62,104 bases of DNA, taken from contig CANJPY010000018.1 in the NCBI GenBank assembly GCA_947476255.1, positions 1 to 62,104 of the forward strand, read 5' to 3'. The notes beneath the pieces were generated by a model. The model was not told where the DNA came from. It saw only the letters and a program-made list of their open reading frames with translations, and did no database searches. This document shows positions 1 through 62,104 of the stretch, piece after piece. Numbering within the stretch: the first letter of the stretch is position 1; every line of letters starts with the position of its first letter. The stretch comes from Chthoniobacteraceae bacterium. Lineage in GTDB: Bacteria > Verrucomicrobiota > Verrucomicrobiia > Chthoniobacterales > Chthoniobacteraceae. A program made the translations under genes and the position numbers.

Positions 1-3000
1 GGGTATTCGGATCTGCTGGGAACTCTCGCAACCGCCTCCAATGGCTTCAGCGTCGGCAATGGCAGTCTTCTCCTGTCTGGAGGAACCGCCGGTGGCATCA
101 ACATCGGATACAGTTCAGGCACGCTGAGCGCAGGGCTCTTGAGCGGCAGTCTGAGCATCGCTTTGCGTTCGGTCGGCCAGTCCAACACCACGTATCCCGA
201 CGTCTCCTTGGGCACGCAAACCGTAAGCTTGAGTGCCCGCGTATACCGCCCCGCAGAAGGCCGTCTGGAACGCAATGGAACACTCCTCGCCGACGGTGGC
301 ACTTTAATTTTAGCACCCGTGCGCGTGGGAGCCACTGCGCCGCTGCTCGCCTTGGATGTGCGCAATGTCGCCTTAAGCAGCGATGCCTACAGCGAAGCCC
401 TCACCGTGACCACTGGCAGCACCACTGGAAGCGCCCTCAGCACCGGAAGCGCTTCGTGGCTTGCAGCAGGCGGACTCCTCTCCGGAGCCCTCCAAGTCGG
501 ACTCAACACCACTGCGACAGCCAGTACCGGAGTGAAGACCGGCAGTGTGAGGTGGACGTTCGCAACCGATGGAAAAGGCACCAGTGGGCTCGGAAGTGCT
601 TTGCTTGGCACAAAGACCGTCCAAATTTCGGGGCAGGTCTATGATGGAAAAGGAGTCTGGAGTGGCGGCTCCGGCGCATGGACGGACTGGAACAAGTGGA
701 CGGTTTCAGGCGGGCGTCCGGGTCTGGACAAGGCCGCAAGTGTGGCAGCGGCGGACTCCGCGAGGATTGACTCGGGTGCAAGTCCGATAGCGGTGAGTTT
801 GCCCGGAGGCACGCTGAATCTCTCGGGCCTCACACTCGCGGGGACGGGCGGCGTTGGGCTGAGCGGCGGCGGAGTCCTTTCGCTTTCAGGAACGCTGGCG
901 GCCAGTGGAGGCACCCACACGCTCGGGGCGGAGGTGCTTCTGGCGCAACCTTCTGTATTCGTGGTCGACCAGGGCGCCAAGCTGAGTATTAGCGGGCTGG
1001 TGAGCGGAGGCAAATTAACCAAGCAGGGCGCGGGGACCTTGCAACTGGGGGCGGGTTACAGCTCCATGGAGGCCGCAACGGTGAGTGCGGGCCGTTTGAT
1101 TCTGGGCAATGGAACCGGCGTTCCAACCATCGGAGACGATCAGGTCAGTCTTGCCGGAGGCCGCGTGCGGACCCTCTATCTTGGTCTGGGAGCGGAAGTC
1201 GCCTTCAATGTGGGCAGCAACGTTAATTTAAGCAATCTGGAGATCATCGGCCCGGGCGCCGCGAATGTGTCGACCCTCAATCCCAACTTTGTGGTGAATT
1301 GGAAAAACGGCTTGAGCGAAGAAACGGTGGCGTCCGGAGGGACCGTCGATCTCAACACTCTCACCAAGAAGACCACGCTCAAGGTTGAGGACGCCACGTT
1401 CAAGCTCGGGTCCACAACGCTGGAGGTCAGCAATCCGGTGATGGTGAGTGGCTCCCTGGCGTTGGCGGTGACAGGAACGGGACGGGTGACTTTTAGTGGT
1501 TTGATTGGCGGGACGGGCAGCCTCGTGCTGGAAAACACGGGTGTGGTAACCCTCGGAGGGAGCAACACTTTCGCTGGCGGCACGAACGTGAAGGCGGGCA
1601 CCTTGATCGCCCAGAATGCGAGTGCCTTTGGCAAAGGGGAAGTGGTACTCGCACCCCAGGCGAAGGTGGTCTTGGATTTGGTCGGGAGCGGCACCGTCAG
1701 TAATGCGATGACGGGCGGAGGCAGCTTGGTAAAGAGCGGCTCGGGAACCGTCACCATTTCTAATGGCTCCAGTAATTACACCGGAGGCACCACGGTGACG
1801 ACGGGGACTTTGGTGGTCGCCAACAGCAGGGCCGTGGGAACCGGTTCGGTGAGTGTCGGGGCGTCCGCCTCCCTCATGGTGAGTGGCAGTGCGGGGTCCA
1901 CGATCGTTCTTTCCAACGGGCTGAGCGGGGCGGGTTCGCTGCGGGCTGACTCGGCGGGAACCGTTTCGCTCAAAGGTGTCAACACGCTGAGCGGAGGGGT
2001 TGTCTTAAGCGCAGGGACCTTGAAGGTCGACTCCACGGCGGCTTTGGGCGCAGGGGGCGTGTTTTTAAGTGGTGGCGTTTTAAATTTGGTGGCGCCTCTG
2101 AAAATATCCGCACCTCTGTTCTTGAGCGGGCAGAGCGCTCTGGTGACAACCGTGGGGCCAAGCACCTTGAGTGGTGCGCTTAGCGGCGTAGGCACCTTGC
2201 GTCTGAGCGGTGAACTCACGGGCACCACGAACGTCACTTCGGGGGCTGTGACCATCAGCGGAGGCTCGGTGAATTCTCTGGTGAAAAGTGGCACCGGGGC
2301 CCTGCTCCTTGAGAGCACTACACAGCTCAACGGCAAGGTGGTTGTGGGGGCGGGTTCGGTGACTCTCTCCAACGCCACAAACACTCTTGCAAGCGTCACA
2401 ACGCTCGTTGTCGGAAACAAAGGTTCGACGGGGGCCGTGCTCAATGTGGGCGCCTCCGGGGCCACTCTTGGCAGCGGCCAAACCCTCAAGGGCATCGGCA
2501 CCGTCTCCGGGGTGATGAAACTGACGGCAGGCAGTACGCTTTCTCCGGGCAACTCCGTCGGCACCCAACAGATCGCGGGCCGTTTGGAAGTGGGCCCGGG
2601 GGTCATCTACGCCCCCGAATTCAAGGCGGTTGGCAGTACCCTGGTCAGCGATTTATACACCGTCATCGGTGGCACAGACAGTGCAGCCGCTCCCGCTGCC
2701 GCTCCCGCTGCCGCTCCCGCTGCCGCTCCCGTTGGGGAGGACACTACGGGCTCGATCCTCCTCACAGGAGGCCTGGTGAAGCCAATTCAGGAAATCAACC
2801 GCTCCGAGAACAAAGATTTGCCCGACGCCATCAAAGGAACCGGGCTTTCCACCGGACGCATCACGGACTTTGTGCCGCATCAATTCCCCATTTTATCCTC
2901 CACCATCGGAGCGGTGATTTCTGGCACCTTCGACGGGGTCGAACCTAGTGCGGTTTTCCTGTCGCGTCTGGAATACGTAAACGGCAGCCACGTCACACGG

Positions 3001-4251
3001 GCGGAAAATGCCCCGGGGCCTGCGACCCGTTCCACTGAGGTGCGCCTCGTGGTGCAGCGGGTCCCGTACCGCAGGATCGGCGCGATGGGTAATCGCGCGG
3101 AGGTGGGCCGTGGTTTGGATGGGGCGCTTGCGACGAAGGATCCGCTGTTGTGGAATGTGCTCGATATTTTGGACGCCGCTCAAAGCGAAGGAGAGGTCAT
3201 TGGAGTGCTGGACCAGCTCAATCCAAAGGTTTTTGCGGAAGTGTATTCGCTGGCGTTGAGCCGTTTGCAGGATGTTCAAAAAACGGTGTCCGACCGGCTC
3301 ACCCTGCTGGGAAGCGCAATGACCGCGGCGGGCGGGGCCGGTGGCGCGGAGGTGTTGAGCCTTGCGACAGGACAAGGCAGTGAATGGACGGCGTGGACAA
3401 ACGCCTACGGAAGTTGGAGCGCGCGCGAGGCGAACCCAGCCTTGGGAGAAGGCGGCTCTTCGCGCAGCTCGGTGGGAAATGTCACGGGCGTGGAACGTCG
3501 TTTTGGAACGCTGACCCTTGGCTGGCTCGGAGCGCTTGGAACCGGTTCCACTCAAATCAACAACCCCGGCTCCTCCATCACTTCGGAGAGCTGGCATCTG
3601 GGCTTGTACATGAGCACGCCTGTCACAGAGCGTATTTTTGCCGACGGCTCGTTTATTTTCGGCGAAGGCGAGAACGTGCTCAAACGCACGCAAACGCTGC
3701 CAAGGACGGATGAATTCGGCACGCCATCGACAATGAGCCTCGCGAGCCGGACCACGCTGGTGAACCAGGAATGGTTGGTGCAATTGGGAGTGGGGGCACA
3801 AGTGGCGCCTGCCGGGGGACCTTGGAGCATTGTACCGACGGTGCGCGTCGCCTATGCCGGGGTCCTGCAGCAAAGTGCGCACGAGTCAGGCGCCATGTCG
3901 CTGGGCATTGAGAGTCAGTCGCGCAGGAGCGGCACAGTGCTTTCTCGCACAGGCTTGGATATTGCGAGGGAAGGCCGCCTCGGCCCTGTGCCCGTGCGGG
4001 CGACTGGCAGTGCGGCGTGGGTGCACGACTTTGCCGCCGACCCGCGGCGCCTCGGGGTAAAGTGGCAGGGAGTGGAGGCAGTCCCGTGGCTGATCAGCAG
4101 CGAGCGCCGGAGCGCGGATGTGCTGCGTCTGGGCTTTTCCCTGGAGTTTGGGCTCGGAGACCGCCGCACGCTGCGCCTCTATGGAGAACAGGAGTATCTC
4201 CAGAATACGAAGGTACTGCGCGGTGGCGTCAACTTTACGATCGGTTTTTAA
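1..4251 (+). CDS. Autotransporter with beta-strand-repeat passenger and C-terminal barrel (5' truncated)
   Basis: The frame is open from the first base, so the true start lies outside the window; the TTG at 139 is only the first possible start codon inside it. The visible part (about 1,416 residues) is a Gly/Ser/Thr-rich passenger with repeated motifs of the type GGTxVxxGTLxV (for example around 1570-1600 and 1780-1820), typical of autotransporter-associated beta-strand repeats that form a beta-helix. An Ala/Pro linker lies at about 2686-2733. The last 290 residues or so (about 3370-4251) look like an autotransporter beta-barrel, with alternating hydrophobic strands and a terminal Phe (ending TIGF), the usual BAM recognition end. 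Inferred role: surface-exposed or released protein, perhaps adhesion. The substrate or partner is unknown. No neighbour suggests a dedicated function. Confidence 0.85.
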   Translation, partial: GYSDLLGTLATASNGFSVGNGSLLLSGGTAGGINIGYSSGTLSAGLLSGSLSIALRSVGQSNTTYPDVSLGTQTVSLSARVYRPAEGRLERNGTLLADGGTLILAPVRVGATAPLLALDVRNVALSSDAYSEALTVTTGSTTGSALSTGSASWLAAGGLLSGALQVGLNTTATASTGVKTGSVRWTFATDGKGTSGLGSALLGTKTVQISGQVYDGKGVWSGGSGAWTDWNKWTVSGGRPGLDKAASVAAADSARIDSGASPIAVSLPGGTLNLSGLTLAGTGGVGLSGGGVLSLSGTLAASGGTHTLGAEVLLAQPSVFVVDQGAKLSISGLVSGGKLTKQGAGTLQLGAGYSSMEAATVSAGRLILGNGTGVPTIGDDQVSLAGGRVRTLYLGLGAEVAFNVGSNVNLSNLEIIGPGAANVSTLNPNFVVNWKNGLSEETVASGGTVDLNTLTKKTTLKVEDATFKLGSTTLEVSNPVMVSGSLALAVTGTGRVTFSGLIGGTGSLVLENTGVVTLGGSNTFAGGTNVKAGTLIAQNASAFGKGEVVLAPQAKVVLDLVGSGTVSNAMTGGGSLVKSGSGTVTISNGSSNYTGGTTVTTGTLVVANSRAVGTGSVSVGASASLMVSGSAGSTIVLSNGLSGAGSLRADSAGTVSLKGVNTLSGGVVLSAGTLKVDSTAALGAGGVFLSGGVLNLVAPLKISAPLFLSGQSALVTTVGPSTLSGALSGVGTLRLSGELTGTTNVTSGAVTISGGSVNSLVKSGTGALLLESTTQLNGKVVVGAGSVTLSNATNTLASVTTLVVGNKGSTGAVLNVGASGATLGSGQTLKGIGTVSGVMKLTAGSTLSPGNSVGTQQIAGRLEVGPGVIYAPEFKAVGSTLVSDLYTVIGGTDSAAAPAAAPAAAPAAAPVGEDTTGSILLTGGLVKPIQEINRSENKDLPDAIKGTGLSTGRITDFVPHQFPILSSTIGAVISGTFDGVEPSAVFLSRLEYVNGSHVTRAENAPGPATRSTEVRLVVQRVPYRRIGAMGNRAEVGRGLDGALATKDPLLWNVLDILDAAQSEGEVIGVLDQLNPKVFAEVYSLALSRLQDVQKTVSDRLTLLGSAMTAAGGAGGAEVLSLATGQGSEWTAWTNAYGSWSAREANPALGEGGSSRSSVGNVTGVERRFGTLTLGWLGALGTGSTQINNPGSSITSESWHLGLYMSTPVTERIFADGSFIFGEGENVLKRTQTLPRTDEFGTPSTMSLASRTTLVNQEWLVQLGVGAQVAPAGGPWSIVPTVRVAYAGVLQQSAHESGAMSLGIESQSRRSGTVLSRTGLDIAREGRLGPVPVRATGSAAWVHDFAADPRRLGVKWQGVEAVPWLISSERRSADVLRLGFSLEFGLGDRRTLRLYGEQEYLQNTKVLRGGVNFTIGF
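2686..2733 (+). repeat. 12-bp in-frame tandem repeat encoding Ala-Ala-Pro-Ala
   Basis: Four head-to-tail copies of GCCGCTCCCGCT (the last with one changed base) encode an Ala/Pro linker in the autotransporter, between the beta-helical passenger and the region before the barrel. The unit is a multiple of three, so copy-number change would alter linker length without a frameshift. Confidence 0.9.
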
Positions 4252-4522
4252 GCCGGAACACTGCGGCATCACAGCAAGACTTCCGACTGGATGAATTTTT
4301 TCGCATGCGTCTCGCTGGGAAGCACTTCAAGGTGCACCCTGTACATTGCACCATGCTTCCGTGTTTATTTCTACAAAAACGTGTTTTACATCAGTCTGGG
4401 AGGCAAAGATCTGCAACCTCTTGGAACAACACACAACTCTCCATAGACTGCGCCCAGTTCGCCTTTTCAAAAGCAATTTTGGATCAACTTCGCCCAGCGC
4501 ACTGGCCGCAGAATCATCGAGC

Positions 4523-6547
<2,025 letters not shown>

Positions 6548-6754
6548 CTAGCCGATCGTCAAAACCATTGGCAAGAAACCGAAAAAATGCTTCTCCTGCG
6601 CCCCAAACCGAGCGCTCGACGGCGAGGGAGCAGTTGCCTAATTGCCAAAAGAACTCAAAACAAGTTTGCACATTTTTTGAATAGATGCTGGCATCGATGC
6701 CCGTTGTTCCCCTCCCCTGCTCATTAAACCCAACATAACTCTCCGACAAATCCT

Positions 6755-7441
6755 GTGAACCTACTGCTTAAGTTCTGGAGCTCCTCCATCGGGAAAAAGT
6801 GGCTCGTTGCGCTCACTGGCTTGGCGCTGTTGGGGTTCGTTGTTGCACATCTCGTGGGAAACCTTCAGATGTTCGCTGGTGCCTCGAAAATCAACGCCTA
6901 CGCGGAATTTCTCCACCAGAATGAAAAACCCCTCTGGATTGCCCGAATCGGCCTGATCGCGTGCTTCGTGCTCCACATTGTCGCGACGCTCACCCTCGTG
7001 AAAATGAATCGCGCAGCCAGGCCTCAGTCTTACGCTCTGAACCGCCATGTTCAGGCGAAAATCTCCACTCGGACGATGGCATTCAGCGGTCTGACCGTCC
7101 TGTCTTTTGTCGTTTTCCACTTGCTCCACTACACGCTGAGGGTCACCGATCCTAGATTCCGAACCGTTGAGGAAAAGGGGGAATTGCAAAACGTCTTCGA
7201 CGTGTACCACATGGTTGTACTCGGCTTTCAAAACCCCTTGATTTCAGCATTTTACATCTTCAGCGTGGGTTTGCTTGCACTCCATCTGAGTCACGGAGTT
7301 TCGTCGGTATTCCAAACCTTCGGGCTTGAGTCCAAACGCAGCGCCCAGTGGATGCCTACAGCCGGCAAAATTCTGTCGGCCCTCATCTTCGCGGGATATG
7401 CCTCGATTCCAACGGCCGTTTTAATGGGCGTCTTGAAGTAA
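6755..7441 (+). CDS. sdhC: Succinate dehydrogenase cytochrome b558 subunit
   Basis: Membrane anchor of complex II: 228 residues, about five hydrophobic helices, with conserved histidines for heme b (AHLVGN near residue 30, VVFHLLHYTLR near 125, LALHLSHGV near 180). It matches the single-subunit cytochrome b558 type found in Bacteroidota, Chlamydiae, Firmicutes and related groups, not the SdhC/SdhD pair. The start is a GTG; the Shine-Dalgarno sequence is poor. It is the first gene of sdhCAB, 42 nt before sdhA. It passes electrons to quinone and holds the flavoprotein and iron-sulfur subunits at the inner membrane. Confidence 0.93.
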   Translation: MNLLLKFWSSSIGKKWLVALTGLALLGFVVAHLVGNLQMFAGASKINAYAEFLHQNEKPLWIARIGLIACFVLHIVATLTLVKMNRAARPQSYALNRHVQAKISTRTMAFSGLTVLSFVVFHLLHYTLRVTDPRFRTVEEKGELQNVFDVYHMVVLGFQNPLISAFYIFSVGLLALHLSHGVSSVFQTFGLESKRSAQWMPTAGKILSALIFAGYASIPTAVLMGVLK

Positions 7442-7483
7442 TCCCCTCCAAGTGCTTAACCACGCTTTTTTCTCAGCGACCCT

Positions 7484-9403
7484 ATGAGCCTCAAACTTGA
7501 CTCCAAGATTCCTTCCGGCCCGCTTGAGCAGAAATGGGAGCGTCACAAATTCGAATCCAAGCTCATCAATCCGGCGAACAAGAGAAAGTTTGAAGTGATT
7601 GTCGTGGGAACGGGCCTTGCTGGTGCCTCCGCAGCCGCCACATTGGGAGAACTCGGTTACAAGGTCACCGCCTTCTGCTTCCAAGATTCTCCACGCAGAG
7701 CACATTCCATTGCGGCGCAAGGCGGTATCAACGCCGCTAAAAACTATCAAAACGACGGGGATTCAGTCCACCGCCTATTCTACGACACGATTAAAGGCGG
7801 CGATTTCCGCGCCCGCGAAGCAAACGTACACCGCCTCGCAGAGGTGAGCGTTTCAATCATTGATCACTGTGTCGCCTTGGGAGTGCCTTTCGCACGCGAG
7901 TACGGCGGTCTCCTAGACAACCGCTCATTCGGGGGGGCTCAAGTGTCTCGTACTTTCTACGCACGAGGTCAGACCGGCCAGCAGTTGCTGCTTGGCGCAT
8001 ATTCCGCTTTAAACCGACAGATCGCCGCGGGGAGCGTGCAGATGCACTCCCGGATGGAGATGCTGGATGTTGTTCTTGTCGATGGACATGCCAAGGGAAT
8101 CGTCACCCGCAATCTTGTCACGGGGGAAATCAAGAGTTGGGCGGCCGACTGCGTCATCATGGCCACTGGCGGCTACGGCAACGTGTTCTACTTGTCCACC
8201 AATGCAAAGGGCAGCAATGTCACTGCGACCTTCCGCGCCTACAGACGCGGGGCTGCTTTTGCAAACCCCTGCTACACTCAAATCCACCCCACGTGTATTC
8301 CCGTGGCCGGCGACCATCAGTCGAAGTTGACACTGATGAGCGAATCTCTGCGCAACGACGCCCGCGTCTGGGTTCCAAAAAACAAGGGCGACTCGCGTCC
8401 CCCAAGTCAGATTCCTGATTCAGAACGGGACTATTATTTGGAGCGGAAGTACCCGAGCTTTGGAAATTTGGCTCCGCGAGACATTTCCTCACGCTCAGCC
8501 AAGGAGGTCTGCGACGAAGGACGCGGCGTTGGCCCGGGCGGGCTTGGAGTTTATCTGGACTTTGCAGATTCGATCAAGCGACTGGGAGAGCTAAAAATCC
8601 GCGAACGCTACGGAAACCTTTTTGATATGTATCACCAGATCACCGGTGAAAACGCCTATCAAATGCCCATGCGCATTTTCCCTGCCGTGCACTACACCAT
8701 GGGCGGCCTGTGGGTGGATTACAACCTGATGTCCAACATTCCGGGACTTTTCGTGTTGGGCGAAGCAAACTTTTCCGACCATGGTGCAAACCGACTGGGG
8801 GCAAGCGCATTGATGCAAGGTCTTGCGGATGGTTATTTTGTCATTCCCTACACCATTGGGAACTATCTGGCCCCGGAAAACGGCAAGCGGCCCACGACGG
8901 ATCACCCTGCTTTTAAACAAACGGAAGCGGACGTCCGTGCGCAAATAAACCGATTCCTTGCAATCAAGGGCAAACGCTCCGTAGAATCGTTTCACCGGGA
9001 GTTGGGCCTTTTGATGTGGGACCACTGCGGGATGGCGCGTTCTGAAAAGAGCCTCACGAGGGCTCTCAACCGCATCCCAGCATTGCGTCAAGAGTTCTGG
9101 GAAAATGCGAATATTCCAGGAGACAACGAATCTCTGAACGTCTCCTTGGAGCAAGCGGGCCGAGTGGCAGACTTTTTAGATTTTGGTGAACTGATGTGCC
9201 TCGATGCACTCAAGCGCAACGAATCGTGCGGCGGGCATTTCCGCGAAGAGTACCAAACCCCAGAGGGCGAGGCACAGCGCGATGATGAACACTTCGCCCA
9301 CGTGGCTGCATGGGAATATCAGGGGGAAAATACCGCCCCCGTTCGCCATGTCGAACCATTGATTTACGAGAACGTCAAACTCGCGACCCGGAGCTACAAA
9401 TGA
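7484..9403 (+). CDS. sdhA: Succinate dehydrogenase/fumarate reductase flavoprotein subunit
   Basis: Catalytic subunit of complex II (639 residues). The FAD Rossmann motif [12 protein letters not shown] lies at about residues 40-50, followed by [12 protein letters not shown], which surrounds the covalent FAD attachment His. Further blocks include [12 protein letters not shown], the FHPTG-like region [14 protein letters not shown] and [10 protein letters not shown]. It oxidises succinate to fumarate on the cytoplasmic face of the membrane. The length and motifs belong to the b558-type family that accompanies this sdhC. Its stop codon overlaps the start of sdhB (ATGA). Confidence 0.97.
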
Positions 9404-10146
9404 ACCTGCATCTCAAAGTCTGGCGCCAAAGAAATTCTGAAACCAAAGGCCGCCTCGTCGATTACGAAGCGAGAAACATTCCGGAGGATTGCTCCTTCTT
9501 GGAAATGCTCGACTTGGTCAATCAAGACTTGCTCTCCCGCGGAGACGAACCCATCGCCTTCGATCACGATTGTCGTGAAGGAATTTGCGGCATGTGCTCC
9601 CTCACCATCAATGGAGTCCCCCACGGCCCCAGCGAGACGACCACCTGCCAGTTGTACATGCGCAAGTTCAAGGATGGAGAGACCATTTACATTGAGCCAT
9701 TTAGGGCTGGCGCCTTTCCTCTCCTGCGCGATTTGGCGGTGAATCGTTCCGCATTTGACCGCATCCAACAGGCCGGTGGCTTTGTTTCAGCCCACGTTGG
9801 AGCCGCACAAGACGGAAACGCAATTCTCGTTCCTAAAACGGATGCGGACCGGGCGATGGAGGCTGCAGCGTGTATTGGCTGCGGCGCTTGCGTAGCGGCC
9901 TGCCCCAATGCAAGTGCGATGCTTTTCGTCGGCGCAAAAGTCACCCATCTCGCCTCCCTTCCACAAGGCCAACCTGAGCGTGAGCGCCGCGTCCTGGCCA
10001 TGGTCAAGCGCATGGACGAGGAGGGTTTTGGCAACTGCTCCAATTATTTGGAATGCGAAGCCGTCTGCCCCGCAGAAATCCCCGCAACCGTCATCGGACA
10101 GTTGAACCGAGACTATTCTGTAGCTCTTGTCAAGGACACCCTTTAG
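9400..10146 (+). CDS. sdhB: Succinate dehydrogenase iron-sulfur subunit
   Basis: 248-residue iron-sulfur subunit starting at MNLHLKVW; the ATG overlaps the sdhA stop by 4 nt, which settles the start. The N-terminal ferredoxin domain carries the 2Fe-2S motif CREGICGMC with a fourth Cys in the TTCQLY region. The C-terminal domain has [13 protein letters not shown] and a second Cys group, [12 protein letters not shown], for the 4Fe-4S and 3Fe-4S clusters. It conducts electrons from FAD to the quinone site at SdhC. The last 4 nt overlap the convergent trpD stop, so there is no room for a terminator between the two. Confidence 0.97.
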
Positions 10147-11165
10147 GCCGAGGCGCGCAAGGCGTTGAGCTTTCCGAGCGCACGCCCAGAGGTGATCGCT
10201 TCGCGGCCGATAGTCATGCCCGCCGCCAAATCTGAGGCGATCCCTGCCACGACAAAGCCAGCGGCGCTATTAAGCAAGACGGCGTCAAGACACGTACCGG
10301 GTAAAGTTCCGTTTAAGATGGACTCCAACATCTGGGCATTGTGGCTTTTGCCTCCCCCTCGCAATGCGTCGACAGGAGCCTGACGCACCCCCAGGGCAGT
10401 CGGGTCGACAGTGAACTCGCTGATGCGCCCCTGCTCTACAGCGTACCCGTGCCCTATGCCCGCCGGAGTCAATTCATCGGCGCCAGACCCGTGTACCGCC
10501 CACGCGCGTTTTCGTCCCAAAAATGCCAAGGCCCCCGCATACTTTGGCAACAATTGAGCCGAATAGACTCCGACGAGTTGGTAATCTGGTCGGGCAGGAT
10601 TGAGCAGCGGCCCAAGAAGATTAAAAATGGTAGGAACCCCACGCTGCGCGAGGGCGCGACGCACGGGGCCTATCACTGCAAAGGCCGGATGATACGCAGG
10701 GGCAAAGATAAACCCAATGCCATGGCGATACACCGTTTCCCGGAGGTCTTCAGGAGAACATTCAATAGGAACGCCCAAGGCCTCAAGCACGTCTGCGCCC
10801 CCACATTGGGACGTGATAGCGCGGTTACCATGTTTGACAACGCACACACCTCCTGCAGCGAGAACGAACATTGCCGCCGTGGAGATATTGAAAAGCTCAA
10901 GCCTGTCTCCGCCTGTGCCACAAACATCGAGCATGGGCCCCTGTAAAAGAGACTTGTCGATTCCCGGAGGCCGAGCCAGTTCGATCAAAGCAGCGGCAAA
11001 GGACGCAAGCTCAGCGACTGTTTCTCCTCGATTTTTTAAAGCTTCTAAAAACCGTTCTTTCTCTCCCGCCTCTGCTCTTGCATCCGAGAGCCACGCGACT
11101 GCTTCACGAGACTGAAATGTCGTTAACTCGGATTGCGCTTGGATTGCCTCAAAAAGGTTCTTCAT
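10143..11165 (-). CDS. trpD: Anthranilate phosphoribosyltransferase
   Basis: 340 residues, normal length. The PRPP-binding block [14 protein letters not shown], followed by [21 protein letters not shown], identifies the family; VVAGI and DLAAGM lie near the end. It transfers phosphoribose from PRPP to anthranilate, the second step of tryptophan synthesis. No other trp gene is in the window, so it is a stand-alone trpD, as is common outside classical trp operons. Convergent with sdhB, divergent from the sulfatase. Confidence 0.95.
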
Positions 11166-11319
11166 GGAAAGCTTTTATAACCAGTTACATAACGCGTGCA
11201 GATCAGAGACGGCAAACAATCGAAGTTTCCGAGTAAAAAACAGCCCCGCCCGCCGCAAAATATTTACAGCGGAATCAGATTGGCGCACGGTCGGCATTCG
11301 TCAACCCATAGATTCTCCC

Positions 11320-12897
11320 ATGAAATGGTTTTCTGCCCCTTGGACAACTTCCCTTGCTTTCTGTGTCCTTTCTCAGGTGCTTCTCCACGCTGCTGAACGC
11401 CCGAATATTCTGTTTGTCATGACAGATGATCATGCCTCCCACGCGCTCTCGTGTTACGGCTCCAAGATCAATCAGACGCCAAACCTGGATCGCATCGCCT
11501 CAGAGGGGATACGGTTTGAGCGCGCATTTGTGTGCAACTCGATCTGTACTCCAAGCCGCGCCACGGTTCTGACTGGGAAGTATTCGCACCTCAATGGCAC
11601 GCCTGTTTTCAACATCTTTAACGGAGAACAACAAACCGTGGCAAAAATCCTGCAAGCCGGCGGGTACCATACCATGATGGTGGGAAAATGGCATCTCGGC
11701 TCGGATCCCACCGGTTTTGACTATTGGACCATTCTTCCCGGACAGGGCCGTTATTTGGACCCGGTTCTATACGATAAAAGCGGAGCCCGCGTGTACCCTG
11801 GTTACGCCACCGAGGTGATTACGGACATTGGAATCGCAGCTCTCAAAAACCGTCCGAAGGACAAGCCTTTCTTTATGATGTTGCACCACAAGGCTCCCCA
11901 CCGCGAGTGGGAACCTGACCGCATCAATGCAGCCAAATTTGCTAACCTGAAAATCCAAGAACCAGCCACCCTGCGCGACGATTATGCGACCCGCCCGGCT
12001 GCCCTCCCCGAAAACGCACAGACAATCCGGCACGATCTGACAAGAAGAGACTTAAAATTAACTCCTCCCGAGAACCTATCAGCTCAGGAAAAAAACAAGT
12101 GGCTGGGGGTTAAACCGACGGAAGTGGAGATAGAGGAAAACGGTGTAAAAAAAACGCTGACCGGAGAGCCCCTCTTCCAGTGGAAGTTCCAAAAATATAT
12201 GCGAGACTACCTCGCATGTGTTCAAGGGGTGGATGATCAGGTGGGCCGCCTGCGCGCTTGGTTGGAATCGGAGGGCCTTTCAAAGAACACAGTCATCATT
12301 TATACCACCGACAATGGTTTTTTCCTCGGTGACAACGGCATGTATGACAAACGGTTTATGTACGAACCCTCCCTTCGCATTCCTCTGATTGCATCTTGGC
12401 CCGGGGTCATCCAAGCAGGGACCGTCACGAATCTTTTCGCATTAAATGCTGACTACGCCCCCACATTTCTGGATATCGCCGGCCTGCCCGTCCCAGGCGA
12501 CATGCAGGGCCAGTCGCTCCTGCCGATTCTAAAAGGTGACCAGCCAAAGTCATGGAGAACATCCATGTACTACCGTTACTACCATGACCCAGGCCCCCAC
12601 AACACGCGGGCCCATTACGGAGTGCGCACGGAATCGCATAAGCTCATCTATTATTGGAAAAAAGACGCATGGGAACTCTTCGACCTGATCAAAGACCCTC
12701 AAGAGCAACGTAATATTTACGACTCACCGGATGCTGCACCCATCATCGAAAAGCTAAAAGCCGAACTCGCCCGTCTCCGCTCCGAGCTCAAGGATGAAGA
12801 TGAATTCGCCAACGAAATTCCAAAAGACGGCGTGGATGGTGGCGTTCTGAAATGGCAGACAGGACAGGGGCCGAACGGACCCACTGCAGGACGTTAA
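11320..12897 (+). CDS. Secreted sulfatase (formylglycine type)
   Basis: 525 residues from the ATG at 11320. The N-terminus has a signal peptide (basic MKW, hydrophobic core, LLHAAE cleavage region); the open frame extends upstream to 11164 but that part has no such structure. The metal site PNILFVMTDDH is followed by the active-site motif CTPSRATVLTG, whose Cys is converted to formylglycine by an anaerobic or FGE-type maturase. TTDNGFFLGDNG supplies further metal ligands. It probably hydrolyses sulfate esters of polysaccharides in the periplasm, a trait common in Verrucomicrobiota and Planctomycetota. The exact substrate cannot be read from sequence. No maturase or glycoside hydrolase gene is adjacent. 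Confidence 0.92.
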   Translation: MKWFSAPWTTSLAFCVLSQVLLHAAERPNILFVMTDDHASHALSCYGSKINQTPNLDRIASEGIRFERAFVCNSICTPSRATVLTGKYSHLNGTPVFNIFNGEQQTVAKILQAGGYHTMMVGKWHLGSDPTGFDYWTILPGQGRYLDPVLYDKSGARVYPGYATEVITDIGIAALKNRPKDKPFFMMLHHKAPHREWEPDRINAAKFANLKIQEPATLRDDYATRPAALPENAQTIRHDLTRRDLKLTPPENLSAQEKNKWLGVKPTEVEIEENGVKKTLTGEPLFQWKFQKYMRDYLACVQGVDDQVGRLRAWLESEGLSKNTVIIYTTDNGFFLGDNGMYDKRFMYEPSLRIPLIASWPGVIQAGTVTNLFALNADYAPTFLDIAGLPVPGDMQGQSLLPILKGDQPKSWRTSMYYRYYHDPGPHNTRAHYGVRTESHKLIYYWKKDAWELFDLIKDPQEQRNIYDSPDAAPIIEKLKAELARLRSELKDEDEFANEIPKDGVDGGVLKWQTGQGPNGPTAGR

Positions 12898-13022
12898 GCG
12901 GCTAGGACTGCGTCAGCCAACGCACACGCGCCTGTCTGCTCGCGACGCATTCAATCCTTTCTGCTTGTCCATACAACACCTTGTGGTATTGAGTTGAGAA
13001 GCGCTGGATGCGCCACAAGAAA

Positions 13023-13514
13023 ATGTATTGTTCCAAGTGCGGTGCCCTCGAAGACAAGGTGATTGACTCCCGTCCCTCCAAGGACGGGAAGAGTATTCGC
13101 AGGCGACGCGAATGCGTCAGCTGTACATTCCGCTACACCACTTACGAGCAAATCGAACAGACCGAGATGCGTATCGTCAAGAGGGACGGCCGCTCCGAAC
13201 CCTTGGACAAACAAAAAATCATCGGCGGCATGCTTAAAGCCTGCGAAAAAAGGCCCATCACTCTCAGCATGGTCGAGGCGGCCGTGGAAGAAATTATCAC
13301 CTCCTTCGAAACTGGCCTGGAGCGGGAAATTCCCAGTCGGACGGTCGGAGCCAAGGTGATGGAGGCCCTTCACTCCTTGGATGAAATCGCCTACATCAGA
13401 TACGCGTCAGTGTATCGGCAGTTTGAAGACCTCGGTGAATTTATTGACGAGATTCAACAACTCGGCGCGCGACCGAAAAGAAGTGAACTCCAAACGGAAA
13501 TGTTTAAAGCATGA
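13023..13514 (+). CDS. nrdR: Transcriptional repressor NrdR
   Basis: Zinc-ribbon plus ATP-cone repressor of ribonucleotide reductase genes. The four zinc Cys occur as CSKCG and CVSC; then comes the conserved stretch RRRRECVSCTFRYTTYEQIE and an ATP cone with KRDGRSEPLDKQKI and the YIRYASVYRQF region. Starting at MYCSKCG (13023) gives 163 residues, matching the family; an in-frame ATG at 13008 adds five. It overlaps the next gene by 4 nt (ATGA). No nrd gene is in the window. Confidence 0.95.
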   Translation: MYCSKCGALEDKVIDSRPSKDGKSIRRRRECVSCTFRYTTYEQIEQTEMRIVKRDGRSEPLDKQKIIGGMLKACEKRPITLSMVEAAVEEIITSFETGLEREIPSRTVGAKVMEALHSLDEIAYIRYASVYRQFEDLGEFIDEIQQLGARPKRSELQTEMFKA

Positions 13515-14068
13515 TTTATCTGCGAGAAGAACCACCGTTAATTGAGTTGGGTTCCGGTGCCGTTGCTTTAGATAATGATTGGTTGGCGCATTGCCTTGAA
13601 GAGGCTGCTTTTGCTGCGGGATATCCAGAGTGGCCTGCCGCCGATGTCGCCCGCACCGTCAGTGCTTTTTTACATGCGAAACGTACACCTAAACCCTTTT
13701 CCTTCGAGGGTTTCACAACAGCGGTGCATGTGGTCCTAAAGGATATTGGATATCAGGAAGTAGCGGCCCAATTTCTGAGGGACGGACTGGAGGTGCGGTA
13801 TTCCCTTCTCGAGATTGTAGAAGAGCTTCCAACTGGATTCGAACTTGGCCTGTTCAGAGCCTCCGCAGAACTTTGCAACCGCCTCCTCTCCAGTGGGTTT
13901 GTCACGAGAATCAGCTTGGACAACCTTAGACCGGCCGTGAAAAAGGTGCTCGCCAAGGCGCACTGGTGCCCGAGTTGTGAAATCCTTGCGGGTGAACTCG
14001 TCTCGTTCCTGCGCGAAACATTGCTGCGAACTGCGAATACACGGCGCCTCACCTTCTCAATCCGCTGA
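13511..14068 (+). CDS. Unknown protein coupled to nrdR
   Basis: 185 residues, ATG overlapping the nrdR stop, so it is almost surely co-translated with nrdR. It has no signal peptide or membrane segment. The stretch at about residues 50-100 (KPFSFEGFTTAVHVVLKDIG, then YQEVAAQFLRDGLEVRYS) resembles the last helices of an ATP cone, which would suit a partner of NrdR, but this is only a visual similarity. A CPSC pair near the C-terminus (WCPSCEIL) could bind a metal. Function unknown. Confidence 0.75.
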   Translation: MIYLREEPPLIELGSGAVALDNDWLAHCLEEAAFAAGYPEWPAADVARTVSAFLHAKRTPKPFSFEGFTTAVHVVLKDIGYQEVAAQFLRDGLEVRYSLLEIVEELPTGFELGLFRASAELCNRLLSSGFVTRISLDNLRPAVKKVLAKAHWCPSCEILAGELVSFLRETLLRTANTRRLTFSIR

Positions 14069-14069
14069 T

Positions 14070-14408
14070 ATGACTATTTTTGAAAAAATCATCGCGCGAG
14101 AAATTCCTGCGAAGATCGTGGCTGAAGGCGAGACATGGCTGGCTTTCCATGACATCAGTCCTCAAGCGCCTGTGCATGTGCTCGTGATTCCCAAGAAGTT
14201 AATAACACGGGTCGGCGCGGCGGATCCCGAGGACGCCGCCATTCTAGGCACCCTGCTCCTAGCAGTTCAGGAAGTCGCACAAAAAACGGGCATTCTCGAA
14301 ACCGGCTTCCGCGTGATCATTAACCACGGTCGCGACGGCGGCGAAACAGTGCCCCATTTGCACATCCACGTTTTAGGTGGCCGCCCCCTCGGTTGGCCGC
14401 CGGGCTAG
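14070..14408 (+). CDS. HIT family nucleotide hydrolase (HINT type)
   Basis: 112 residues starting MTIFEKIIAREIPAKIV, the standard HINT/PKCI beginning. The histidine triad reads HLHIHVLGG near the C-terminus. These enzymes hydrolyse nucleoside phosphoramidates such as adenylates. It begins 1 nt after the previous gene, so it belongs to the nrdR unit. The last 89 nt overlap the 3' end of yraN on the other strand, including the triad codons. Confidence 0.94.
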   Translation: MTIFEKIIAREIPAKIVAEGETWLAFHDISPQAPVHVLVIPKKLITRVGAADPEDAAILGTLLLAVQEVAQKTGILETGFRVIINHGRDGGETVPHLHIHVLGGRPLGWPPG

Positions 14409-14892
14409 CAAAGGCGCTTTCTCCACGGATTGATTTTCCGGCAGCAAAGGCATCGGCTAAATGTCGGATGTTCCACGTTCCGTCGTTGTATGTGACTTCA
14501 AGCACGTCAAATTGCACCCGGACATCAGAGCGCTCTAGTTGATTAAGCCAGTATTGCGCCGCCAATATCAACCGCCTCTGCTTTCCGGGGCTCACAGCCC
14601 CTGACGGAGGGCCGTAACGTTCACTTCTTCTCGCTTTAACCTCGACAAAAACAAGCGTGTTTCGGCAACCGTCCCGGCAAACTAAATCCACTTCCCCACC
14701 GATGGGCGGCCGGAAATTACGATACAAAATCTTGTAGCCCTGTTTTTTGAGAAAACATGCAGCACGCCGTTCTCCTTCGCGGCCGAAGGCTTGAAAATCA
14801 ACGGTGACGCTCCGGCGCTTTGAGGGATTAAAACTCCAACGCCAACTGGTGAACCGGCGCAAAGCTTCGACGATGATATGGAGTAGGGCCAT
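14320..14892 (-). CDS. YraN/UPF0102 family nuclease-like protein
   Basis: 190 residues from the ATG at 14892, which lies inside the end of rnhB (65-nt overlap). The core has the UPF0102 signature GREGERRAACFLKKQGYKIL, IGGEVDLV and FVEVKARR, a PD-(D/E)xK nuclease-like fold. Family members are poorly characterised. The conserved domain ends near NIRHLADAF; the last 35-40 residues are Arg/Gly-rich and are encoded antisense to the HIT triad, so they look like a run-on tail. Order rplS-rnhB-yraN is classical. Confidence 0.85.
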   Translation of the reverse strand: MALLHIIVEALRRFTSWRWSFNPSKRRSVTVDFQAFGREGERRAACFLKKQGYKILYRNFRPPIGGEVDLVCRDGCRNTLVFVEVKARRSERYGPPSGAVSPGKQRRLILAAQYWLNQLERSDVRVQFDVLEVTYNDGTWNIRHLADAFAAGKSIRGESAFASPAANRGGGHLKRGCANGALFRRRRDRG

Positions 14893-15451
14893 ACTCTCGC
14901 AATCGTGCAAGGTGCATTGCCGTTCCGTATCCTTTGTGTTTGGCAAAGCCGTACTGGGGAAACTCCGCGTCGATGGACTGCATTCCCCTGTCTCGAGTGA
15001 CTTTGGCGCAGATGCTTGCCGCTGCAATGCTCAAGCTCAATCCATCCCCACCCACCAAGGCCTTTTGTGGTTTAGGAAACGGATGCACCGGAAGTCCGTC
15101 GATGAGCACATGATCCACCGAAACAGCCAATCTTGAAACAACCCTTCGCATGCCCTCGTGGGTCGCACGCAAAATATTCAGCCTGTCGATCTCCTCCACT
15201 CCGACTTCCACCACCGCCCATAAAATCCGAGGGTCCGACGTGATCTCCTCGAAAATCTGTTCCCTGACCTTCTCCGAAAGCTTCTTGGAATCGTTGAGGC
15301 GGGAGTGCGAATACCCTGCGGGTAAAACAACCGCGGCGACGACCACAGGCCCTGCAAGCGGGCCCCGCCCCGCTTCGTCAATTCCTGCAACGTGCAAAAA
15401 ACCAGCGGCGCGGAGCAAATCCTCCTGTTCGAGGGTGCACCGCGCCGCCAT
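14828..15451 (-). CDS. rnhB: Ribonuclease HII
   Basis: 207 residues. The motif GIDEAGRGPLAGPV supplies the first catalytic acidic residues; DSKKLSEKVRE and DHVLIDG follow. It removes RNA from RNA-DNA hybrids and single ribonucleotides from DNA. It lies 25 nt after rplS and overlaps yraN, so the three form an operon. Confidence 0.96.
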   Translation of the reverse strand: MAARCTLEQEDLLRAAGFLHVAGIDEAGRGPLAGPVVVAAVVLPAGYSHSRLNDSKKLSEKVREQIFEEITSDPRILWAVVEVGVEEIDRLNILRATHEGMRRVVSRLAVSVDHVLIDGLPVHPFPKPQKALVGGDGLSLSIAAASICAKVTRDRGMQSIDAEFPQYGFAKHKGYGTAMHLARLREYGPTPYHRRSFAPVHQLALEF

Positions 15452-15476
15452 AAATCAATTTGTTTCGAGCCTAGAG

Positions 15477-15827
15477 TTACCGCGCTTTCTCGCGGACGGC
15501 CATCGCCTGTTTCCCCTTGCGCAAGCGCAGGTAGTTCAACTTGGAACGGCGCGTGGTGCCCTGCGTTTCAACTTCCACTTTGGCAACGCGCGGGGAATGC
15601 AACGGGAATACACGCTCCACACCTTCTCCATAAGAAATGCGACGAACAGTGAAACTCTGATTCATCAGAGTTCCTTTTTTTCCGATGACGATTCCGGAGT
15701 AAATCTGAATACGCTCCTTATCGCCTTCAACGACCCGAGTGTGTACACGCACAGCATCACCCACGTTGAACGGGGCGACATCCTGCTTCATTTGCTCCTG
15801 ATTAATCTTAGCGATAATAGCTGACAT
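15477..15827 (-). CDS. rplS: 50S ribosomal protein L19
   Basis: 116 residues starting at MSAIIAKINQEQ, with a strong GGAGG ribosome binding site about 8 nt upstream of the ATG at 15827. Family blocks include FNVGDAVRVH, GDKERIQIYSGIVI, FTVRRISYGEGVERVFPLHS and a basic C-terminus. The usual upstream partners (rpsP, rimM, trmD) are absent; recN lies upstream instead. Confidence 0.97.
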   Translation of the reverse strand: MSAIIAKINQEQMKQDVAPFNVGDAVRVHTRVVEGDKERIQIYSGIVIGKKGTLMNQSFTVRRISYGEGVERVFPLHSPRVAKVEVETQGTTRRSKLNYLRLRKGKQAMAVREKAR

Positions 15828-15960
15828 AGAGATCCTCCAATGAGGTTTTTTAAAGGGGTGGAGAGTAAACGCCTTCTTGTTTGTAAACGCAACCAAATTT
15901 CGAGGGGGGACACCAAAAACAAGGAGGCTCAGCCCCCCGCGAAAACAAAACCCGGCAGGA

Positions 15961-17625
15961 CTAACTGAGCAAAGTCTTTGCCAACTCCAATGCAGACTGG
16001 GATTTCCCCCCGAGCATGCGGGCGATTTCCGACTCCCGCTCGCGCCCCTGCACCACCTTTAGAACAGAAATGGTTCGCCCACCCGAATCCTCCTTGCTGA
16101 CAACAAGATGGGTGCCAGCCTTCGATGCCACCTGGGGCAGATGAGAGATACAAAGCACTTGGCGGGAGGCACCTAGCGCGCGCATTTTTTCGCCGACCGC
16201 GTGAGCAATTTCCCCTCCGACATTGGCATCAATTTCGTCGAAGACCAAAAGCGGTATCGTATCCTGCTCTGCAAGAGCACTTTTCACGGCAAGCATCACC
16301 CTTGACGTCTCCCCGCTGGAAGCAATCGCACGCAGGGGCTTTGCCGGCTCGCCAAGGTTCGGGGCGAATATAAACTCAATGGAATCAGAGCCATTTGGTC
16401 CGGGCGCAGGAAGGGGCTCGAGATGCACCCCAAACTCCGCACGTTTGAAACCGAGATCCTTCAGATGCCCCATAATCCCCTTGGCCAAAGGAGCTGCTCC
16501 TTTTTCCCGCAAACTCCGAAGCGCCTTCCCCTCGCGCTCAAGATCAACGCCGATCGCCGCCAATTCCGCCTGAAGACGAGCGCGCTCTTCGGAACGCGAA
16601 TGCAACTTGCGATAGCGTTCAGCCGCCGATTCTCCATGTGCGATAATACTCTCCACAGAATTGCCGTACTTGCGCTTAAGTGATTCGATCAAATTCACGC
16701 GCTCTTCAAGGCGCTGCAGATGCTCCTGATCCAACTCCAGCCCTTCGCTGTAACGCTGCAACTCTGAGGCCAACTCTTCCAATTCCGTGACAGCCCTCAC
16801 ATGCGCGGCCGTGAGAGATGCCGCGGCCGGATCAAGTCGCTCAATTTCACGCAGGGTCCGAGCGATCCCATTGACGGCCCCGAGCGCGGCATCCTCGTCA
16901 TCTGCGAGCTTTTGAAGCGCCTGCCTGCACAGCTCTAAAATCCTCTTTCCCTGAGTCGCAACCGAATACCGGGAAAGCAAATCCTCTTCCTCGCCCTGCT
17001 TTAAACCTGCAGCCTCGATTTCATTGGCCTGAAAGAGCAACAGTGCGCATTCTCTCTCAAAAGCCTCGTCATCACCATGTAACGCGCTGAGGGCGTTCTC
17101 CACCTCCAAACGCCGGTGATAGATGACCCGATACTTTTCCAGCTTTGCTCCGGCTCCCGCAAAGGAATCGAGCAGAGCCCGTTGTAGGTCCACAGAAAGA
17201 ATGGACTGGTGATCATGAGGCCCATGCAGGTCCACCAAGCCATCGCCCACCCCCTTGAGCACCGCCAAAGTGGTTGCGGTGCCATTGATAAACTGCCGGT
17301 TCGTCCCAGCCGCAGTCAGCACTCTTTTAATCAAAAGCTGGCCGTCCTCGCAGGGTTCGACCCCCATTTCCGCCAGTTGTGCATCCAAAATCTGCGGTTC
17401 CTGAACTTCGAAACGTCCCTCAACCGTACACGAATCTTCCCCTGAGCGGATCAGAGATTTGTCAGCCCTCTCGCCCACCAGCAATTTTAGAGCGCCAACA
17501 ATAATGGATTTACCCGAACCAGTCTCTCCAGTCACCACCGTAAATCCATCACCGGGAGACCAGCTTAGGTCTTCCACTAGTGCAAGGTTGCGAATGCGTA
17601 CTGAGGAAAGCCGTATGGAGATCAC
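15961..17625 (-). CDS. recN: DNA repair protein RecN
   Basis: 554 residues, GTG start. The SMC-like ATPase has Walker A GETGSGKSII near residue 35, long coiled-coil regions at about 150-380, and the C-terminal half with the signature SSGETSRVMLAVKSALA and Walker B LLVFDEIDANVGG. It acts in recombinational repair of double-strand breaks. It is read in the same direction as rplS, 133 bp upstream of it. Confidence 0.96.
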   Translation of the reverse strand: MISIRLSSVRIRNLALVEDLSWSPGDGFTVVTGETGSGKSIIVGALKLLVGERADKSLIRSGEDSCTVEGRFEVQEPQILDAQLAEMGVEPCEDGQLLIKRVLTAAGTNRQFINGTATTLAVLKGVGDGLVDLHGPHDHQSILSVDLQRALLDSFAGAGAKLEKYRVIYHRRLEVENALSALHGDDEAFERECALLLFQANEIEAAGLKQGEEEDLLSRYSVATQGKRILELCRQALQKLADDEDAALGAVNGIARTLREIERLDPAAASLTAAHVRAVTELEELASELQRYSEGLELDQEHLQRLEERVNLIESLKRKYGNSVESIIAHGESAAERYRKLHSRSEERARLQAELAAIGVDLEREGKALRSLREKGAAPLAKGIMGHLKDLGFKRAEFGVHLEPLPAPGPNGSDSIEFIFAPNLGEPAKPLRAIASSGETSRVMLAVKSALAEQDTIPLLVFDEIDANVGGEIAHAVGEKMRALGASRQVLCISHLPQVASKAGTHLVVSKEDSGGRTISVLKVVQGRERESEIARMLGGKSQSALELAKTLLS

Positions 17626-17751
17626 AAACTAAGCATACACACTTTCAGGCGCTGGTCTGCAACGTCCATTCCGGCAAAATTTCTGCGAAATTCCTCCGTA
17701 AACGCAACTCCGGGAAATCCCGCACCTCGCCCCCTTTGAGCACACCACTCA

Positions 17752-19668
17752 CTAGATGGCGACACGCATTCCAAGCTCCACGACGCGCCCCTCAGGAAGG
17801 CGGAAGTAAGTGCCGGGAGGTTCCGCCACCCGAGAGAGGAAGGCGAACAACGTTTCCCGCCACAAGGCCATTCCTCGCTCTTTGGAGGGGACAATCGTTT
17901 CGCGCCCCAGGAAGAAAGTAACCTGTTCGGGATTACATTCAAAATCGTAGTAGTGCTTCGCACGCCGAAGCAACTGCGGCACATTTGGCTCCTGCAAGAA
18001 GCCGTAATGGCCCGTCAAACGCCAGAACCCGGGGGCAATCTCGACCAGTTCCACCTGCTTGCTCGGAGAGACAAACGGATGATCATCCGTGACGATCGTC
18101 ATGAAAATAATGCGCTCGTGCAGCACCTTGTTGTGCTTCATGTTATGCATCAATGCATTCGGAGCCCGGTGCGAGTTTGCGGACATGAAGATCGCCGTAC
18201 CCTGTACGCGGATGAGACGCTCGGAATTTTTAAGGCTCTCTATCAGTTCATCCTGGTCGAATGTGCCCCGATCCAAGCTTTTGCGCACCAAATTACGCCC
18301 CGTACACCAAGTCGTCATCAGCGTGAACAATACGGCCCCGACAGCCAGAGGCATCCATCCCCCGTCCAATATTTTGAGCGCATTCGCACCAAAGAATGCA
18401 CCCTCAATGGTAAGCGCAATCACCACAATAGGAAGCGATTGATTCACATCCCACCCCCACTGGTACCGTGCCGCAAAATAAAACAGCAGCGTGGTGATCA
18501 TCATCGTGAGAGTCACGGCAATTCCATAAGCCGCGGCCAGCGCCGAAGACGAACCGAAGGCCTGCACGAGCACCAGACAGGCTAGCATCAACATCCAATT
18601 GATTGTTGGAATATAGATCTGCCCACGCGTGTGCGCGGACGTGTGCCGAATGCCCAGACGCGGCAGATATCCAAGTTGAATGGCCTGAAGCGTCAGGGAG
18701 TAGGTGCCGGTAATCAAGGCCTGGCTGGCGATCACCGTCGCCGCGGCGGCAAGTAACACCATCGGAATGAGCGCCCAACTTGGGAAGAGTGCAAAGAAGG
18801 GGCTGAAGTCTTCATTGTGCATGATGTCGGGAGTTTCCCGTACCATGATCCTCACGAACGCTCCCTGACCGAGATAATTGAAAAAGAGCGATGGAAGCAC
18901 GAGGGAGAACCACCCGATACGAATTGGATTGGCTCCGAAATGCCCCATGTCCGCGTACAGCGCCTCACCTCCCGTGACGACAAGAAACACCCCGCCCAAA
19001 ACAAGAAAGGCCTTCGTGCCTCCGTGCGTGAACAACTCGATCGCATACTTTGGGTTCACACACGCGAGCACGCCTGGATCTTGAAGGATCCAGCGAATGC
19101 CACCAAGCGCGATGGCGAGAAACCAAATCACTGTAATCGGGCCGAACCAACGTCCCACTTTTTCGGAACCCGCTCGCTGAACAGCGAAGAGCCCTACTAA
19201 TATCGCCATGGTCAGGGGGACGACGTACGGTTTGAAAATGGGGGTGATTACATTTAACCCTTCGACAGCACTGAGCACTGAAATCGCCGGGGTGATGATG
19301 CCATCTCCGAAAAGCAACGCCGCGCCCGCCACGCCCGTGAGCAGGAGCACCGCACGTGTTTTTGTGCCTGGTCCAAGCTTTTCTACAGCGAGGGACAACA
19401 GTGCTAGAATCCCCCCCTCGCCATTCCGGTCCGCCCTCATGACGAAGACCAGATACTTTACGCTCACGATCAGCATGAGGGTCCAGAAAATCAGGGACAA
19501 AACCCCCAGCACATTTTCGGGACTGGCGGGAACCCCGTGGTGACCCGTGAAACATTCTTTCAACGCGTAAATTGGGCTTGTTCCAATGTCTCCAAAAACA
19601 ACGCCCAAAGCGCCAATGACTAAAGCCGAGGTCGGCGGACGATGATCCGCAGAGTGATTATGATTCAT
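17752..19668 (-). CDS. kup: KUP-type potassium uptake protein
   Basis: 638 residues from MNHNHSADHRPP; an in-frame start at 19716 would add 16 residues. The family opening ALGVVFGDIGTSPIYALKE is exact for KUP/HAK/KT, followed by about 12 membrane helices (including FGDGIITPAISVLSAVEG and GALYADMGHFG-type blocks) and a C-terminal cytoplasmic domain. It imports K+ with H+. Stand-alone gene, with a tRNA gene upstream. Confidence 0.95.
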   Translation of the reverse strand: MNHNHSADHRPPTSALVIGALGVVFGDIGTSPIYALKECFTGHHGVPASPENVLGVLSLIFWTLMLIVSVKYLVFVMRADRNGEGGILALLSLAVEKLGPGTKTRAVLLLTGVAGAALLFGDGIITPAISVLSAVEGLNVITPIFKPYVVPLTMAILVGLFAVQRAGSEKVGRWFGPITVIWFLAIALGGIRWILQDPGVLACVNPKYAIELFTHGGTKAFLVLGGVFLVVTGGEALYADMGHFGANPIRIGWFSLVLPSLFFNYLGQGAFVRIMVRETPDIMHNEDFSPFFALFPSWALIPMVLLAAAATVIASQALITGTYSLTLQAIQLGYLPRLGIRHTSAHTRGQIYIPTINWMLMLACLVLVQAFGSSSALAAAYGIAVTLTMMITTLLFYFAARYQWGWDVNQSLPIVVIALTIEGAFFGANALKILDGGWMPLAVGAVLFTLMTTWCTGRNLVRKSLDRGTFDQDELIESLKNSERLIRVQGTAIFMSANSHRAPNALMHNMKHNKVLHERIIFMTIVTDDHPFVSPSKQVELVEIAPGFWRLTGHYGFLQEPNVPQLLRRAKHYYDFECNPEQVTFFLGRETIVPSKERGMALWRETLFAFLSRVAEPPGTYFRLPEGRVVELGMRVAI

Positions 19669-19828
19669 TTGGGATGGTCCGCCTTTCTTGATGCGGAGTG
19701 CCGCAAAGACAACCACGAACAGCCGCCGCTCACAAGATTTTAGAACATTGAAGCCCCATCTTCACAGTGCGAATAGGCGCGCCCACCCCGTAGACCCGCA
19801 CCCTCAGCGCCAAGCGAGCACACAAAAG

Positions 19829-19902
19829 TGGTTACCCGGCATGGATTCGAACCATGACTAAGGGCTCCAAAGGCCCCTGTGCTACCGTTACACCACCGGG
19901 TA
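19829..19902 (-). tRNA. tRNA-Gln (anticodon UUG), CCA encoded
   Basis: The minus strand folds as a full cloverleaf. The acceptor stem is TACCCGG/CCGGGTA (7 perfect pairs), the D stem GTGT/GCAC and the anticodon stem GGGGC/GCCCT with loop CTTTGGA (anticodon TTG). The T stem is CATGG/CCATG with loop TTCGAAT, then discriminator A and a genomically encoded CCA. It sits in the 355-bp gap between kup and gpmI. I see nothing else in that gap, and no direct repeat that would mark an integration site. Confidence 0.95.
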
Positions 19903-20023
19903 GTGGCCGCTCACTAGCGAGAGGTGAATTAAAGCACTCCTCACACTCTCTCTGCAAATGGGAAATCAATTTCGTTCACAAATTGCCGCGCTCCTGACCC
20001 GGCAACGCTAAGAAATCAGGTTT

Positions 20024-21562
20024 TCATTTTCTCGCAACGAGGCTCACACCTGTCATTTCGGACGGTTTTTCGAGCCCGAGAAGATCCAGCAACGTGGGGG
20101 CCACATCTGCAAGAATGCCGTTGCGGCACTCAACCTTGTTTGCATCAGCCCCTACATAAATAAGATGCACGAGATTCGTCGTGTGCGCAGTGTGAGGGGA
20201 ACCGTCTGGATTGAGCATTTGCTCACAATTGCCGTGATCTGCGGTGATGAGGAGGCGCCCCCCGAGGGACAGTGCCGTTTCGACAACGGCTTTGACTCCC
20301 GCATCGATCGTCTCCACCGCCTTGATTCCTGCAGGAAGAACTCCAGTATGGCCGACCATATCCGGATTTGCAAAATTGAGAATCACAAGATCATACAACC
20401 CCATCAAGGAAGTCACTTTGGCTGTCACTTCCTCCGCACTCATCTGCGGCTTCAAATCATAAGTAGCCACGTCCTTCGGAGAGGGCACGATGACCCGTTC
20501 TTCGCCTGCAAACTGCTGTTCCACGCCACCATTAAAAAAATACGTCACATGCGGATACTTCTCAGTTTCAGCGATCCGCAATTGCGTAAGCCCGGCGCGG
20601 CTCACCACCTCCCCGAGAATATTACCGAGACTCTGAGGTTCAAAAATCACAGGCACTCCGTATGTCCTATCATACTCCGTCAAAGTTACATAGTGGACCC
20701 TGGGAACCGCCTCCCGGTCAAAACCCGTGAATGCCGGATCCAAAAACGCCGCCGACAACTGACGGCCACGGTCCGCACGGAAATTAAAGAAAAAGACGAC
20801 GTCTCCATCGTTAATCCGCTGTTCCTGAGCATGAGAGAGAATCACCGGTTGCAAGAACTCGTCGGTCTCTCCCGCTGCATAGCGCGCACGTATCTCCTCC
20901 GAAGCCGAACGCACCGCTTTCTGCCCGCGCCCAAGAACAATGGCATCCCACGCTAATTTATTGCGCTCCCAGCGTTTATCACGATCCATTGCGAAATAGC
21001 GGCCTATCACCGTCGCAACCACGGCTCCCGTAGGCTTCAGCTCACTCTCCAACGCCGCCATGTAGTCAGCGCCGCCCGTGGGTGAGGTATCGCGTCCGTC
21101 ACTGATGGCATGCACCAAAATATCGTCCACACCGGCAGCCTTGGCCGCCTGCGCGAGTGCAACGAGATGTTTCCAATGGCTGTGCACCCCGCCGTCGGAA
21201 ACCAACCCCAGAAAGTGCAGTCTTTTTCCCTTGGCAGCGGCAAACGTCTGTTCGAGTGCAGGAATCCCGCTGAGTTTGTCTTCTCGAATGCAGAGATTTA
21301 TCCGTGTGAGATCCTGGTAAACAATACGCCCAGCCCCAAGATTTAAATGTCCAACCTCGGAGTTCCCCATTTGTCCCTCGGGCAACCCCACGTCCTCGCC
21401 ACTGGCGGAAAGCGTGGAGTGCGGATACGTGGAATAGAGGTAGTCATGAAAAGGCGTGTGCGCCAACAGTGTGGCGTCACCATTGGCAGCGGCAGCAGCA
21501 CGCCCTCCTGGCTGAATCCCCCAGCCATCTCGGATCACTAGAACAACAGGTTGCTTTGACAT
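20024..21562 (-). CDS. gpmI: 2,3-bisphosphoglycerate-independent phosphoglycerate mutase
   Basis: 512 residues with an AGAGG ribosome binding site just before the ATG. The N-terminal metal site VLVIRDGWG and the phosphoserine block GQMGNSEVGHLNLGAGR identify the cofactor-independent, manganese-dependent enzyme; HAISDGRDT, FFNFRADR and ITADHGNCE supply further ligands. It interconverts 3- and 2-phosphoglycerate in glycolysis and gluconeogenesis. Confidence 0.97.
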   Translation of the reverse strand: MSKQPVVLVIRDGWGIQPGGRAAAAANGDATLLAHTPFHDYLYSTYPHSTLSASGEDVGLPEGQMGNSEVGHLNLGAGRIVYQDLTRINLCIREDKLSGIPALEQTFAAAKGKRLHFLGLVSDGGVHSHWKHLVALAQAAKAAGVDDILVHAISDGRDTSPTGGADYMAALESELKPTGAVVATVIGRYFAMDRDKRWERNKLAWDAIVLGRGQKAVRSASEEIRARYAAGETDEFLQPVILSHAQEQRINDGDVVFFFNFRADRGRQLSAAFLDPAFTGFDREAVPRVHYVTLTEYDRTYGVPVIFEPQSLGNILGEVVSRAGLTQLRIAETEKYPHVTYFFNGGVEQQFAGEERVIVPSPKDVATYDLKPQMSAEEVTAKVTSLMGLYDLVILNFANPDMVGHTGVLPAGIKAVETIDAGVKAVVETALSLGGRLLITADHGNCEQMLNPDGSPHTAHTTNLVHLIYVGADANKVECRNGILADVAPTLLDLLGLEKPSEMTGVSLVARK

Positions 21563-21659
21563 ACCTCTTCAGATGCCTGCAAACAGGCCCCAAAAGAAGG
21601 TAAAAATGAGGAAATGGTGAGTCTTTGAGTCTCGCACCTGCAAAGAACACGGCTCTTCG

Positions 21660-21693
21660 AGGGCCATACCGGCCCTTATGCAGGAGCTCCTGC
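21660..21693 (-). terminator. Two inverted repeats after the isomerase-like gene
   Basis: Directly after the stop at 21702 (minus strand) comes the perfect 14-bp palindrome GCAGGAGCTCCTGC (21680-21693), then AGGGCC-N5-GGCCCT (21660-21676). No U tract follows, so intrinsic termination is uncertain. They may instead slow RNA decay. Confidence 0.35.
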
Positions 21694-21701
21694 CTGTCAG
21701 C

Positions 21702-22583
21702 CTACTTTTTTCCCATTCGCCCGTAGATTCCGTGAAGGAGGACATCAAGCGCCCGGCCATATTTAAGATACGATTCCCGTCGAAACTCCGGTGAAGCCTC
21801 GCCTCCCCCCAGATGAACAATGCTCGCCACATGCGGTTCAATGGAGACTCCTGCAGAATAACCGGACTGGATCAAATCGGTTAGAATCTCCCGCACACAC
21901 GCATGGCCCTCGCCGGGATAAGTATAATCTCCACTCTTCCCCCCCTCGGGGTTGCGACGGCAGTCCTTAATGTGCACATACTTAATCAAATCCTTGACCC
22001 CTGTATAATAATTCCAAGCATCCATTCCGTAGGAAACCGTATTACCGATGTCAAAGAGGACACCAACGTTTGGGTGGTCGATACGCTCCATAAACTCGCG
22101 AGTGTTCTCCGGACTCAATCCACCCCATCCCTCGCAGTTTTCATGGAGCAGAAAAATTCCTGCATCCCCCGCGATGGGAGCCATCACCTTATAGCGCCGC
22201 ACGGCCTCATCCCTCCATTGGTCCAGCGAGACATCTGCCCTCACCCAACTCATGGTACGCACAAACTTGGCACCGGTACGTTGCGTGCGCTTCACCAGCA
22301 GGCGCAGATCGACGAGGTCTTTTTCAAAGTCTTCCGTAATGGGTCGGCTCCAATTTCCAATCGCAGAGGCGAAGGCATTGACATGCAGGCCCGCCGCTTC
22401 AATGGCTTCCACAGCCACCTCAAACTCCGCATCTGAGAGCAACGGAGTGGACGCCTGTTTGCCACCAATCTGTCTGAGCTCAATACGATTCCAACCAAGT
22501 TCACGATGGGTCGCAATTTGCCCGGCGATATCATCGGCAGCTTCGTCAGCAATCCCGGAAACGGGTAATAAATGGGGTGTCAT
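21702..22583 (-). CDS. Sugar phosphate isomerase/epimerase family protein (xylose isomerase-like TIM barrel)
   Basis: 293 residues. It has the AP-endonuclease-2/xylose isomerase-like TIM barrel pattern: GWNRIELRQI near the start, LLHENCEGWGG in the middle (metal-ligand Glu/Asn region), VGVLFDIGNTVSYG, YVHIKDCR and VSIEPHVA. These positions carry the metal-binding acidic residues and histidines of the family. The substrate is unknown; many PVC genomes hold dozens of such paralogues. It lies 139 bp upstream of gpmI on the same strand, and its upstream region faces waaA. Confidence 0.85.
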   Translation of the reverse strand: MTPHLLPVSGIADEAADDIAGQIATHRELGWNRIELRQIGGKQASTPLLSDAEFEVAVEAIEAAGLHVNAFASAIGNWSRPITEDFEKDLVDLRLLVKRTQRTGAKFVRTMSWVRADVSLDQWRDEAVRRYKVMAPIAGDAGIFLLHENCEGWGGLSPENTREFMERIDHPNVGVLFDIGNTVSYGMDAWNYYTGVKDLIKYVHIKDCRRNPEGGKSGDYTYPGEGHACVREILTDLIQSGYSAGVSIEPHVASIVHLGGGEASPEFRRESYLKYGRALDVLLHGIYGRMGKK

Positions 22584-22840
22584 AGAATGAGGAACTCGAA
22601 GTTTTTAATATGTCCGCTTTTAGGTAAATGGTTAATAATTATTTCAAGTGTGAAGATGCCAGTACACAGCTCAAGCAAATCCTTGCAGAGGTTTTCATTC
22701 CAGTCCCAACAAAGCGGCACTGGTCTTTACAAAGCTCTCTGCGACTGCATCCCGCGCCCGGCACTTGGCTGTAAACGGCGTCGGAAAGCGGCCGTCTCCA
22801 GACACTCCAGACGGCTAACGCATCCCCTCTAAAATACGCC

Positions 22841-24178
22841 GTGCCTTTCACTTCCGATGATCAAACTGCGCTCCGGCGTTCCTTACTTGCATACAGAGTC
22901 TTGGGGCCCGTCGTGGCTGCGCTGATGGCACCGTTTTTTTTGCGCCGTCTGATCAAACGCGGCGGCTACAAAGCGCATTTCTACCAACGCTTCGGCTTTT
23001 TTTCTCCCTCGGAACAGCAGCGATTGGAGGCGCATTCCTGGACTTGGATCCGGTCCATCAGTGTTGGGGAAACGATAGTGGCTCTGAAACTTGCAAAAGC
23101 TCTCAGGCGCGAGAATCCGTCAATTCAGATCGCACTTTCGGTCACCACCTCGACGGGTTTTGAAGTGGCGGAAGCGGAAGCATCGGAGTGGCTTTTTGTG
23201 TTCTATAATCCCGTGGATTTCCAAGGGGTCGTTCGCAGGGTGATGGAACTTTTAAACCCTCGAAAACTCATCCTCATCGAGGGGGAGATCTGGCCCAACT
23301 TGATGAGCGCCTGCGCAGAGAACCATGTCCCCGTCATGATTGCGAATGCACGTCTCTCCCCGAGGTCGGCGAGGCGTTTCGCAAAATTCCAAGCGTGGAC
23401 CTCGCCGTTTTTCGAGATGCTCTCGTGGGTGGGCATTCCCGACGAAGGCGACCGGCCACGATGGGAATCCATTGGAGTCCCCAAAGAACGGATTCATCTT
23501 ACGGGAAGCATTAAATTTGACCTAGTTGGCAGTGGTACAGATCGGAAAGACGCCTTCGTAAGACTGCTCGAGCAGTCCGGCATGGGGCCGCAGGAACCGT
23601 TGCTCATAGCGGGCAGCACCCATGACGGAGAGGAAGAGATTCTCGTGCGGGCACTCAAAACCTGGCGTAAGAAAAACCCGTTTTTGCGAATGCTTGTCGC
23701 GCCACGCCACGTGGAGCGGGTTTCAGAAATTCTGCGCACCCTCTCGCCACTGGGGGTTAAAATAATCCGGCGAACCTCCCTGCCCTCATCCGAGCCTTGG
23801 GATGTCATTTTATTGGACACCACTGGGGAATTACGGGCCTGGTACCATCTGTCGACGGTGGTCTTCATCGGTAAAAGTCTCACAGCGACAGGAGGCCAGA
23901 ATCCAGTTGAACCGGCGCTTTGCGGGAAGCCCGTCGTATTCGGGCCGCACATGGAAAACTTCGAATCCATAGTGCACCTGCTGCTCGCTCGAGACGGGGC
24001 TCTTCAAGCGAACTCAATAGCGCACATGGAGCAGCTCATTGACGAACTATTGTGTGACAGCGACAGGCGCCAGAAACTTGGCGAAAATGCGGAAACGGGG
24101 CTGGCTGTGCATCAAGGTTCGACGCAAAGAACCGCCGAACTTGTACAACGAACGCCCAGCCAGCACGGGAGAACCTAA
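22841..24178 (+). CDS. waaA: 3-deoxy-D-manno-octulosonic acid transferase
   Basis: 445 residues, GTG start. An N-terminal membrane-anchoring helix (LGPVVAALMAPFFLRRLI) is followed by IRSISVGET, which holds the catalytic Glu, and the GT-B blocks LIEGEIWPNLM, TGSIKFD, LLIAGSTHDGEEE and FIGKSLTATGGQNPVEPA. It adds Kdo to lipid A precursor at the inner membrane, so the host makes LPS. Upstream (22584-22840) is a 257-bp divergent gap with no gene and no clear promoter that I could name. Confidence 0.95.
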   Translation: MPFTSDDQTALRRSLLAYRVLGPVVAALMAPFFLRRLIKRGGYKAHFYQRFGFFSPSEQQRLEAHSWTWIRSISVGETIVALKLAKALRRENPSIQIALSVTTSTGFEVAEAEASEWLFVFYNPVDFQGVVRRVMELLNPRKLILIEGEIWPNLMSACAENHVPVMIANARLSPRSARRFAKFQAWTSPFFEMLSWVGIPDEGDRPRWESIGVPKERIHLTGSIKFDLVGSGTDRKDAFVRLLEQSGMGPQEPLLIAGSTHDGEEEILVRALKTWRKKNPFLRMLVAPRHVERVSEILRTLSPLGVKIIRRTSLPSSEPWDVILLDTTGELRAWYHLSTVVFIGKSLTATGGQNPVEPALCGKPVVFGPHMENFESIVHLLLARDGALQANSIAHMEQLIDELLCDSDRRQKLGENAETGLAVHQGSTQRTAELVQRTPSQHGRT

Positions 24179-24209
24179 CAAGCGCAACACGCGCCATGGC
24201 ACTGCGAGA

Positions 24210-24605
24210 CTACCCTTTTGCAGAGACCCCAGCGTATTCGGGAATGGTCGACTCGGTTCGAACGACCCCGTTGGTTTCGTCCAATAAAAGAACACGCGGC
24301 CTGTGTCCCACGGCCTCTTCTGGCGCGAACTGTGCGAAATTCATGATGGTTAACCGATCCCCGATTTTACCCAGGTGGGCCGTGGCTCCATTTAATTGGA
24401 TCTCCCCGCTCCCGCTCTCTCCATAAATAACGTAGGTCTCAAACCGCGCGCCATTCGCCATATTTCCGACCAGAATCTTCTCATAAGGGAGCAGCCCCAC
24501 CTTTTCGGCCAGATCGGAGGCAATAGTGAGACTGCCTTCATAATGAAGGCTCGCGCCGGTGACTGTGGCACGATGGAGCTTTGATTTCAAAAGTGTCAGG
24601 TACAT
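24210..24605 (-). CDS. panD: Aspartate 1-decarboxylase precursor
   Basis: 131 residues from MYLTLLKSKLHRATVTG; an in-frame ATG at 24617 adds four. The self-cleavage site is the Gly-Ser of LHYEGSLTIA, which makes the pyruvoyl group. YEKILVGNMANGARFETYVI and the AHLGKIGDRLTIM block complete the family match. It makes beta-alanine for pantothenate. Convergent with waaA, 31 nt apart. Confidence 0.95.
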   Translation of the reverse strand: MYLTLLKSKLHRATVTGASLHYEGSLTIASDLAEKVGLLPYEKILVGNMANGARFETYVIYGESGSGEIQLNGATAHLGKIGDRLTIMNFAQFAPEEAVGHRPRVLLLDETNGVVRTESTIPEYAGVSAKG

Positions 24606-24678
24606 CGGAGGAGACAACCATTAAGGAATTTGAATGTGATTTCAAGAGCGACCCGAATACAAGGGAATCAGGGTAGCG

Positions 24679-27600
24679 TCACCGCTGAGAGGCAAGAAAC
24701 GCAACAATGTCTCTAATCTCCCTCTTTGTAAGCATTTGGGAAAGCCCCTCCGGCATCGGAGAAGGAAGGCGATCCCGGCCCGCGATTTTATCTTTGGGAA
24801 TCCATTGCCGCTGTGTTGTGCCCGGTGTGAGCAGTTCGAGTTGCTTGTCGTCCTCCTTGCTTAACATTCCAGCCGCCATCGATCCGTCCGCCAGTTTAAG
24901 CAACACAGTTTCGTACCCCGGAGCATATTCGGCATTCGGAAACACTATGGCACGAAGCAGATATTCACGGTCGTGTTTGGACGCTATTTTGTCCATCGAA
25001 GGCCCCACGTCGCCTCCATTACCGGCAGCCTTATGGCAGCGATAGCAGCCGACTTCATCCTTTTCCCGGAAGATTGTAAGGCCATTTTTAGCATCGCCTC
25101 CTTCGAGACATTCACGCCAGGGGGCGAGCATGTCATCAGCATTGCGTAGTGCGTCAAACTCCTTGATTTTCGCCCTCAAGACTGGGGTCCCCCGTTTGCT
25201 GGCCGCCTCAAGCAGGTCGAGATGAACGCCTGATACAACCTTCCCAGCAACAAGCTGTTCCATCCATCTTTCAAGCGTTTCGTCCGCCATTGTGCTCTTG
25301 AGTTGCAGCAATGTTTGAACTGCGCTTTGGGCATCGCTTATGGAACCCGCCTCGAAAAGACGCGTACTTAATTGCAGCGCTTCTGGGGCGGGAAGCTTGG
25401 ACACAAGCTTTGCCGCACTACTGCGAAGCTCCTTGTTGCTATCTTTTAACGCCACATGCAGAAGCTCTGAAAAACCTTCTCCCTTGAGCTTCGCTAGCGT
25501 GTTTAAAATCAATGATCGAGAAGCGCCCGAACGTTTCGCGTCAAAAAACAAAGAGCGCAATTTTTCCACGTTTGCCGTTTCATTGTAAGCCCCAACGATT
25601 TCAACGGCAGCATCCACAACGCTCGGAAATGAGTCTTCGAGTAGTCTTGAGAGCTGGGCCGTCAATAACAACCTGACAGCATCGCCGTCCCGGTCACCTG
25701 TGATCGGCCACCAGCGTCCTAAAAAGGCATCCCGCCCATCCTGCGGCTGCCACTGCCGGAGAAGAATCAACGCTTGCACACGGGTCGCCTCGGATGCAGC
25801 CGCGTCGAGCGCCACGCCCAAGAGTCGTTCCGCATTGGCCCTGCCGCCCAGCCTGTAGCGGGCAGCTTGAATCCGTTGTTCAAGCGCCTCAGGGTCCTTC
25901 GCTTTTGTATTTTTTCCAGCAAGCGCCGCCAAGCCCGCCTCCACAGGCTGATCATAGATGGCACGCGCCGCCTCTACGCGAATGGCCTCTTCTTTGTCCT
26001 CTAAAAAAGCTGCAACACCAGCGTCCGAGGTGCGTCGCAACGCGAGCACTGCCGCAAGCCGCACAGCCACTGACTGCGACTGGGCCAGAGCTTGAAGGTC
26101 GGCTGGCTTTGCAAGCGCGGATAGTGTTGTCGTCAGTGCGTGCCTCAAAAAGGGATCCTGCGCCAACTTGCCCCGGATGGCTTTAAGCACTGAGGGGACG
26201 TCTTTTCCACTTCCCACACGCCGGAGTGCTTGTGCTGCGAAAAAGGAAACCCTGGGCGTCGGGTCCACCAACAGTCCGGAAAGAAGAGCTGCATCAACTT
26301 GACTCCCCCGTTCTCCCAGCACCTTGGCGGCCTGCGCACGAACTTCAGAATCCTTTGCATGCACAAGGCCGCGGATAATCTCAAGGGCAGTGGGTGAGGT
26401 AGGGGCGAGTTGGCCCAAACCCCAAACGGCGTGCAGGCGATTTAATCCGTTGGACATCGCCGCCTTTTGAAAAACGGGTGCGGCTTCCTCCCCCTTTTCC
26501 GCGAGTGCCCACTGGGCCTCCGTGCGAACACGAATATCCGCATGATTGAGGAGGACTCCGAGATCCGGCGCTGACCGTTTGTGGAAGCCCTCAGCGAGCA
26601 ATCGCTTGGTTTCAAGCACAACAGGCGAAGCATCCACATCTGGAGAATGAACACGGAAAATGCGCCCCCTGTTAAATTTGTCGTAGTCAGGAATCCAGTC
26701 GATGCAGTCCAGAAGAAAAAGCCCTCCCCCCGGACCGAAAGCGATGTCCGGGACATTGAGATTCCAAGCAAACTTGCCCTGAGGATTTTTGGCGGAATTA
26801 TCCATCAGAACCGTTTCCGAAAGCTCAGACCGATAGGAAGCTCCTCTGGGCGTGAGCTTAAACGACCGCACACCCCCTGGAAAATCCGCCATGAAGAAAC
26901 TGTTCTTATATTCGTCCGGAAGGCCTGTCCCTGGATAATACGCGACCCCAGCAGGGCCGTGCCCAATGTTGACCACGGGAGGCAAAATCGAGGGTGCATC
27001 TTGCGCAGACTCGATTTTCCAAAGCCCCTCGGAATTCCAAACCCCGAGTTTGGGATCTTTCATGAACTGATAGTGAAACCGCCACCCGTAATCCGCGCCC
27101 TCAACCACATGAACCCAGCGCGCTTTGTCGCCGCCATCAGCATTGTTGTCCCCTGTAAATAAATCCCCCAATTCGTTGAAAACCAGGGACTGGGGATTGC
27201 GCAGGCCGGTGGCGTAGAGCTCGACCCCAGTGCCATCCGGCCAACACCGAAAAACCGCGCCGCAGGAAGGGGGTTGCAAAACCTTGCCCTCCGTTTCGAT
27301 GCGAGCGCTGCAGTCAGCGATTGAAAAATAGAGGCGTCCATCAGGTCCAAATTTTGCGCCATGACAGTCGTGCCCGCTGTAGACGATGTGAACTGCCAGA
27401 CCTGTGAGAATTGTTTTTTTTGAACCGTCCTCACCCAACCGAAACACGTCCGGTTCACAGATAAAAAACGCCTCCCCGTTTCTCACGGCGATTCCGGCCC
27501 CGATTCCCGTGGCGATCGAATTAAACCCGCGGCTGACAATCTGATCCGTATCAGCTAATCCCCTGCCTGCCTTGTCCTCGACAATGCGAACAATCTCGGA

Positions 27601-28038
27601 TTCAACCTCCAAATCATGCCAGTCGACCTTGCCGTCACCATTGAGATCCCGCATGTGTTTGGGCCATTCCGTGGCCCCCTCGGGGAGCGATTTTTTCAAA
27701 AACGCCACCCGCTCCTCCACGGAGCGGAACGCGAGGCTGTCGGGGACCCAGTCGGGAAAGGAACGAATATCCAGATAGGAAGATTTGCGCCGGTTGGTTT
27801 CGGTAACCCAGGCGCGCCCCTGATGGTCAAAGCAAAATGAAACTGGATTGGAAAGATGAGGTTCGGCCGCCCACACGTCCAATTGGAGTCCCGGAGCCAC
27901 CACCGCAGCCTTTGCTACCTGCTCTGGCGAAGGCGGTTCCTTGCGCCCCTTTGGCTTTGCCGCAGGAACCGGTTCGGCATGCGCCCCCCCCAGCAAGCCC
28001 AAAAAGGCGGCACAAAACACAAATGGGGAAACTTTCAT
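24679..28038 (-). CDS. PVC-type membrane-bound dehydrogenase with HEAT repeats and cytochrome c domain
   Basis: 1,119 residues. An N-terminal signal peptide (MKVSPFVFCAAFLGLLGGAHA) is followed by a beta-propeller with the PVC dehydrogenase pattern (VTETNRR, GFNSIATGIGAG, HDCHGAKFGPDGRLYFS, GLRNPQSLVFNELGDLFTGDN, GPAGVAYYPG). Next come HEAT-like repeats (about residues 480-930; for example NHADIRVRTEAQWAL, AKDSEVRAQAAKVLGERG) and a C-terminal cytochrome c with CYRCHK near residue 998 and a distal RDIVAF end. Such fusions are very typical of Planctomycetota and Verrucomicrobiota and probably oxidise sugars or alcohols in the periplasm. The real substrate is unknown. Divergent from the phosphodiesterase gene. 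Confidence 0.9.
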   Translation of the reverse strand: MKVSPFVFCAAFLGLLGGAHAEPVPAAKPKGRKEPPSPEQVAKAAVVAPGLQLDVWAAEPHLSNPVSFCFDHQGRAWVTETNRRKSSYLDIRSFPDWVPDSLAFRSVEERVAFLKKSLPEGATEWPKHMRDLNGDGKVDWHDLEVESEIVRIVEDKAGRGLADTDQIVSRGFNSIATGIGAGIAVRNGEAFFICEPDVFRLGEDGSKKTILTGLAVHIVYSGHDCHGAKFGPDGRLYFSIADCSARIETEGKVLQPPSCGAVFRCWPDGTGVELYATGLRNPQSLVFNELGDLFTGDNNADGGDKARWVHVVEGADYGWRFHYQFMKDPKLGVWNSEGLWKIESAQDAPSILPPVVNIGHGPAGVAYYPGTGLPDEYKNSFFMADFPGGVRSFKLTPRGASYRSELSETVLMDNSAKNPQGKFAWNLNVPDIAFGPGGGLFLLDCIDWIPDYDKFNRGRIFRVHSPDVDASPVVLETKRLLAEGFHKRSAPDLGVLLNHADIRVRTEAQWALAEKGEEAAPVFQKAAMSNGLNRLHAVWGLGQLAPTSPTALEIIRGLVHAKDSEVRAQAAKVLGERGSQVDAALLSGLLVDPTPRVSFFAAQALRRVGSGKDVPSVLKAIRGKLAQDPFLRHALTTTLSALAKPADLQALAQSQSVAVRLAAVLALRRTSDAGVAAFLEDKEEAIRVEAARAIYDQPVEAGLAALAGKNTKAKDPEALEQRIQAARYRLGGRANAERLLGVALDAAASEATRVQALILLRQWQPQDGRDAFLGRWWPITGDRDGDAVRLLLTAQLSRLLEDSFPSVVDAAVEIVGAYNETANVEKLRSLFFDAKRSGASRSLILNTLAKLKGEGFSELLHVALKDSNKELRSSAAKLVSKLPAPEALQLSTRLFEAGSISDAQSAVQTLLQLKSTMADETLERWMEQLVAGKVVSGVHLDLLEAASKRGTPVLRAKIKEFDALRNADDMLAPWRECLEGGDAKNGLTIFREKDEVGCYRCHKAAGNGGDVGPSMDKIASKHDREYLLRAIVFPNAEYAPGYETVLLKLADGSMAAGMLSKEDDKQLELLTPGTTQRQWIPKDKIAGRDRLPSPMPEGLSQMLTKREIRDIVAFLASQR

Positions 28039-28138
28039 CCAAAAGAAATACCAACTCGAGTCCGTTCGCTCTAGCCTAGGTTTTGAAATCCAGCATCACT
28101 TCGCCGATGCTCCATTCCATCTCCTGCGCCTTTAGATT

Positions 28139-29518
28139 ATGAATCCCCATGGCAACCGTCCCGCCCGACCTCTTGTTGTTCTGAATTGCGTGGGGTTAAC
28201 TCCGGCACACCTCGGAGCAGACACCCCCCATCTCTCGCGCCTCGCGAACGAAGGTTTTCACAATCCCGTCCATTCGGCGCTCCCCGCCGTCACCACCACG
28301 GCACAAGCCACCATGCTCACGGGGGTTGATCCAGCGCAGCACGGAATCGTGGCGAACGGCTGGTATTTCAGGGACTTAAACGAAATTTTTCTCTGGCGAC
28401 AAAGCGAAGCGCTTGTCTGCGCTCCGCATGTGTGGGAGGGACAACCCTGGAAGGTTCTCAAGCATTTCTGGTGGTACGCGATGAATACGACGGCACGGGC
28501 CACCGTCACCCCCCGCCCTGTGTATCATCACGATGGCACGAAGTCCCCGGACTTTTACGCGAATCCCCCTGAACTCAAACAACTTTTGCAGCAGAAACAC
28601 GGCACCTTTCCACTGTTTAACTTTTGGGGACCGACCGCCAGCGCTGAAAGCACCCGTTGGATTGCCGATAGTTTCATCACCGCTTGGGAGGATCAAAAGC
28701 CTGACCTCGGTCTCTGCTACCTCCCACATTTGGACTATGACCTGCAACGGTTCGGTCCCACGGGGCCGCATCTTGCCCCAAACCTCCGGGAAATAGATGC
28801 GTGTGCGGGACGAATCATTGAGGCGGCGCGTGGGATGAATGCGCAGATACTCGTTGTGAGCGAATACGGTATCTCTCGCGTAAGCGACGCGGCCTTTCCG
28901 AACAGGGTACTGCGAGAAGCGGGCCTCCTGAAAGTCTCAACAAATGCGGCTGGAGAATTAATTGACACGGGGGCATCCAAGGCATTTGTCGTTTGCGACC
29001 ATCAAATTGCCCATGTTTACATCAAAGATCCCGCAGATGTATCAGCGGTCAAGGCGTTGCTTTCGAAAATTCCGAGCGTAGCGAAGACACTTTTGCGGCA
29101 CGAATCTACTACCATCGGTTTGAACCATCCTCGCAGCGGCGAACTGATCCTCCTCGCAGAACCCGGCTTCTGGTTCGCTTATGACTATTGGTTGGAAGAT
29201 GCAAAAAAGCCCGACTTCGCCCAGTCTGTGGAGATTCACAAGAAGCCGGGATACGATCCCAGAGAACTGTTTTTTGATCCAAAGGGGGGGAAACTGAGGG
29301 CGGCAAAGGCGCTGCTGCGCAAGAAACTGGGTTTCCGCTATCTCCTAAATCCGTGCTCTTTAGATCCAAAACTAGTTCGAGGAAGCCATGGCCTTGCCGC
29401 CTCACGGGAGGAAGACGGTCCGGTTCTAATCTGCTCCGAAAAAAGTCTTGCGGGACACAGACCGCAGCATCACCGCGACGTGGCAGGCATCATCAGAAAC
29501 GCCCTGAAAGCCGACTGA
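28139..29518 (+). CDS. Type I phosphodiesterase/nucleotide pyrophosphatase family protein
   Basis: 459 residues of the alkaline phosphatase superfamily. VVLNCVGLTPAHLGADTPHL begins the metal site; the nucleophile Thr lies in the PAVTTTAQATMLTG block; LCYLPHLDYDLQRFGP gives Asp/His ligands and LVVSEYGISRV and GSHGL the rest. There is no signal peptide. It is expected to cleave phosphodiester or pyrophosphate bonds; the substrate is not known. Confidence 0.87.
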   Translation: MNPHGNRPARPLVVLNCVGLTPAHLGADTPHLSRLANEGFHNPVHSALPAVTTTAQATMLTGVDPAQHGIVANGWYFRDLNEIFLWRQSEALVCAPHVWEGQPWKVLKHFWWYAMNTTARATVTPRPVYHHDGTKSPDFYANPPELKQLLQQKHGTFPLFNFWGPTASAESTRWIADSFITAWEDQKPDLGLCYLPHLDYDLQRFGPTGPHLAPNLREIDACAGRIIEAARGMNAQILVVSEYGISRVSDAAFPNRVLREAGLLKVSTNAAGELIDTGASKAFVVCDHQIAHVYIKDPADVSAVKALLSKIPSVAKTLLRHESTTIGLNHPRSGELILLAEPGFWFAYDYWLEDAKKPDFAQSVEIHKKPGYDPRELFFDPKGGKLRAAKALLRKKLGFRYLLNPCSLDPKLVRGSHGLAASREEDGPVLICSEKSLAGHRPQHHRDVAGIIRNALKAD

Positions 29519-29655
29519 GGCCGCATACGAGCCAGCAGCAAGCGCGAAATTTCAAATATCTGGGTACACTAGGCCCCCGGGGGCACCAGTGGGCGCTCAC
29601 AGATTAGGGGCGACAATTCTTATAAAATTGTGCTCACGGCAGATCCATGAAACAA

Positions 29656-29685
29656 AAAACCCCGCTCAACTTTGAGCGGGGTTTT
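29656..29685 (-). terminator. Intrinsic terminator of the flagellin gene
   Basis: A 14-bp perfect stem (AAAACCCCGCTCAA / TTGAGCGGGGTTTT) with a tiny loop lies 45 bp after the flagellin stop on the minus strand, ending in a run of T. The A/T ends on both sides make it possibly bidirectional, though the phosphodiesterase gene on the plus strand ends 137 bp before it. Confidence 0.9.
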
Positions 29686-29730
29686 CGATAATGAGACGGG
29701 CAAACCGTTCTCAGAACCGTCAAGAAGCTA

Positions 29731-30540
29731 CTACTGGAGGAGCTTGAGGGCGATCTGGGAAGCAGCGTTGGCCTGGGTGAGCATCGATGCACCGGACTGC
29801 ACGAGTATGTTCGCACGAGCGAGCTTCGTCGTTTCTGCAGCGACGTCGACGTCGTAAATACGGCTGTTGGCGGCTTCGAGGTTCACCTTGTTAACGCTGA
29901 GCGAATCCAAAGCGAACTGGAGGCGGCTGGACTGAGCGCCGTTCGTCGCCATGAGGGTTGCGAGGCTCTGGATGGCGTCCGTCACCACAGAGATATTCGA
30001 ACCAGTCACAGCGCCCAAATTACTGACAGCCTTGAAAGCAGAGGAGAGTGCCGCTTGGGCAATCGACATTGTCTGCTGGCCATCCTGAGAGAGGTAAACA
30101 GTCAAAGAACTTGCAGAGGCAGAATTGCTGAACAACTTGATCCCGTTGAAAGAATCAGACGTCAGCTTCTTCAACTCTCCGAAGAGAGCAGTGAACTCAG
30201 TGCTGTAATTATTGATGTCCGTAGAGGACTTTGTAACGTCGCCGCCAAGAGTCGCGAGTTCGGACAAACGATCGAGGACAGCCGAGGCGCTCTTCAATGA
30301 ACCAGCCTGAGTCTGGAGAAAGGAGAGAGCATTGGACACGTTGATCGCGGTGTCATCCGTGCGCTTGATTGCCGCCTGCAGTTTCATCGAAACTGCCAGA
30401 CCGCCTGCGTCATCAGCAGGAGTAGCGATCCGAGACCCGCTGGAGAGGCGGGAGAGGCTTTTTTGGAGGAGGTCGCTCGACTTGCTGAGATTCAGAGAGG
30501 CGAACGATGCGGATTGGTTAGTGTTGATTACAACGGCCAT
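29731..30540 (-). CDS. fliC: Flagellin
   Basis: 269 residues from MAVVINTNQSASFASLNL, with an AAGGAAG ribosome binding site 4 nt before the ATG (the open frame extends further, to 30591). N-terminal D0/D1 (LQKSLSRLSSGSRI, DDAGGLAVSMKL, NALSFLQTQAGSL) and C-terminal D1/D0 (EAANSRIYDVDVAAETTKLA, ASQIALKLLQ) are both intact. The variable centre is short and rich in Ser/Thr (SDSFNGIKLFSNSASASSL), leaving few D2/D3 residues but many potential O-glycosylation sites. No other flagellar gene lies in the window. It is preceded by a sigma-28-like promoter and followed by a strong terminator, so it is a single-gene transcript. Confidence 0.96.
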   Translation of the reverse strand: MAVVINTNQSASFASLNLSKSSDLLQKSLSRLSSGSRIATPADDAGGLAVSMKLQAAIKRTDDTAINVSNALSFLQTQAGSLKSASAVLDRLSELATLGGDVTKSSTDINNYSTEFTALFGELKKLTSDSFNGIKLFSNSASASSLTVYLSQDGQQTMSIAQAALSSAFKAVSNLGAVTGSNISVVTDAIQSLATLMATNGAQSSRLQFALDSLSVNKVNLEAANSRIYDVDVAAETTKLARANILVQSGASMLTQANAASQIALKLLQ

Positions 30541-30626
30541 AATACTTCCTTGTTTTTTGTGTTTGTTTCTAATTACACGGTGAAATCTCAATCCCCATCC
30601 TGGGTACTAAACTCACCGCCGCCTTT

Positions 30627-30653
30627 ATATCGGCGCTCGCTAGATTAGTCTTA
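30627..30653 (-). promoter_or_regulatory. Sigma-28 (FliA)-type promoter of flagellin
   Basis: On the minus strand TAAGACTA (30653-30646), 11 nt, then GCCGATAT (30634-30627). The enteric sigma-28 consensus is TAAAGTTT-N11-GCCGATAA: the spacing is exact, the -10 matches 7 of 8 and the TAA of the -35 is kept. The predicted 5' UTR is about 80 nt. Confidence 0.8.
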
Positions 30654-30784
30654 AGAGATTTTTTGGCAACCCCTATTTTTGTCTGTCGTCTCATTTTTTC
30701 TCCAGTCCGACCAGATTCGATACTCCCTCTCGTTGCAGAGCCTTAACTCCCTGATAAAAGATCATTTATCACTCAAAGATCCGG

Positions 30785-30797
30785 CCCCCCCCCCCCC
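30785..30797. repeat. Homopolymer of 13 C
   Basis: An uninterrupted C13 run lies between the divergent flagellin and glycosyltransferase genes. It is 132 bp upstream of the flagellin -35 element and 158 bp upstream of the glycosyltransferase ATG. Runs of this length are prone to slipped-strand mispairing and can vary promoter spacing. The rest of the 414-bp gap (30541-30954) holds the sigma-28 promoter and no gene I can support. Confidence 0.95.
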
Positions 30798-30954
30798 GCC
30801 AGAAAAGTGCACTCGCACCAGCGGGCAGTCAACCCTTGCTTAGACTAGCGAAACAACAGTTGATCCTTCCTCAAATTCAGACGACCAATGAGAATTGACG
30901 AGAAATGACAATTTGCACTCGTGCACACACGAGCATAGAACTTCGCCCACTCCA

Positions 30955-33900
30955 ATGCCAGACCCTATTTTGAATCCAGATGCGCTCCCAGATCCCAACG
31001 AATCGGGCGTAGAATACAGGAACTTTCTCACTGAGCTTGGCCTGACCGATGGCCCCCCTCCCTCCCGAGCGCAAGTTTTTGGCATGGTGCAAAAATTGCA
31101 GTCCCCTTCCAAAATTGCAATGCGAGTGGATCTGCTGAAAGCAGCTCGCGAAAAGTATCCCGATAGACTGGATATCGTTTTGCATCTCCTAGATGCACTG
31201 AAAACACAAGCTCCTCTTGAAACGCTTGTTGCAGCTGCAAAATCATACTCGCACCTTTCACTTGGCAACGAGACTGAATGTTTGGCAATGGGCCAAATAC
31301 TCACAGACTACCGAGAGTACGATGCTGCAAACGCTTTTTTGTCCCGTGCAGTAAGGGTCCATACCAAAGCCGTGGCGTTGTGGCACAACCTCGGCGTGAG
31401 CCTTACGCATGGACGGCACCTCCAGGAAGCGCTGCAGGCCTTCAGGCGCGCCATCGAATTACGCCCCTATTCGGACGTCAGTCTGACCATGGCAGGGTCG
31501 ATTCTTAGGGAAATGGGGCGACTTGGAGAGTCCATCGAGTTTCACGGAGCCGCTATCCGGATAAACCCAAAGTCTGCACTGGCTCTCTACAACTTGGGGA
31601 ACGCCCTGCAAGAGCAAGACCAGTTGGAGGCGGCCGTGGATTCCTACTCTCAGGCCCTCGTCATTCAACCTGAATGGCCGGACCCGCTCAACAACCTGTG
31701 CACGGCGCTTTTTAAATTGGCCCGCTTTCCGCAATTGCTGCCGCCACTCTTAAAGCTCGCAAAACTCAGAGGCACCCCCCCCGAGGACTTGTGCCGCATA
31801 GCCATCACACTCAGAGAGTTAAACCGCCCTGCGGATGCGTTGGAAATTGCGGACATACTGATCCAACAATTCCCCGACGATTCCTCGTACCGTTTGCTGC
31901 GGGGCGGATGCCTGACACCCATGGGGAGAAGTCGGGAAGCCGCCGAAGAGTATGCGCATATCATCAAAAACCACCCGGACGACCTGCGCGCACACAATGC
32001 CTTGGTGTATGTCGCTAATTACTTGCCCCACAAAGACCCTGCGGAGCTGTTTGCCTTTTACAGAAAATACGCAGATCTGGTGGAATCCTCGTGCGCAGCC
32101 AACCGCTATCTCCCACAACCCTATGCCGCTTTTCCGCGGAAACTAAGAATAGGCTATGTTTCCGGAGATTTCTGCCAGCACCCCGTAGGAACCTTTATTA
32201 AACCCGTTCTCGCCCATCACGACCCGTCCGCTTTTGAAATATTCTGCTATTACAATCACACAAGAAAAGATCAAGTCACGCAGGCACTCAAGCAACAGCC
32301 CGTCCATTGGCGCGATATTCCATCGCTGACAGACAAAAATTTCTGCGAATTAGTAAGGGAGGACCAGATCGATATTCTGGTGGACCTTTCTGGGCACACG
32401 TCCAGAAACCGACTCGCAGCCTTTGCCCTAAAACCTGTGCCAATTCAGGTCACAATGATTGGTTGCATGCAGACTACGGGGTTAAAGGCCATGGATTATC
32501 GGATCACCGATGCCATTCTCGATCCCCCAGGCGAGAGCGAGCACCTTCACTCAGAAAGACTTGTCCGCATGGACACAGGCCCCCTTTGTTTTGAACCTCA
32601 CCCAAATGCGCCGGAAACAAGCCCCCTGCCCTGGCGGAAACGCGGCATTTTTACATTCGGGTCCTTCAATAACTTGGCAAAGGCAACGCCCGAAGTCCTC
32701 GATGTTTGGAGCAAAGTCCTTCTGTCTGTCCCCGCTTCGGAGATGCAAGTAAGCGCCGACTCGCCAGAGATTTTCTTGAAGGACATGGAAGCGCGTGGCG
32801 TTCCCAGGAGTCGATTCCGAGTCCTCCCAAGGCTCGCAGAAACCCAATATTTAGCGACTCACGCGGATGTCGACCTGATCCTGGACACCTTTCCCTACTG
32901 TGGCCTGACCGTGTCCATGAATGCCCTCTGGATGGGGGTTCCGATGGTCAATCTCGTTGGAAACACCTCCGCCAGCCGTGCAGGCACTTCCATACTTCAG
33001 AAACTTGGCCTTGAGGAATTTATAACACGGAGCCCAAAGGAATACATTCGTGCCGCAGTCCGTTTTGCAGAGCACCCCGAGTCGTTGGTTGAAATACGCG
33101 CCGCGCTTCGTACGCGCATGCAATTGCATTGGGCAGACGCGCCAAAACACACGCTTGAATTGGAAACCCAATTTCGACGGATGTGGGAGGTATATTCGGG
33201 AGCAATACCAGTCGCGCCAAAGCCTTTGGAACGCCAAACTGAACTGCAGTCACCTAGCGTTTCCGAGTCGCCGAGGGAGACTCGGGCAAATACACCGCCG
33301 CTTTCCAGTGAAAAAGATGATGCCGCTTGGCTCCAAGAAGAAATAACCACAGCCATCAACCTCACAGACCCCTCGGAAACTCTCTCGAGAATACGCGAAC
33401 GCCTTAAAACAACCCAAGACGCGCATCAAATCATCGCCAGCGAAGAACACGCTTCGGCTAAACACAGGTACGACTGGAAGCGACGCGCCTTGTGCGCAGA
33501 ACTGTATGCCGCGATCGACGCCAAAGAAGACGCTCAAAAATGCCTTGAGCAAATTCAAGACTGTCCCGAAGCAAGCAGTGACTGGGCATGGATGGCCCGA
33601 AGCTTGTTAAGGAATAATTTGGCAAAAGAAGCAGAGATTGCATTTCGGAAGGCGTGCTCCTTTGAAGATGTCACAGCCGACGTCACACTCGGCTTGGCCT
33701 GTATCCTTTCCAACAAAGGAGAAGCAGACGAAGCAGAGCAGCTCTGCAGGGTCACCATCGGCAAAAGTCCCTCGGTATGGCAGGCCTACCTAAACCTAGG
33801 AAGTCTGCTCTATCAAAAAGGAGATTTTGCGGAAGCCTTGGCTATCTCTGAACCTGCCGCCCGCCTCTCCAATGACCCCACGTTGCTACTCAATCTGGCA

Positions 33901-35304
33901 GCATACCAACAGAAAACCGGTGATTTTGAAAAGTCGCTTGTCTCTTTGGAGAAAGCTCTGGAAAGAGACCCCTCCTCCGCGGCTGGATATTTGAATTTGG
34001 GCAACTCTCTCATGTGTCTCGGAATGCCTCTTGAGGCTATTGCCGCGTTTAAAAAGGCGCGGAACCTTAATCCCAAGCAAAGCAACTACCTTTCCAACTG
34101 CCTACATTGCCAGAACTATCTGCCGCACAGCATTCCGGAGGAAGTATTCCAGTTACACAGGGAATTTTCTCAAATATTTGAAACACCCTTTCTTCCGCAT
34201 AAACCGCATCTCAACAACCGGGACTTCCACAGAAAACTCAGGATCGCCTATGTTTCTCCAGACTTTCGCACCCACTCCGTATCCTACTTCATCGAACCAC
34301 TTCTAAGACACCATGACAGAGGCCAATTTGAGGTTGTAGGAGTTTTGTCCCACACATGGAAAGATAATAAAACCCATACCCTTAAGGATTTATGCGACGA
34401 ATGGATTGAAGCCGGCCCCCTCGATGACGAGGCACTTGCCCAAAGGCTCCGCGATGCGCGCATCGATATAGCCGTCGACTTAGCCTGCCACTCTCAAGGG
34501 TCGCGATTGCTCGTGTTCGCCAGAAAGCCCGCCCCCGTACAACTGACCATGATTGGCATGCAGCAAACCACAGGGCTCAAATCCATCGATTACCGCGTCA
34601 CGGATGCTGTGATGGATCCGCCCGGAATGACTGAGCAATTTCACTCCGAAAAATTAATGCGCCTGCCCATCGCGATGTGTCTGCAACCACCAGATCCCTC
34701 GCCCCCCATCAGCCCGCTACCCGCTTTGGAAAAGGGAGTTGTCACATTCGGCTCCTTTAATAATTTTGCGAAAGCCAACATGGAGGTGCTGCGCACTTGG
34801 GCAGAGGTTCTGAGACAGGTTCCAGAGAGCCGCTTGATTGTTGTGGCGCCCAAAGGAACGATGCTCGAAGCGACCATGGCGGCAGAAGGCATTGCCCCAG
34901 AACGCATCGTTATCAGCGACCGTAAATCCGAGACCGACTACCTTCGAATGCATCAGGAAGTGGATATGCTTTTGGACTGCTTCCCCTTCGCGGGCCTGAC
35001 CGTTACAGCCCTCGCTGCTTGGATGGGTGTTCCTACCATCACGATTTCAGGCAATAATTCCTCAGCTCGCGGAGGCGCTTCGATCATGCATTCGCTCCAC
35101 CTAGACTCTTTTGTCGCATCGGACCCTGCAGACTTCGTGAACAAGGCCGTCGCACTCAGTGCGAACCTGCCGAGACTCGCAGCGGTGCGAGCTTCCATGA
35201 GGGAGCGAATGGCCGTTGAATATACCAATGGAGAAGCGTACACACGGGCGTTTGAAGCTGAACTTCGGAAAGCATGGCAAAAGTGGTGCGACGCTCAAGT
35301 CTGA
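30955..35304 (+). CDS. Double TPR / OGT-type (GT41, SPINDLY-like) glycosyltransferase
   Basis: 1,449 residues from MPDPILNP (30955); a TTG at 30895 adds 20. The order is TPR array 1 (about residues 100-330), GT41 catalytic domain 1 (about 394-740), linker, TPR array 2 (about 840-1045), GT41 domain 2 (about 1092-1440). Both catalytic domains keep the family landmarks: GYVSGDFCQHPVG and AYVSPDFRTHSVS (catalytic-region His); TTGLKAMDYRITDAILDPP and TTGLKSIDYRVTDAVMDPP; FGSFNNLAK and FGSFNNFAK (UDP-binding Lys); and the GLTV...WMGVP loop. GT41 enzymes add a sugar, often GlcNAc, to Ser/Thr of proteins. Next to flagellin, flagellin glycosylation is the likely job (inference). A protein with two complete copies is unusual. 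Confidence 0.92.
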   Translation: MPDPILNPDALPDPNESGVEYRNFLTELGLTDGPPPSRAQVFGMVQKLQSPSKIAMRVDLLKAAREKYPDRLDIVLHLLDALKTQAPLETLVAAAKSYSHLSLGNETECLAMGQILTDYREYDAANAFLSRAVRVHTKAVALWHNLGVSLTHGRHLQEALQAFRRAIELRPYSDVSLTMAGSILREMGRLGESIEFHGAAIRINPKSALALYNLGNALQEQDQLEAAVDSYSQALVIQPEWPDPLNNLCTALFKLARFPQLLPPLLKLAKLRGTPPEDLCRIAITLRELNRPADALEIADILIQQFPDDSSYRLLRGGCLTPMGRSREAAEEYAHIIKNHPDDLRAHNALVYVANYLPHKDPAELFAFYRKYADLVESSCAANRYLPQPYAAFPRKLRIGYVSGDFCQHPVGTFIKPVLAHHDPSAFEIFCYYNHTRKDQVTQALKQQPVHWRDIPSLTDKNFCELVREDQIDILVDLSGHTSRNRLAAFALKPVPIQVTMIGCMQTTGLKAMDYRITDAILDPPGESEHLHSERLVRMDTGPLCFEPHPNAPETSPLPWRKRGIFTFGSFNNLAKATPEVLDVWSKVLLSVPASEMQVSADSPEIFLKDMEARGVPRSRFRVLPRLAETQYLATHADVDLILDTFPYCGLTVSMNALWMGVPMVNLVGNTSASRAGTSILQKLGLEEFITRSPKEYIRAAVRFAEHPESLVEIRAALRTRMQLHWADAPKHTLELETQFRRMWEVYSGAIPVAPKPLERQTELQSPSVSESPRETRANTPPLSSEKDDAAWLQEEITTAINLTDPSETLSRIRERLKTTQDAHQIIASEEHASAKHRYDWKRRALCAELYAAIDAKEDAQKCLEQIQDCPEASSDWAWMARSLLRNNLAKEAEIAFRKACSFEDVTADVTLGLACILSNKGEADEAEQLCRVTIGKSPSVWQAYLNLGSLLYQKGDFAEALAISEPAARLSNDPTLLLNLAAYQQKTGDFEKSLVSLEKALERDPSSAAGYLNLGNSLMCLGMPLEAIAAFKKARNLNPKQSNYLSNCLHCQNYLPHSIPEEVFQLHREFSQIFETPFLPHKPHLNNRDFHRKLRIAYVSPDFRTHSVSYFIEPLLRHHDRGQFEVVGVLSHTWKDNKTHTLKDLCDEWIEAGPLDDEALAQRLRDARIDIAVDLACHSQGSRLLVFARKPAPVQLTMIGMQQTTGLKSIDYRVTDAVMDPPGMTEQFHSEKLMRLPIAMCLQPPDPSPPISPLPALEKGVVTFGSFNNFAKANMEVLRTWAEVLRQVPESRLIVVAPKGTMLEATMAAEGIAPERIVISDRKSETDYLRMHQEVDMLLDCFPFAGLTVTALAAWMGVPTITISGNNSSARGGASIMHSLHLDSFVASDPADFVNKAVALSANLPRLAAVRASMRERMAVEYTNGEAYTRAFEAELRKAWQKWCDAQV

Positions 35305-35346
35305 GCACGAAAGTCCAGCTGTCTCCCTGCGAGTCAGCCACTAAAA

Positions 35347-37359
35347 CTATAACCTCTCCAGCATTGCACGCATGGCGTCAAAGCGACTCTTGGCGGACTC
35401 AACGCTCACGGGTACGCTTTGCATCTGCATTAGCGACTTCATGTCCACAAACTCAGGAGGAAGCTCCTTGGCAAAGGAACTGATGTTGCAGGGCGTCAAA
35501 CTCCCGAACTTGAGGCGCTGCTGGCACCAAGTGATGCACAACGTTTTTTTTGCGCGCGTGATTCCCACATAAAGCAGACGACGCTCCTCGTCGACAGTGC
35601 CTTCCATTTTGGATCGGTCATGCGGTATGACGCCTTCCTCCAAACCGGCCATGTAAACGTGAGGAAACTCCAAACCCTTCGCCGCATGGAGGGTGATAAG
35701 CCACACGCCAGCACCCTTGCCCTCTTCGTCGTCCTCTTCACGTTCCTGCCGGAGCATCATTTCATCCAAGAACCCCCTCAACCCGTCAGAGGACCGCGTG
35801 CCGAACTCTTCGAAAGACTTGAGCATTTCACGCACATTATTTTCGCGAGAAAGCCCCTCCTCAGGCGTTTTGCAGGTACGACGCAAATCAGCGAGATACT
35901 CCACTTCATCTACAAATTCCCTGAGTATCTCGGGTTGGTTTGCAAGCGGTTGATTCAGGCGGGTTTCGTAACGATCTATCAGACCCGTAAACAATTCCAC
36001 CGCCGTCCCTCCCCGCGGACTCAAGCTCGCACGAAACACAGGGTCCTGCAACGCATTCCATACACTGCACTGGTTCATCGTGCTGTGCTCAATCGCCTTG
36101 CCTACGACGGCATCACTCATCCCCCTCGCCGGCGTGTTGATGATACGCAACAAGGACACATCATCCTCGGTGTTCAACACACAACTCGCATACGCAAGGA
36201 GGTCCTTGATTTCACGGCGATCAAAGAAACTTTTTCCGCCCACCACCTTGTAGGGGATTTTAAGCTGCCTCAAATGCTGTTCCACAAGGCGGATCTGCGA
36301 ATTCATCCGGAAAAGCACGGCAAAGTCCTCCCACTTCGCAGCCTCTGACATCTGCACACGTTGAATCTCGTCCCCGATGAACTGGGCCTCCTGCCTGTCG
36401 TCAGGCATGGCAACCACCCGCACTTTTTCCCCCTCACTCTTGTCACTCCACAGATTCTTCACCCGCCGTCTGGGATTGTTGCGGATGAGCACATTGGCGG
36501 TTTGTAAAATCGTGTTTGTGGACCGGTAGTTTTGTTCCAGTTTCACAACCGTCGGGTTCGGAAAATGCGATTCGAACTCAAGGATGTTGCTCACCTCCGC
36601 ACCCCGCCAACCGTAAATAGACTGGTCGTCATCACCCACAACGGCCACGTTTTTGCGCTCATCAGCGAGCATGCTAATCAAACGCAATTGAAGCCGGTTG
36701 GTGTCCTGAAATTCGTCGACCATCAAATACCGGAAGCGCCGCTGCCAATGCTCGCGCACATTTTCGTGCTCTTCCAAGAGCTGAACAGCAAGCAAAAGGA
36801 GGTCATCAAAATCCACCGCATTGAGGGTTTTTAGATCCGCTTGGTATCGCGCAAACACTGCTCCTGCGAGCGTCTTTTCCTCGCCGGGCGCAGGCTCTCG
36901 CCAACCGTTGTTTTTCGCTTTTGAAATCAGATTTTTTGCCAGATACGGGTCGAGTTTTTCGTCCTGTGCTGCGGTGCGGGTGATGATTTTTTTGATCAGC
37001 CCCAACTGGTCGCCTTCATCGTAAATGGAGAAGTTCTTCTTGTATCCAAGATGCTCAATCCCGCCGCGTAAAATTCTGACACACAAAGCATGGAAGGTGC
37101 TCATCGTGACCTTGGACGACTTCTCCTTCGCAACCATCGCCGCCAGACGCTCGCGCATTTCGCTCGCGGCTTTATTGGTGAAAGTCACCGCAAGAATGTT
37201 CGCAGGATCGACTCCTTCCGCGATCATGTAGGCCACTCGGCACGTAATCACCCTCGTCTTGCCGGTCCCCGCACCGGCGAGAATCAACAACGGTCCTTCA
37301 GTCGTGAGGACTGCTTTTTGTTGTTCGGGATTGAGATCAAAAAGTCGGAAGCCAGCCAT
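35347..37359 (-). CDS. UvrD/PcrA-family DNA helicase
   Basis: 670 residues from MAGFRLFDLNPEQQKAV. Superfamily 1A helicase motifs: Walker A AGAGTGKTRVI, motif II DEFQDTNRLQ, motif III GDDDQSIYGWRGA, motif IV-V regions KSFFDRREIKDLLAY and LITLHAAKGLEFPHVYMAGLEEG, and motif VI RRLLYVGITRAK. It unwinds DNA 3' to 5' in repair or replication restart. The length (slightly short of 720) suits Rep/PcrA-like members. Convergent with the glycosyltransferase gene. Confidence 0.93.
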   Translation of the reverse strand: MAGFRLFDLNPEQQKAVLTTEGPLLILAGAGTGKTRVITCRVAYMIAEGVDPANILAVTFTNKAASEMRERLAAMVAKEKSSKVTMSTFHALCVRILRGGIEHLGYKKNFSIYDEGDQLGLIKKIITRTAAQDEKLDPYLAKNLISKAKNNGWREPAPGEEKTLAGAVFARYQADLKTLNAVDFDDLLLLAVQLLEEHENVREHWQRRFRYLMVDEFQDTNRLQLRLISMLADERKNVAVVGDDDQSIYGWRGAEVSNILEFESHFPNPTVVKLEQNYRSTNTILQTANVLIRNNPRRRVKNLWSDKSEGEKVRVVAMPDDRQEAQFIGDEIQRVQMSEAAKWEDFAVLFRMNSQIRLVEQHLRQLKIPYKVVGGKSFFDRREIKDLLAYASCVLNTEDDVSLLRIINTPARGMSDAVVGKAIEHSTMNQCSVWNALQDPVFRASLSPRGGTAVELFTGLIDRYETRLNQPLANQPEILREFVDEVEYLADLRRTCKTPEEGLSRENNVREMLKSFEEFGTRSSDGLRGFLDEMMLRQEREEDDEEGKGAGVWLITLHAAKGLEFPHVYMAGLEEGVIPHDRSKMEGTVDEERRLLYVGITRAKKTLCITWCQQRLKFGSLTPCNISSFAKELPPEFVDMKSLMQMQSVPVSVESAKSRFDAMRAMLERL

Positions 37360-37460
37360 GGGGGGCACAGCAAACTCCCAGTCTGACTATTTTTCAATCT
37401 GAACGCTAAACTTTCGCTCAATTTTAATCTGTGCGGGAGGAATCGCAGAGAAAAAAGCCA

Positions 37461-37793
37461 TCAACTCCTATTGGCCACCGCCCCTCGGAGCCAGGCTAAA
37501 TAATCTTCCCCGCCGCCGCTCACTGGAAGAATCAAAAACTCGGGAACCTCATACGAATGCACTGCCCGGTAACACTCTTCCAGCGCACCAAGGCGGCCCC
37601 TCATTGTCTTGATAACTCCAGCGACTTCCGTGGCCCGCTCCATGGCATCGTTCCAGCGGTAAATCGATTCGACGTTGGGAAAAAGATTCACACAGGCCGC
37701 CAGTTGTTGTGAAACGGCGGCTTCGGAAAACTTCCGTGCTTCGTCGAGGCTTCCGAACGTTACGAGAACCAGAACCGGGCCATTTTCATCCAT
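37461..37793 (-). CDS. cutA: CutA1 divalent-cation tolerance protein
   Basis: 110 residues with a GGAG ribosome binding site. The blocks VTFGSLDEARKFSEAAV, AACVNLFPNVESIYRWN and a trimer-forming C-terminus (YEVPEFLILPV, YLAWL) are standard for CutA. It forms very stable trimers; its role in metal tolerance is debated. 31 nt after mnmA, so probably co-transcribed. Confidence 0.95.
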   Translation of the reverse strand: MDENGPVLVLVTFGSLDEARKFSEAAVSQQLAACVNLFPNVESIYRWNDAMERATEVAGVIKTMRGRLGALEECYRAVHSYEVPEFLILPVSGGGEDYLAWLRGAVANRS

Positions 37794-37824
37794 AGCGCTC
37801 CATTCAGACGGTGCTCTCTGACAC

Positions 37825-38991
37825 TCAGCTCACACTCACAAGCGCGCCACCCGCAGGCGAGCGTACAGCGCTGTTCCGGGCGATCCACCCTCCTCCAAGA
37901 ACCGAGTCCTCGAGGTAACAAACAGCCGCCTGCCCGGGAGTCACGGCCCGCTGAGGGACATGCAAACGCACGAGAGCCTTTCCTTCTGCCTGAGGATACA
38001 CCGTGGCGTCGGCCCCCGGATGCGCGTACCGGATTTTGACATTACACTCAAAGGAGCCGCCTTCCACGGCGGCTTCCGTATTCCAATGGCAATGATCCAT
38101 CTCAAAAGCATCCACCACCAAATCCTCCGCTTCCCCCACCACCACACTCCGGGACTCAGGATCAATGTCGATCACGTACAAGGGCTTCGGAGATCCACCC
38201 GGCAGCCCCTTCCTCTGGCCGATCGTGAACATTTCAATGCCTTCGTGATCCGCGAGCCGGTTGCCCTGCTTGTCGAAAATACCGCCTGGACGAAACTGGT
38301 CGGTTCCCAAATGTCCTTTTAGGAACGCCTTGTAGTCATTTCCAGGAACAAAGCAGATTTCCTGACTGTCCACCTTGTCCGCGGTTTTAAGCCCCAGTTT
38401 GCGCGCAATCGCCCGTATTTCGTGCTTTTCCATGCCGCCCAGAGGGAAAAGAGAACGGCGCAACTGCTCCTGTCGCAAACTAAACAAAAAGTAGCTTTGA
38501 TCCTTGCGTGGATCCCTGCCCTTGCGAAGCACAGAGCGCTCCGCGTGATGATCCACAATGGCATAGTGCCCAGTGGCGATGTACTCCGCGCCAATGGCTT
38601 TTGCCTTGGCCCAAAGGTTGCCAAACTTCACTTTTTCATTGCACATCACACAGGGATTGGGCGTGCGACCGGCCTGATATTCAGCAGTAAAGTAGTCGAT
38701 CACCTGCTTTTCAAATGCCTCAGCTTCATCCACCACGTAGTGTGCAACGCCCAATGCATGCGCAACGCCACGCGCATCCGCGATGGCCTGAGGACCGCAA
38801 CACTTGTCTTCGGCACGGGACATGCAATCTTGGGGCCATACCTTCATGGTCACGCCGACAACCTCATACCCCTGCTCCTTCAGAAGCCAGACAGCAACCG
38901 AGGAATCAACGCCACCGCTCATGCCCACAAGCACTCGCGGACGCGCATTAGAATCGTGGGAACCAGAGTTTGAAGAGAGAGGCGCAGTCAT
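37825..38991 (-). CDS. mnmA: tRNA-specific 2-thiouridylase MnmA
   Basis: 388 residues from MTAPLSS (38991); a TTG two codons upstream is less likely. The PP-loop VLVGMSGGVDSSVAVWLL near residue 20 binds ATP. The catalytic Cys pair appears as NPCVMCNEKVKF (about residue 115) and DSQEICFVP (about 210). It thiolates U34 of tRNA-Lys, -Glu and -Gln; a tRNA-Gln(UUG), a substrate type, is encoded in this window. It lies only 27 nt after the end of the respiratory operon. Confidence 0.96.
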   Translation of the reverse strand: MTAPLSSNSGSHDSNARPRVLVGMSGGVDSSVAVWLLKEQGYEVVGVTMKVWPQDCMSRAEDKCCGPQAIADARGVAHALGVAHYVVDEAEAFEKQVIDYFTAEYQAGRTPNPCVMCNEKVKFGNLWAKAKAIGAEYIATGHYAIVDHHAERSVLRKGRDPRKDQSYFLFSLRQEQLRRSLFPLGGMEKHEIRAIARKLGLKTADKVDSQEICFVPGNDYKAFLKGHLGTDQFRPGGIFDKQGNRLADHEGIEMFTIGQRKGLPGGSPKPLYVIDIDPESRSVVVGEAEDLVVDAFEMDHCHWNTEAAVEGGSFECNVKIRYAHPGADATVYPQAEGKALVRLHVPQRAVTPGQAAVCYLEDSVLGGGWIARNSAVRSPAGGALVSVS

Positions 38992-39024
38992 CGGCAAAAA
39001 ATCACGGAGAGCAATCCCTCCAAA

Positions 39025-39459
39025 TTAGCTGACAACCGGAGGGTACCACACATAGAGCATTAGATACACCAAAACTCCAGTGACAGACACATAGAGCCAT
39101 ACCGGCGCCGTTATTTTCGCCCATTTTTTGTGCGTCTCGTAGCGCCCCTGAATGGCGGGCCAGACGGTCATGGCCACTAGAGGCAGCACCAAAATGGCGA
39201 GCGGAATGTGGGTTAAAAGAATGAAATAATAAACAGTTCTGGGCCATCCGTCGTGGGCGAACTTGGTCACCGCCACCACATTAAAATGATAGATGAGATA
39301 ACACGTGAGAAACGCAGCGGAAACTGCGATGGCGCCGAACATGAGGACCCGGTGAAGTCGCTGCTTGTTTGCCTTAATCGCGATCAGCCCCGCAATAATC
39401 AGGACTGTAGCAGACGCATTGAGCGAGGCATTGACCACCGGTAGATTCTGCACATTCAT
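39025..39459 (-). CDS. DUF420 membrane protein (oxidase-linked)
   Basis: 144 residues with four or five hydrophobic helices and conserved histidines (RLHRVLM, LIYHFN, LLTHIPLAI and ETHKKWAKIT). Matches DUF420, which travels with cytochrome oxidase assembly genes (SCO, CtaA, CtaB). Its exact function is not established; a copper or heme assembly role is inferred. It overlaps the SCO stop by 4 nt and is the last gene of the respiratory operon. Confidence 0.9.
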   Translation of the reverse strand: MNVQNLPVVNASLNASATVLIIAGLIAIKANKQRLHRVLMFGAIAVSAAFLTCYLIYHFNVVAVTKFAHDGWPRTVYYFILLTHIPLAILVLPLVAMTVWPAIQGRYETHKKWAKITAPVWLYVSVTGVLVYLMLYVWYPPVVS

Positions 39460-40085
39460 GGCATCTCCTTTAACAGAGTTTTAATGCCTTCGGATAGAAG
39501 TTCTGCAGACGTGCTGCTTTCTTCTCCCACTCCTTCATAGAAGCCTCTCACCCAACCTTGGGCATCCACCAGCACAAGACGGGTGCTATGGGTTACGGGC
39601 TCCACTCCCCCTTCAGTACGTGTCAGCGACAGTTTGAATCCTTGATTCGCGAGCGAAAACACCGCACTCGTGCGACCCGTTAGAAAAAACCAGCGTTCAT
39701 CGGCATGAAACTTCTCGGCGTATTGTTTCAAAACGGCCGGCTGGTCTTTTTCGGGATCACTGGAGACGGATAAAAAGCCGATGCGCTTTTCGCCCGCAAA
39801 GGCGCGATGGACGTCACTCAGACGACTGGTCAGCGCTGGACAAGGCCCGGGACAACTCGTGTAAAAGAAATCAACGACCCAGACCTTTCCGGTCATTTGA
39901 ATGGCATTGAAAACACGCCCATTCTGGTCCGTCAGTTCGAAAGCAGGAACCTGCCAATATTTCTTCAACCCCTTTCCGTCGGTCTCTTGCGGTGCTTGAG
40001 CAAGCACAACAGCTCCTCCTCGTGAAGGGGGCTTGCAAGCCGGGAAAGCAGACAGAATCAAGAGGGTCGCAAAAATTATTCGCAC
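39456..40085 (-). CDS. SCO1/SenC family copper chaperone (lipoprotein)
   Basis: 209 residues, GTG start with AGGAGG about 11 nt upstream. The N-terminus has a lipoprotein signal ending LSAFPAC. The thioredoxin-like fold carries the copper ligands in TSCPGPCPAL (C-x3-C) and a conserved His near VTHSTRLVLVD. SCO proteins deliver or reduce copper for the CuA site of oxidase subunit II, whose gene is in the same operon. Confidence 0.93.
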   Translation of the reverse strand: MRIIFATLLILSAFPACKPPSRGGAVVLAQAPQETDGKGLKKYWQVPAFELTDQNGRVFNAIQMTGKVWVVDFFYTSCPGPCPALTSRLSDVHRAFAGEKRIGFLSVSSDPEKDQPAVLKQYAEKFHADERWFFLTGRTSAVFSLANQGFKLSLTRTEGGVEPVTHSTRLVLVDAQGWVRGFYEGVGEESSTSAELLSEGIKTLLKEMP

Positions 40086-40090
40086 AACGC

Positions 40091-40993
40091 TTAAAACCTC
40101 CTGGTAAACGCCAGCAGCCCAAGAACAAGCGGCAGGTATATGATGGACATAAAAAACAACCGGCGTGCACTCACTCTCGAGCGTTCTATCAAAAACACGA
40201 CTGCCGCCCCGCAGAAGAGAACATTCAAGAGCACCGATCCAAGTTTATAAACAGTTGAGGCATGGCCCACAAAAACAGGCACCTCGGTCACCACCGCCAA
40301 AAGCACCGCAAAAACAAGCGCTTGAGCTGCGGTGGCAAGTCCATGTTCGTCATCGGGCTTTAACATCACGAAACCTGCCTCGCGATACTCGTCTCGATAC
40401 ATCCACGCGATCGCAAGGAAATGAGGCATCTGCCAGCAAAAAAGGATCCCGAACAACACCCAGGCCAACCACACCTCCCCGGAACCCGTCGCCGACCAAC
40501 CGATGACTGGAGGCAAAGCACCCGCCACCGCCCCCACGAGCACACACCATGCGCTGCGCCGCTTCATGGGAGTATAAAAGAGCAGATAGACCACAAGGGT
40601 CGCGAGGGCAAAAAGGGAGGCCGCTCGGGGCATCATCAACCACAACACCCCAACCCCTGCAGCACCCAAAAGCAACCCAACCCACAAGCCAAAAGCGCGA
40701 CTCCAACGCCCTGCCGCCAATGGGCGGGCTTTCGTACGCTCCATCAATTGATCCACATCCGACTCCATCCATTGGTTTAACGCAGAGGATGAAGCCGCCG
40801 CCAGAGCCGTGCCCAAAAGCGTCAGCAACAACTCTCTCCAAGCAAGGGCACCTTGGGATCCCACCGAAAAGCCAATCGCAGTCGTGAAAACAACTAAAAG
40901 GCTCAACCGCGCCTTAGTCAGGGTCGCGAAGTCCCCGGAGAAACTGCCGTCCCCTTTCGAAACCAGATTTACATGTCCCAAATTATCTTTCAT
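40091..40993 (-). CDS. ctaB: Protoheme IX farnesyltransferase (heme O synthase)
   Basis: 300 residues, about eight membrane helices. The UbiA-type prenyl-binding motif is present as NQWMESDVDQLMERTKARPL (NxxxDxxxD), and YTPMKRRSAWCVLVGAVAGA and WQMPHFLAIAWMYRDEY are CyoE/CtaB signatures. It converts heme B to heme O for the aa3-type oxidase. It overlaps ctaA by 4 nt. Confidence 0.95.
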   Translation of the reverse strand: MKDNLGHVNLVSKGDGSFSGDFATLTKARLSLLVVFTTAIGFSVGSQGALAWRELLLTLLGTALAAASSSALNQWMESDVDQLMERTKARPLAAGRWSRAFGLWVGLLLGAAGVGVLWLMMPRAASLFALATLVVYLLFYTPMKRRSAWCVLVGAVAGALPPVIGWSATGSGEVWLAWVLFGILFCWQMPHFLAIAWMYRDEYREAGFVMLKPDDEHGLATAAQALVFAVLLAVVTEVPVFVGHASTVYKLGSVLLNVLFCGAAVVFLIERSRVSARRLFFMSIIYLPLVLGLLAFTRRF

Positions 40994-42129
40994 TCAGAAC
41001 TCCCAGCTTTCGGCAAGGACGCACGATCATACAAGTGGACCAAGAGTGCCGCCAGACTGGCTAACAATCCCGCCCCCAACACCACATGCATCGTCGCCAG
41101 CGTCTTCGGCTTCTGATGCAACACCACAAGAACCCCCAGACTCGCCTGAAAAACCACCAAACAGCCAGTCACGATGACTCCGCGGCGGATGACGGTGTGG
41201 GCCCCGGCACTCCGCCAAATCTTCCAAACAGCTACAACCACCAAAACCACCACAAATAGGGCTCCCACACGGGTGTGGGTGAAATTGAGATCCGTGTACA
41301 AGTTGTGAACTTTCGGCAACCATCCGCCCTCAGGGTTCGCTGCTGGAAAAGTGGGTATCGCCAGTCCCGCCCCCAGATGGCGCATTGTTGCCCCAAGCAC
41401 AAGTTGGCCGTAAACCGCACCGAGGGCGAGCCAAGCCCAGCGCTTATTGACCGCAGGCACGAACACATCGCGGCAGGCGCGGTTTTTTGAAAGCAACGAG
41501 AGACGCACAGAAAGAGCTACTAAATTAATCAGGAATGCTTGAGCAACGCAGCCGTGAAGGATCCTTAATACCACCGCGACATCAACCGCCCCCGCAGTCT
41601 CCCGAGTGACGCGCAACCCCCCAAGGGTCGCTTGAATACACACCAAAACAAAAGAGCACACCGCCAGACTCCTCTCCGTTTTGCCAGTCACGGATTTCCC
41701 TCCCCCCAGAAGGCGGAGAGAAATAAGAAATGCAACGGCAGCGGGCCAGATTCCAAGATGGGCACGTAACCAAGGAGGCGCCGCGAAGAGTCCTCCAATC
41801 GAGGACGCCAACGCTGATACAGCGACAGCAATCCACAAGGCTCTCATCTGGCTCCACACCCCGGCGCACAAAACACCGACAAACACCCCGACACACAACG
41901 CAAGCAAGCGGTGCCCGTGTTCAAGGCGCACTGGAAAATTCGCCCACCACCCCTCGGGATTCACACTCCCAAAGCTCAAAGGCCAGTCTGGCACGGCCAT
42001 CCCTGCCTGCCAACTCGTGACCAAACCGCCCACGAAGATCAGGCAAAAAACCAAGGCGACAGCGCTGCGCGCCGTCCAATTAAGTTGATTAATCTTCAAG
42101 AGAATCGTTTGGAACCCCGCAGGAGCCAA
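40990..42129 (-). CDS. ctaA: Heme A synthase (CtaA/COX15)
   Basis: 379 residues with about eight helices. The N-terminal half has GGLVTSWQAGMAVPDWPLSFG and LEHGHRLLAL, the C-terminal half MRHLGAGLAIP and NFTHTRVGAL, giving paired heme-ligand histidines as in CtaA. The TTG at 42129 gives a plausible N-terminus; a second start about ten codons later cannot be excluded. It oxidises heme O to heme A. With ctaB and SCO it provides the oxidase cofactors. Confidence 0.92.
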   Translation of the reverse strand: MAPAGFQTILLKINQLNWTARSAVALVFCLIFVGGLVTSWQAGMAVPDWPLSFGSVNPEGWWANFPVRLEHGHRLLALCVGVFVGVLCAGVWSQMRALWIAVAVSALASSIGGLFAAPPWLRAHLGIWPAAVAFLISLRLLGGGKSVTGKTERSLAVCSFVLVCIQATLGGLRVTRETAGAVDVAVVLRILHGCVAQAFLINLVALSVRLSLLSKNRACRDVFVPAVNKRWAWLALGAVYGQLVLGATMRHLGAGLAIPTFPAANPEGGWLPKVHNLYTDLNFTHTRVGALFVVVLVVVAVWKIWRSAGAHTVIRRGVIVTGCLVVFQASLGVLVVLHQKPKTLATMHVVLGAGLLASLAALLVHLYDRASLPKAGSSE

Positions 42130-42205
42130 GCGACTCTGTGACGCCTCGCCAGATTCCGGTTTTCCTTGTCATCACCGCTCACACGGCAGCAAAGAACGCG
42201 CAAAA

Positions 42206-42970
42206 TCACTTGGCCGGTGCAGTCGCGGGATGCTGCATTTGGTTCAGTTCTTTCTGAAACGCATCAAATTCTTCCTGCTTCTCGACAAAGATATGCGACC
42301 GCATTGCGTAGTGACCGGCGCCACAAAGCTGGGCGCATACGATCTCATACTTGCCAAGTTTTACAGGCCGAAACCACAGGGGGACCTTGGTGCCTGGAAT
42401 CGCATCCTGGGCAACCCTCATATGGGGGATGGATACCGCATGAATCACGTCCTTGGAGGATACCTCCAAAACTACGGGCTGCTGGTTCACCACGTGCAGC
42501 TCATTCTTGGACACAATGTCGTCTTTTCCAGACTCGTCGTCCGGATCCAAACCCAACGGGTTGCTGGGAGAGACAAACTTGGCTGACTGTTTTCCAAAAA
42601 CGCCATCCGGACCCGCGTAGTGAAAGTTCCAAGCATACTGCTCGCCGATTGCACGCACACGCAGAGCCTCGGATTGATCAGGAATGTCCACCACGCGTTT
42701 GCCCCACAAAGGCACCGCAAAACCAAGGAGAAGCGATGCCTCGATAAAGATCACCGCAAACTCAGCATGGGTGGAAGCATGGCTACGCACACCGTGATAG
42801 TCGGCGTTGGGATGCTTTTTCTTATTGAACTTATAAACTGAAACCAAGAAGAAAGTCCCCCATCCCACAAACAGCACCAACATGAACCAGTGACACATCT
42901 CCAGCATGTGCTCCACCGCGCGACCATGTTCCGAGGCATTGGGGACAATCCCCATCAGCTTGTTCAGCAT
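42206..42970 (-). CDS. coxB: Cytochrome c oxidase subunit II
   Basis: 254 residues. Two N-terminal membrane helices (MCHWFMLVLFVGWGTFFLVSVYKF and AVIFIEASLLLGFAVPLW) precede a cupredoxin domain. The CuA site is complete: DVIHAVSIPHMRV, then CAQLCGAGHYAM (C-x3-C-x3-H-x2-M). There is no fused cytochrome c, so the separate cytochromes of the operon must serve as donors. A short Asp-rich insert (LDPDDESGKDD) sits in the cupredoxin domain. The gene comes after subunits I, III and IV, whereas subunit II usually precedes subunit I. Confidence 0.95.
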   Translation of the reverse strand: MLNKLMGIVPNASEHGRAVEHMLEMCHWFMLVLFVGWGTFFLVSVYKFNKKKHPNADYHGVRSHASTHAEFAVIFIEASLLLGFAVPLWGKRVVDIPDQSEALRVRAIGEQYAWNFHYAGPDGVFGKQSAKFVSPSNPLGLDPDDESGKDDIVSKNELHVVNQQPVVLEVSSKDVIHAVSIPHMRVAQDAIPGTKVPLWFRPVKLGKYEIVCAQLCGAGHYAMRSHIFVEKQEEFDAFQKELNQMQHPATAPAK

Positions 42971-42974
42971 AAAT

Positions 42975-43241
42975 TTATTTCAGGTTGGAATTCGACATCG
43001 CCCGTGCGAGCTCGGCATGCGGAGGAAGGGGAAGACGCCCCCTCTTCACCACGCTGTAACCAGCAAGTACAATAAGCCCAAGGACGCTTGCCAGAACCCC
43101 GAGCATTACAAAAATCGCGCCATTCGCAGCTTCTCCTAGCGTTCCATTGCCACCCATGCAAACGGTACACGCCTGTGATGTGCTCACAAAAACCACGAAC
43201 AACACCGTTATAAGAAACGACAGTTTGATTGAGATCTTCAT
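42975..43241 (-). CDS. Small membrane protein with CxxC motif in the cox cluster
   Basis: 88 residues starting at MKISIKLSFL; the open frame reaches 43313 but overlaps its neighbour deeply there. A signal peptide (FLITVLFVVFVSTSQA) is followed directly by CTVCMGGNG, a loop, and one membrane helix (FVMLGVLASVLGLIVLAGYSV), then a basic tail. The CxxC right after the cleavage site could bind copper or be redox active at the periplasmic face. Position between oxidase genes suggests an assembly or structural role. I know no name for it. Confidence 0.8.
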   Translation of the reverse strand: MKISIKLSFLITVLFVVFVSTSQACTVCMGGNGTLGEAANGAIFVMLGVLASVLGLIVLAGYSVVKRGRLPLPPHAELARAMSNSNLK

Positions 43242-43423
43242 GTGATAATGGACTTGGACTTGATCACGAAACGAACGCAATACACAGCCATGAGCACAGA
43301 GGCCGCGGAACATCCCAAACCCAAACCATCCGATGCCCCAGTCTTAAACGCCCACAGCGCCATTCCTGCGGAAAACAAAATTGAAACCAGAATAAACACG
43401 AGATGAAAGGCCTTGAGTGACAT
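43238..43423 (-). CDS. Tiny two-helix membrane protein in the cox cluster
   Basis: 61 residues, two hydrophobic helices (FHLVFILVSILFSAGMALWAF and CSAASVLMAVYCVRFVI) and a short basic end. It starts 3 nt after subunit IV and overlaps the next gene by 4 nt, so it is translated with the oxidase. Possibly a small oxidase or supercomplex subunit. No function is known to me. Confidence 0.75.
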   Translation of the reverse strand: MSLKAFHLVFILVSILFSAGMALWAFKTGASDGLGLGCSAASVLMAVYCVRFVIKSKSIIT

Positions 43424-43426
43424 AGA

Positions 43427-43813
43427 TCAATGTGTTGAGTAGGACGTTCCCGATACTGGATCTGAGTGGGTCAACAGAGTGAGCAGGAACAATCCCACTA
43501 CAAAGATCGCGGTCATGATTAAAAAGCGCCAGATCGTCATCTTCTCACCCTTCAAATGCATAAAAATGGCAGCCACCATCGCCGCTTTAATGGTCGCCAC
43601 AATCATCCCGACAATGATGTTCATTTGCCGAGACCCGAAATCCACATAGGACAGTCCTACGGTGATTCCGGTCAGCACCAGAAGCCCCACTCCCACCTTG
43701 ATGTAGCCACCGATGTGAGCAGCAATGTGTGCGGCTTCTGCCGCCTGATCATGTCCGTGGGCGTCATGGGCCGCCCCTGCCGGCGTAGGACTGTGTGAAT
43801 GTGATGCGCTCAT
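43427..43813 (-). CDS. Cytochrome c oxidase subunit IV family protein
   Basis: 128 residues: a His-rich N-terminus (HSHSPTPAGAAHDAHGHD) and three helices with GLSYVDFG, GMIVATIKAAMVAAIFMHLKGE, typical of prokaryotic subunit IV (CtaF/CyoD-like). It stabilises subunits I and III. It lies 2 nt after coxC. Confidence 0.9.
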   Translation of the reverse strand: MSASHSHSPTPAGAAHDAHGHDQAAEAAHIAAHIGGYIKVGVGLLVLTGITVGLSYVDFGSRQMNIIVGMIVATIKAAMVAAIFMHLKGEKMTIWRFLIMTAIFVVGLFLLTLLTHSDPVSGTSYSTH

Positions 43814-43815
43814 GC

Positions 43816-44808
43816 TTAGAGTAGATAGAAAATCGGGAATACGAAAATCCAGACGAGATCAACGAAGTGCCAGAAAAGACCCGCTATTTCCACGCGATTC
43901 GCCAAGTGTTCAGGATTGGTCTTGTACAACTGTGTTCCGCCACGGAATGGGAGCCACAAGTAAAGGAACACAATGATACCCCCGAGCACATGCAAACCGT
44001 GCAGACCTGTGATCAGGAAGTAGGTGGCGAAATAGGTGCTGTGCCTTGGAGCAAACACGCTCGCAGACTCAACATCGCTGGCTTTGATCACAGCCAACTT
44101 GGTACTCGTCGGCACTGGCCAAAAGTGGGGACGGTCGTTTTCCTTGTCGGAGGGATTGGCGTTCACGGCATCCAACTGGATCACATAATCATCCTCTGCT
44201 GGCGTCACTGCATCGTGACGACCCGTCTCATGAGCAAAGTGCTCTGCATTGTGCTCGGCCTGGTGGGCATAGTGGGACCCCTTCGGCGCATCCAGAAGGT
44301 GACCTGATATCTCCCACCTCGGACTTTGTCCGGTGTCCTTAAGGTGCTTGTTGCCCAAAAACTCCTCGTACTTCGAAGCTTCCTCTTTCTTGATAAATAC
44401 CCCGAAGTGGTTGAACTTTGCCGGCCACTCGTAGGAGAGTTTGACCGTCAAAAAGATCAGCCCGCAGACAATAGTGACGAGCATGTACAGCTTGTACTTG
44501 CCAAGTTGGCGCATCTTTAGTGCAGCCCAAGCCATCACCACGGTGATTGAGGACACAATCAAAATTGCAGTGTTCATCGTTCCGACTGGAACGTTGAGCA
44601 AACCCGCCGGCCAGTAACCTGGTTCTGCACCGAGACGCAGGAAGATATACGCTGAGAACAACCCGCCGAATAGCATCACTTCGGAGGCGAGAAACAGCCA
44701 TATTCCAAGCTTCGCACTGTAAAGGCCTGTGTCCGGGCGGGCGGAAACGGTGTGGGGAACCTCTGCATCCGTGAAAAACGGAAGGTATTTTGTAATCGGA
44801 TTAGACAT
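43816..44808 (-). CDS. coxC: Cytochrome c oxidase subunit III with a large His-rich insert
   Basis: 330 residues. The helices of subunit III are clear: LGIWLFLASEVMLFGGLFSAYI, TAILIVSSITVVMAWAAL, YKLYMLVTIVCGLIFLTVK, then TYFATYFLITGLHGLHVLGG and the end VEIAGLFWHFVDLVWIFVFP. Between helix 3 and helix 4 is a hydrophilic insert of about 120 residues (about 135-255), rich in His (for example HYAHQAEHNAEHFAHETGRH) and acidic residues. Normal five-helix subunit III is about 190-210 residues long. The insert may contact a partner such as a cytochrome c or ACIII. Confidence 0.93.
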   Translation of the reverse strand: MSNPITKYLPFFTDAEVPHTVSARPDTGLYSAKLGIWLFLASEVMLFGGLFSAYIFLRLGAEPGYWPAGLLNVPVGTMNTAILIVSSITVVMAWAALKMRQLGKYKLYMLVTIVCGLIFLTVKLSYEWPAKFNHFGVFIKKEEASKYEEFLGNKHLKDTGQSPRWEISGHLLDAPKGSHYAHQAEHNAEHFAHETGRHDAVTPAEDDYVIQLDAVNANPSDKENDRPHFWPVPTSTKLAVIKASDVESASVFAPRHSTYFATYFLITGLHGLHVLGGIIVFLYLWLPFRGGTQLYKTNPEHLANRVEIAGLFWHFVDLVWIFVFPIFYLL

Positions 44809-44866
44809 ATGTCCCTAAATTTTCAGATGGTGTACTGCCGCTCAAAAAGAGCGACACAGCCTGAAG

Positions 44867-46687
44867 CTAGTCACGGGAAGTTTGAGGATGGAAATCAGCG
44901 TGATAACCGGGAACGCTATACTCGTAGGGGCCGCGAAAAACTTCAATGGGCTTGTCGAAGTTTCCGTGTGGCGGAGGCGTTGGCGTGTCCCAATCCAGCG
45001 TCGTTGCATCCCAAGGATTGCGCCCCACCTTCTTGCCAAACTTCCAACTCGTGAAGAAATTAAAAATGAACACCAACTGGAAGAGCGCAAGAATTCCAGC
45101 AGACACAGTCATCACCTTGTTCCAGTGTAGCACGGGGCCTGCGAGTTGCTCATAGGTCACTCCCCCATCGTACCACCGACGATGCACCCCACCCATTCCT
45201 TGGATAAACATCGGGAAAAAGAGCCCGTTAATGGCTAGCAAAGAACCCCAGAAATGGACCTTCCCCAGAAATTCGCTCATCTTGCGTCCGGTCACCTTAG
45301 GATACCAGAAGTAGACACCAGCAAAAAGGCCGAAAATAGTACCGGGTGCCACAACATAGTGGAAGTGACCGATCACGTAGTAGGTGTCGTGTAAGAACAA
45401 GTCCACGGCATTGAACGCGAGCGGAATCCCAGTCAAGCCTCCAAGCCCGAACATCGGAAGAAACGATGTGGCAAACAACATGGGTGTGTTGAAACGGATA
45501 GAGCCACCCCATAGCGAAAGCAACAGCGCCGTAAGCAGAATCACAGAGGGCACCGAAATCATGATGGTGGTGACTTGGAAGAAAGCGGCAACCTTTGCGC
45601 CCATTCCCGTCATGTACATATGGTGCGCCCAAACGATGAAGGAGAGAAACCCGAGCGTAAACACGGAATAAACCATCGCTTTGTAACCATAGAGAGGCTT
45701 CCTCGTGTTGTTTGCGACAATCTCAGAAACAATTCCTATTGCAGGAAGAATGAGAACGTACACTTCAGGATGGGCCAAAAACCAAAAGAGGTGCTGCCAA
45801 AGAATAGGGCTGCCGCCGCCCGACCAAGTTTGAGCTACAGACTGACCAACGACCAAGCCGGTGGGCATGAAAAAGCTTGTGCCTAAAACACGATCCGTCA
45901 ACTGCATGAAACCAGCGGCTTCGAGGGGAGGAAAGGCAAGCACCAGCAGGAAGGCTGTGACAAACTGTGCCCAAACAAAAAAGGGCAACCGCATCCAGGT
46001 TAGACCAGGGGCACGGAGCTGGATAATCGTCGTGATAAAGTTGATGGATCCCAGTAGAGAACCGGTGATATTGAACACCATCGCAATGAGCCACATTGTC
46101 TGACCGTTCAGCCAGATGTTTCCATTCTCAAAATCAGCGATACCCGCCAACGGAGGATAGGCCGTCCAACCGGACTTGGCAGCGCTTCCCTTCAGAAAGA
46201 AACTCCCCATCATCAGCACGCAACTAGTGAAGAAGCACCAGAAGCTAGCCATGTTCAGCTTGGGAAACGCCATGTCAGGCGCCCCGATCTGTAGGGGCAC
46301 CACATAGTTGCCGAAACCAGCCACGGCCACGGGAACAATCCCGAAGAAAACCATGATTGTTCCATGCATGGCTCCAAAGACGTTGTAGCCTGCGGCAGTC
46401 AACGCTCCCGCGTCCGTCATGACGGTCTCACCAAAAACAGAGCGCAGAAAACCTCCGACAACGGGCACAGCAATCCCGGGATTAGCCAACTGCCAGCGCA
46501 TCACCAGCATCAACAGAAAGCCGAAAAACAGAAACGAAAGGCCGGTCACGCCGTACTGCAAACCGATGACTTTGTGATCGGTAGAGAACACCCACTTTTG
46601 GAGAAACCCTAATTCGTGATGATGGTGATCGGCATGAGGATCCGTACCTCCATGGTGCCCGACATCTGCGGTTGCGATGCTCGACAT
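44867..46687 (-). CDS. coxA: Cytochrome c oxidase subunit I (A-type)
   Basis: 606 residues, about 12 helices. All redox-site residues are present: MHGTIMVFF (low-spin heme His), AHPEVYVLILP (CuB His, Glu of the D channel and cross-linked Tyr), VWAHHMYMTGM (two CuB His), and HDTYYVIGHFHYV (heme ligands). The HPEVY motif and FGNYVVPLQIGAPDMAFPKLN assign it to the A1 type of heme-copper oxidases. The N-terminus is His-rich (HADHHHHELG). It reduces O2 to water and pumps protons. It is the only complete oxidase subunit I in the window. Confidence 0.97.
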   Translation of the reverse strand: MSSIATADVGHHGGTDPHADHHHHELGFLQKWVFSTDHKVIGLQYGVTGLSFLFFGFLLMLVMRWQLANPGIAVPVVGGFLRSVFGETVMTDAGALTAAGYNVFGAMHGTIMVFFGIVPVAVAGFGNYVVPLQIGAPDMAFPKLNMASFWCFFTSCVLMMGSFFLKGSAAKSGWTAYPPLAGIADFENGNIWLNGQTMWLIAMVFNITGSLLGSINFITTIIQLRAPGLTWMRLPFFVWAQFVTAFLLVLAFPPLEAAGFMQLTDRVLGTSFFMPTGLVVGQSVAQTWSGGGSPILWQHLFWFLAHPEVYVLILPAIGIVSEIVANNTRKPLYGYKAMVYSVFTLGFLSFIVWAHHMYMTGMGAKVAAFFQVTTIMISVPSVILLTALLLSLWGGSIRFNTPMLFATSFLPMFGLGGLTGIPLAFNAVDLFLHDTYYVIGHFHYVVAPGTIFGLFAGVYFWYPKVTGRKMSEFLGKVHFWGSLLAINGLFFPMFIQGMGGVHRRWYDGGVTYEQLAGPVLHWNKVMTVSAGILALFQLVFIFNFFTSWKFGKKVGRNPWDATTLDWDTPTPPPHGNFDKPIEVFRGPYEYSVPGYHADFHPQTSRD

Positions 46688-46786
46688 AGTGTTTGTCTGG
46701 TTTCGGAATTAATTGCTAAAATGTACTGGCAAGATCACCAAAGGATCTTAAGGCAAAGGATACAGTCAAAGAAGACTAAACGAAAT

Positions 46787-47242
46787 TTACTTCGCCGCCT
46801 CAGCGCCGGGCCACGCCTTCAGATCGGCCTCGGTCCAAGATGTTTTCCGTTCGAGAAATTTGGCCCGCGTTGCTTTCACGACATCGGGAGGAACCGCGGC
46901 AGAAGTGTTTCCAAAACTGCCACGGACATAGGTGATTGCTGCAGCAATCTTTTCGTCAGTCAGCAGCGCTTCCTGAGGGGGCATCACATTATTGTAAGTC
47001 ATCCCTTTCACCGTGATCGGCCCAATGACCCCCTTGAGGATCATGGCAGCAAACCGCTCGGGAGAACCTGAAACGTAGTCCGTTTGGGTCAAAGGAGGAA
47101 ACACTGGAGGCAACCCCATGCCCGTGGGTTGATGACAGGCGACACAAAGCTGCATGTAAACACTCTTGCCCAGCTCCATCTGGTCCTGCGCATGGGACGT
47201 CTGCAATAGAACCACCGAAAGCAATGCCATTAATCGTTTCAT
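46787..47242 (-). CDS. Secreted monoheme cytochrome c
   Basis: 151 residues from MKRLMALLSVVLL; the signal peptide ends near TSHAQ. The heme site is CVACHQPTGMG; the likely Met ligand lies in NVMPPQ. It is a homologue of the C-terminal domain of the diheme cytochrome encoded just upstream, sharing QPTG, FPPL, ITYVRGSFGN and the end motif WTEADLKAWP. It probably shuttles electrons to oxidase subunit II. Confidence 0.9.
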   Translation of the reverse strand: MKRLMALLSVVLLQTSHAQDQMELGKSVYMQLCVACHQPTGMGLPPVFPPLTQTDYVSGSPERFAAMILKGVIGPITVKGMTYNNVMPPQEALLTDEKIAAAITYVRGSFGNTSAAVPPDVVKATRAKFLERKTSWTEADLKAWPGAEAAK

Positions 47243-47258
47243 AATAACTGTTTCTACT

Positions 47259-48395
47259 TTATTCTGGGAAAGCTTTAAGTTCAGCCTCTGTCCACCCCGT
47301 GGCACGCGAGCCGTATTTCTTGCGCGCCTCGGCCACTTGCTCAGGCGTAATGGGCCCCGCCCCACCCCCGAAAGCCGAGCGGACATACGATGCAACCTGT
47401 GAAATTTTGTTGTCCGTGAGGACCGCACCCTGCGGCGGCATTAAATTGTTATAAAGCTTACCATCCACGGTGATCGGGCCCATGACGCCACTTAGGATAA
47501 TGGCTACCAACCTTTCTGGATTATCCTTCACGTACTCAGAGTTGACAAGCGGAGGAAACACGGGAAAAAGCCCCAGCCCCGTAGGCTGATGGCAAGCCAC
47601 ACAAATCGCCATGTACTGCGCCTTACCTGCATCAAGGTCCACAGTGGCGGAAGCAGCTTTCGCTGGGGCGCCAGCCGCAGACGCGCCTGAAGCGGATGGC
47701 GCTGCGTCTACAGCGCCCTCGATAACCGCATCCGCTGGAATTGCAAGAATCTCTGCTTCTGTCCAAGGAGCAGAACGATCTGCAAGCTGCTTTTTAAGAG
47801 CGGCCACCTTTGCCTCTGTAATCTCAGGCGCCGTATTTCCCCAAGTCGCTCTCACGTAGGAAGCGACCGCCGCAATCTTCCGGTCCGACAGGGCCTTTTC
47901 CCAAGCAGGCATGGCGCCGTTGTAGGCAGCCCCCCCAACACTGATAGGGCCGCCAAGGCCCTTGAGTAGAATACTGACGAGGCGCTTCTCGGAACCGACG
48001 ACATAATCCGTCCCAACCAACGGGGGAAACTGACCGGCAATTCCAAGCCCGCTTGCCTGGTGACAAGGCTGGCAGTTCGAATAAATGGCTTTCCCCTGTT
48101 CCACTAAGGACAACTCGACGCTCACCTGAGCCGCAGCCCCCGCACCCGCCTTTTTGGAAGAAAGCAGCGCCGGAGTGGATTCGCTCTCATTAAAGACAGC
48201 TCCGTCAAAGCCGCCGTGATAGATGCCAAAATAAACACCTGCAAAACAGATGATCGCAGCGAAAACGAGCAGTAGCCAAGGAGGCAATACCTGATTGCCC
48301 TCAATGGGATCCGAAAGTTCCCGCTTCGCCGCTGCGGTCACTTTGAGCGAATCGTGAGAATCACTGGATTGATTATGATGGGAATGATTAGACAT
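47259..48395 (-). CDS. Membrane-anchored diheme cytochrome c
   Basis: 378 residues. A cytoplasmic His/Ser-rich start, one membrane helix (LLVFAAIICFAGVYFGIY), then two homologous cytochrome c domains with CQPCHQASGLG and CVACHQPTGLG joined by an Ala-rich linker. Each domain has a MPAW/MPPQ Met region and a closing WTEAEI/WTEAEL motif. It likely wires ACIII to the oxidase. It begins 33 nt after the CcoO-like gene and is followed by the monoheme paralogue. Confidence 0.92.
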   Translation of the reverse strand: MSNHSHHNQSSDSHDSLKVTAAAKRELSDPIEGNQVLPPWLLLVFAAIICFAGVYFGIYHGGFDGAVFNESESTPALLSSKKAGAGAAAQVSVELSLVEQGKAIYSNCQPCHQASGLGIAGQFPPLVGTDYVVGSEKRLVSILLKGLGGPISVGGAAYNGAMPAWEKALSDRKIAAVASYVRATWGNTAPEITEAKVAALKKQLADRSAPWTEAEILAIPADAVIEGAVDAAPSASGASAAGAPAKAASATVDLDAGKAQYMAICVACHQPTGLGLFPVFPPLVNSEYVKDNPERLVAIILSGVMGPITVDGKLYNNLMPPQGAVLTDNKISQVASYVRSAFGGGAGPITPEQVAEARKKYGSRATGWTEAELKAFPE

Positions 48396-48428
48396 CTTTG
48401 AAAGAGGGCTTCCGTGCTCTGCCTTCGG

Positions 48429-49118
48429 TTACTTCTTTGAAGGAGCGACTGCAGCAACCGCTCCCGCTTCCTTCAAGGGAGAAGAGCGATTCAGCGAAGA
48501 CAAGTACGCCACCAAGGCCTTCGCGTCCGCGGTGGGTATAATTTCAAAACCACGCTCAGGTGCCAGGTCCACCGGAAGCTTCAGTGCATCGAGCGAAGCA
48601 TGCCCGGACACTTTCCGTTTCTCAAACAAGTGCGCGTATGAAGGCATATTTGAACCCTTCACCACCGCGGTCGGGTGGTAGAGGTGCAAAAACTGCCAGG
48701 CGCTGTCTCTTTTGGAGGGACGCACCTTGTCCAATTCAGGCTCGTTCCTCCATTTGTCAGAACCCACATTGGCCAGATCCGGCCCCAACCGCGTCGACCC
48801 AAGAACCGGTGGCAACTCAAAAATGTAATCCCGCGCCACAGTCCGACGAACGCCCCAACCACGCTCGATGTCGGCAGATTCACTGCCACGCACTACTTGA
48901 GAATGGCAGGCTTGGCAGCCTTCGGAAATGTAGACCGAACGTCCATTAGCCGCATTTCCCCCCGGCGCGGTGGGATAAACATCGGATATCACTCCATCTT
49001 CCTCCTTAAAGGACGGAATTAACGTTCCGATTTGATAATGGGGAGCTAACACTGCCACGCCGAAAGACAGCGCGAAACAGGCGAATAAACCGGTGAAAAA
49101 AGATCCAGAGCGACTCAT
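48429..49118 (-). CDS. CcoO-like membrane cytochrome c
   Basis: 229 residues with one N-terminal helix (FFTGLFACFALSFGVAVLAP). YISEGCQACHSQVVRGSESADIERGWG, then GSTRLGPDLANVG and GSNMPSYAHLF match the mono-heme subunit CcoO/FixO of cbb3 oxidases, with the heme Cys and Met in place. It follows the CcoN-like gene as in cbb3 operons, but CcoP and CcoQ are absent. With a ligand-less CcoN partner it cannot be part of a normal cbb3 oxidase. Confidence 0.9.
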   Translation of the reverse strand: MSRSGSFFTGLFACFALSFGVAVLAPHYQIGTLIPSFKEEDGVISDVYPTAPGGNAANGRSVYISEGCQACHSQVVRGSESADIERGWGVRRTVARDYIFELPPVLGSTRLGPDLANVGSDKWRNEPELDKVRPSKRDSAWQFLHLYHPTAVVKGSNMPSYAHLFEKRKVSGHASLDALKLPVDLAPERGFEIIPTADAKALVAYLSSLNRSSPLKEAGAVAAVAPSKK

Positions 49119-49138
49119 AGACAGTTTGTGTGGAAGGC

Positions 49139-50593
49139 TCAGTGCTCGTGATGAGAATTAAGAAGCGTGGGCTCCCCGGCAGGCTGGCCGATCCGAACAG
49201 CCATCAATAAGAAATGCATTGCAAACAGGAAATACCCACCCAGCAAAAGCACGAACGACATAGTATGCCCCCAGTAATAGGAATTCCCCAACTCAAGGAC
49301 TTGAGAAAAATTCGAATCTGCATCGTTCAAGGCTGAACCTGAAGCGAGGCCGCTCAAGATAAGCATCGCCGCGCCCATGCACCCACCGTAAGCGGATCCG
49401 AGGAAATGCAGCGAAATCAGACTGGACGACAACCACTCGCATCCGGAGAGACGAGGCATGATGTAATAAATCGCGCCAAAAAGAACCATGGACGCGGCTC
49501 CGCGCAGAAGCAGTGCACGCAAACCATTATCAAAGAGCGTATAATGCACTGAGTAGTCAACGGCTCTCAGGGATGAAATCGCTGAAAGCACTGTGGCAAC
49601 GCCTAGAACAGAAAGGCCAAAGAGCACAAATCGCATTGAAGGCGACGCGGTTGTGACAGTCGCGCCTTTCGCTGTTGCAAACAGATTGTACACCGTTCCA
49701 AGCACGGGAACCAAAAGAAGAATACAACCGGAAGCCGCAATCGAGCTCAACCAGAGAGGGACCGGCCCCCCCGATAAACGGGACGCCGAGATCACTCCAG
49801 CAGTCACGAAATAAAGCCAGAAAAGAGACCTTCCCAAAGGGCCGCTGAACACGGGTTGCCCCGTGACCTTGGGAACCAGAAAGTACGCAATTCCGAGAAT
49901 GACTGGTACAATCCACAGCCATAACGCGCCGCTTGATACCCACGTCGCTGCAAGTTGCTGCACCACCCCTGTCACACTATGCGAAGCCACTAGGAGATTA
50001 CCTGTGAGCAAGCTCCATCCGAGCCAAGCCACGCCACCTGAAACGAACATAACCGAGAGAGAGGGGGTTGAATCACTGTAATAGGTGATGGCAAGCCATA
50101 CCGACACGAGGCACAGACCCGCGAACATCACTATAAATGCGGCTAAAGGAAACTCGAGTCCGTTGAAAGGGCGTTGATTCCCCAAAAGAATCGAGAGCAC
50201 TCCGATTAGGACGCCTCCGTTCCAGAGAAGAGCGCCAAAACTTACCAAGGACGTGCCTGGAGCAGCCCGACCAGAGAGGCGGGCAATGATCCAAACCGCG
50301 ACTCCCAGGCACGCCGTTGAACACCACCCGTAAACAAAAGCAGCATCCGCAGCCGGGGCCAAACGCCCAAAGCTGAGAAAAGACCAATTTAAGAAGCTTG
50401 GAAAATGAAGCTTAACAGCCACGGCGGCAGCGAAAAGGGTCGAGAGGAGCAACCAGGCAACACCGCTCAGGAAAAGGCTCACCACCGCGGGACGAACCGC
50501 AGCATCGATTGCCGAACGGTTGGAAACGAGGGTTAAGTCAGTCACGGTAGATGTCTGTGGAGCAGGAGCGTGATGGCTAGCAACTTCAGTCAT
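49139..50593 (-). CDS. CcoN-like heme-copper oxidase subunit I homologue lacking all metal ligands
   Basis: 484 residues, about 12 to 13 membrane helices, clearly related to cbb3 subunit I: FGRL-P (75-80), IAYFLVPKVTGQPVFS (235-250) and FGAIYYIMPRLSG (372-384) match CcoN anchors. Against those anchors every ligand is gone. The low-spin heme His of RPLHTN is Ala (APAADA), the CuB His of YGHN is Ser (near 221), the HH pair falls in ISASRLSGG (268-276), and GHVHSG is NGLRAL (356-361). The His-Tyr cross-link site is lost as well. It therefore cannot bind hemes or CuB in the known way. Position: after the Ala-Pro protein, before the CcoO-like gene, within an ACIII-aa3 operon. The role is probably structural or anchoring for cytochromes (inference). 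Confidence 0.88.
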   Translation of the reverse strand: MTEVASHHAPAPQTSTVTDLTLVSNRSAIDAAVRPAVVSLFLSGVAWLLLSTLFAAAVAVKLHFPSFLNWSFLSFGRLAPAADAAFVYGWCSTACLGVAVWIIARLSGRAAPGTSLVSFGALLWNGGVLIGVLSILLGNQRPFNGLEFPLAAFIVMFAGLCLVSVWLAITYYSDSTPSLSVMFVSGGVAWLGWSLLTGNLLVASHSVTGVVQQLAATWVSSGALWLWIVPVILGIAYFLVPKVTGQPVFSGPLGRSLFWLYFVTAGVISASRLSGGPVPLWLSSIAASGCILLLVPVLGTVYNLFATAKGATVTTASPSMRFVLFGLSVLGVATVLSAISSLRAVDYSVHYTLFDNGLRALLLRGAASMVLFGAIYYIMPRLSGCEWLSSSLISLHFLGSAYGGCMGAAMLILSGLASGSALNDADSNFSQVLELGNSYYWGHTMSFVLLLGGYFLFAMHFLLMAVRIGQPAGEPTLLNSHHEH

Positions 50594-50631
50594 GGTTCAG
50601 GAAGGCTACGCGGTTAAAAGCTTGCTTTTTA

Positions 50632-51159
50632 TTAATTTCCACCAACCGGAGCGGGTGCCGGAGCGGGTGCCGGAGCGGGTGCCGGAGCGGGTGCCGGAGC
50701 GGGTGCCGGAGCGGGTGCCGGAGCGGGTGCCGGAGCGGGTGCCGGAGCGGGTGCCCCTAACTTTGGGAACCGGACGGTGCTTGCTCCCGCAGGTGCAGAG
50801 GGCAACGCCGGGGCGTCCCCAGCTGGGGCTTCGAGCACAGGATCAACCTTTACCGACGAGGCTGACGGCTTCTTGGAACTCAGCTCCTTGATGACAACCT
50901 GTTGGGAAACTCCAATCGGTGTCTTTGCCGTGCCTGCATTCTTGTCCGCCCACTCAAGAGTACTGAGCTTTGCAGTCTCTTCCACATTAATTTTCTTTCG
51001 AACCTCCAACCGCCGGTCCCCTCTCTTAGCTTCCACATCCATTTCAGGCGTGGAGGTTCGTGTGAGATAGAAAGCGGCTACAAGAACTGCTCCCAGACTG
51101 AGAGCGGCCCAGAGGAAGTTACCCGGCGAAAAGCCCGAAGATTCGCGAGACTGGCTCAT
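50632..51159 (-). CDS. Membrane-anchored protein with Ala-Pro rod in the ACIII operon
   Basis: 175 residues. A short N-terminus, one membrane helix (FLWAALSLGAVLVAAFYL), a charged region with LEWADKNAGTAKTPIGVSQQ (about residues 67-87), then a Pro/Ala-rich part ending in about 40 alternating Ala-Pro residues. Such (AP)n stretches are stiff rods. I recall similar one-helix proteins beside act genes in related bacteria, but no established function. It begins 3 nt after actF and precedes the CcoN-like gene. Perhaps a spacer or tether in a supercomplex. Confidence 0.8.
   Translation of the reverse strand: MSQSRESSGFSPGNFLWAALSLGAVLVAAFYLTRTSTPEMDVEAKRGDRRLEVRKKINVEETAKLSTLEWADKNAGTAKTPIGVSQQVVIKELSSKKPSASSVKVDPVLEAPAGDAPALPSAPAGASTVRFPKLGAPAPAPAPAPAPAPAPAPAPAPAPAPAPAPAPAPAPVGGN
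50648..50755 (-). repeat. Nine exact copies of a 12-bp repeat encoding Ala-Pro
   Basis: GGAGCGGGTGCC (plus strand) is repeated nine times head to tail without a mismatch, encoding 36 residues of alternating Ala and Pro on the minus strand. The unit keeps the frame, so gain or loss of copies lengthens or shortens the tail only. Confidence 0.97.
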
Positions 51160-51162
51160 TTC

Positions 51163-52362
51163 TTAGTTATGAAGGTTCACGGAACCCGCAAGGCGAGGAT
51201 CACGTTTTGGGAAAAGACACGACGCGGAGAGGCGGCGGAAGTACAACCCTGCGGCTGCACCACCCACTGCAGCAATGGAGGCTATGTCAAAAACACTCGG
51301 AGAAATTCCAGTCTGATGTAACGATGGAAGCACAATCACGTAAAGGTCAAGAATCTGCATCCCGATCATCCAAGCCGCCACACCGCACAACACCTTGGGT
51401 TTTTTCTTAGTGGACTGGAACAGCAGGAACGGGAAAGGAATAAAGAAACGGCCAACCACAAGGAAAGTACTCAGGTAGTGCCAGCTTTCAGTGTTGCGAA
51501 TCTTGAAATAGATCGTCTCTTCCGGAATGTTCGCGTACCAGATCAGCATGTACTGGCTGTATCCGATATAAGCCCAGAACACAGTGAAAGCTAACATGAA
51601 CTTACCCATCACGTGATAGTGCTCCACGTTCACAGCCTTCAAGTAGCCCGCGTTCCGCAACCCAGTGACAATCAGAACCAGAAGCGCCATTGAACTCCCA
51701 GCCGTTCCTGCAAAGATGTAGACGCCCCACATCGTCGAAAACCAATTATAATCGAGGCCCATTAACCAGTCGACGGCCGCGAAGGTCAAACAAACACCGA
51801 GAACCGGAAGCCCAATAATCGCCGCATTCCTCATCACGTAGGTGTGCTCGGGCGCGCCATCCTTGTCCTGCGCAATCGAACGGCGTGCTAAAACCGTAGC
51901 AACGCCCCCCAACCCCACGAAAAACAAAACGTACCGTATCGTGAAAAAGGTGTGGTTCAGATAGGCGGCCTTTGCATCGAGTAGAGGATCTGCACCAGGG
52001 CTTTTCTCCCACCATTTCCAAAGAATGGGGGCACACAACAAAAGGAGCGGCAGGAAAAATACCGAAAGTGCCGGGATAATACTGGCCACGTTCTCCATCT
52101 GCCGACGCACAAGAATCCCCCACTCAGAATCCGTGGCATGATGAAGTATTGTCCAAAACAAAGCTCCTACGCACAGCGTAAAAATGAGCATGAAACCAAA
52201 CAGCCAGGAAAATGCGAACTGTTCGCGTGAAGCGAACAATCCAAAAGCACTGATCAGCAAACCGAGCGCCGAAACAGCAAAACTGATCGAAGACAATTTC
52301 TTGCCGACAGCAGGGTCAAACTGTTCTGCAGTTAAATTGGAGGATTCCGTAGAGTGGCTCAT
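51163..52362 (-). CDS. actF: Alternative complex III subunit ActF (NrfD-like)
   Basis: 399 residues with about ten helices. It matches the second quinol-binding-type membrane subunit of ACIII: HTFFTIRYVLFFVGL, FAAVDWLMGLDYNWFSTMWGVYIFAG, LMLAFTVFWAYIGYSQYMLIWYANIPEET, VVGRFFIPFPFLL. ACIII oxidises menaquinol or ubiquinol and reduces cytochrome c or the oxidase. Start and stop are fused to the neighbours: 1-nt overlap with actE and 3 nt to the next gene. Confidence 0.92.
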   Translation of the reverse strand: MSHSTESSNLTAEQFDPAVGKKLSSISFAVSALGLLISAFGLFASREQFAFSWLFGFMLIFTLCVGALFWTILHHATDSEWGILVRRQMENVASIIPALSVFFLPLLLLCAPILWKWWEKSPGADPLLDAKAAYLNHTFFTIRYVLFFVGLGGVATVLARRSIAQDKDGAPEHTYVMRNAAIIGLPVLGVCLTFAAVDWLMGLDYNWFSTMWGVYIFAGTAGSSMALLVLIVTGLRNAGYLKAVNVEHYHVMGKFMLAFTVFWAYIGYSQYMLIWYANIPEETIYFKIRNTESWHYLSTFLVVGRFFIPFPFLLFQSTKKKPKVLCGVAAWMIGMQILDLYVIVLPSLHQTGISPSVFDIASIAAVGGAAAGLYFRRLSASCLFPKRDPRLAGSVNLHN

Positions 52363-53036
52363 TACTTCTTTTCCAATTGGGCCTTTAATTCCGGGGAGAG
52401 CAACTCAACCTTCACAGATTGACTTTTCTGGAGTGCTCTCACGTAAGCTACAATCGCCCAACGATCTTCCACAGCGATGCTCGGACCGTAAGCACCCATT
52501 GTGTTCTTCCCGTTTGTGATGGTCGCAAACAATTGACCATCAGGCTGCGCTTTCAAGCGGTCATCAATGAGTGATGCCACCGTCGCGAGGCCGTATGCCT
52601 TCGTGATGCCATTTCCACTCCCAGACCGGTCATGACACACAGCGCAAAAAATATCGTAACGCTCGCGCCCGCGCTGCAGGAGTTTATCGTTCACTTCCAC
52701 AGGAAAACCGTCTCCATAAACATCACCGATAACACCAGTATCCAGATACGTGGGTTCGCTCGTAAATGACGAGTTTCCACTCATGTTGTTCACCCCTGAC
52801 TGGGCGTAACGCCCCGGAAGGTTGTACCCCACAGGAATCGTTCCGGGCACCAAGGGATGATCACCCCGGTTATCACTAAAGAATCCACTCCCATGCTGGG
52901 TTATCACCTTCGGTTGATGCTTCATGTCCGGAGTGATCTGGAGCGGTGTCCCAGCAAACTTCTGCCCACGGAAACCGGCGAGGGAAACCACCGCCAGCAC
53001 CACCAACGTGAAAACAAATAGAAATGTGCGCACCAT
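52362..53036 (-). CDS. actE: Alternative complex III cytochrome c subunit ActE
   Basis: 224 residues; N-terminal signal or anchor helix (FLFVFTLVVLAVVSLAG). Heme motif CAVCHDRSGSGNG, preceded by the ACIII-specific segment RGRERYDIFC and GMPVEVNDKLL-like sequence. The likely Met ligand is in TNGKNTMGAYG. It is the monoheme subunit that carries electrons out of ACIII. Confidence 0.92.
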   Translation of the reverse strand: MVRTFLFVFTLVVLAVVSLAGFRGQKFAGTPLQITPDMKHQPKVITQHGSGFFSDNRGDHPLVPGTIPVGYNLPGRYAQSGVNNMSGNSSFTSEPTYLDTGVIGDVYGDGFPVEVNDKLLQRGRERYDIFCAVCHDRSGSGNGITKAYGLATVASLIDDRLKAQPDGQLFATITNGKNTMGAYGPSIAVEDRWAIVAYVRALQKSQSVKVELLSPELKAQLEKK

Positions 53037-53038
53037 AA

Positions 53039-53584
53039 TCAGTCGTGAATCAAGGTGACGTTTTTCGCCCCAATCTCTTCCAAAAGAGCCTTGGTGCGGG
53101 ATTCAGAAAACTTCGAATCGCGGGCTTCAATAACCATCAGAAAACCATCGTCCGTAAAACGGGTAAACCTATCCCAGTTGAAGACCGGATGATGAAGGCG
53201 CGGCAACTGGTTCATCGCAAACATGGTACCGACTGCCGTAAAGGCGGAGAAAAGGACCGTCAATTCGAAGATGATCGGGAAAAAAGCGGGCAGCGTAGCC
53301 CATGTGTAAGGCTTGCCGTGTACAATCATCGGGTAGATGAAGAAGGAGGGAATGGTCACGAGGGATATCCCAGTAAGAAATCCCAAAAGACCGCCGACAA
53401 AAACGACCGCACTCAAATTGGATTTTCCGAGCCCCATCGCCTTGTCCATTCCATGAATGGGAAAGGGCGTATGAACGTCCCAGTGCGAGAAACCCGCATC
53501 ACGGATTTTCTCGGCAGCGGACATCAGCGAAGCTGCGCTTTCGAACTCGGCTCCCAGGCCATACACTTTTCGTGACTGCGACAT
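53039..53584 (-). CDS. actD: Alternative complex III subunit ActD (DUF3341)
   Basis: 181 residues. An N-terminal soluble domain (YGLGAEFESAASLMSAAEKIRDAGF, then WDVHTPFPIHGMDKAMGL) precedes two membrane helices and the family end FNWDRFTRFTDDGFLMVIEARDSKF. DUF3341 is diagnostic of ACIII. Its role is structural. Confidence 0.94.
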   Translation of the reverse strand: MSQSRKVYGLGAEFESAASLMSAAEKIRDAGFSHWDVHTPFPIHGMDKAMGLGKSNLSAVVFVGGLLGFLTGISLVTIPSFFIYPMIVHGKPYTWATLPAFFPIIFELTVLFSAFTAVGTMFAMNQLPRLHHPVFNWDRFTRFTDDGFLMVIEARDSKFSESRTKALLEEIGAKNVTLIHD

Positions 53585-53590
53585 GGCGGA

Positions 53591-55003
53591 CTAGTGCTTA
53601 AGGTGATGGTTGTGAGGATCTGCCTCAGGTGTAACTCCCTTAACCTCAGAAATGGCGATCATCGGAAGGAATCGCATGAACAGAAGGAACAAGCTGAGGA
53701 AGATTCCGAACGTACCCACAAAGGTGAGTATCTCGGTGGTCGATGGAGAGTAATGCCCCCAGGAACTGGGAAGAAAATCTTGGGCCAGCGAAGTAACGAT
53801 GATCGTGAAGCGCTCGAACCACATCCCAACGTTCACGAACTGACACACGACGAAAACAACGACGTAGTTTGTTCTCATCTTCTTGAACCAAAAAATCTGC
53901 GGTGAAATCACGTTACAGAACATCATGATCCAGTAAGCCCATTGGTACCATCCCTTGCCGTCGATATTCGCACGCGCCGTAAAGAAAGTGAATCCCTCGA
54001 ATTTGTTCGCGCCATACCACGCCACAAATAACTCCATCAGGTAGGCGTAACCCACGATAGATCCAGTCAACAAGATGATCTTCGCCATTTTGTCGACGTG
54101 ATTACGCGTAATCATATCGTTGATCTGAGGAAAAATCCTCGCCGCCGGAAGCATGATCGTCAACACCATCGCAAACCCACCAAAAATGGCGCCGGCCACG
54201 AAGTACGGAGGAAAGATTGTCGTGTGCCATCCGGGCATGATCGAAGTGGCGAAATCGAACGACACGATCGAATGCACCGATAACACCAGAGGCGTTGATA
54301 AGCCGGCCAGAAGGAGATAGGCCATTTCATAGTGGCGCCATTGCCGGTTGCCACCTCTCCAGCCCAAGGCCAGAACTCCGTAGATAATCTGCGCAACCCT
54401 CGACTTTGCTCGGTCACGGAGCGTTGCAAGGTCTGGGATCAAGCCCACAAACCAAAACAGCACAGAAACAGAAAAGTACGTGGATACGGCGAACACGTCC
54501 CAGAGCAATGGCGAACGGAAGTTGGGCCAGATTGCATTGGTATTCGGGATAGGCGCAAGGAACCAGGCGTACCATACGCGTCCCACGTGGATGGCAGGAA
54601 AGATCCCCGCGCAAACCACCGCAAAAAGCGTCATCGCTTCAGCAGCCCGGTTGATGGACGTCCGCCACTTCTGACGGGTGAGGAAAAGCACTGCAGAAAT
54701 CAAAGTCCCCGCGTGGCCGATCCCAATCCAAAACACGAAGTTCGTGATGTCCCAAGCCCAACCATTCGGATGGTTCTCGCCCCACACACCAACCCCGTTC
54801 GAGATCTGGTAGACAATACAAATCAAACCCATCAAGGCGATCGGCGACGTAATGCAGAAGCTGAGCAGCCACCATTTGGGAGTGGACGACTCGACGATGT
54901 TGGAGACGTTTTCAGTCACCCATTGAATGGAGCGACCGTGGTCCACCAACGCGGGCCGCACCAGTTCGTGCGGCGTCTCGAGTTTTACGCTTGAATCAGC
55001 CAT
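53591..55003 (-). CDS. actC: Alternative complex III subunit ActC (NrfD/PsrC family)
   Basis: 470 residues with about ten helices. NrfD/PsrC type: [83 protein letters not shown]. It is the main quinol-binding membrane subunit. Its start overlaps the actB stop by 1 nt. Confidence 0.95.
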
Positions 55004-58000
55004 TACGCGTGTCCTCCGTTCTGAGAGCTTGTGTGCCCATGACTACCACCGTGTCCGTGACCTCCCTTGGAGGCCGATCCGGCGCGCGCAGCGTCGGGCA
55101 TTTTAGGATTGGGATTACGAATGCGTGCAAGATACCAGACACGATTCTCCGTATTTAAGTACTCCAACAGGCGGTATCCGCGCTGGTCTTCCTTGAGTTT
55201 TGCTATGCGACTCTCCGGATTACGAATGTCACCGAACACGATCGCCTCCGTAGGACACACTTGGGCACAAGCCGAAGTAAAACTGTCCGCAGGAACTCGC
55301 GGTTGGACTCCGCTGTCCGAAGACTTCACTTTGGCGGCAATCTTGGCCTCCTGAACCCGTTGCACGCAGAATGTGCACTTCTCCATCACCCCGCGCATAC
55401 GCACGGTGACGTTCGGGTTTTTCTGCATCTGGATGGAATCCGGCGTCCCTTTTTCACTGATCAAATTCCAGCGATAGAGATTGGTAATCGAGCGCTGGTT
55501 GTAATCAAAGAAGTTAAACCGGCGCACTTTAAACGGACAGTTGTTGGCGCAATACCTTGTGCCAATGCAACGATTATACGCCATCACGTTCAGCCCGTCC
55601 TCGGAGTGCACGGTCGCGTTCACAGGACAAACGGTTTCGCAGGGTGCGTTTTCGCACTGCTGACACATCATCGGCTGGCTGACCATTTCTGGCTCGTCTG
55701 CATCGCCACCCTCGCTTGCAAAATAGCGGTCGGTGCGCATCCAGTGCATTTCGCGGCCGTTAATGACCTGCTCCTTGCCAACAATTGGAATGTTATTCTC
55801 AGCCTGACACGCAGTCATACAGGCGGCACAGCCAATGCAGCTGTTGAGATCCACCGCCATGCCCCAGCCGTGTACGTCGTCCAGAGGAGGGTGCGTATAG
55901 AGCGAGAAATTTGCAGGCGCGTGGGCATCAATGCCCATCTTCTTGAAAAAGTCCTTGTTTTCGGCATTCTCGCTCCACTCCTGAGTGGTAGCCTGCCTCG
56001 TGATGTCAGCACCGCGCCCCTCCAGCGCACCATGCTCCTGGGTGATTGCGAGCGCATGACGCCTCCCAGTCTTGAGCGCGGACACCCCCGTGAGAAAACG
56101 TCTGTCCACCGTTGTCTGAAACGGAAACACATTCACCCCAACGCTTTTACCAACACTCCCCACCTCGGTTCGACCGTACCCAACCGCGACAGAAATCGAA
56201 TCGTCAGCGTGACCTGGCAGGACCAGCGCCGCTATTTCCAGCTTCTTCTCCCCCATGGAAAGGCGAATCACATCTCCCGTATCAACGCCTAACTTACGCG
56301 CAGCAGCAGGACTCAAAAGGGCTGCATTGTCCCAAGTCAGTTTTGTCACCGGATCCGGCAATTCCTGCAACCACCCATTGTTGGCGTAACGCCCGTCATC
56401 CACCTTGGAGTCGGTGATAAAGACCAGTTCAAACTGCCCGTCAGCCAAACTCGCGGCCGGTGAATCACCTATTGCTTTCGTGACTGCATCTACTCGAAGT
56501 GCTGCCTCAATGGATTTGGCAGAGGCATTTGAAAAGAAACCGTTCTTCAAGGTCTTTGCCCATACCGCGGAATAATCACCAGAGGCAGACGTCACCTCCG
56601 CGAACGTGTCGCGCACAAGAGTGAGCGGATCGGCACTGATACCGGCAATTTTGGCCAGCAACTCGTTTCCTGTGATGCCATTGTAGAGAGGCAAAATCAC
56701 TGGTTGGCCCACCACATAACTTCCGTCTGAAGCGTAGCAGTCTTCCCACTGCTCCAAATAATGCGCAGCCGGAACATGCCAGTGCGCTTTCGCTGATGTC
56801 TCGTTCTGGTCGATGGAGAGATGAACGACAGTCTTGGCCTTCGCCTGAGCTTCTGCCCAATGTACGTCGGCGGGAGCATTGTAAACTGGATTGCCTCCCA
56901 AAATGAAAAGCCCTTTCACCGCCCCTTTGCGCAACTCCTCGGCGAGTTCAGCGATGCTGGCCGACGCGTCAACGGCAGACTTTTTGAGCTCGATCGTCTT
57001 TCCAAGAGCTCCCAAGGAAACATTCACCGCGAGAGCGAGAGCTTGAACTGCCACCGGTTGCTTGTTCCCTGCCAGAACCAAAGCCTTCCCCTTGTGCGCC
57101 CAGAGATCAGCCGCGCACTCCTCCACCCACTTGTCCTTGATCTTTGTATCAACCACCTTCAACCCGGCCGCCAATGTGGCAAGGAACTGATCGCCTGACA
57201 GTTTCGCCACCTGAGCGGCAAGCGCCTTTAGAAATGCTCCCGACCGACTCGCCGCCAACCGCAAGCGATGATCCGACATGCCGCCCGTCAAAGTGTAGCG
57301 GTTTTCAACAACGTACAGGCGATTCATATTCGCCTTCGGACCATCCACCTTGCGGCGCGCCGCAAATCCCCGCACCGAAGCGATATCTCCCTCAACACCC
57401 AAAATATCCCGGTCAACGGTTAGCACAATGTCCGCTTGATCCAAACGATTCACCACCTCATGCCCGTTGCCAAAAGCAACTGCAGCGGCGGCGACTTCCA
57501 AATCGTTTCCGTTGGGTTCGTACGTTGCCCACATTGCCTTTGGATACTTCGCGAGAACCTTCCGACGCAACCGCTCACGCGTTGGAGAAACAATCCCATC
57601 CACCAAAAATGCAACACCCGAGCCATCAGCCGAAGTTTTGAGAATCTCTTCGAGATCTTTCTCGAAGGAAACAAAATCCGACTTCTTCCCAAGCGACAAG
57701 ACATCCTTCGAGCGCTGAGGATCGTACAAATCAAGAACAGAAGACTGCGCCCAAACATCGGTTGTGCCTTTGTTTACGGGATGCAAAGGATTGCCTTCGA
57801 TCTTTGTCGGACGCCCATCGAAAGTCGTCACAACCAGCGGCATGCCTCCGTTGCGCGTCGGCATCACCGACGCGAAGAAAAGAGCTTTCCCCGGCACAGA
57901 CCATTCCACGGCCTTCGTAAACGGAACGAGGTTTTTAAGCGGTCTCCGGCAAGAGGCCAGACTCAGCCCAGCAAGCGCCACAGACGCTCCCATGAACTGG

Positions 58001-58170
58001 AGAAATCCCCGGCGACTGACATCGTTTCCGTCAATCTCAGAGGCACCTTGGGGAAACTCACGGTGCATCCACTGGCGAAACTCTGGAGTGTCCTGCAGTT
58101 GACCCAGCGAACGCCAGTAGCGTTTGCCCGTTTGAGGCTCTTCGGGATGTTGAAAAATGCGCTTGCTCAT
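55003..58170 (-). CDS. actB: Alternative complex III subunit ActB (molybdopterin-like fused to iron-sulfur domain)
   Basis: 1,055 residues from [12 protein letters not shown], the family-typical start; a longer frame to 58224 would overlap actA. A Tat-like motif [12 protein letters not shown] follows at about residue 52. The large N-terminal part (about 90-720) is a molybdopterin oxidoreductase fold without evident Moco residues. From about 750 a 4Fe-4S domain has [38 protein letters not shown] and CTFCVQ with ACAQVCP, as in ActB (three 4Fe-4S and one 3Fe-4S). The C-terminus is Gly/His-rich. It moves electrons from the quinol site to the heme subunits. Confidence 0.95.
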
Positions 58171-58175
58171 TTGGA

Positions 58176-58832
58176 TTAGCGATGGCAACCGGCGCAGTTC
58201 TTGACCGGGGGATTCACGTGCCACTCGTTCACGAGTGCAGCACCAATTTCACGCTGAGTTTTACCTTCGGACGGCTTCCAGTCCAAGTTCGTGACCTCGG
58301 ATACGGGGCGCAAAAACTCGGAAGGGTTTCTGTGGCAGGTTAGACACCATGCCATGGAGTGAGACTCCGCGTGGTAAACCTCATCCATTTCATTGACCTT
58401 CCCATGGCAACTCACGCAACTCACGCCGCGGTTCACATGAACAGAATGGTGGAAGTACACATGCTCGGGCGTCTTGTGGATCTGCACCCACTCGATGGGC
58501 TTGCCGCTCTTCCAGGAATCATGCACCGGCTGGAGTTTCGGATTTTCACGCTGAATCTGCGAATGGCAGTTCATGCAGACCTGAGTTGTCGGAATGTTCG
58601 AATATGCCGAAGTCTCCACGAAGGAATGACAGTAACGACAATCCATGCCCAACTGGCCTGCGTGAATTTTATGTGAAAAAGGAACAGGCTGTGAGGGCTG
58701 GTAACCCACACGCATGTATTCGGGGTTCAGGTAATACCAAACCCCGGCGCTGACTCCGCCACCCAAGATTAGGAGACAGAATATAATTTTGAAAGGGAGC
58801 CAGTTGCTCCAGCGTGGAAAAATGTTCGCCAT
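58176..58832 (-). CDS. actA: Alternative complex III pentaheme cytochrome c subunit ActA
   Basis: 218 residues. One N-terminal membrane anchor (IIFCLLILGGGVSAGVWYYL) and five CxxCH sites: CRYCH, CMNCH, CVSCH, CLTCH, CAGCH. The block GYQPSQPVPFSHKIHAGQLGMDCRYCHSFVE is diagnostic of ActA. First gene of the operon, with a promoter and a palindrome upstream. Confidence 0.95.
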   Translation of the reverse strand: MANIFPRWSNWLPFKIIFCLLILGGGVSAGVWYYLNPEYMRVGYQPSQPVPFSHKIHAGQLGMDCRYCHSFVETSAYSNIPTTQVCMNCHSQIQRENPKLQPVHDSWKSGKPIEWVQIHKTPEHVYFHHSVHVNRGVSCVSCHGKVNEMDEVYHAESHSMAWCLTCHRNPSEFLRPVSEVTNLDWKPSEGKTQREIGAALVNEWHVNPPVKNCAGCHR

Positions 58833-58908
58833 GCGACGGTCGTGTTCTGAGCGTTAAGAAAGTTGAACAAAAAGGTGCGCCATGAGGCTGATTTAAAAAC
58901 GAGGTGCG

Positions 58909-58937
58909 ATTAAACGCAGCAGTCCGACCATAGGCAA
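58909..58937 (-). promoter_or_regulatory. Sigma-70-like promoter for the act-cox operon
   Basis: On the minus strand TTGCCT (58937-58932), a 17-bp spacer, and TTTAAT (58914-58909). This matches the -35 in 4 of 6 and the -10 in 5 of 6 positions at ideal spacing. The predicted transcription start is near 58902, giving a leader of about 70 nt before actA. Confidence 0.6.
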
Positions 58938-58943
58938 GCGAGA

Positions 58944-58961
58944 TTGTGAAATTTTTCACAA
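58944..58961. promoter_or_regulatory. CRP/FNR-family-like palindromic operator
   Basis: An 18-bp perfect palindrome, TTGTGAAA-TT-TTTCACAA, contains TGTGA-N6-TCACA, the full CRP half-site arrangement. It lies 6 bp upstream of the proposed -35 box of the act-cox operon, centred at about -50. Binding by a CRP/FNR-family regulator is inferred; such a regulator is not in the window. Confidence 0.6.
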
Positions 58962-59050
58962 GCTAGCCGCTTCATAAAGGATGCACGGACCAGTAACCTG
59001 TTTTTTTTCATGAACTTATATTGTCAAAACCGCTCCAGAAAAGACGTGCT

Positions 59051-59824
59051 TTACGCTGGCAAATGGGAACGGCAGTACTCATTCCCATCCCGAGCCACGC
59101 GAAACTCTAGCTCAGGCGAATTAACCTCCGTTCGCCCACAAACATGACAGCAATGAAGTGTTTCCTGAGTCTCGACCGCCGCTGCATAGGCAGCCTGTCT
59201 AGTCTTTTGCTCTTTTCGACGCCTCTGCGAGGCAAGCCACGATGGACCAAAGAAGAGAAAAAAGTTCGCGAGCGCCGCGATCACTCCCGCCCGATAGCCC
59301 CAACCCGAGACAAGGAAAGAAGGGATCAACAGGACTGCATCAAGCCATGCGAGCCATTTAATCTTAACGGGTATCACGAAGAAAAACAAAACGCGAAGGT
59401 CGGGGTAAAACGCGGCGAAGGCAAACACCAGAGTGTTGTTGAGGAAAAATCCACCCACGCTTTCCCCCGAGAGAAACGCCGCTGCGTTTGTTCCCAGAAT
59501 ACCGAGTAAGTAGTACAGATTGAGACGAAAAACACCCATGGCCTGCTCCAGGCCGTCGCCCAGCCACATCAAAAACAACAGATAAAAGACAGCCGTGAGC
59601 CAGGACGGGAAAATTCCTCCCAACGAAGGCACGAAGACATGCGAAAAAAGCCGCCAAACCTGGCCGCTCAAAACTAGCTTCGGATCCATCTCGAGCATCT
59701 GCTCAAATCCCGGCTTTATCTGACAAAGCACAAATGCCAAACCGTTTAATGCGGCCACATACCGCAGCAAGTGCGGGATGGCAAGGTGCCCCAACCGGCG
59801 TTCGATGGCGTCAATCCAGCTCAT
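59051..59824 (-). CDS. Rhomboid-like membrane protein without catalytic Ser, with C-terminal Cys/His knuckle
   Basis: 257 residues, about six helices. SGQVWRLFSHVFVPS and the WLGDGLEQAMGVFRLNLYYLLGILG pattern match the rhomboid fold, but where GxSG should be the sequence reads VGGFFLNN, and the second catalytic His is not evident. It is therefore probably not a protease. The C-terminus has CCHVCGRTE and YCRSHLPA, a likely zinc knuckle. Divergent from gcvT; function unknown. Confidence 0.75.
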   Translation of the reverse strand: MSWIDAIERRLGHLAIPHLLRYVAALNGLAFVLCQIKPGFEQMLEMDPKLVLSGQVWRLFSHVFVPSLGGIFPSWLTAVFYLLFLMWLGDGLEQAMGVFRLNLYYLLGILGTNAAAFLSGESVGGFFLNNTLVFAFAAFYPDLRVLFFFVIPVKIKWLAWLDAVLLIPSFLVSGWGYRAGVIAALANFFLFFGPSWLASQRRRKEQKTRQAAYAAAVETQETLHCCHVCGRTEVNSPELEFRVARDGNEYCRSHLPA

Positions 59825-59895
59825 TTTTAGTAGCCCTACACTCCAACCGGACTCTCGTTAGATTGAAAGCCGTTTTCTCAACTGAACGCTTGCCA

Positions 59896-59957
59896 ACTCC
59901 GGAGTGCAAGAGCGCGCACGCTCTGCATTGACACCGTGCGCAGGCGCTTTAGCCTGC
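59896..59957 (+). promoter_or_regulatory. Cluster of inverted repeats in the gcvT leader
   Basis: Three inverted repeats lie within about 60 bp: ACTCCGGAGT (59896-59905, perfect palindrome), AGAGCG-N4-CGCTCT (59909-59924), and GCAGGC-N6-GCCTGC (59940-59957), which ends 10 nt before the gcvT ATG. They could fold in the mRNA leader or bind a regulator. They do not match the glycine riboswitch core that I know. Confidence 0.35.
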
Positions 59958-59967
59958 AAAACTGACC

Positions 59968-61068
59968 ATGGTTTTTTCTCCAAAACGCACTCCTCTTTCA
60001 ACGGTTCATGAAGCTTCAGGCGCCCGCATGATGGAATTCGGCGGCTGGTGGATGCCTGTTCAGTACAAGGGAATTTTGGAGGAACACAAAGCCGTAAGAA
60101 CCGCAGTGGGCCTCTTTGACATTTCCCACATGGGACAGCTTGTCGTGTCCGGCCCGGACTCTGAAATGTGGCTGAACCAGGTGCTCACCAATGATGTACG
60201 CCTTCTTGATGACGGCCAGGGCCAATACACGCTTCTCTTGAATGAGTCGGGCGGCGTCATTGACGACCTCATTATCTACCGCGTCGAAGCGAATTCTTAT
60301 TTCCTCGTTGTGAACGCTTCCAAGATCGAAGAAGACGTCCTCTGGCTGCAGTCCAAACTCAGCGGAGATGTCACGCTTGCCGACCAAAGCGGCGACTGGG
60401 CGGGGCTCGCCATCCAAGGCCCGGCTGCAAAAGAGTGCCTCGAAGCCCTTCTTGGCCAAGACATTCAACTTCCTCAAAAAAACGGCCTGCTCAGCCTTGG
60501 GATCCCCAACGGTCCAATTCTGATCGCTCGCACTGGCTACACCGGAGAAGACGGATTTGAATGGTTCTGCCCCGCGCGAATGGCCGCCTACTGGTGGAGC
60601 AAAATCCTTGAACTGGGACAAGCCTTTGGCATCCAGCCGTGCGGGCTTGGAGCTCGGGATACCCTTCGACTCGAAGCTGGCTTTCCGCTCAACGGCTCTG
60701 ACCTTTCTCCAAAGCACACACCTCTTGAAGCCGGTCTTTCGATTTTTGTCAAATTCGACAAAGGCGCATTCACCGGACGCCCGGTCCTCGAAAAACAACG
60801 CATGACAGGCGTAGAGACCAAGTTAGTTGGGCTTATCATGGCGGATAAAACCCCGCCCCCACGCCCCCACTATCCGGTTTTCCACGCAAACGCCCCCGTG
60901 GGAGAAACCACAAGCGGATCTCTTTCTCCAACGCTCGGTTCAGGAATCGCCATGGCCTACCTGCCAACGTCTCTCGCCAGCCCGGGCACGCTCGTCGAGG
61001 TCGAAATCCGCGGCAAACGCTTCCCCGCAACTGTGGCAAAGCGTCCGATGTACCGACGCGCGAAGTAA
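59968..61068 (+). CDS. gcvT: Glycine cleavage system aminomethyltransferase (T protein)
   Basis: 366 residues. RMMEFGGWWMPVQY, GLFDISHMGQL, NESGGVIDDLIIYR and ARTGYTGEDGFEWFC, then GLGARDTLRLEAGFPLNGSDL are GcvT signatures. It transfers the methylene group from the lipoyl arm to tetrahydrofolate and releases ammonia. It heads gcvT-gcvH-maf; gcvP is not in the window. Confidence 0.96.
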   Translation: MVFSPKRTPLSTVHEASGARMMEFGGWWMPVQYKGILEEHKAVRTAVGLFDISHMGQLVVSGPDSEMWLNQVLTNDVRLLDDGQGQYTLLLNESGGVIDDLIIYRVEANSYFLVVNASKIEEDVLWLQSKLSGDVTLADQSGDWAGLAIQGPAAKECLEALLGQDIQLPQKNGLLSLGIPNGPILIARTGYTGEDGFEWFCPARMAAYWWSKILELGQAFGIQPCGLGARDTLRLEAGFPLNGSDLSPKHTPLEAGLSIFVKFDKGAFTGRPVLEKQRMTGVETKLVGLIMADKTPPPRPHYPVFHANAPVGETTSGSLSPTLGSGIAMAYLPTSLASPGTLVEVEIRGKRFPATVAKRPMYRRAK

Positions 61069-61118
61069 CCGGTTTCACCTCAGGATTCTCCTTTTTTTAC
61101 CCCGCCTCACCAATTGCA

Positions 61119-61502
61119 ATGAAAGTTCCAACCAACCTCCTCTACGCAACTTCTCACGAATGGCTCCGCAATGACGCAGGTCATGCCACCGTGGGCATCA
61201 CCGACCACGCCCAGCATGAACTTACAGATGTGGTTTATGTAGAACTGCCAAGCATCGGCGCCACGATTGAAGCCGGCCAGCAGATCTGCGTTGTTGAATC
61301 AGTCAAAGCCGCCAGTGACATCTATTCGCCGGCTTCGGGCACAGTCACCGAAGTCAACGATGCGCTCTCGCAGGACCCTGCCCTTCTCAATACTGATCCG
61401 TACGACAAAGGTTGGATTTTCAAACTTCGCTTGGCCACTGATGCAGACCTTTCGTCGCTCAAATCGCCGGAGCAGTACACCGAACAGCTCCATAGTTTGT
61501 AA
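61119..61502 (+). CDS. gcvH: Glycine cleavage system H protein
   Basis: 127 residues. The lipoylated Lys is in ESVKAASDIYSPASG; the start KVPTNLLYATSHEWL and AQHELTDVVYVELP are standard. It shuttles the aminomethyl group between P, T and L proteins. 50 nt after gcvT. Confidence 0.97.
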   Translation: MKVPTNLLYATSHEWLRNDAGHATVGITDHAQHELTDVVYVELPSIGATIEAGQQICVVESVKAASDIYSPASGTVTEVNDALSQDPALLNTDPYDKGWIFKLRLATDADLSSLKSPEQYTEQLHSL

Positions 61503-61523
61503 TCGCCACCCGGCTCCTGTTCT

Positions 61524-62104
61524 GTGAGTGCCAAGTCTCCTCGCACGGTTGCAGGCCCCACGCCCGCACTCGTGCTCGCGTCAACGTCGCCACGCAGGCG
61601 CGACCTTCTTCTGGAACATCGCTTTACGTTCACGACAATCACAACCGGCGCGGAGGAAGTCAGCGACCCAGCACTGGGACCGGCCAGTCTTGTAGCCGAA
61701 AACGCACGCCTCAAAGCCCTTCCAGTCGCAACATTACACCCTGACTGCGTTGTGATAGGCGCTGACACCGTCGTGGCACTGGGCAATACGATTCTCGGTA
61801 AACCAACCAGCCTGCAGGAAGCCTCGGCAATGCTTGAAATGCTCAATGGCAAAGAGCACACCGTCCTCACGGGTGTCTGTATCCTACATGCCAGCAGCTC
61901 AAGAGAGTCGGAATTTGTAGAAACAACCAGCGTCCGTTTTCGTACGCTCTCCATCGAACAAAGGATTGCGTATCACCTGCGCATCAACCCCCTCGACAAG
62001 GCGGGAGGCTATGCGGCTCAGGACGATCGCGGGCAACTCATTGAGGAAACCGTTGGTTCGTTTAGCAACGTGATCGGCCTGCCCATGGAAACGCTCACCC
62101 AACA
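61524..62104 (+). CDS. maf: Maf family nucleotide pyrophosphatase (3' truncated by window end)
   Basis: A GTG at 61524, 21 nt after gcvH, opens a frame that runs off the window (193 codons visible). LVLASTSPRRRDLLL is the Maf signature; VIGADTVV, KPTSLQEASAMLEMLNGKEHTVLTGVC and KAGGYAAQDDRG follow. These enzymes hydrolyse dTTP, UTP or modified nucleotides. The distal end should be nearly complete, because Maf proteins are about 190-210 residues long. Confidence 0.93.
   Translation, partial: MSAKSPRTVAGPTPALVLASTSPRRRDLLLEHRFTFTTITTGAEEVSDPALGPASLVAENARLKALPVATLHPDCVVIGADTVVALGNTILGKPTSLQEASAMLEMLNGKEHTVLTGVCILHASSSRESEFVETTSVRFRTLSIEQRIAYHLRINPLDKAGGYAAQDDRGQLIEETVGSFSNVIGLPMETLTQ

Follow-up and report, generated by a model that had tools for sequence, protein, structure and literature searches.

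A heme-copper oxidase subunit I is normally defined by its metal ligands, and the stretch of DNA analyzed here (62,104 nucleotides, referred to as the window) raises the question of why an operon that encodes ACIII and a complete aa3-type oxidase also retains a CcoN-like subunit (N) in which these ligands are missing. N is encoded at positions 49139..50593 of the minus strand as a single open frame of 484 amino acids. It matched the Pfam COX1 family with 111 bits (cut-off, 34.8), and the top NCBIfam model was ccoN, with 84 bits, below the equivalog cut-off of 583 bits. The closest solved structure was the Pseudomonas stutzeri CcoN (3mk7_A; E value, 1.4e-15; residues 41 to 466). In that protein, we take His60 and His347 to bind the low-spin heme, His345 to bind heme b3, and His207, His257, and His258 to bind CuB, with Tyr251 as the active-site tyrosine, which in the C family sits in helix VII. 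A complete CcoNO (L074) supplied the motifs by which the ligand columns were placed. Where His 60, 207, 257, 258, 345, and 347 would stand, window N reads A, S, S, R, L, and A, and Ala occupies the Tyr251 column, so that the residues of a working heme-copper oxidase are absent. No His lies within 7 columns of any ligand column of window N, and the nearest is 8 columns off, which rules out displaced ligands, a possibility raised in the first-pass annotation. The residues and coordinates given there for N agreed with the sequence and the alignment, as did the claim that all of its heme and copper ligands are lost.

The predicted structure of N (pLDDT, 85.6; pTM, 0.89) was most similar to CcoN 3mk7_A (TM score, 0.86), followed by NOR, ba3, and aa3 structures; as the underlying alignment of 48 sequences consisted mostly of relatives with heme ligands, which favors the known fold, the model shows only that the sequence is compatible with this fold. 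The COX1 match and the predicted fold both place N in the heme-copper oxidase superfamily. Judged from its sequence, N is a homologue of C-type heme-copper oxidase subunit I without any of the six His or the Tyr, and the window-type protein probably carries no metal. COX1 matched just two proteins in the genome from which the window derives (G000; 93% complete), namely N and subunit I of the aa3 oxidase, and a search of this genome for a bd oxidase gave no match.

All genes from ACIII to the aa3 oxidase are on the minus strand. The ACIII cluster comprises ActA to ActF together: ActA, a cytochrome c with five CxxCH motifs read by eye (58176..58832); ActB, identified by eye and by gene order (55003..58224); ActC of the NrfD family (53591..55003; PF03916); ActD (53039..53584; PF11821, 203 bits); the monoheme cytochrome c ActE, identified by its cytochrome c domain and by gene order (52362..53036); and ActF (51163..52362), which had no Pfam match and was named from its position and the conserved order. 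Between ActF and N lies a small protein, g5 (50632..51159), with one hydrophobic helix and a Pro/Ala-repeat tail by eye and no family in the Pfam search. N is followed by a CcoO-like monoheme cytochrome c, O (48429..49118; FixO, 82.9 bits; best PDB match, 3mk7_B), which has the heme-binding motif CQACH and the Met in MPSY. Next comes a CcoP-like protein, P (47259..48395), with two CxxCH motifs in two cytochrome c stretches; its FixP_N score was 24.7 bits (cut-off, 24.9), and CcoP chains were among its weaker PDB matches (E value, about 1e-6). The listed GTG start of a further monoheme cytochrome c (46787..47428) overlaps P, and the real start is probably further in. The aa3-type subunit I, CoxA (44867..46687), matched COX1 with 439 bits and had CtaD_CoxA as its top NCBIfam model (567 bits; cut-off, 670.75); its ligands are complete (AHPEVY, AHHMYMTG, and GHFHYV). 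The aa3 subunits III (43816..44808; by eye and gene order), IV (43427..43813; COX4_pro), and II (42206..42970; COX2) are followed by CtaA/CtaB-like proteins, identified by eye, and by SCO and DUF420 proteins. That the CcoO-like neighbor keeps its CxxCH and Met and that the operon holds a complete aa3-type subunit I had also been proposed at first pass, correctly.

Family-like matches to N (E value below 1e-20, partial matches counted) were found in 44 of 57 genomes, including its own, and matches of any kind were found in 92 of 288 genomes sampled from the phylum, some of these being far matches to other oxidases. Among the matches listed, family members came from Verrucomicrobiota (Chthoniobacterales, Terrimicrobiales, Opitutales, Puniceicoccales, Verrucomicrobiales, and Pedosphaerales), and intact members were also present in Planctomycetota (e.g., Pan216 and Zavarzinella formosa) and in single metagenome-assembled genomes labeled Omnitrophota, Bacteroidota, and Pseudomonadota. 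Once 14 outgroup oxidases and a duplicate of the window had been removed from the family counts, the whole-genome searches yielded 99 family members. Of these, 25 have the six His and the Tyr, one (L129) has five His, and 73 lack more; none of the four active-site His is present in 48 of the 99, and none of all six in 21. Family matches in G093, G231, and G279, as well as partial or broken ones in G003 (its second), G014, G026, and G028, stand outside these ligand counts, and L077, being short, was not aligned. A single TGA was listed inside each of the matches L034 and L051, yet both have open frames, of 505 and 489 amino acids. As 74 of the 99 members lack at least one ligand or the Tyr, a COX1 or CcoN match in Verrucomicrobiota should not be read as an oxygen reductase until its ligands have been checked.

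A scan of named genomes gave at least 594 stretches and at least 580 relatives, from which the best 80, ranked by likeness to L029, were taken; 49 of these are intact, 29 lack the active-site His, and two are partial. In the window's own genus, 9 of 10 aligned members, the window counted, have none of the six His, and L012 keeps only His207; because the loss is shared in this way, it is not a chance feature of window N. Assembly or chimera artifacts were rejected because ligand-less copies also occur in one-contig genomes (e.g., G073, G152, G274, G302, and G324). Confusion with a paralogue was rejected as well: seven far matches, read from length and motifs as fused CcoNO proteins of 726 to 868 amino acids, form a separate clade. 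The proteins encoded behind the ACIII genes are one family of Verrucomicrobiota and some Planctomycetota that holds both intact and ligand-less members. The intact form is presumably a working oxidase: in G057 (99% complete) and G197 (98% complete), intact N is the sole COX1 match, and searches of both genomes for a bd oxidase gave no match.

When the ligand columns were removed before tree building, ligand-less rows were not monophyletic. A quick tree of 113 rows, with L129 scored as lost, needed four changes, three of them forced by starred branches, and a more careful tree of 98 rows, with L129 scored as intact, also needed four, of which well-supported branches forced three. L129 has five His, Arg at position 207, and CcoS. 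The separate lost groups are a large clade that includes window N, a clade in family f17, L037 alone, and the pair L227 and L233. On the 98-row tree, the approximately unbiased (AU) test rejected a single lost clade (p-AU, 6e-42), and a single origin of the lost state was accordingly discarded, with long branches as a caveat. These results indicate that the active site was lost at least three separate times while the protein was retained. The ligand-less N noted at first pass is real; it is not a single odd gene but belongs to a branch of a family that also contains intact oxidases.

Gene content gave a second line of evidence. CcoS has been reported to be necessary for the insertion of heme and copper into CcoN (PMC8267372). 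A profile search of the 1.5 kb preceding N detected a CcoS-like ORF in 64 of 65 intact loci, in two of three partial loci (L129 and L227, not L233), and in 1 of 85 ligand-less loci; the count omits outgroup loci, loci with fewer than 400 nt in front of N, and L197 and L077, whose state was not matched. The single ligand-less locus, L184, has a CcoS remnant in which the IFDEEEPIG end is kept and the membrane helix is gone, and L182 has a similar remnant. Since the profile was trained on intact loci, a Pfam FixS search served as a control: it matched directly upstream of N in 8 of the 11 intact genomes (7 above the cut-off) and in none of 15 ligand-less genomes. In the window, no CcoS-like ORF was found upstream of N, and FixS had no match in the 93%-complete genome. 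The small protein g5 was rejected as a CcoS candidate, as the FixS matches lie directly upstream of N and intact loci contain CcoS-like ORFs next to g5. When the tree rows were counted separately, CcoS was present in 51 of 55 intact and 2 of 40 lost rows (L184 and L227); the intact misses were L216, L197, and the outgroup oxidases L065 and L066, and L197 has a CcoS-like ORF by profile (its row was shortened). An independent-pairs test of ligand loss against CcoS loss had only three pairs and was nonsignificant, the average being 2.5 of 3 in the same direction and 0.0 in the opposite one. CcoG matches were few in total (5 of 26 genomes). Loss of CcoS appears to track loss of the ligands and is evidence for missing metals that is separate from the ligand columns. 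An apo-N complex can apparently assemble, since in Rhodobacter capsulatus without CcoS, CcoN lacks heme b, heme b3, and CuB but CcoNOQP is still detected (PMC8267372, citing Koch 2000 and Kulajta 2006, as described in the available text). That inactive but assembled complex resembles the situation proposed here, although it is a mutant and not an evolved state.

Compared with the cbb3 oxidase CcoNOP of P. stutzeri, window N has the same fold, the N-O-P-like gene order is shared, as is a CcoO with CxxCH, and the intact relatives of window N retain the six His, the Tyr, and CcoS. In contrast to that oxidase, window N has no metal ligands, CcoS was not found in its genome, and the genes are embedded in an ACIII operon. 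The intact relatives themselves differ from authentic cbb3 oxidases, for which an active-center Glu has been called mandatory (PMC5492636, citing Muntyan 2015, in the available text): at alignment column 414, which we read as the position of this Glu, 7 of 7 CcoNO proteins have E, 46 of 74 intact relatives have Q, and ligand-less members mostly have L or V. C-type oxidase genes adjoining ACIII are described for verrucomicrobial methanotrophs and Opitutaceae (PMC8498564, citing Refojo 2010) and for Methylacidiphilum kamchatkense (PMC6688271), again as far as the available texts go. The intact members fit the former description, in the available portion of which ligand loss is not mentioned. In the Flavobacterium johnsoniae supercomplex (PMC8361435), ACIII is likewise wired to an A-type oxidase, here aa3, but CcoN-, CcoO-, or CcoP-like subunits are not mentioned in the accessible text. 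The first-pass statement that no complex of this kind has been described thus holds in part: the linkage of ACIII to a C-type oxidase is already in print, and a ligand-less subunit I, its repeated loss, or a platform role was not found described in the literature available to our search, making ligand loss the new part as far as that search shows.

What, then, keeps the protein? The reading that we consider probable is that of a dead oxidase that gave up O2 reduction to an aa3-type enzyme and was retained in the membrane as a platform without cofactors, carrying the CcoO- and CcoP-like cytochromes beside ACIII. N would descend from the catalytic subunit of an oxidase of the C family that was encoded within an ACIII operon (ActA to ActF, CcoS, N, O, and a P-like cytochrome). 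In the window's lineage, O2 reduction would have passed to the aa3-type oxidase, after which N may have lost its Tyr/CuB/heme b3 site along with the low-spin heme site, and ccoS would have been lost as well. N would then be kept because it holds the membrane-anchored O and P, probably in contact with ACIII; this order of events, the platform role, and the physical assembly of N with ACIII, for which gene order speaks, are all proposals. We lean slightly toward a broader form of the same idea, in which three or more lineages turned an ACIII-operon oxidase into a cofactor-free structural part of an assembly (ACIII, dead N with O and P, and a distinct aa3 oxidase), intermediate stages surviving today. 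Repeated emptying of subunit I with retention of the protein would point to a structural job within the ACIII assembly, one open to study independently of catalysis.

The neighborhood is consistent with this reading. Among loci whose upstream sequence extends for 6.5 kb or more, the full set of ActB, ActC, ActD, ActE, and ActF accompanies N in 69 of the 72 that are ligand-less and 51 of the 58 that are intact. With 6 kb or more of sequence available, a downstream gene for aa3 subunit I was present in 41 of 68 ligand-less, 7 of 50 intact, and 0 of 1 partial loci. An A-type subunit I, assigned by a score above 410 bits and not by a tree, is present in 28 of 28 ligand-less genomes of read state versus 20 of 25 intact ones (G049, which is partial, G093, G279, and G231 being outside both sets), a contrast that is suggestive only, as the five intact genomes without A-type belong to four families (f10, f11, f14, and f22, with two in f14). 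The first-pass proposal of a retained dead oxidase scaffold remains the best reading, and its placement between ACIII and an adjacent aa3 oxidase is not general, because 27 of the 68 ligand-less loci have no aa3 gene close downstream. Such loci are common in family f17, in which all genomes read have an A-type match elsewhere.

Some ligand-less members may instead bind one low-spin heme b as an electron relay, a possibility that we regard as tentative. In 25 of the best 80 relatives of the scan, these being Spartobacteria-type soil records, the two low-spin His are kept and all four active-site His are gone; L028 and L029 show the same state. Among the records L160 to L188, named Spartobacteria, Chthoniobacterales, or Verrucomicrobia bacterium and presumably Udaeobacter-like, 25 of 29 hold only the low-spin pair, the active-site His being gone (position 60 is a gap in L165 and L188). 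In the window's sister genera, a heme with unusual ligands might be held by Tyr at 60 and His at 347, which occur in 12 of the 15 rows that belong to its family but not to its genus. A relay of this kind is inapplicable to the window's genus, however, where position 60 is A or S and position 347 is A, S, or T, and ccoS, reported to be necessary for heme b insertion, was not detected in that genus either. Read from the alignment, the states of the family are graded: L227 has lost the Tyr and both His of the helix VII pair but keeps its other His and CcoS, L233 has lost the Tyr and one His of that pair and keeps the others, the Spartobacteria type has the low-spin site only, and in window N nothing is left. 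They may represent a natural series from a respiratory enzyme to a wiring or scaffold protein.

Rates of change bear on whether N is a platform or an assembly or stability factor only, chaperone-like for the folding or heme loading of O and P or of ACIII and outside the mature electron path, which we think unlikely. O is present in 88 of 88 ligand-less loci, and all O proteins found have CxxCH. In pairs matched for ActC distance (bin 0.10 to 0.15), ligand-less versus intact distances were 0.36 versus 0.25 for N and 0.42 versus 0.34 for O, and ActF (0.31 versus 0.36) and ActE (0.32 versus 0.36) showed no acceleration. N and O therefore evolve faster after ligand loss, so constraint is relaxed though not gone, and their joint acceleration, like the constant presence of O, would suit an assembly role. 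Against such a role, the conserved residues are spread along N and include helix ends and loops common to working oxidases. To our knowledge, moreover, cytochrome c maturation normally needs no subunit-specific partner.

A new membrane activity of N coupled to ACIII, whether as a quinone site or, along the former proton path, as a channel for ions or a gate for protons, could explain why motifs such as VPK and PRL-G-EW and Glu148 (alignment column 207; E in 87 of 104 rows) are strongly retained and why each ligand-less subclade has settled on different residues at the two low-spin positions (e.g., Q/Q, H/I, or Y/H). It is nevertheless quite improbable: polar residues invariant in intact forms (columns 137, 204, 337, 408, and 563) are absent from window N and many others, several residues common to intact forms and working CcoNO proteins are missing in window N, and no new residue pattern common to the separate losses was noticed by inspection.

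The occurrence of ACIII without N limits how essential any such platform can be. ActD and ActF were looked for in 23 genomes, 20 of which were without a family N; neither gene was present in 13 of the 20, and ActD was present in 7. One of the seven, G064, has ACIII (ActD, 176 bits; ActF, 42% identical) with N not detected, so ACIII can occur without N, and N is not indispensable to it. In G047, ActD is present and ActF lies at a contig end, so that N may be cut off; the others are G001 (partial ActD), G019 (below the cut-off), and G023, G076, and G079 (distant forms).

Comparison of window N with six members of its genus gave pN values of 0.16 to 0.34 and pS values of 0.72 to 0.82, reported here in place of a dN/dS ratio because synonymous sites are saturated in most pairs. 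In G026, N is split over two frames with a break near codon 270, and in G014 and G028 the N matches are only partial. Slow decay, with the gene on its way out and kept meanwhile by its place in an essential operon, would be in line with the faster evolution of N, the broken copy in G026, the ccoS remnants in L182 and L184, and the N-less ACIII of G064, but it is very improbable given the age of the lost state (a clade of 54 rows in the quick tree), the open frames, the low pN relative to pS, and the ligand-less copies in one-contig genomes. With open frames, purifying selection, conserved neighbors, and a CcoO partner with CxxCH, the N gene does not appear to be simply decaying, and absence of the ligand-less form from relatives, which had been envisaged at first pass, was not observed: the form is widespread and under purifying selection.

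If N is retained as a cofactor-free platform, electrons would be expected to pass from the ACIII hemes to the c-hemes of O and P and the extra cytochrome and from there to the CuA of the aa3 oxidase, bypassing N. In 12 of the 71 ligand-less loci, each of these 12 from the family of the window, O and the cytochromes behind it have four CxxCH motifs, and in the 60 intact loci they have two or one. The loci with four motifs, which represent one lineage, fit a possible shift of the electron path from b-hemes to c-hemes.

Among the relatives of the ligand-less CcoN-like subunit N (49139 to 50593, minus strand), the low-spin heme His pair (His60 and His347 in Pseudomonas stutzeri CcoN numbering) represents the only ligands retained in 25 of the 29 Spartobacteria-type records L160 to L188, which are among the best 80 of 580 relatives. 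The exceptions are L181, L184, L165, and L188, the last two of which are gapped at position 60. Within the family of the window but excluding its genus, Tyr occupies the His60 column and His the 347 column in 12 of 15 rows (L014 to L016, L018, L019, L021 to L024, L026, L027, and L032), a possible Tyr/His heme site.

Upstream of N in L182 and L184, remnants of the cofactor-insertion gene ccoS retain the IFDxxEPxG end, and the membrane helix is gone. A separate subunit I with six His was identified in L065 and L066 (frames of 550 and 634 amino acids); its CcoO-like partner carries two CxxCH motifs. This subunit I differs from both fused CcoNO and the ACIII-linked family.

The small protein g5, encoded between ActF and N (50632 to 51159, minus strand), ends C-terminally in a long Ala/Pro repeat encoded by a tandem DNA repeat. 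A PERV repeat is read in an ORF on the opposite strand (50592 to 50891). At seven loci (L092, L100, L110, L141, L142, L144, and L154), a cytochrome c gene replaces g5 between ActF and N.
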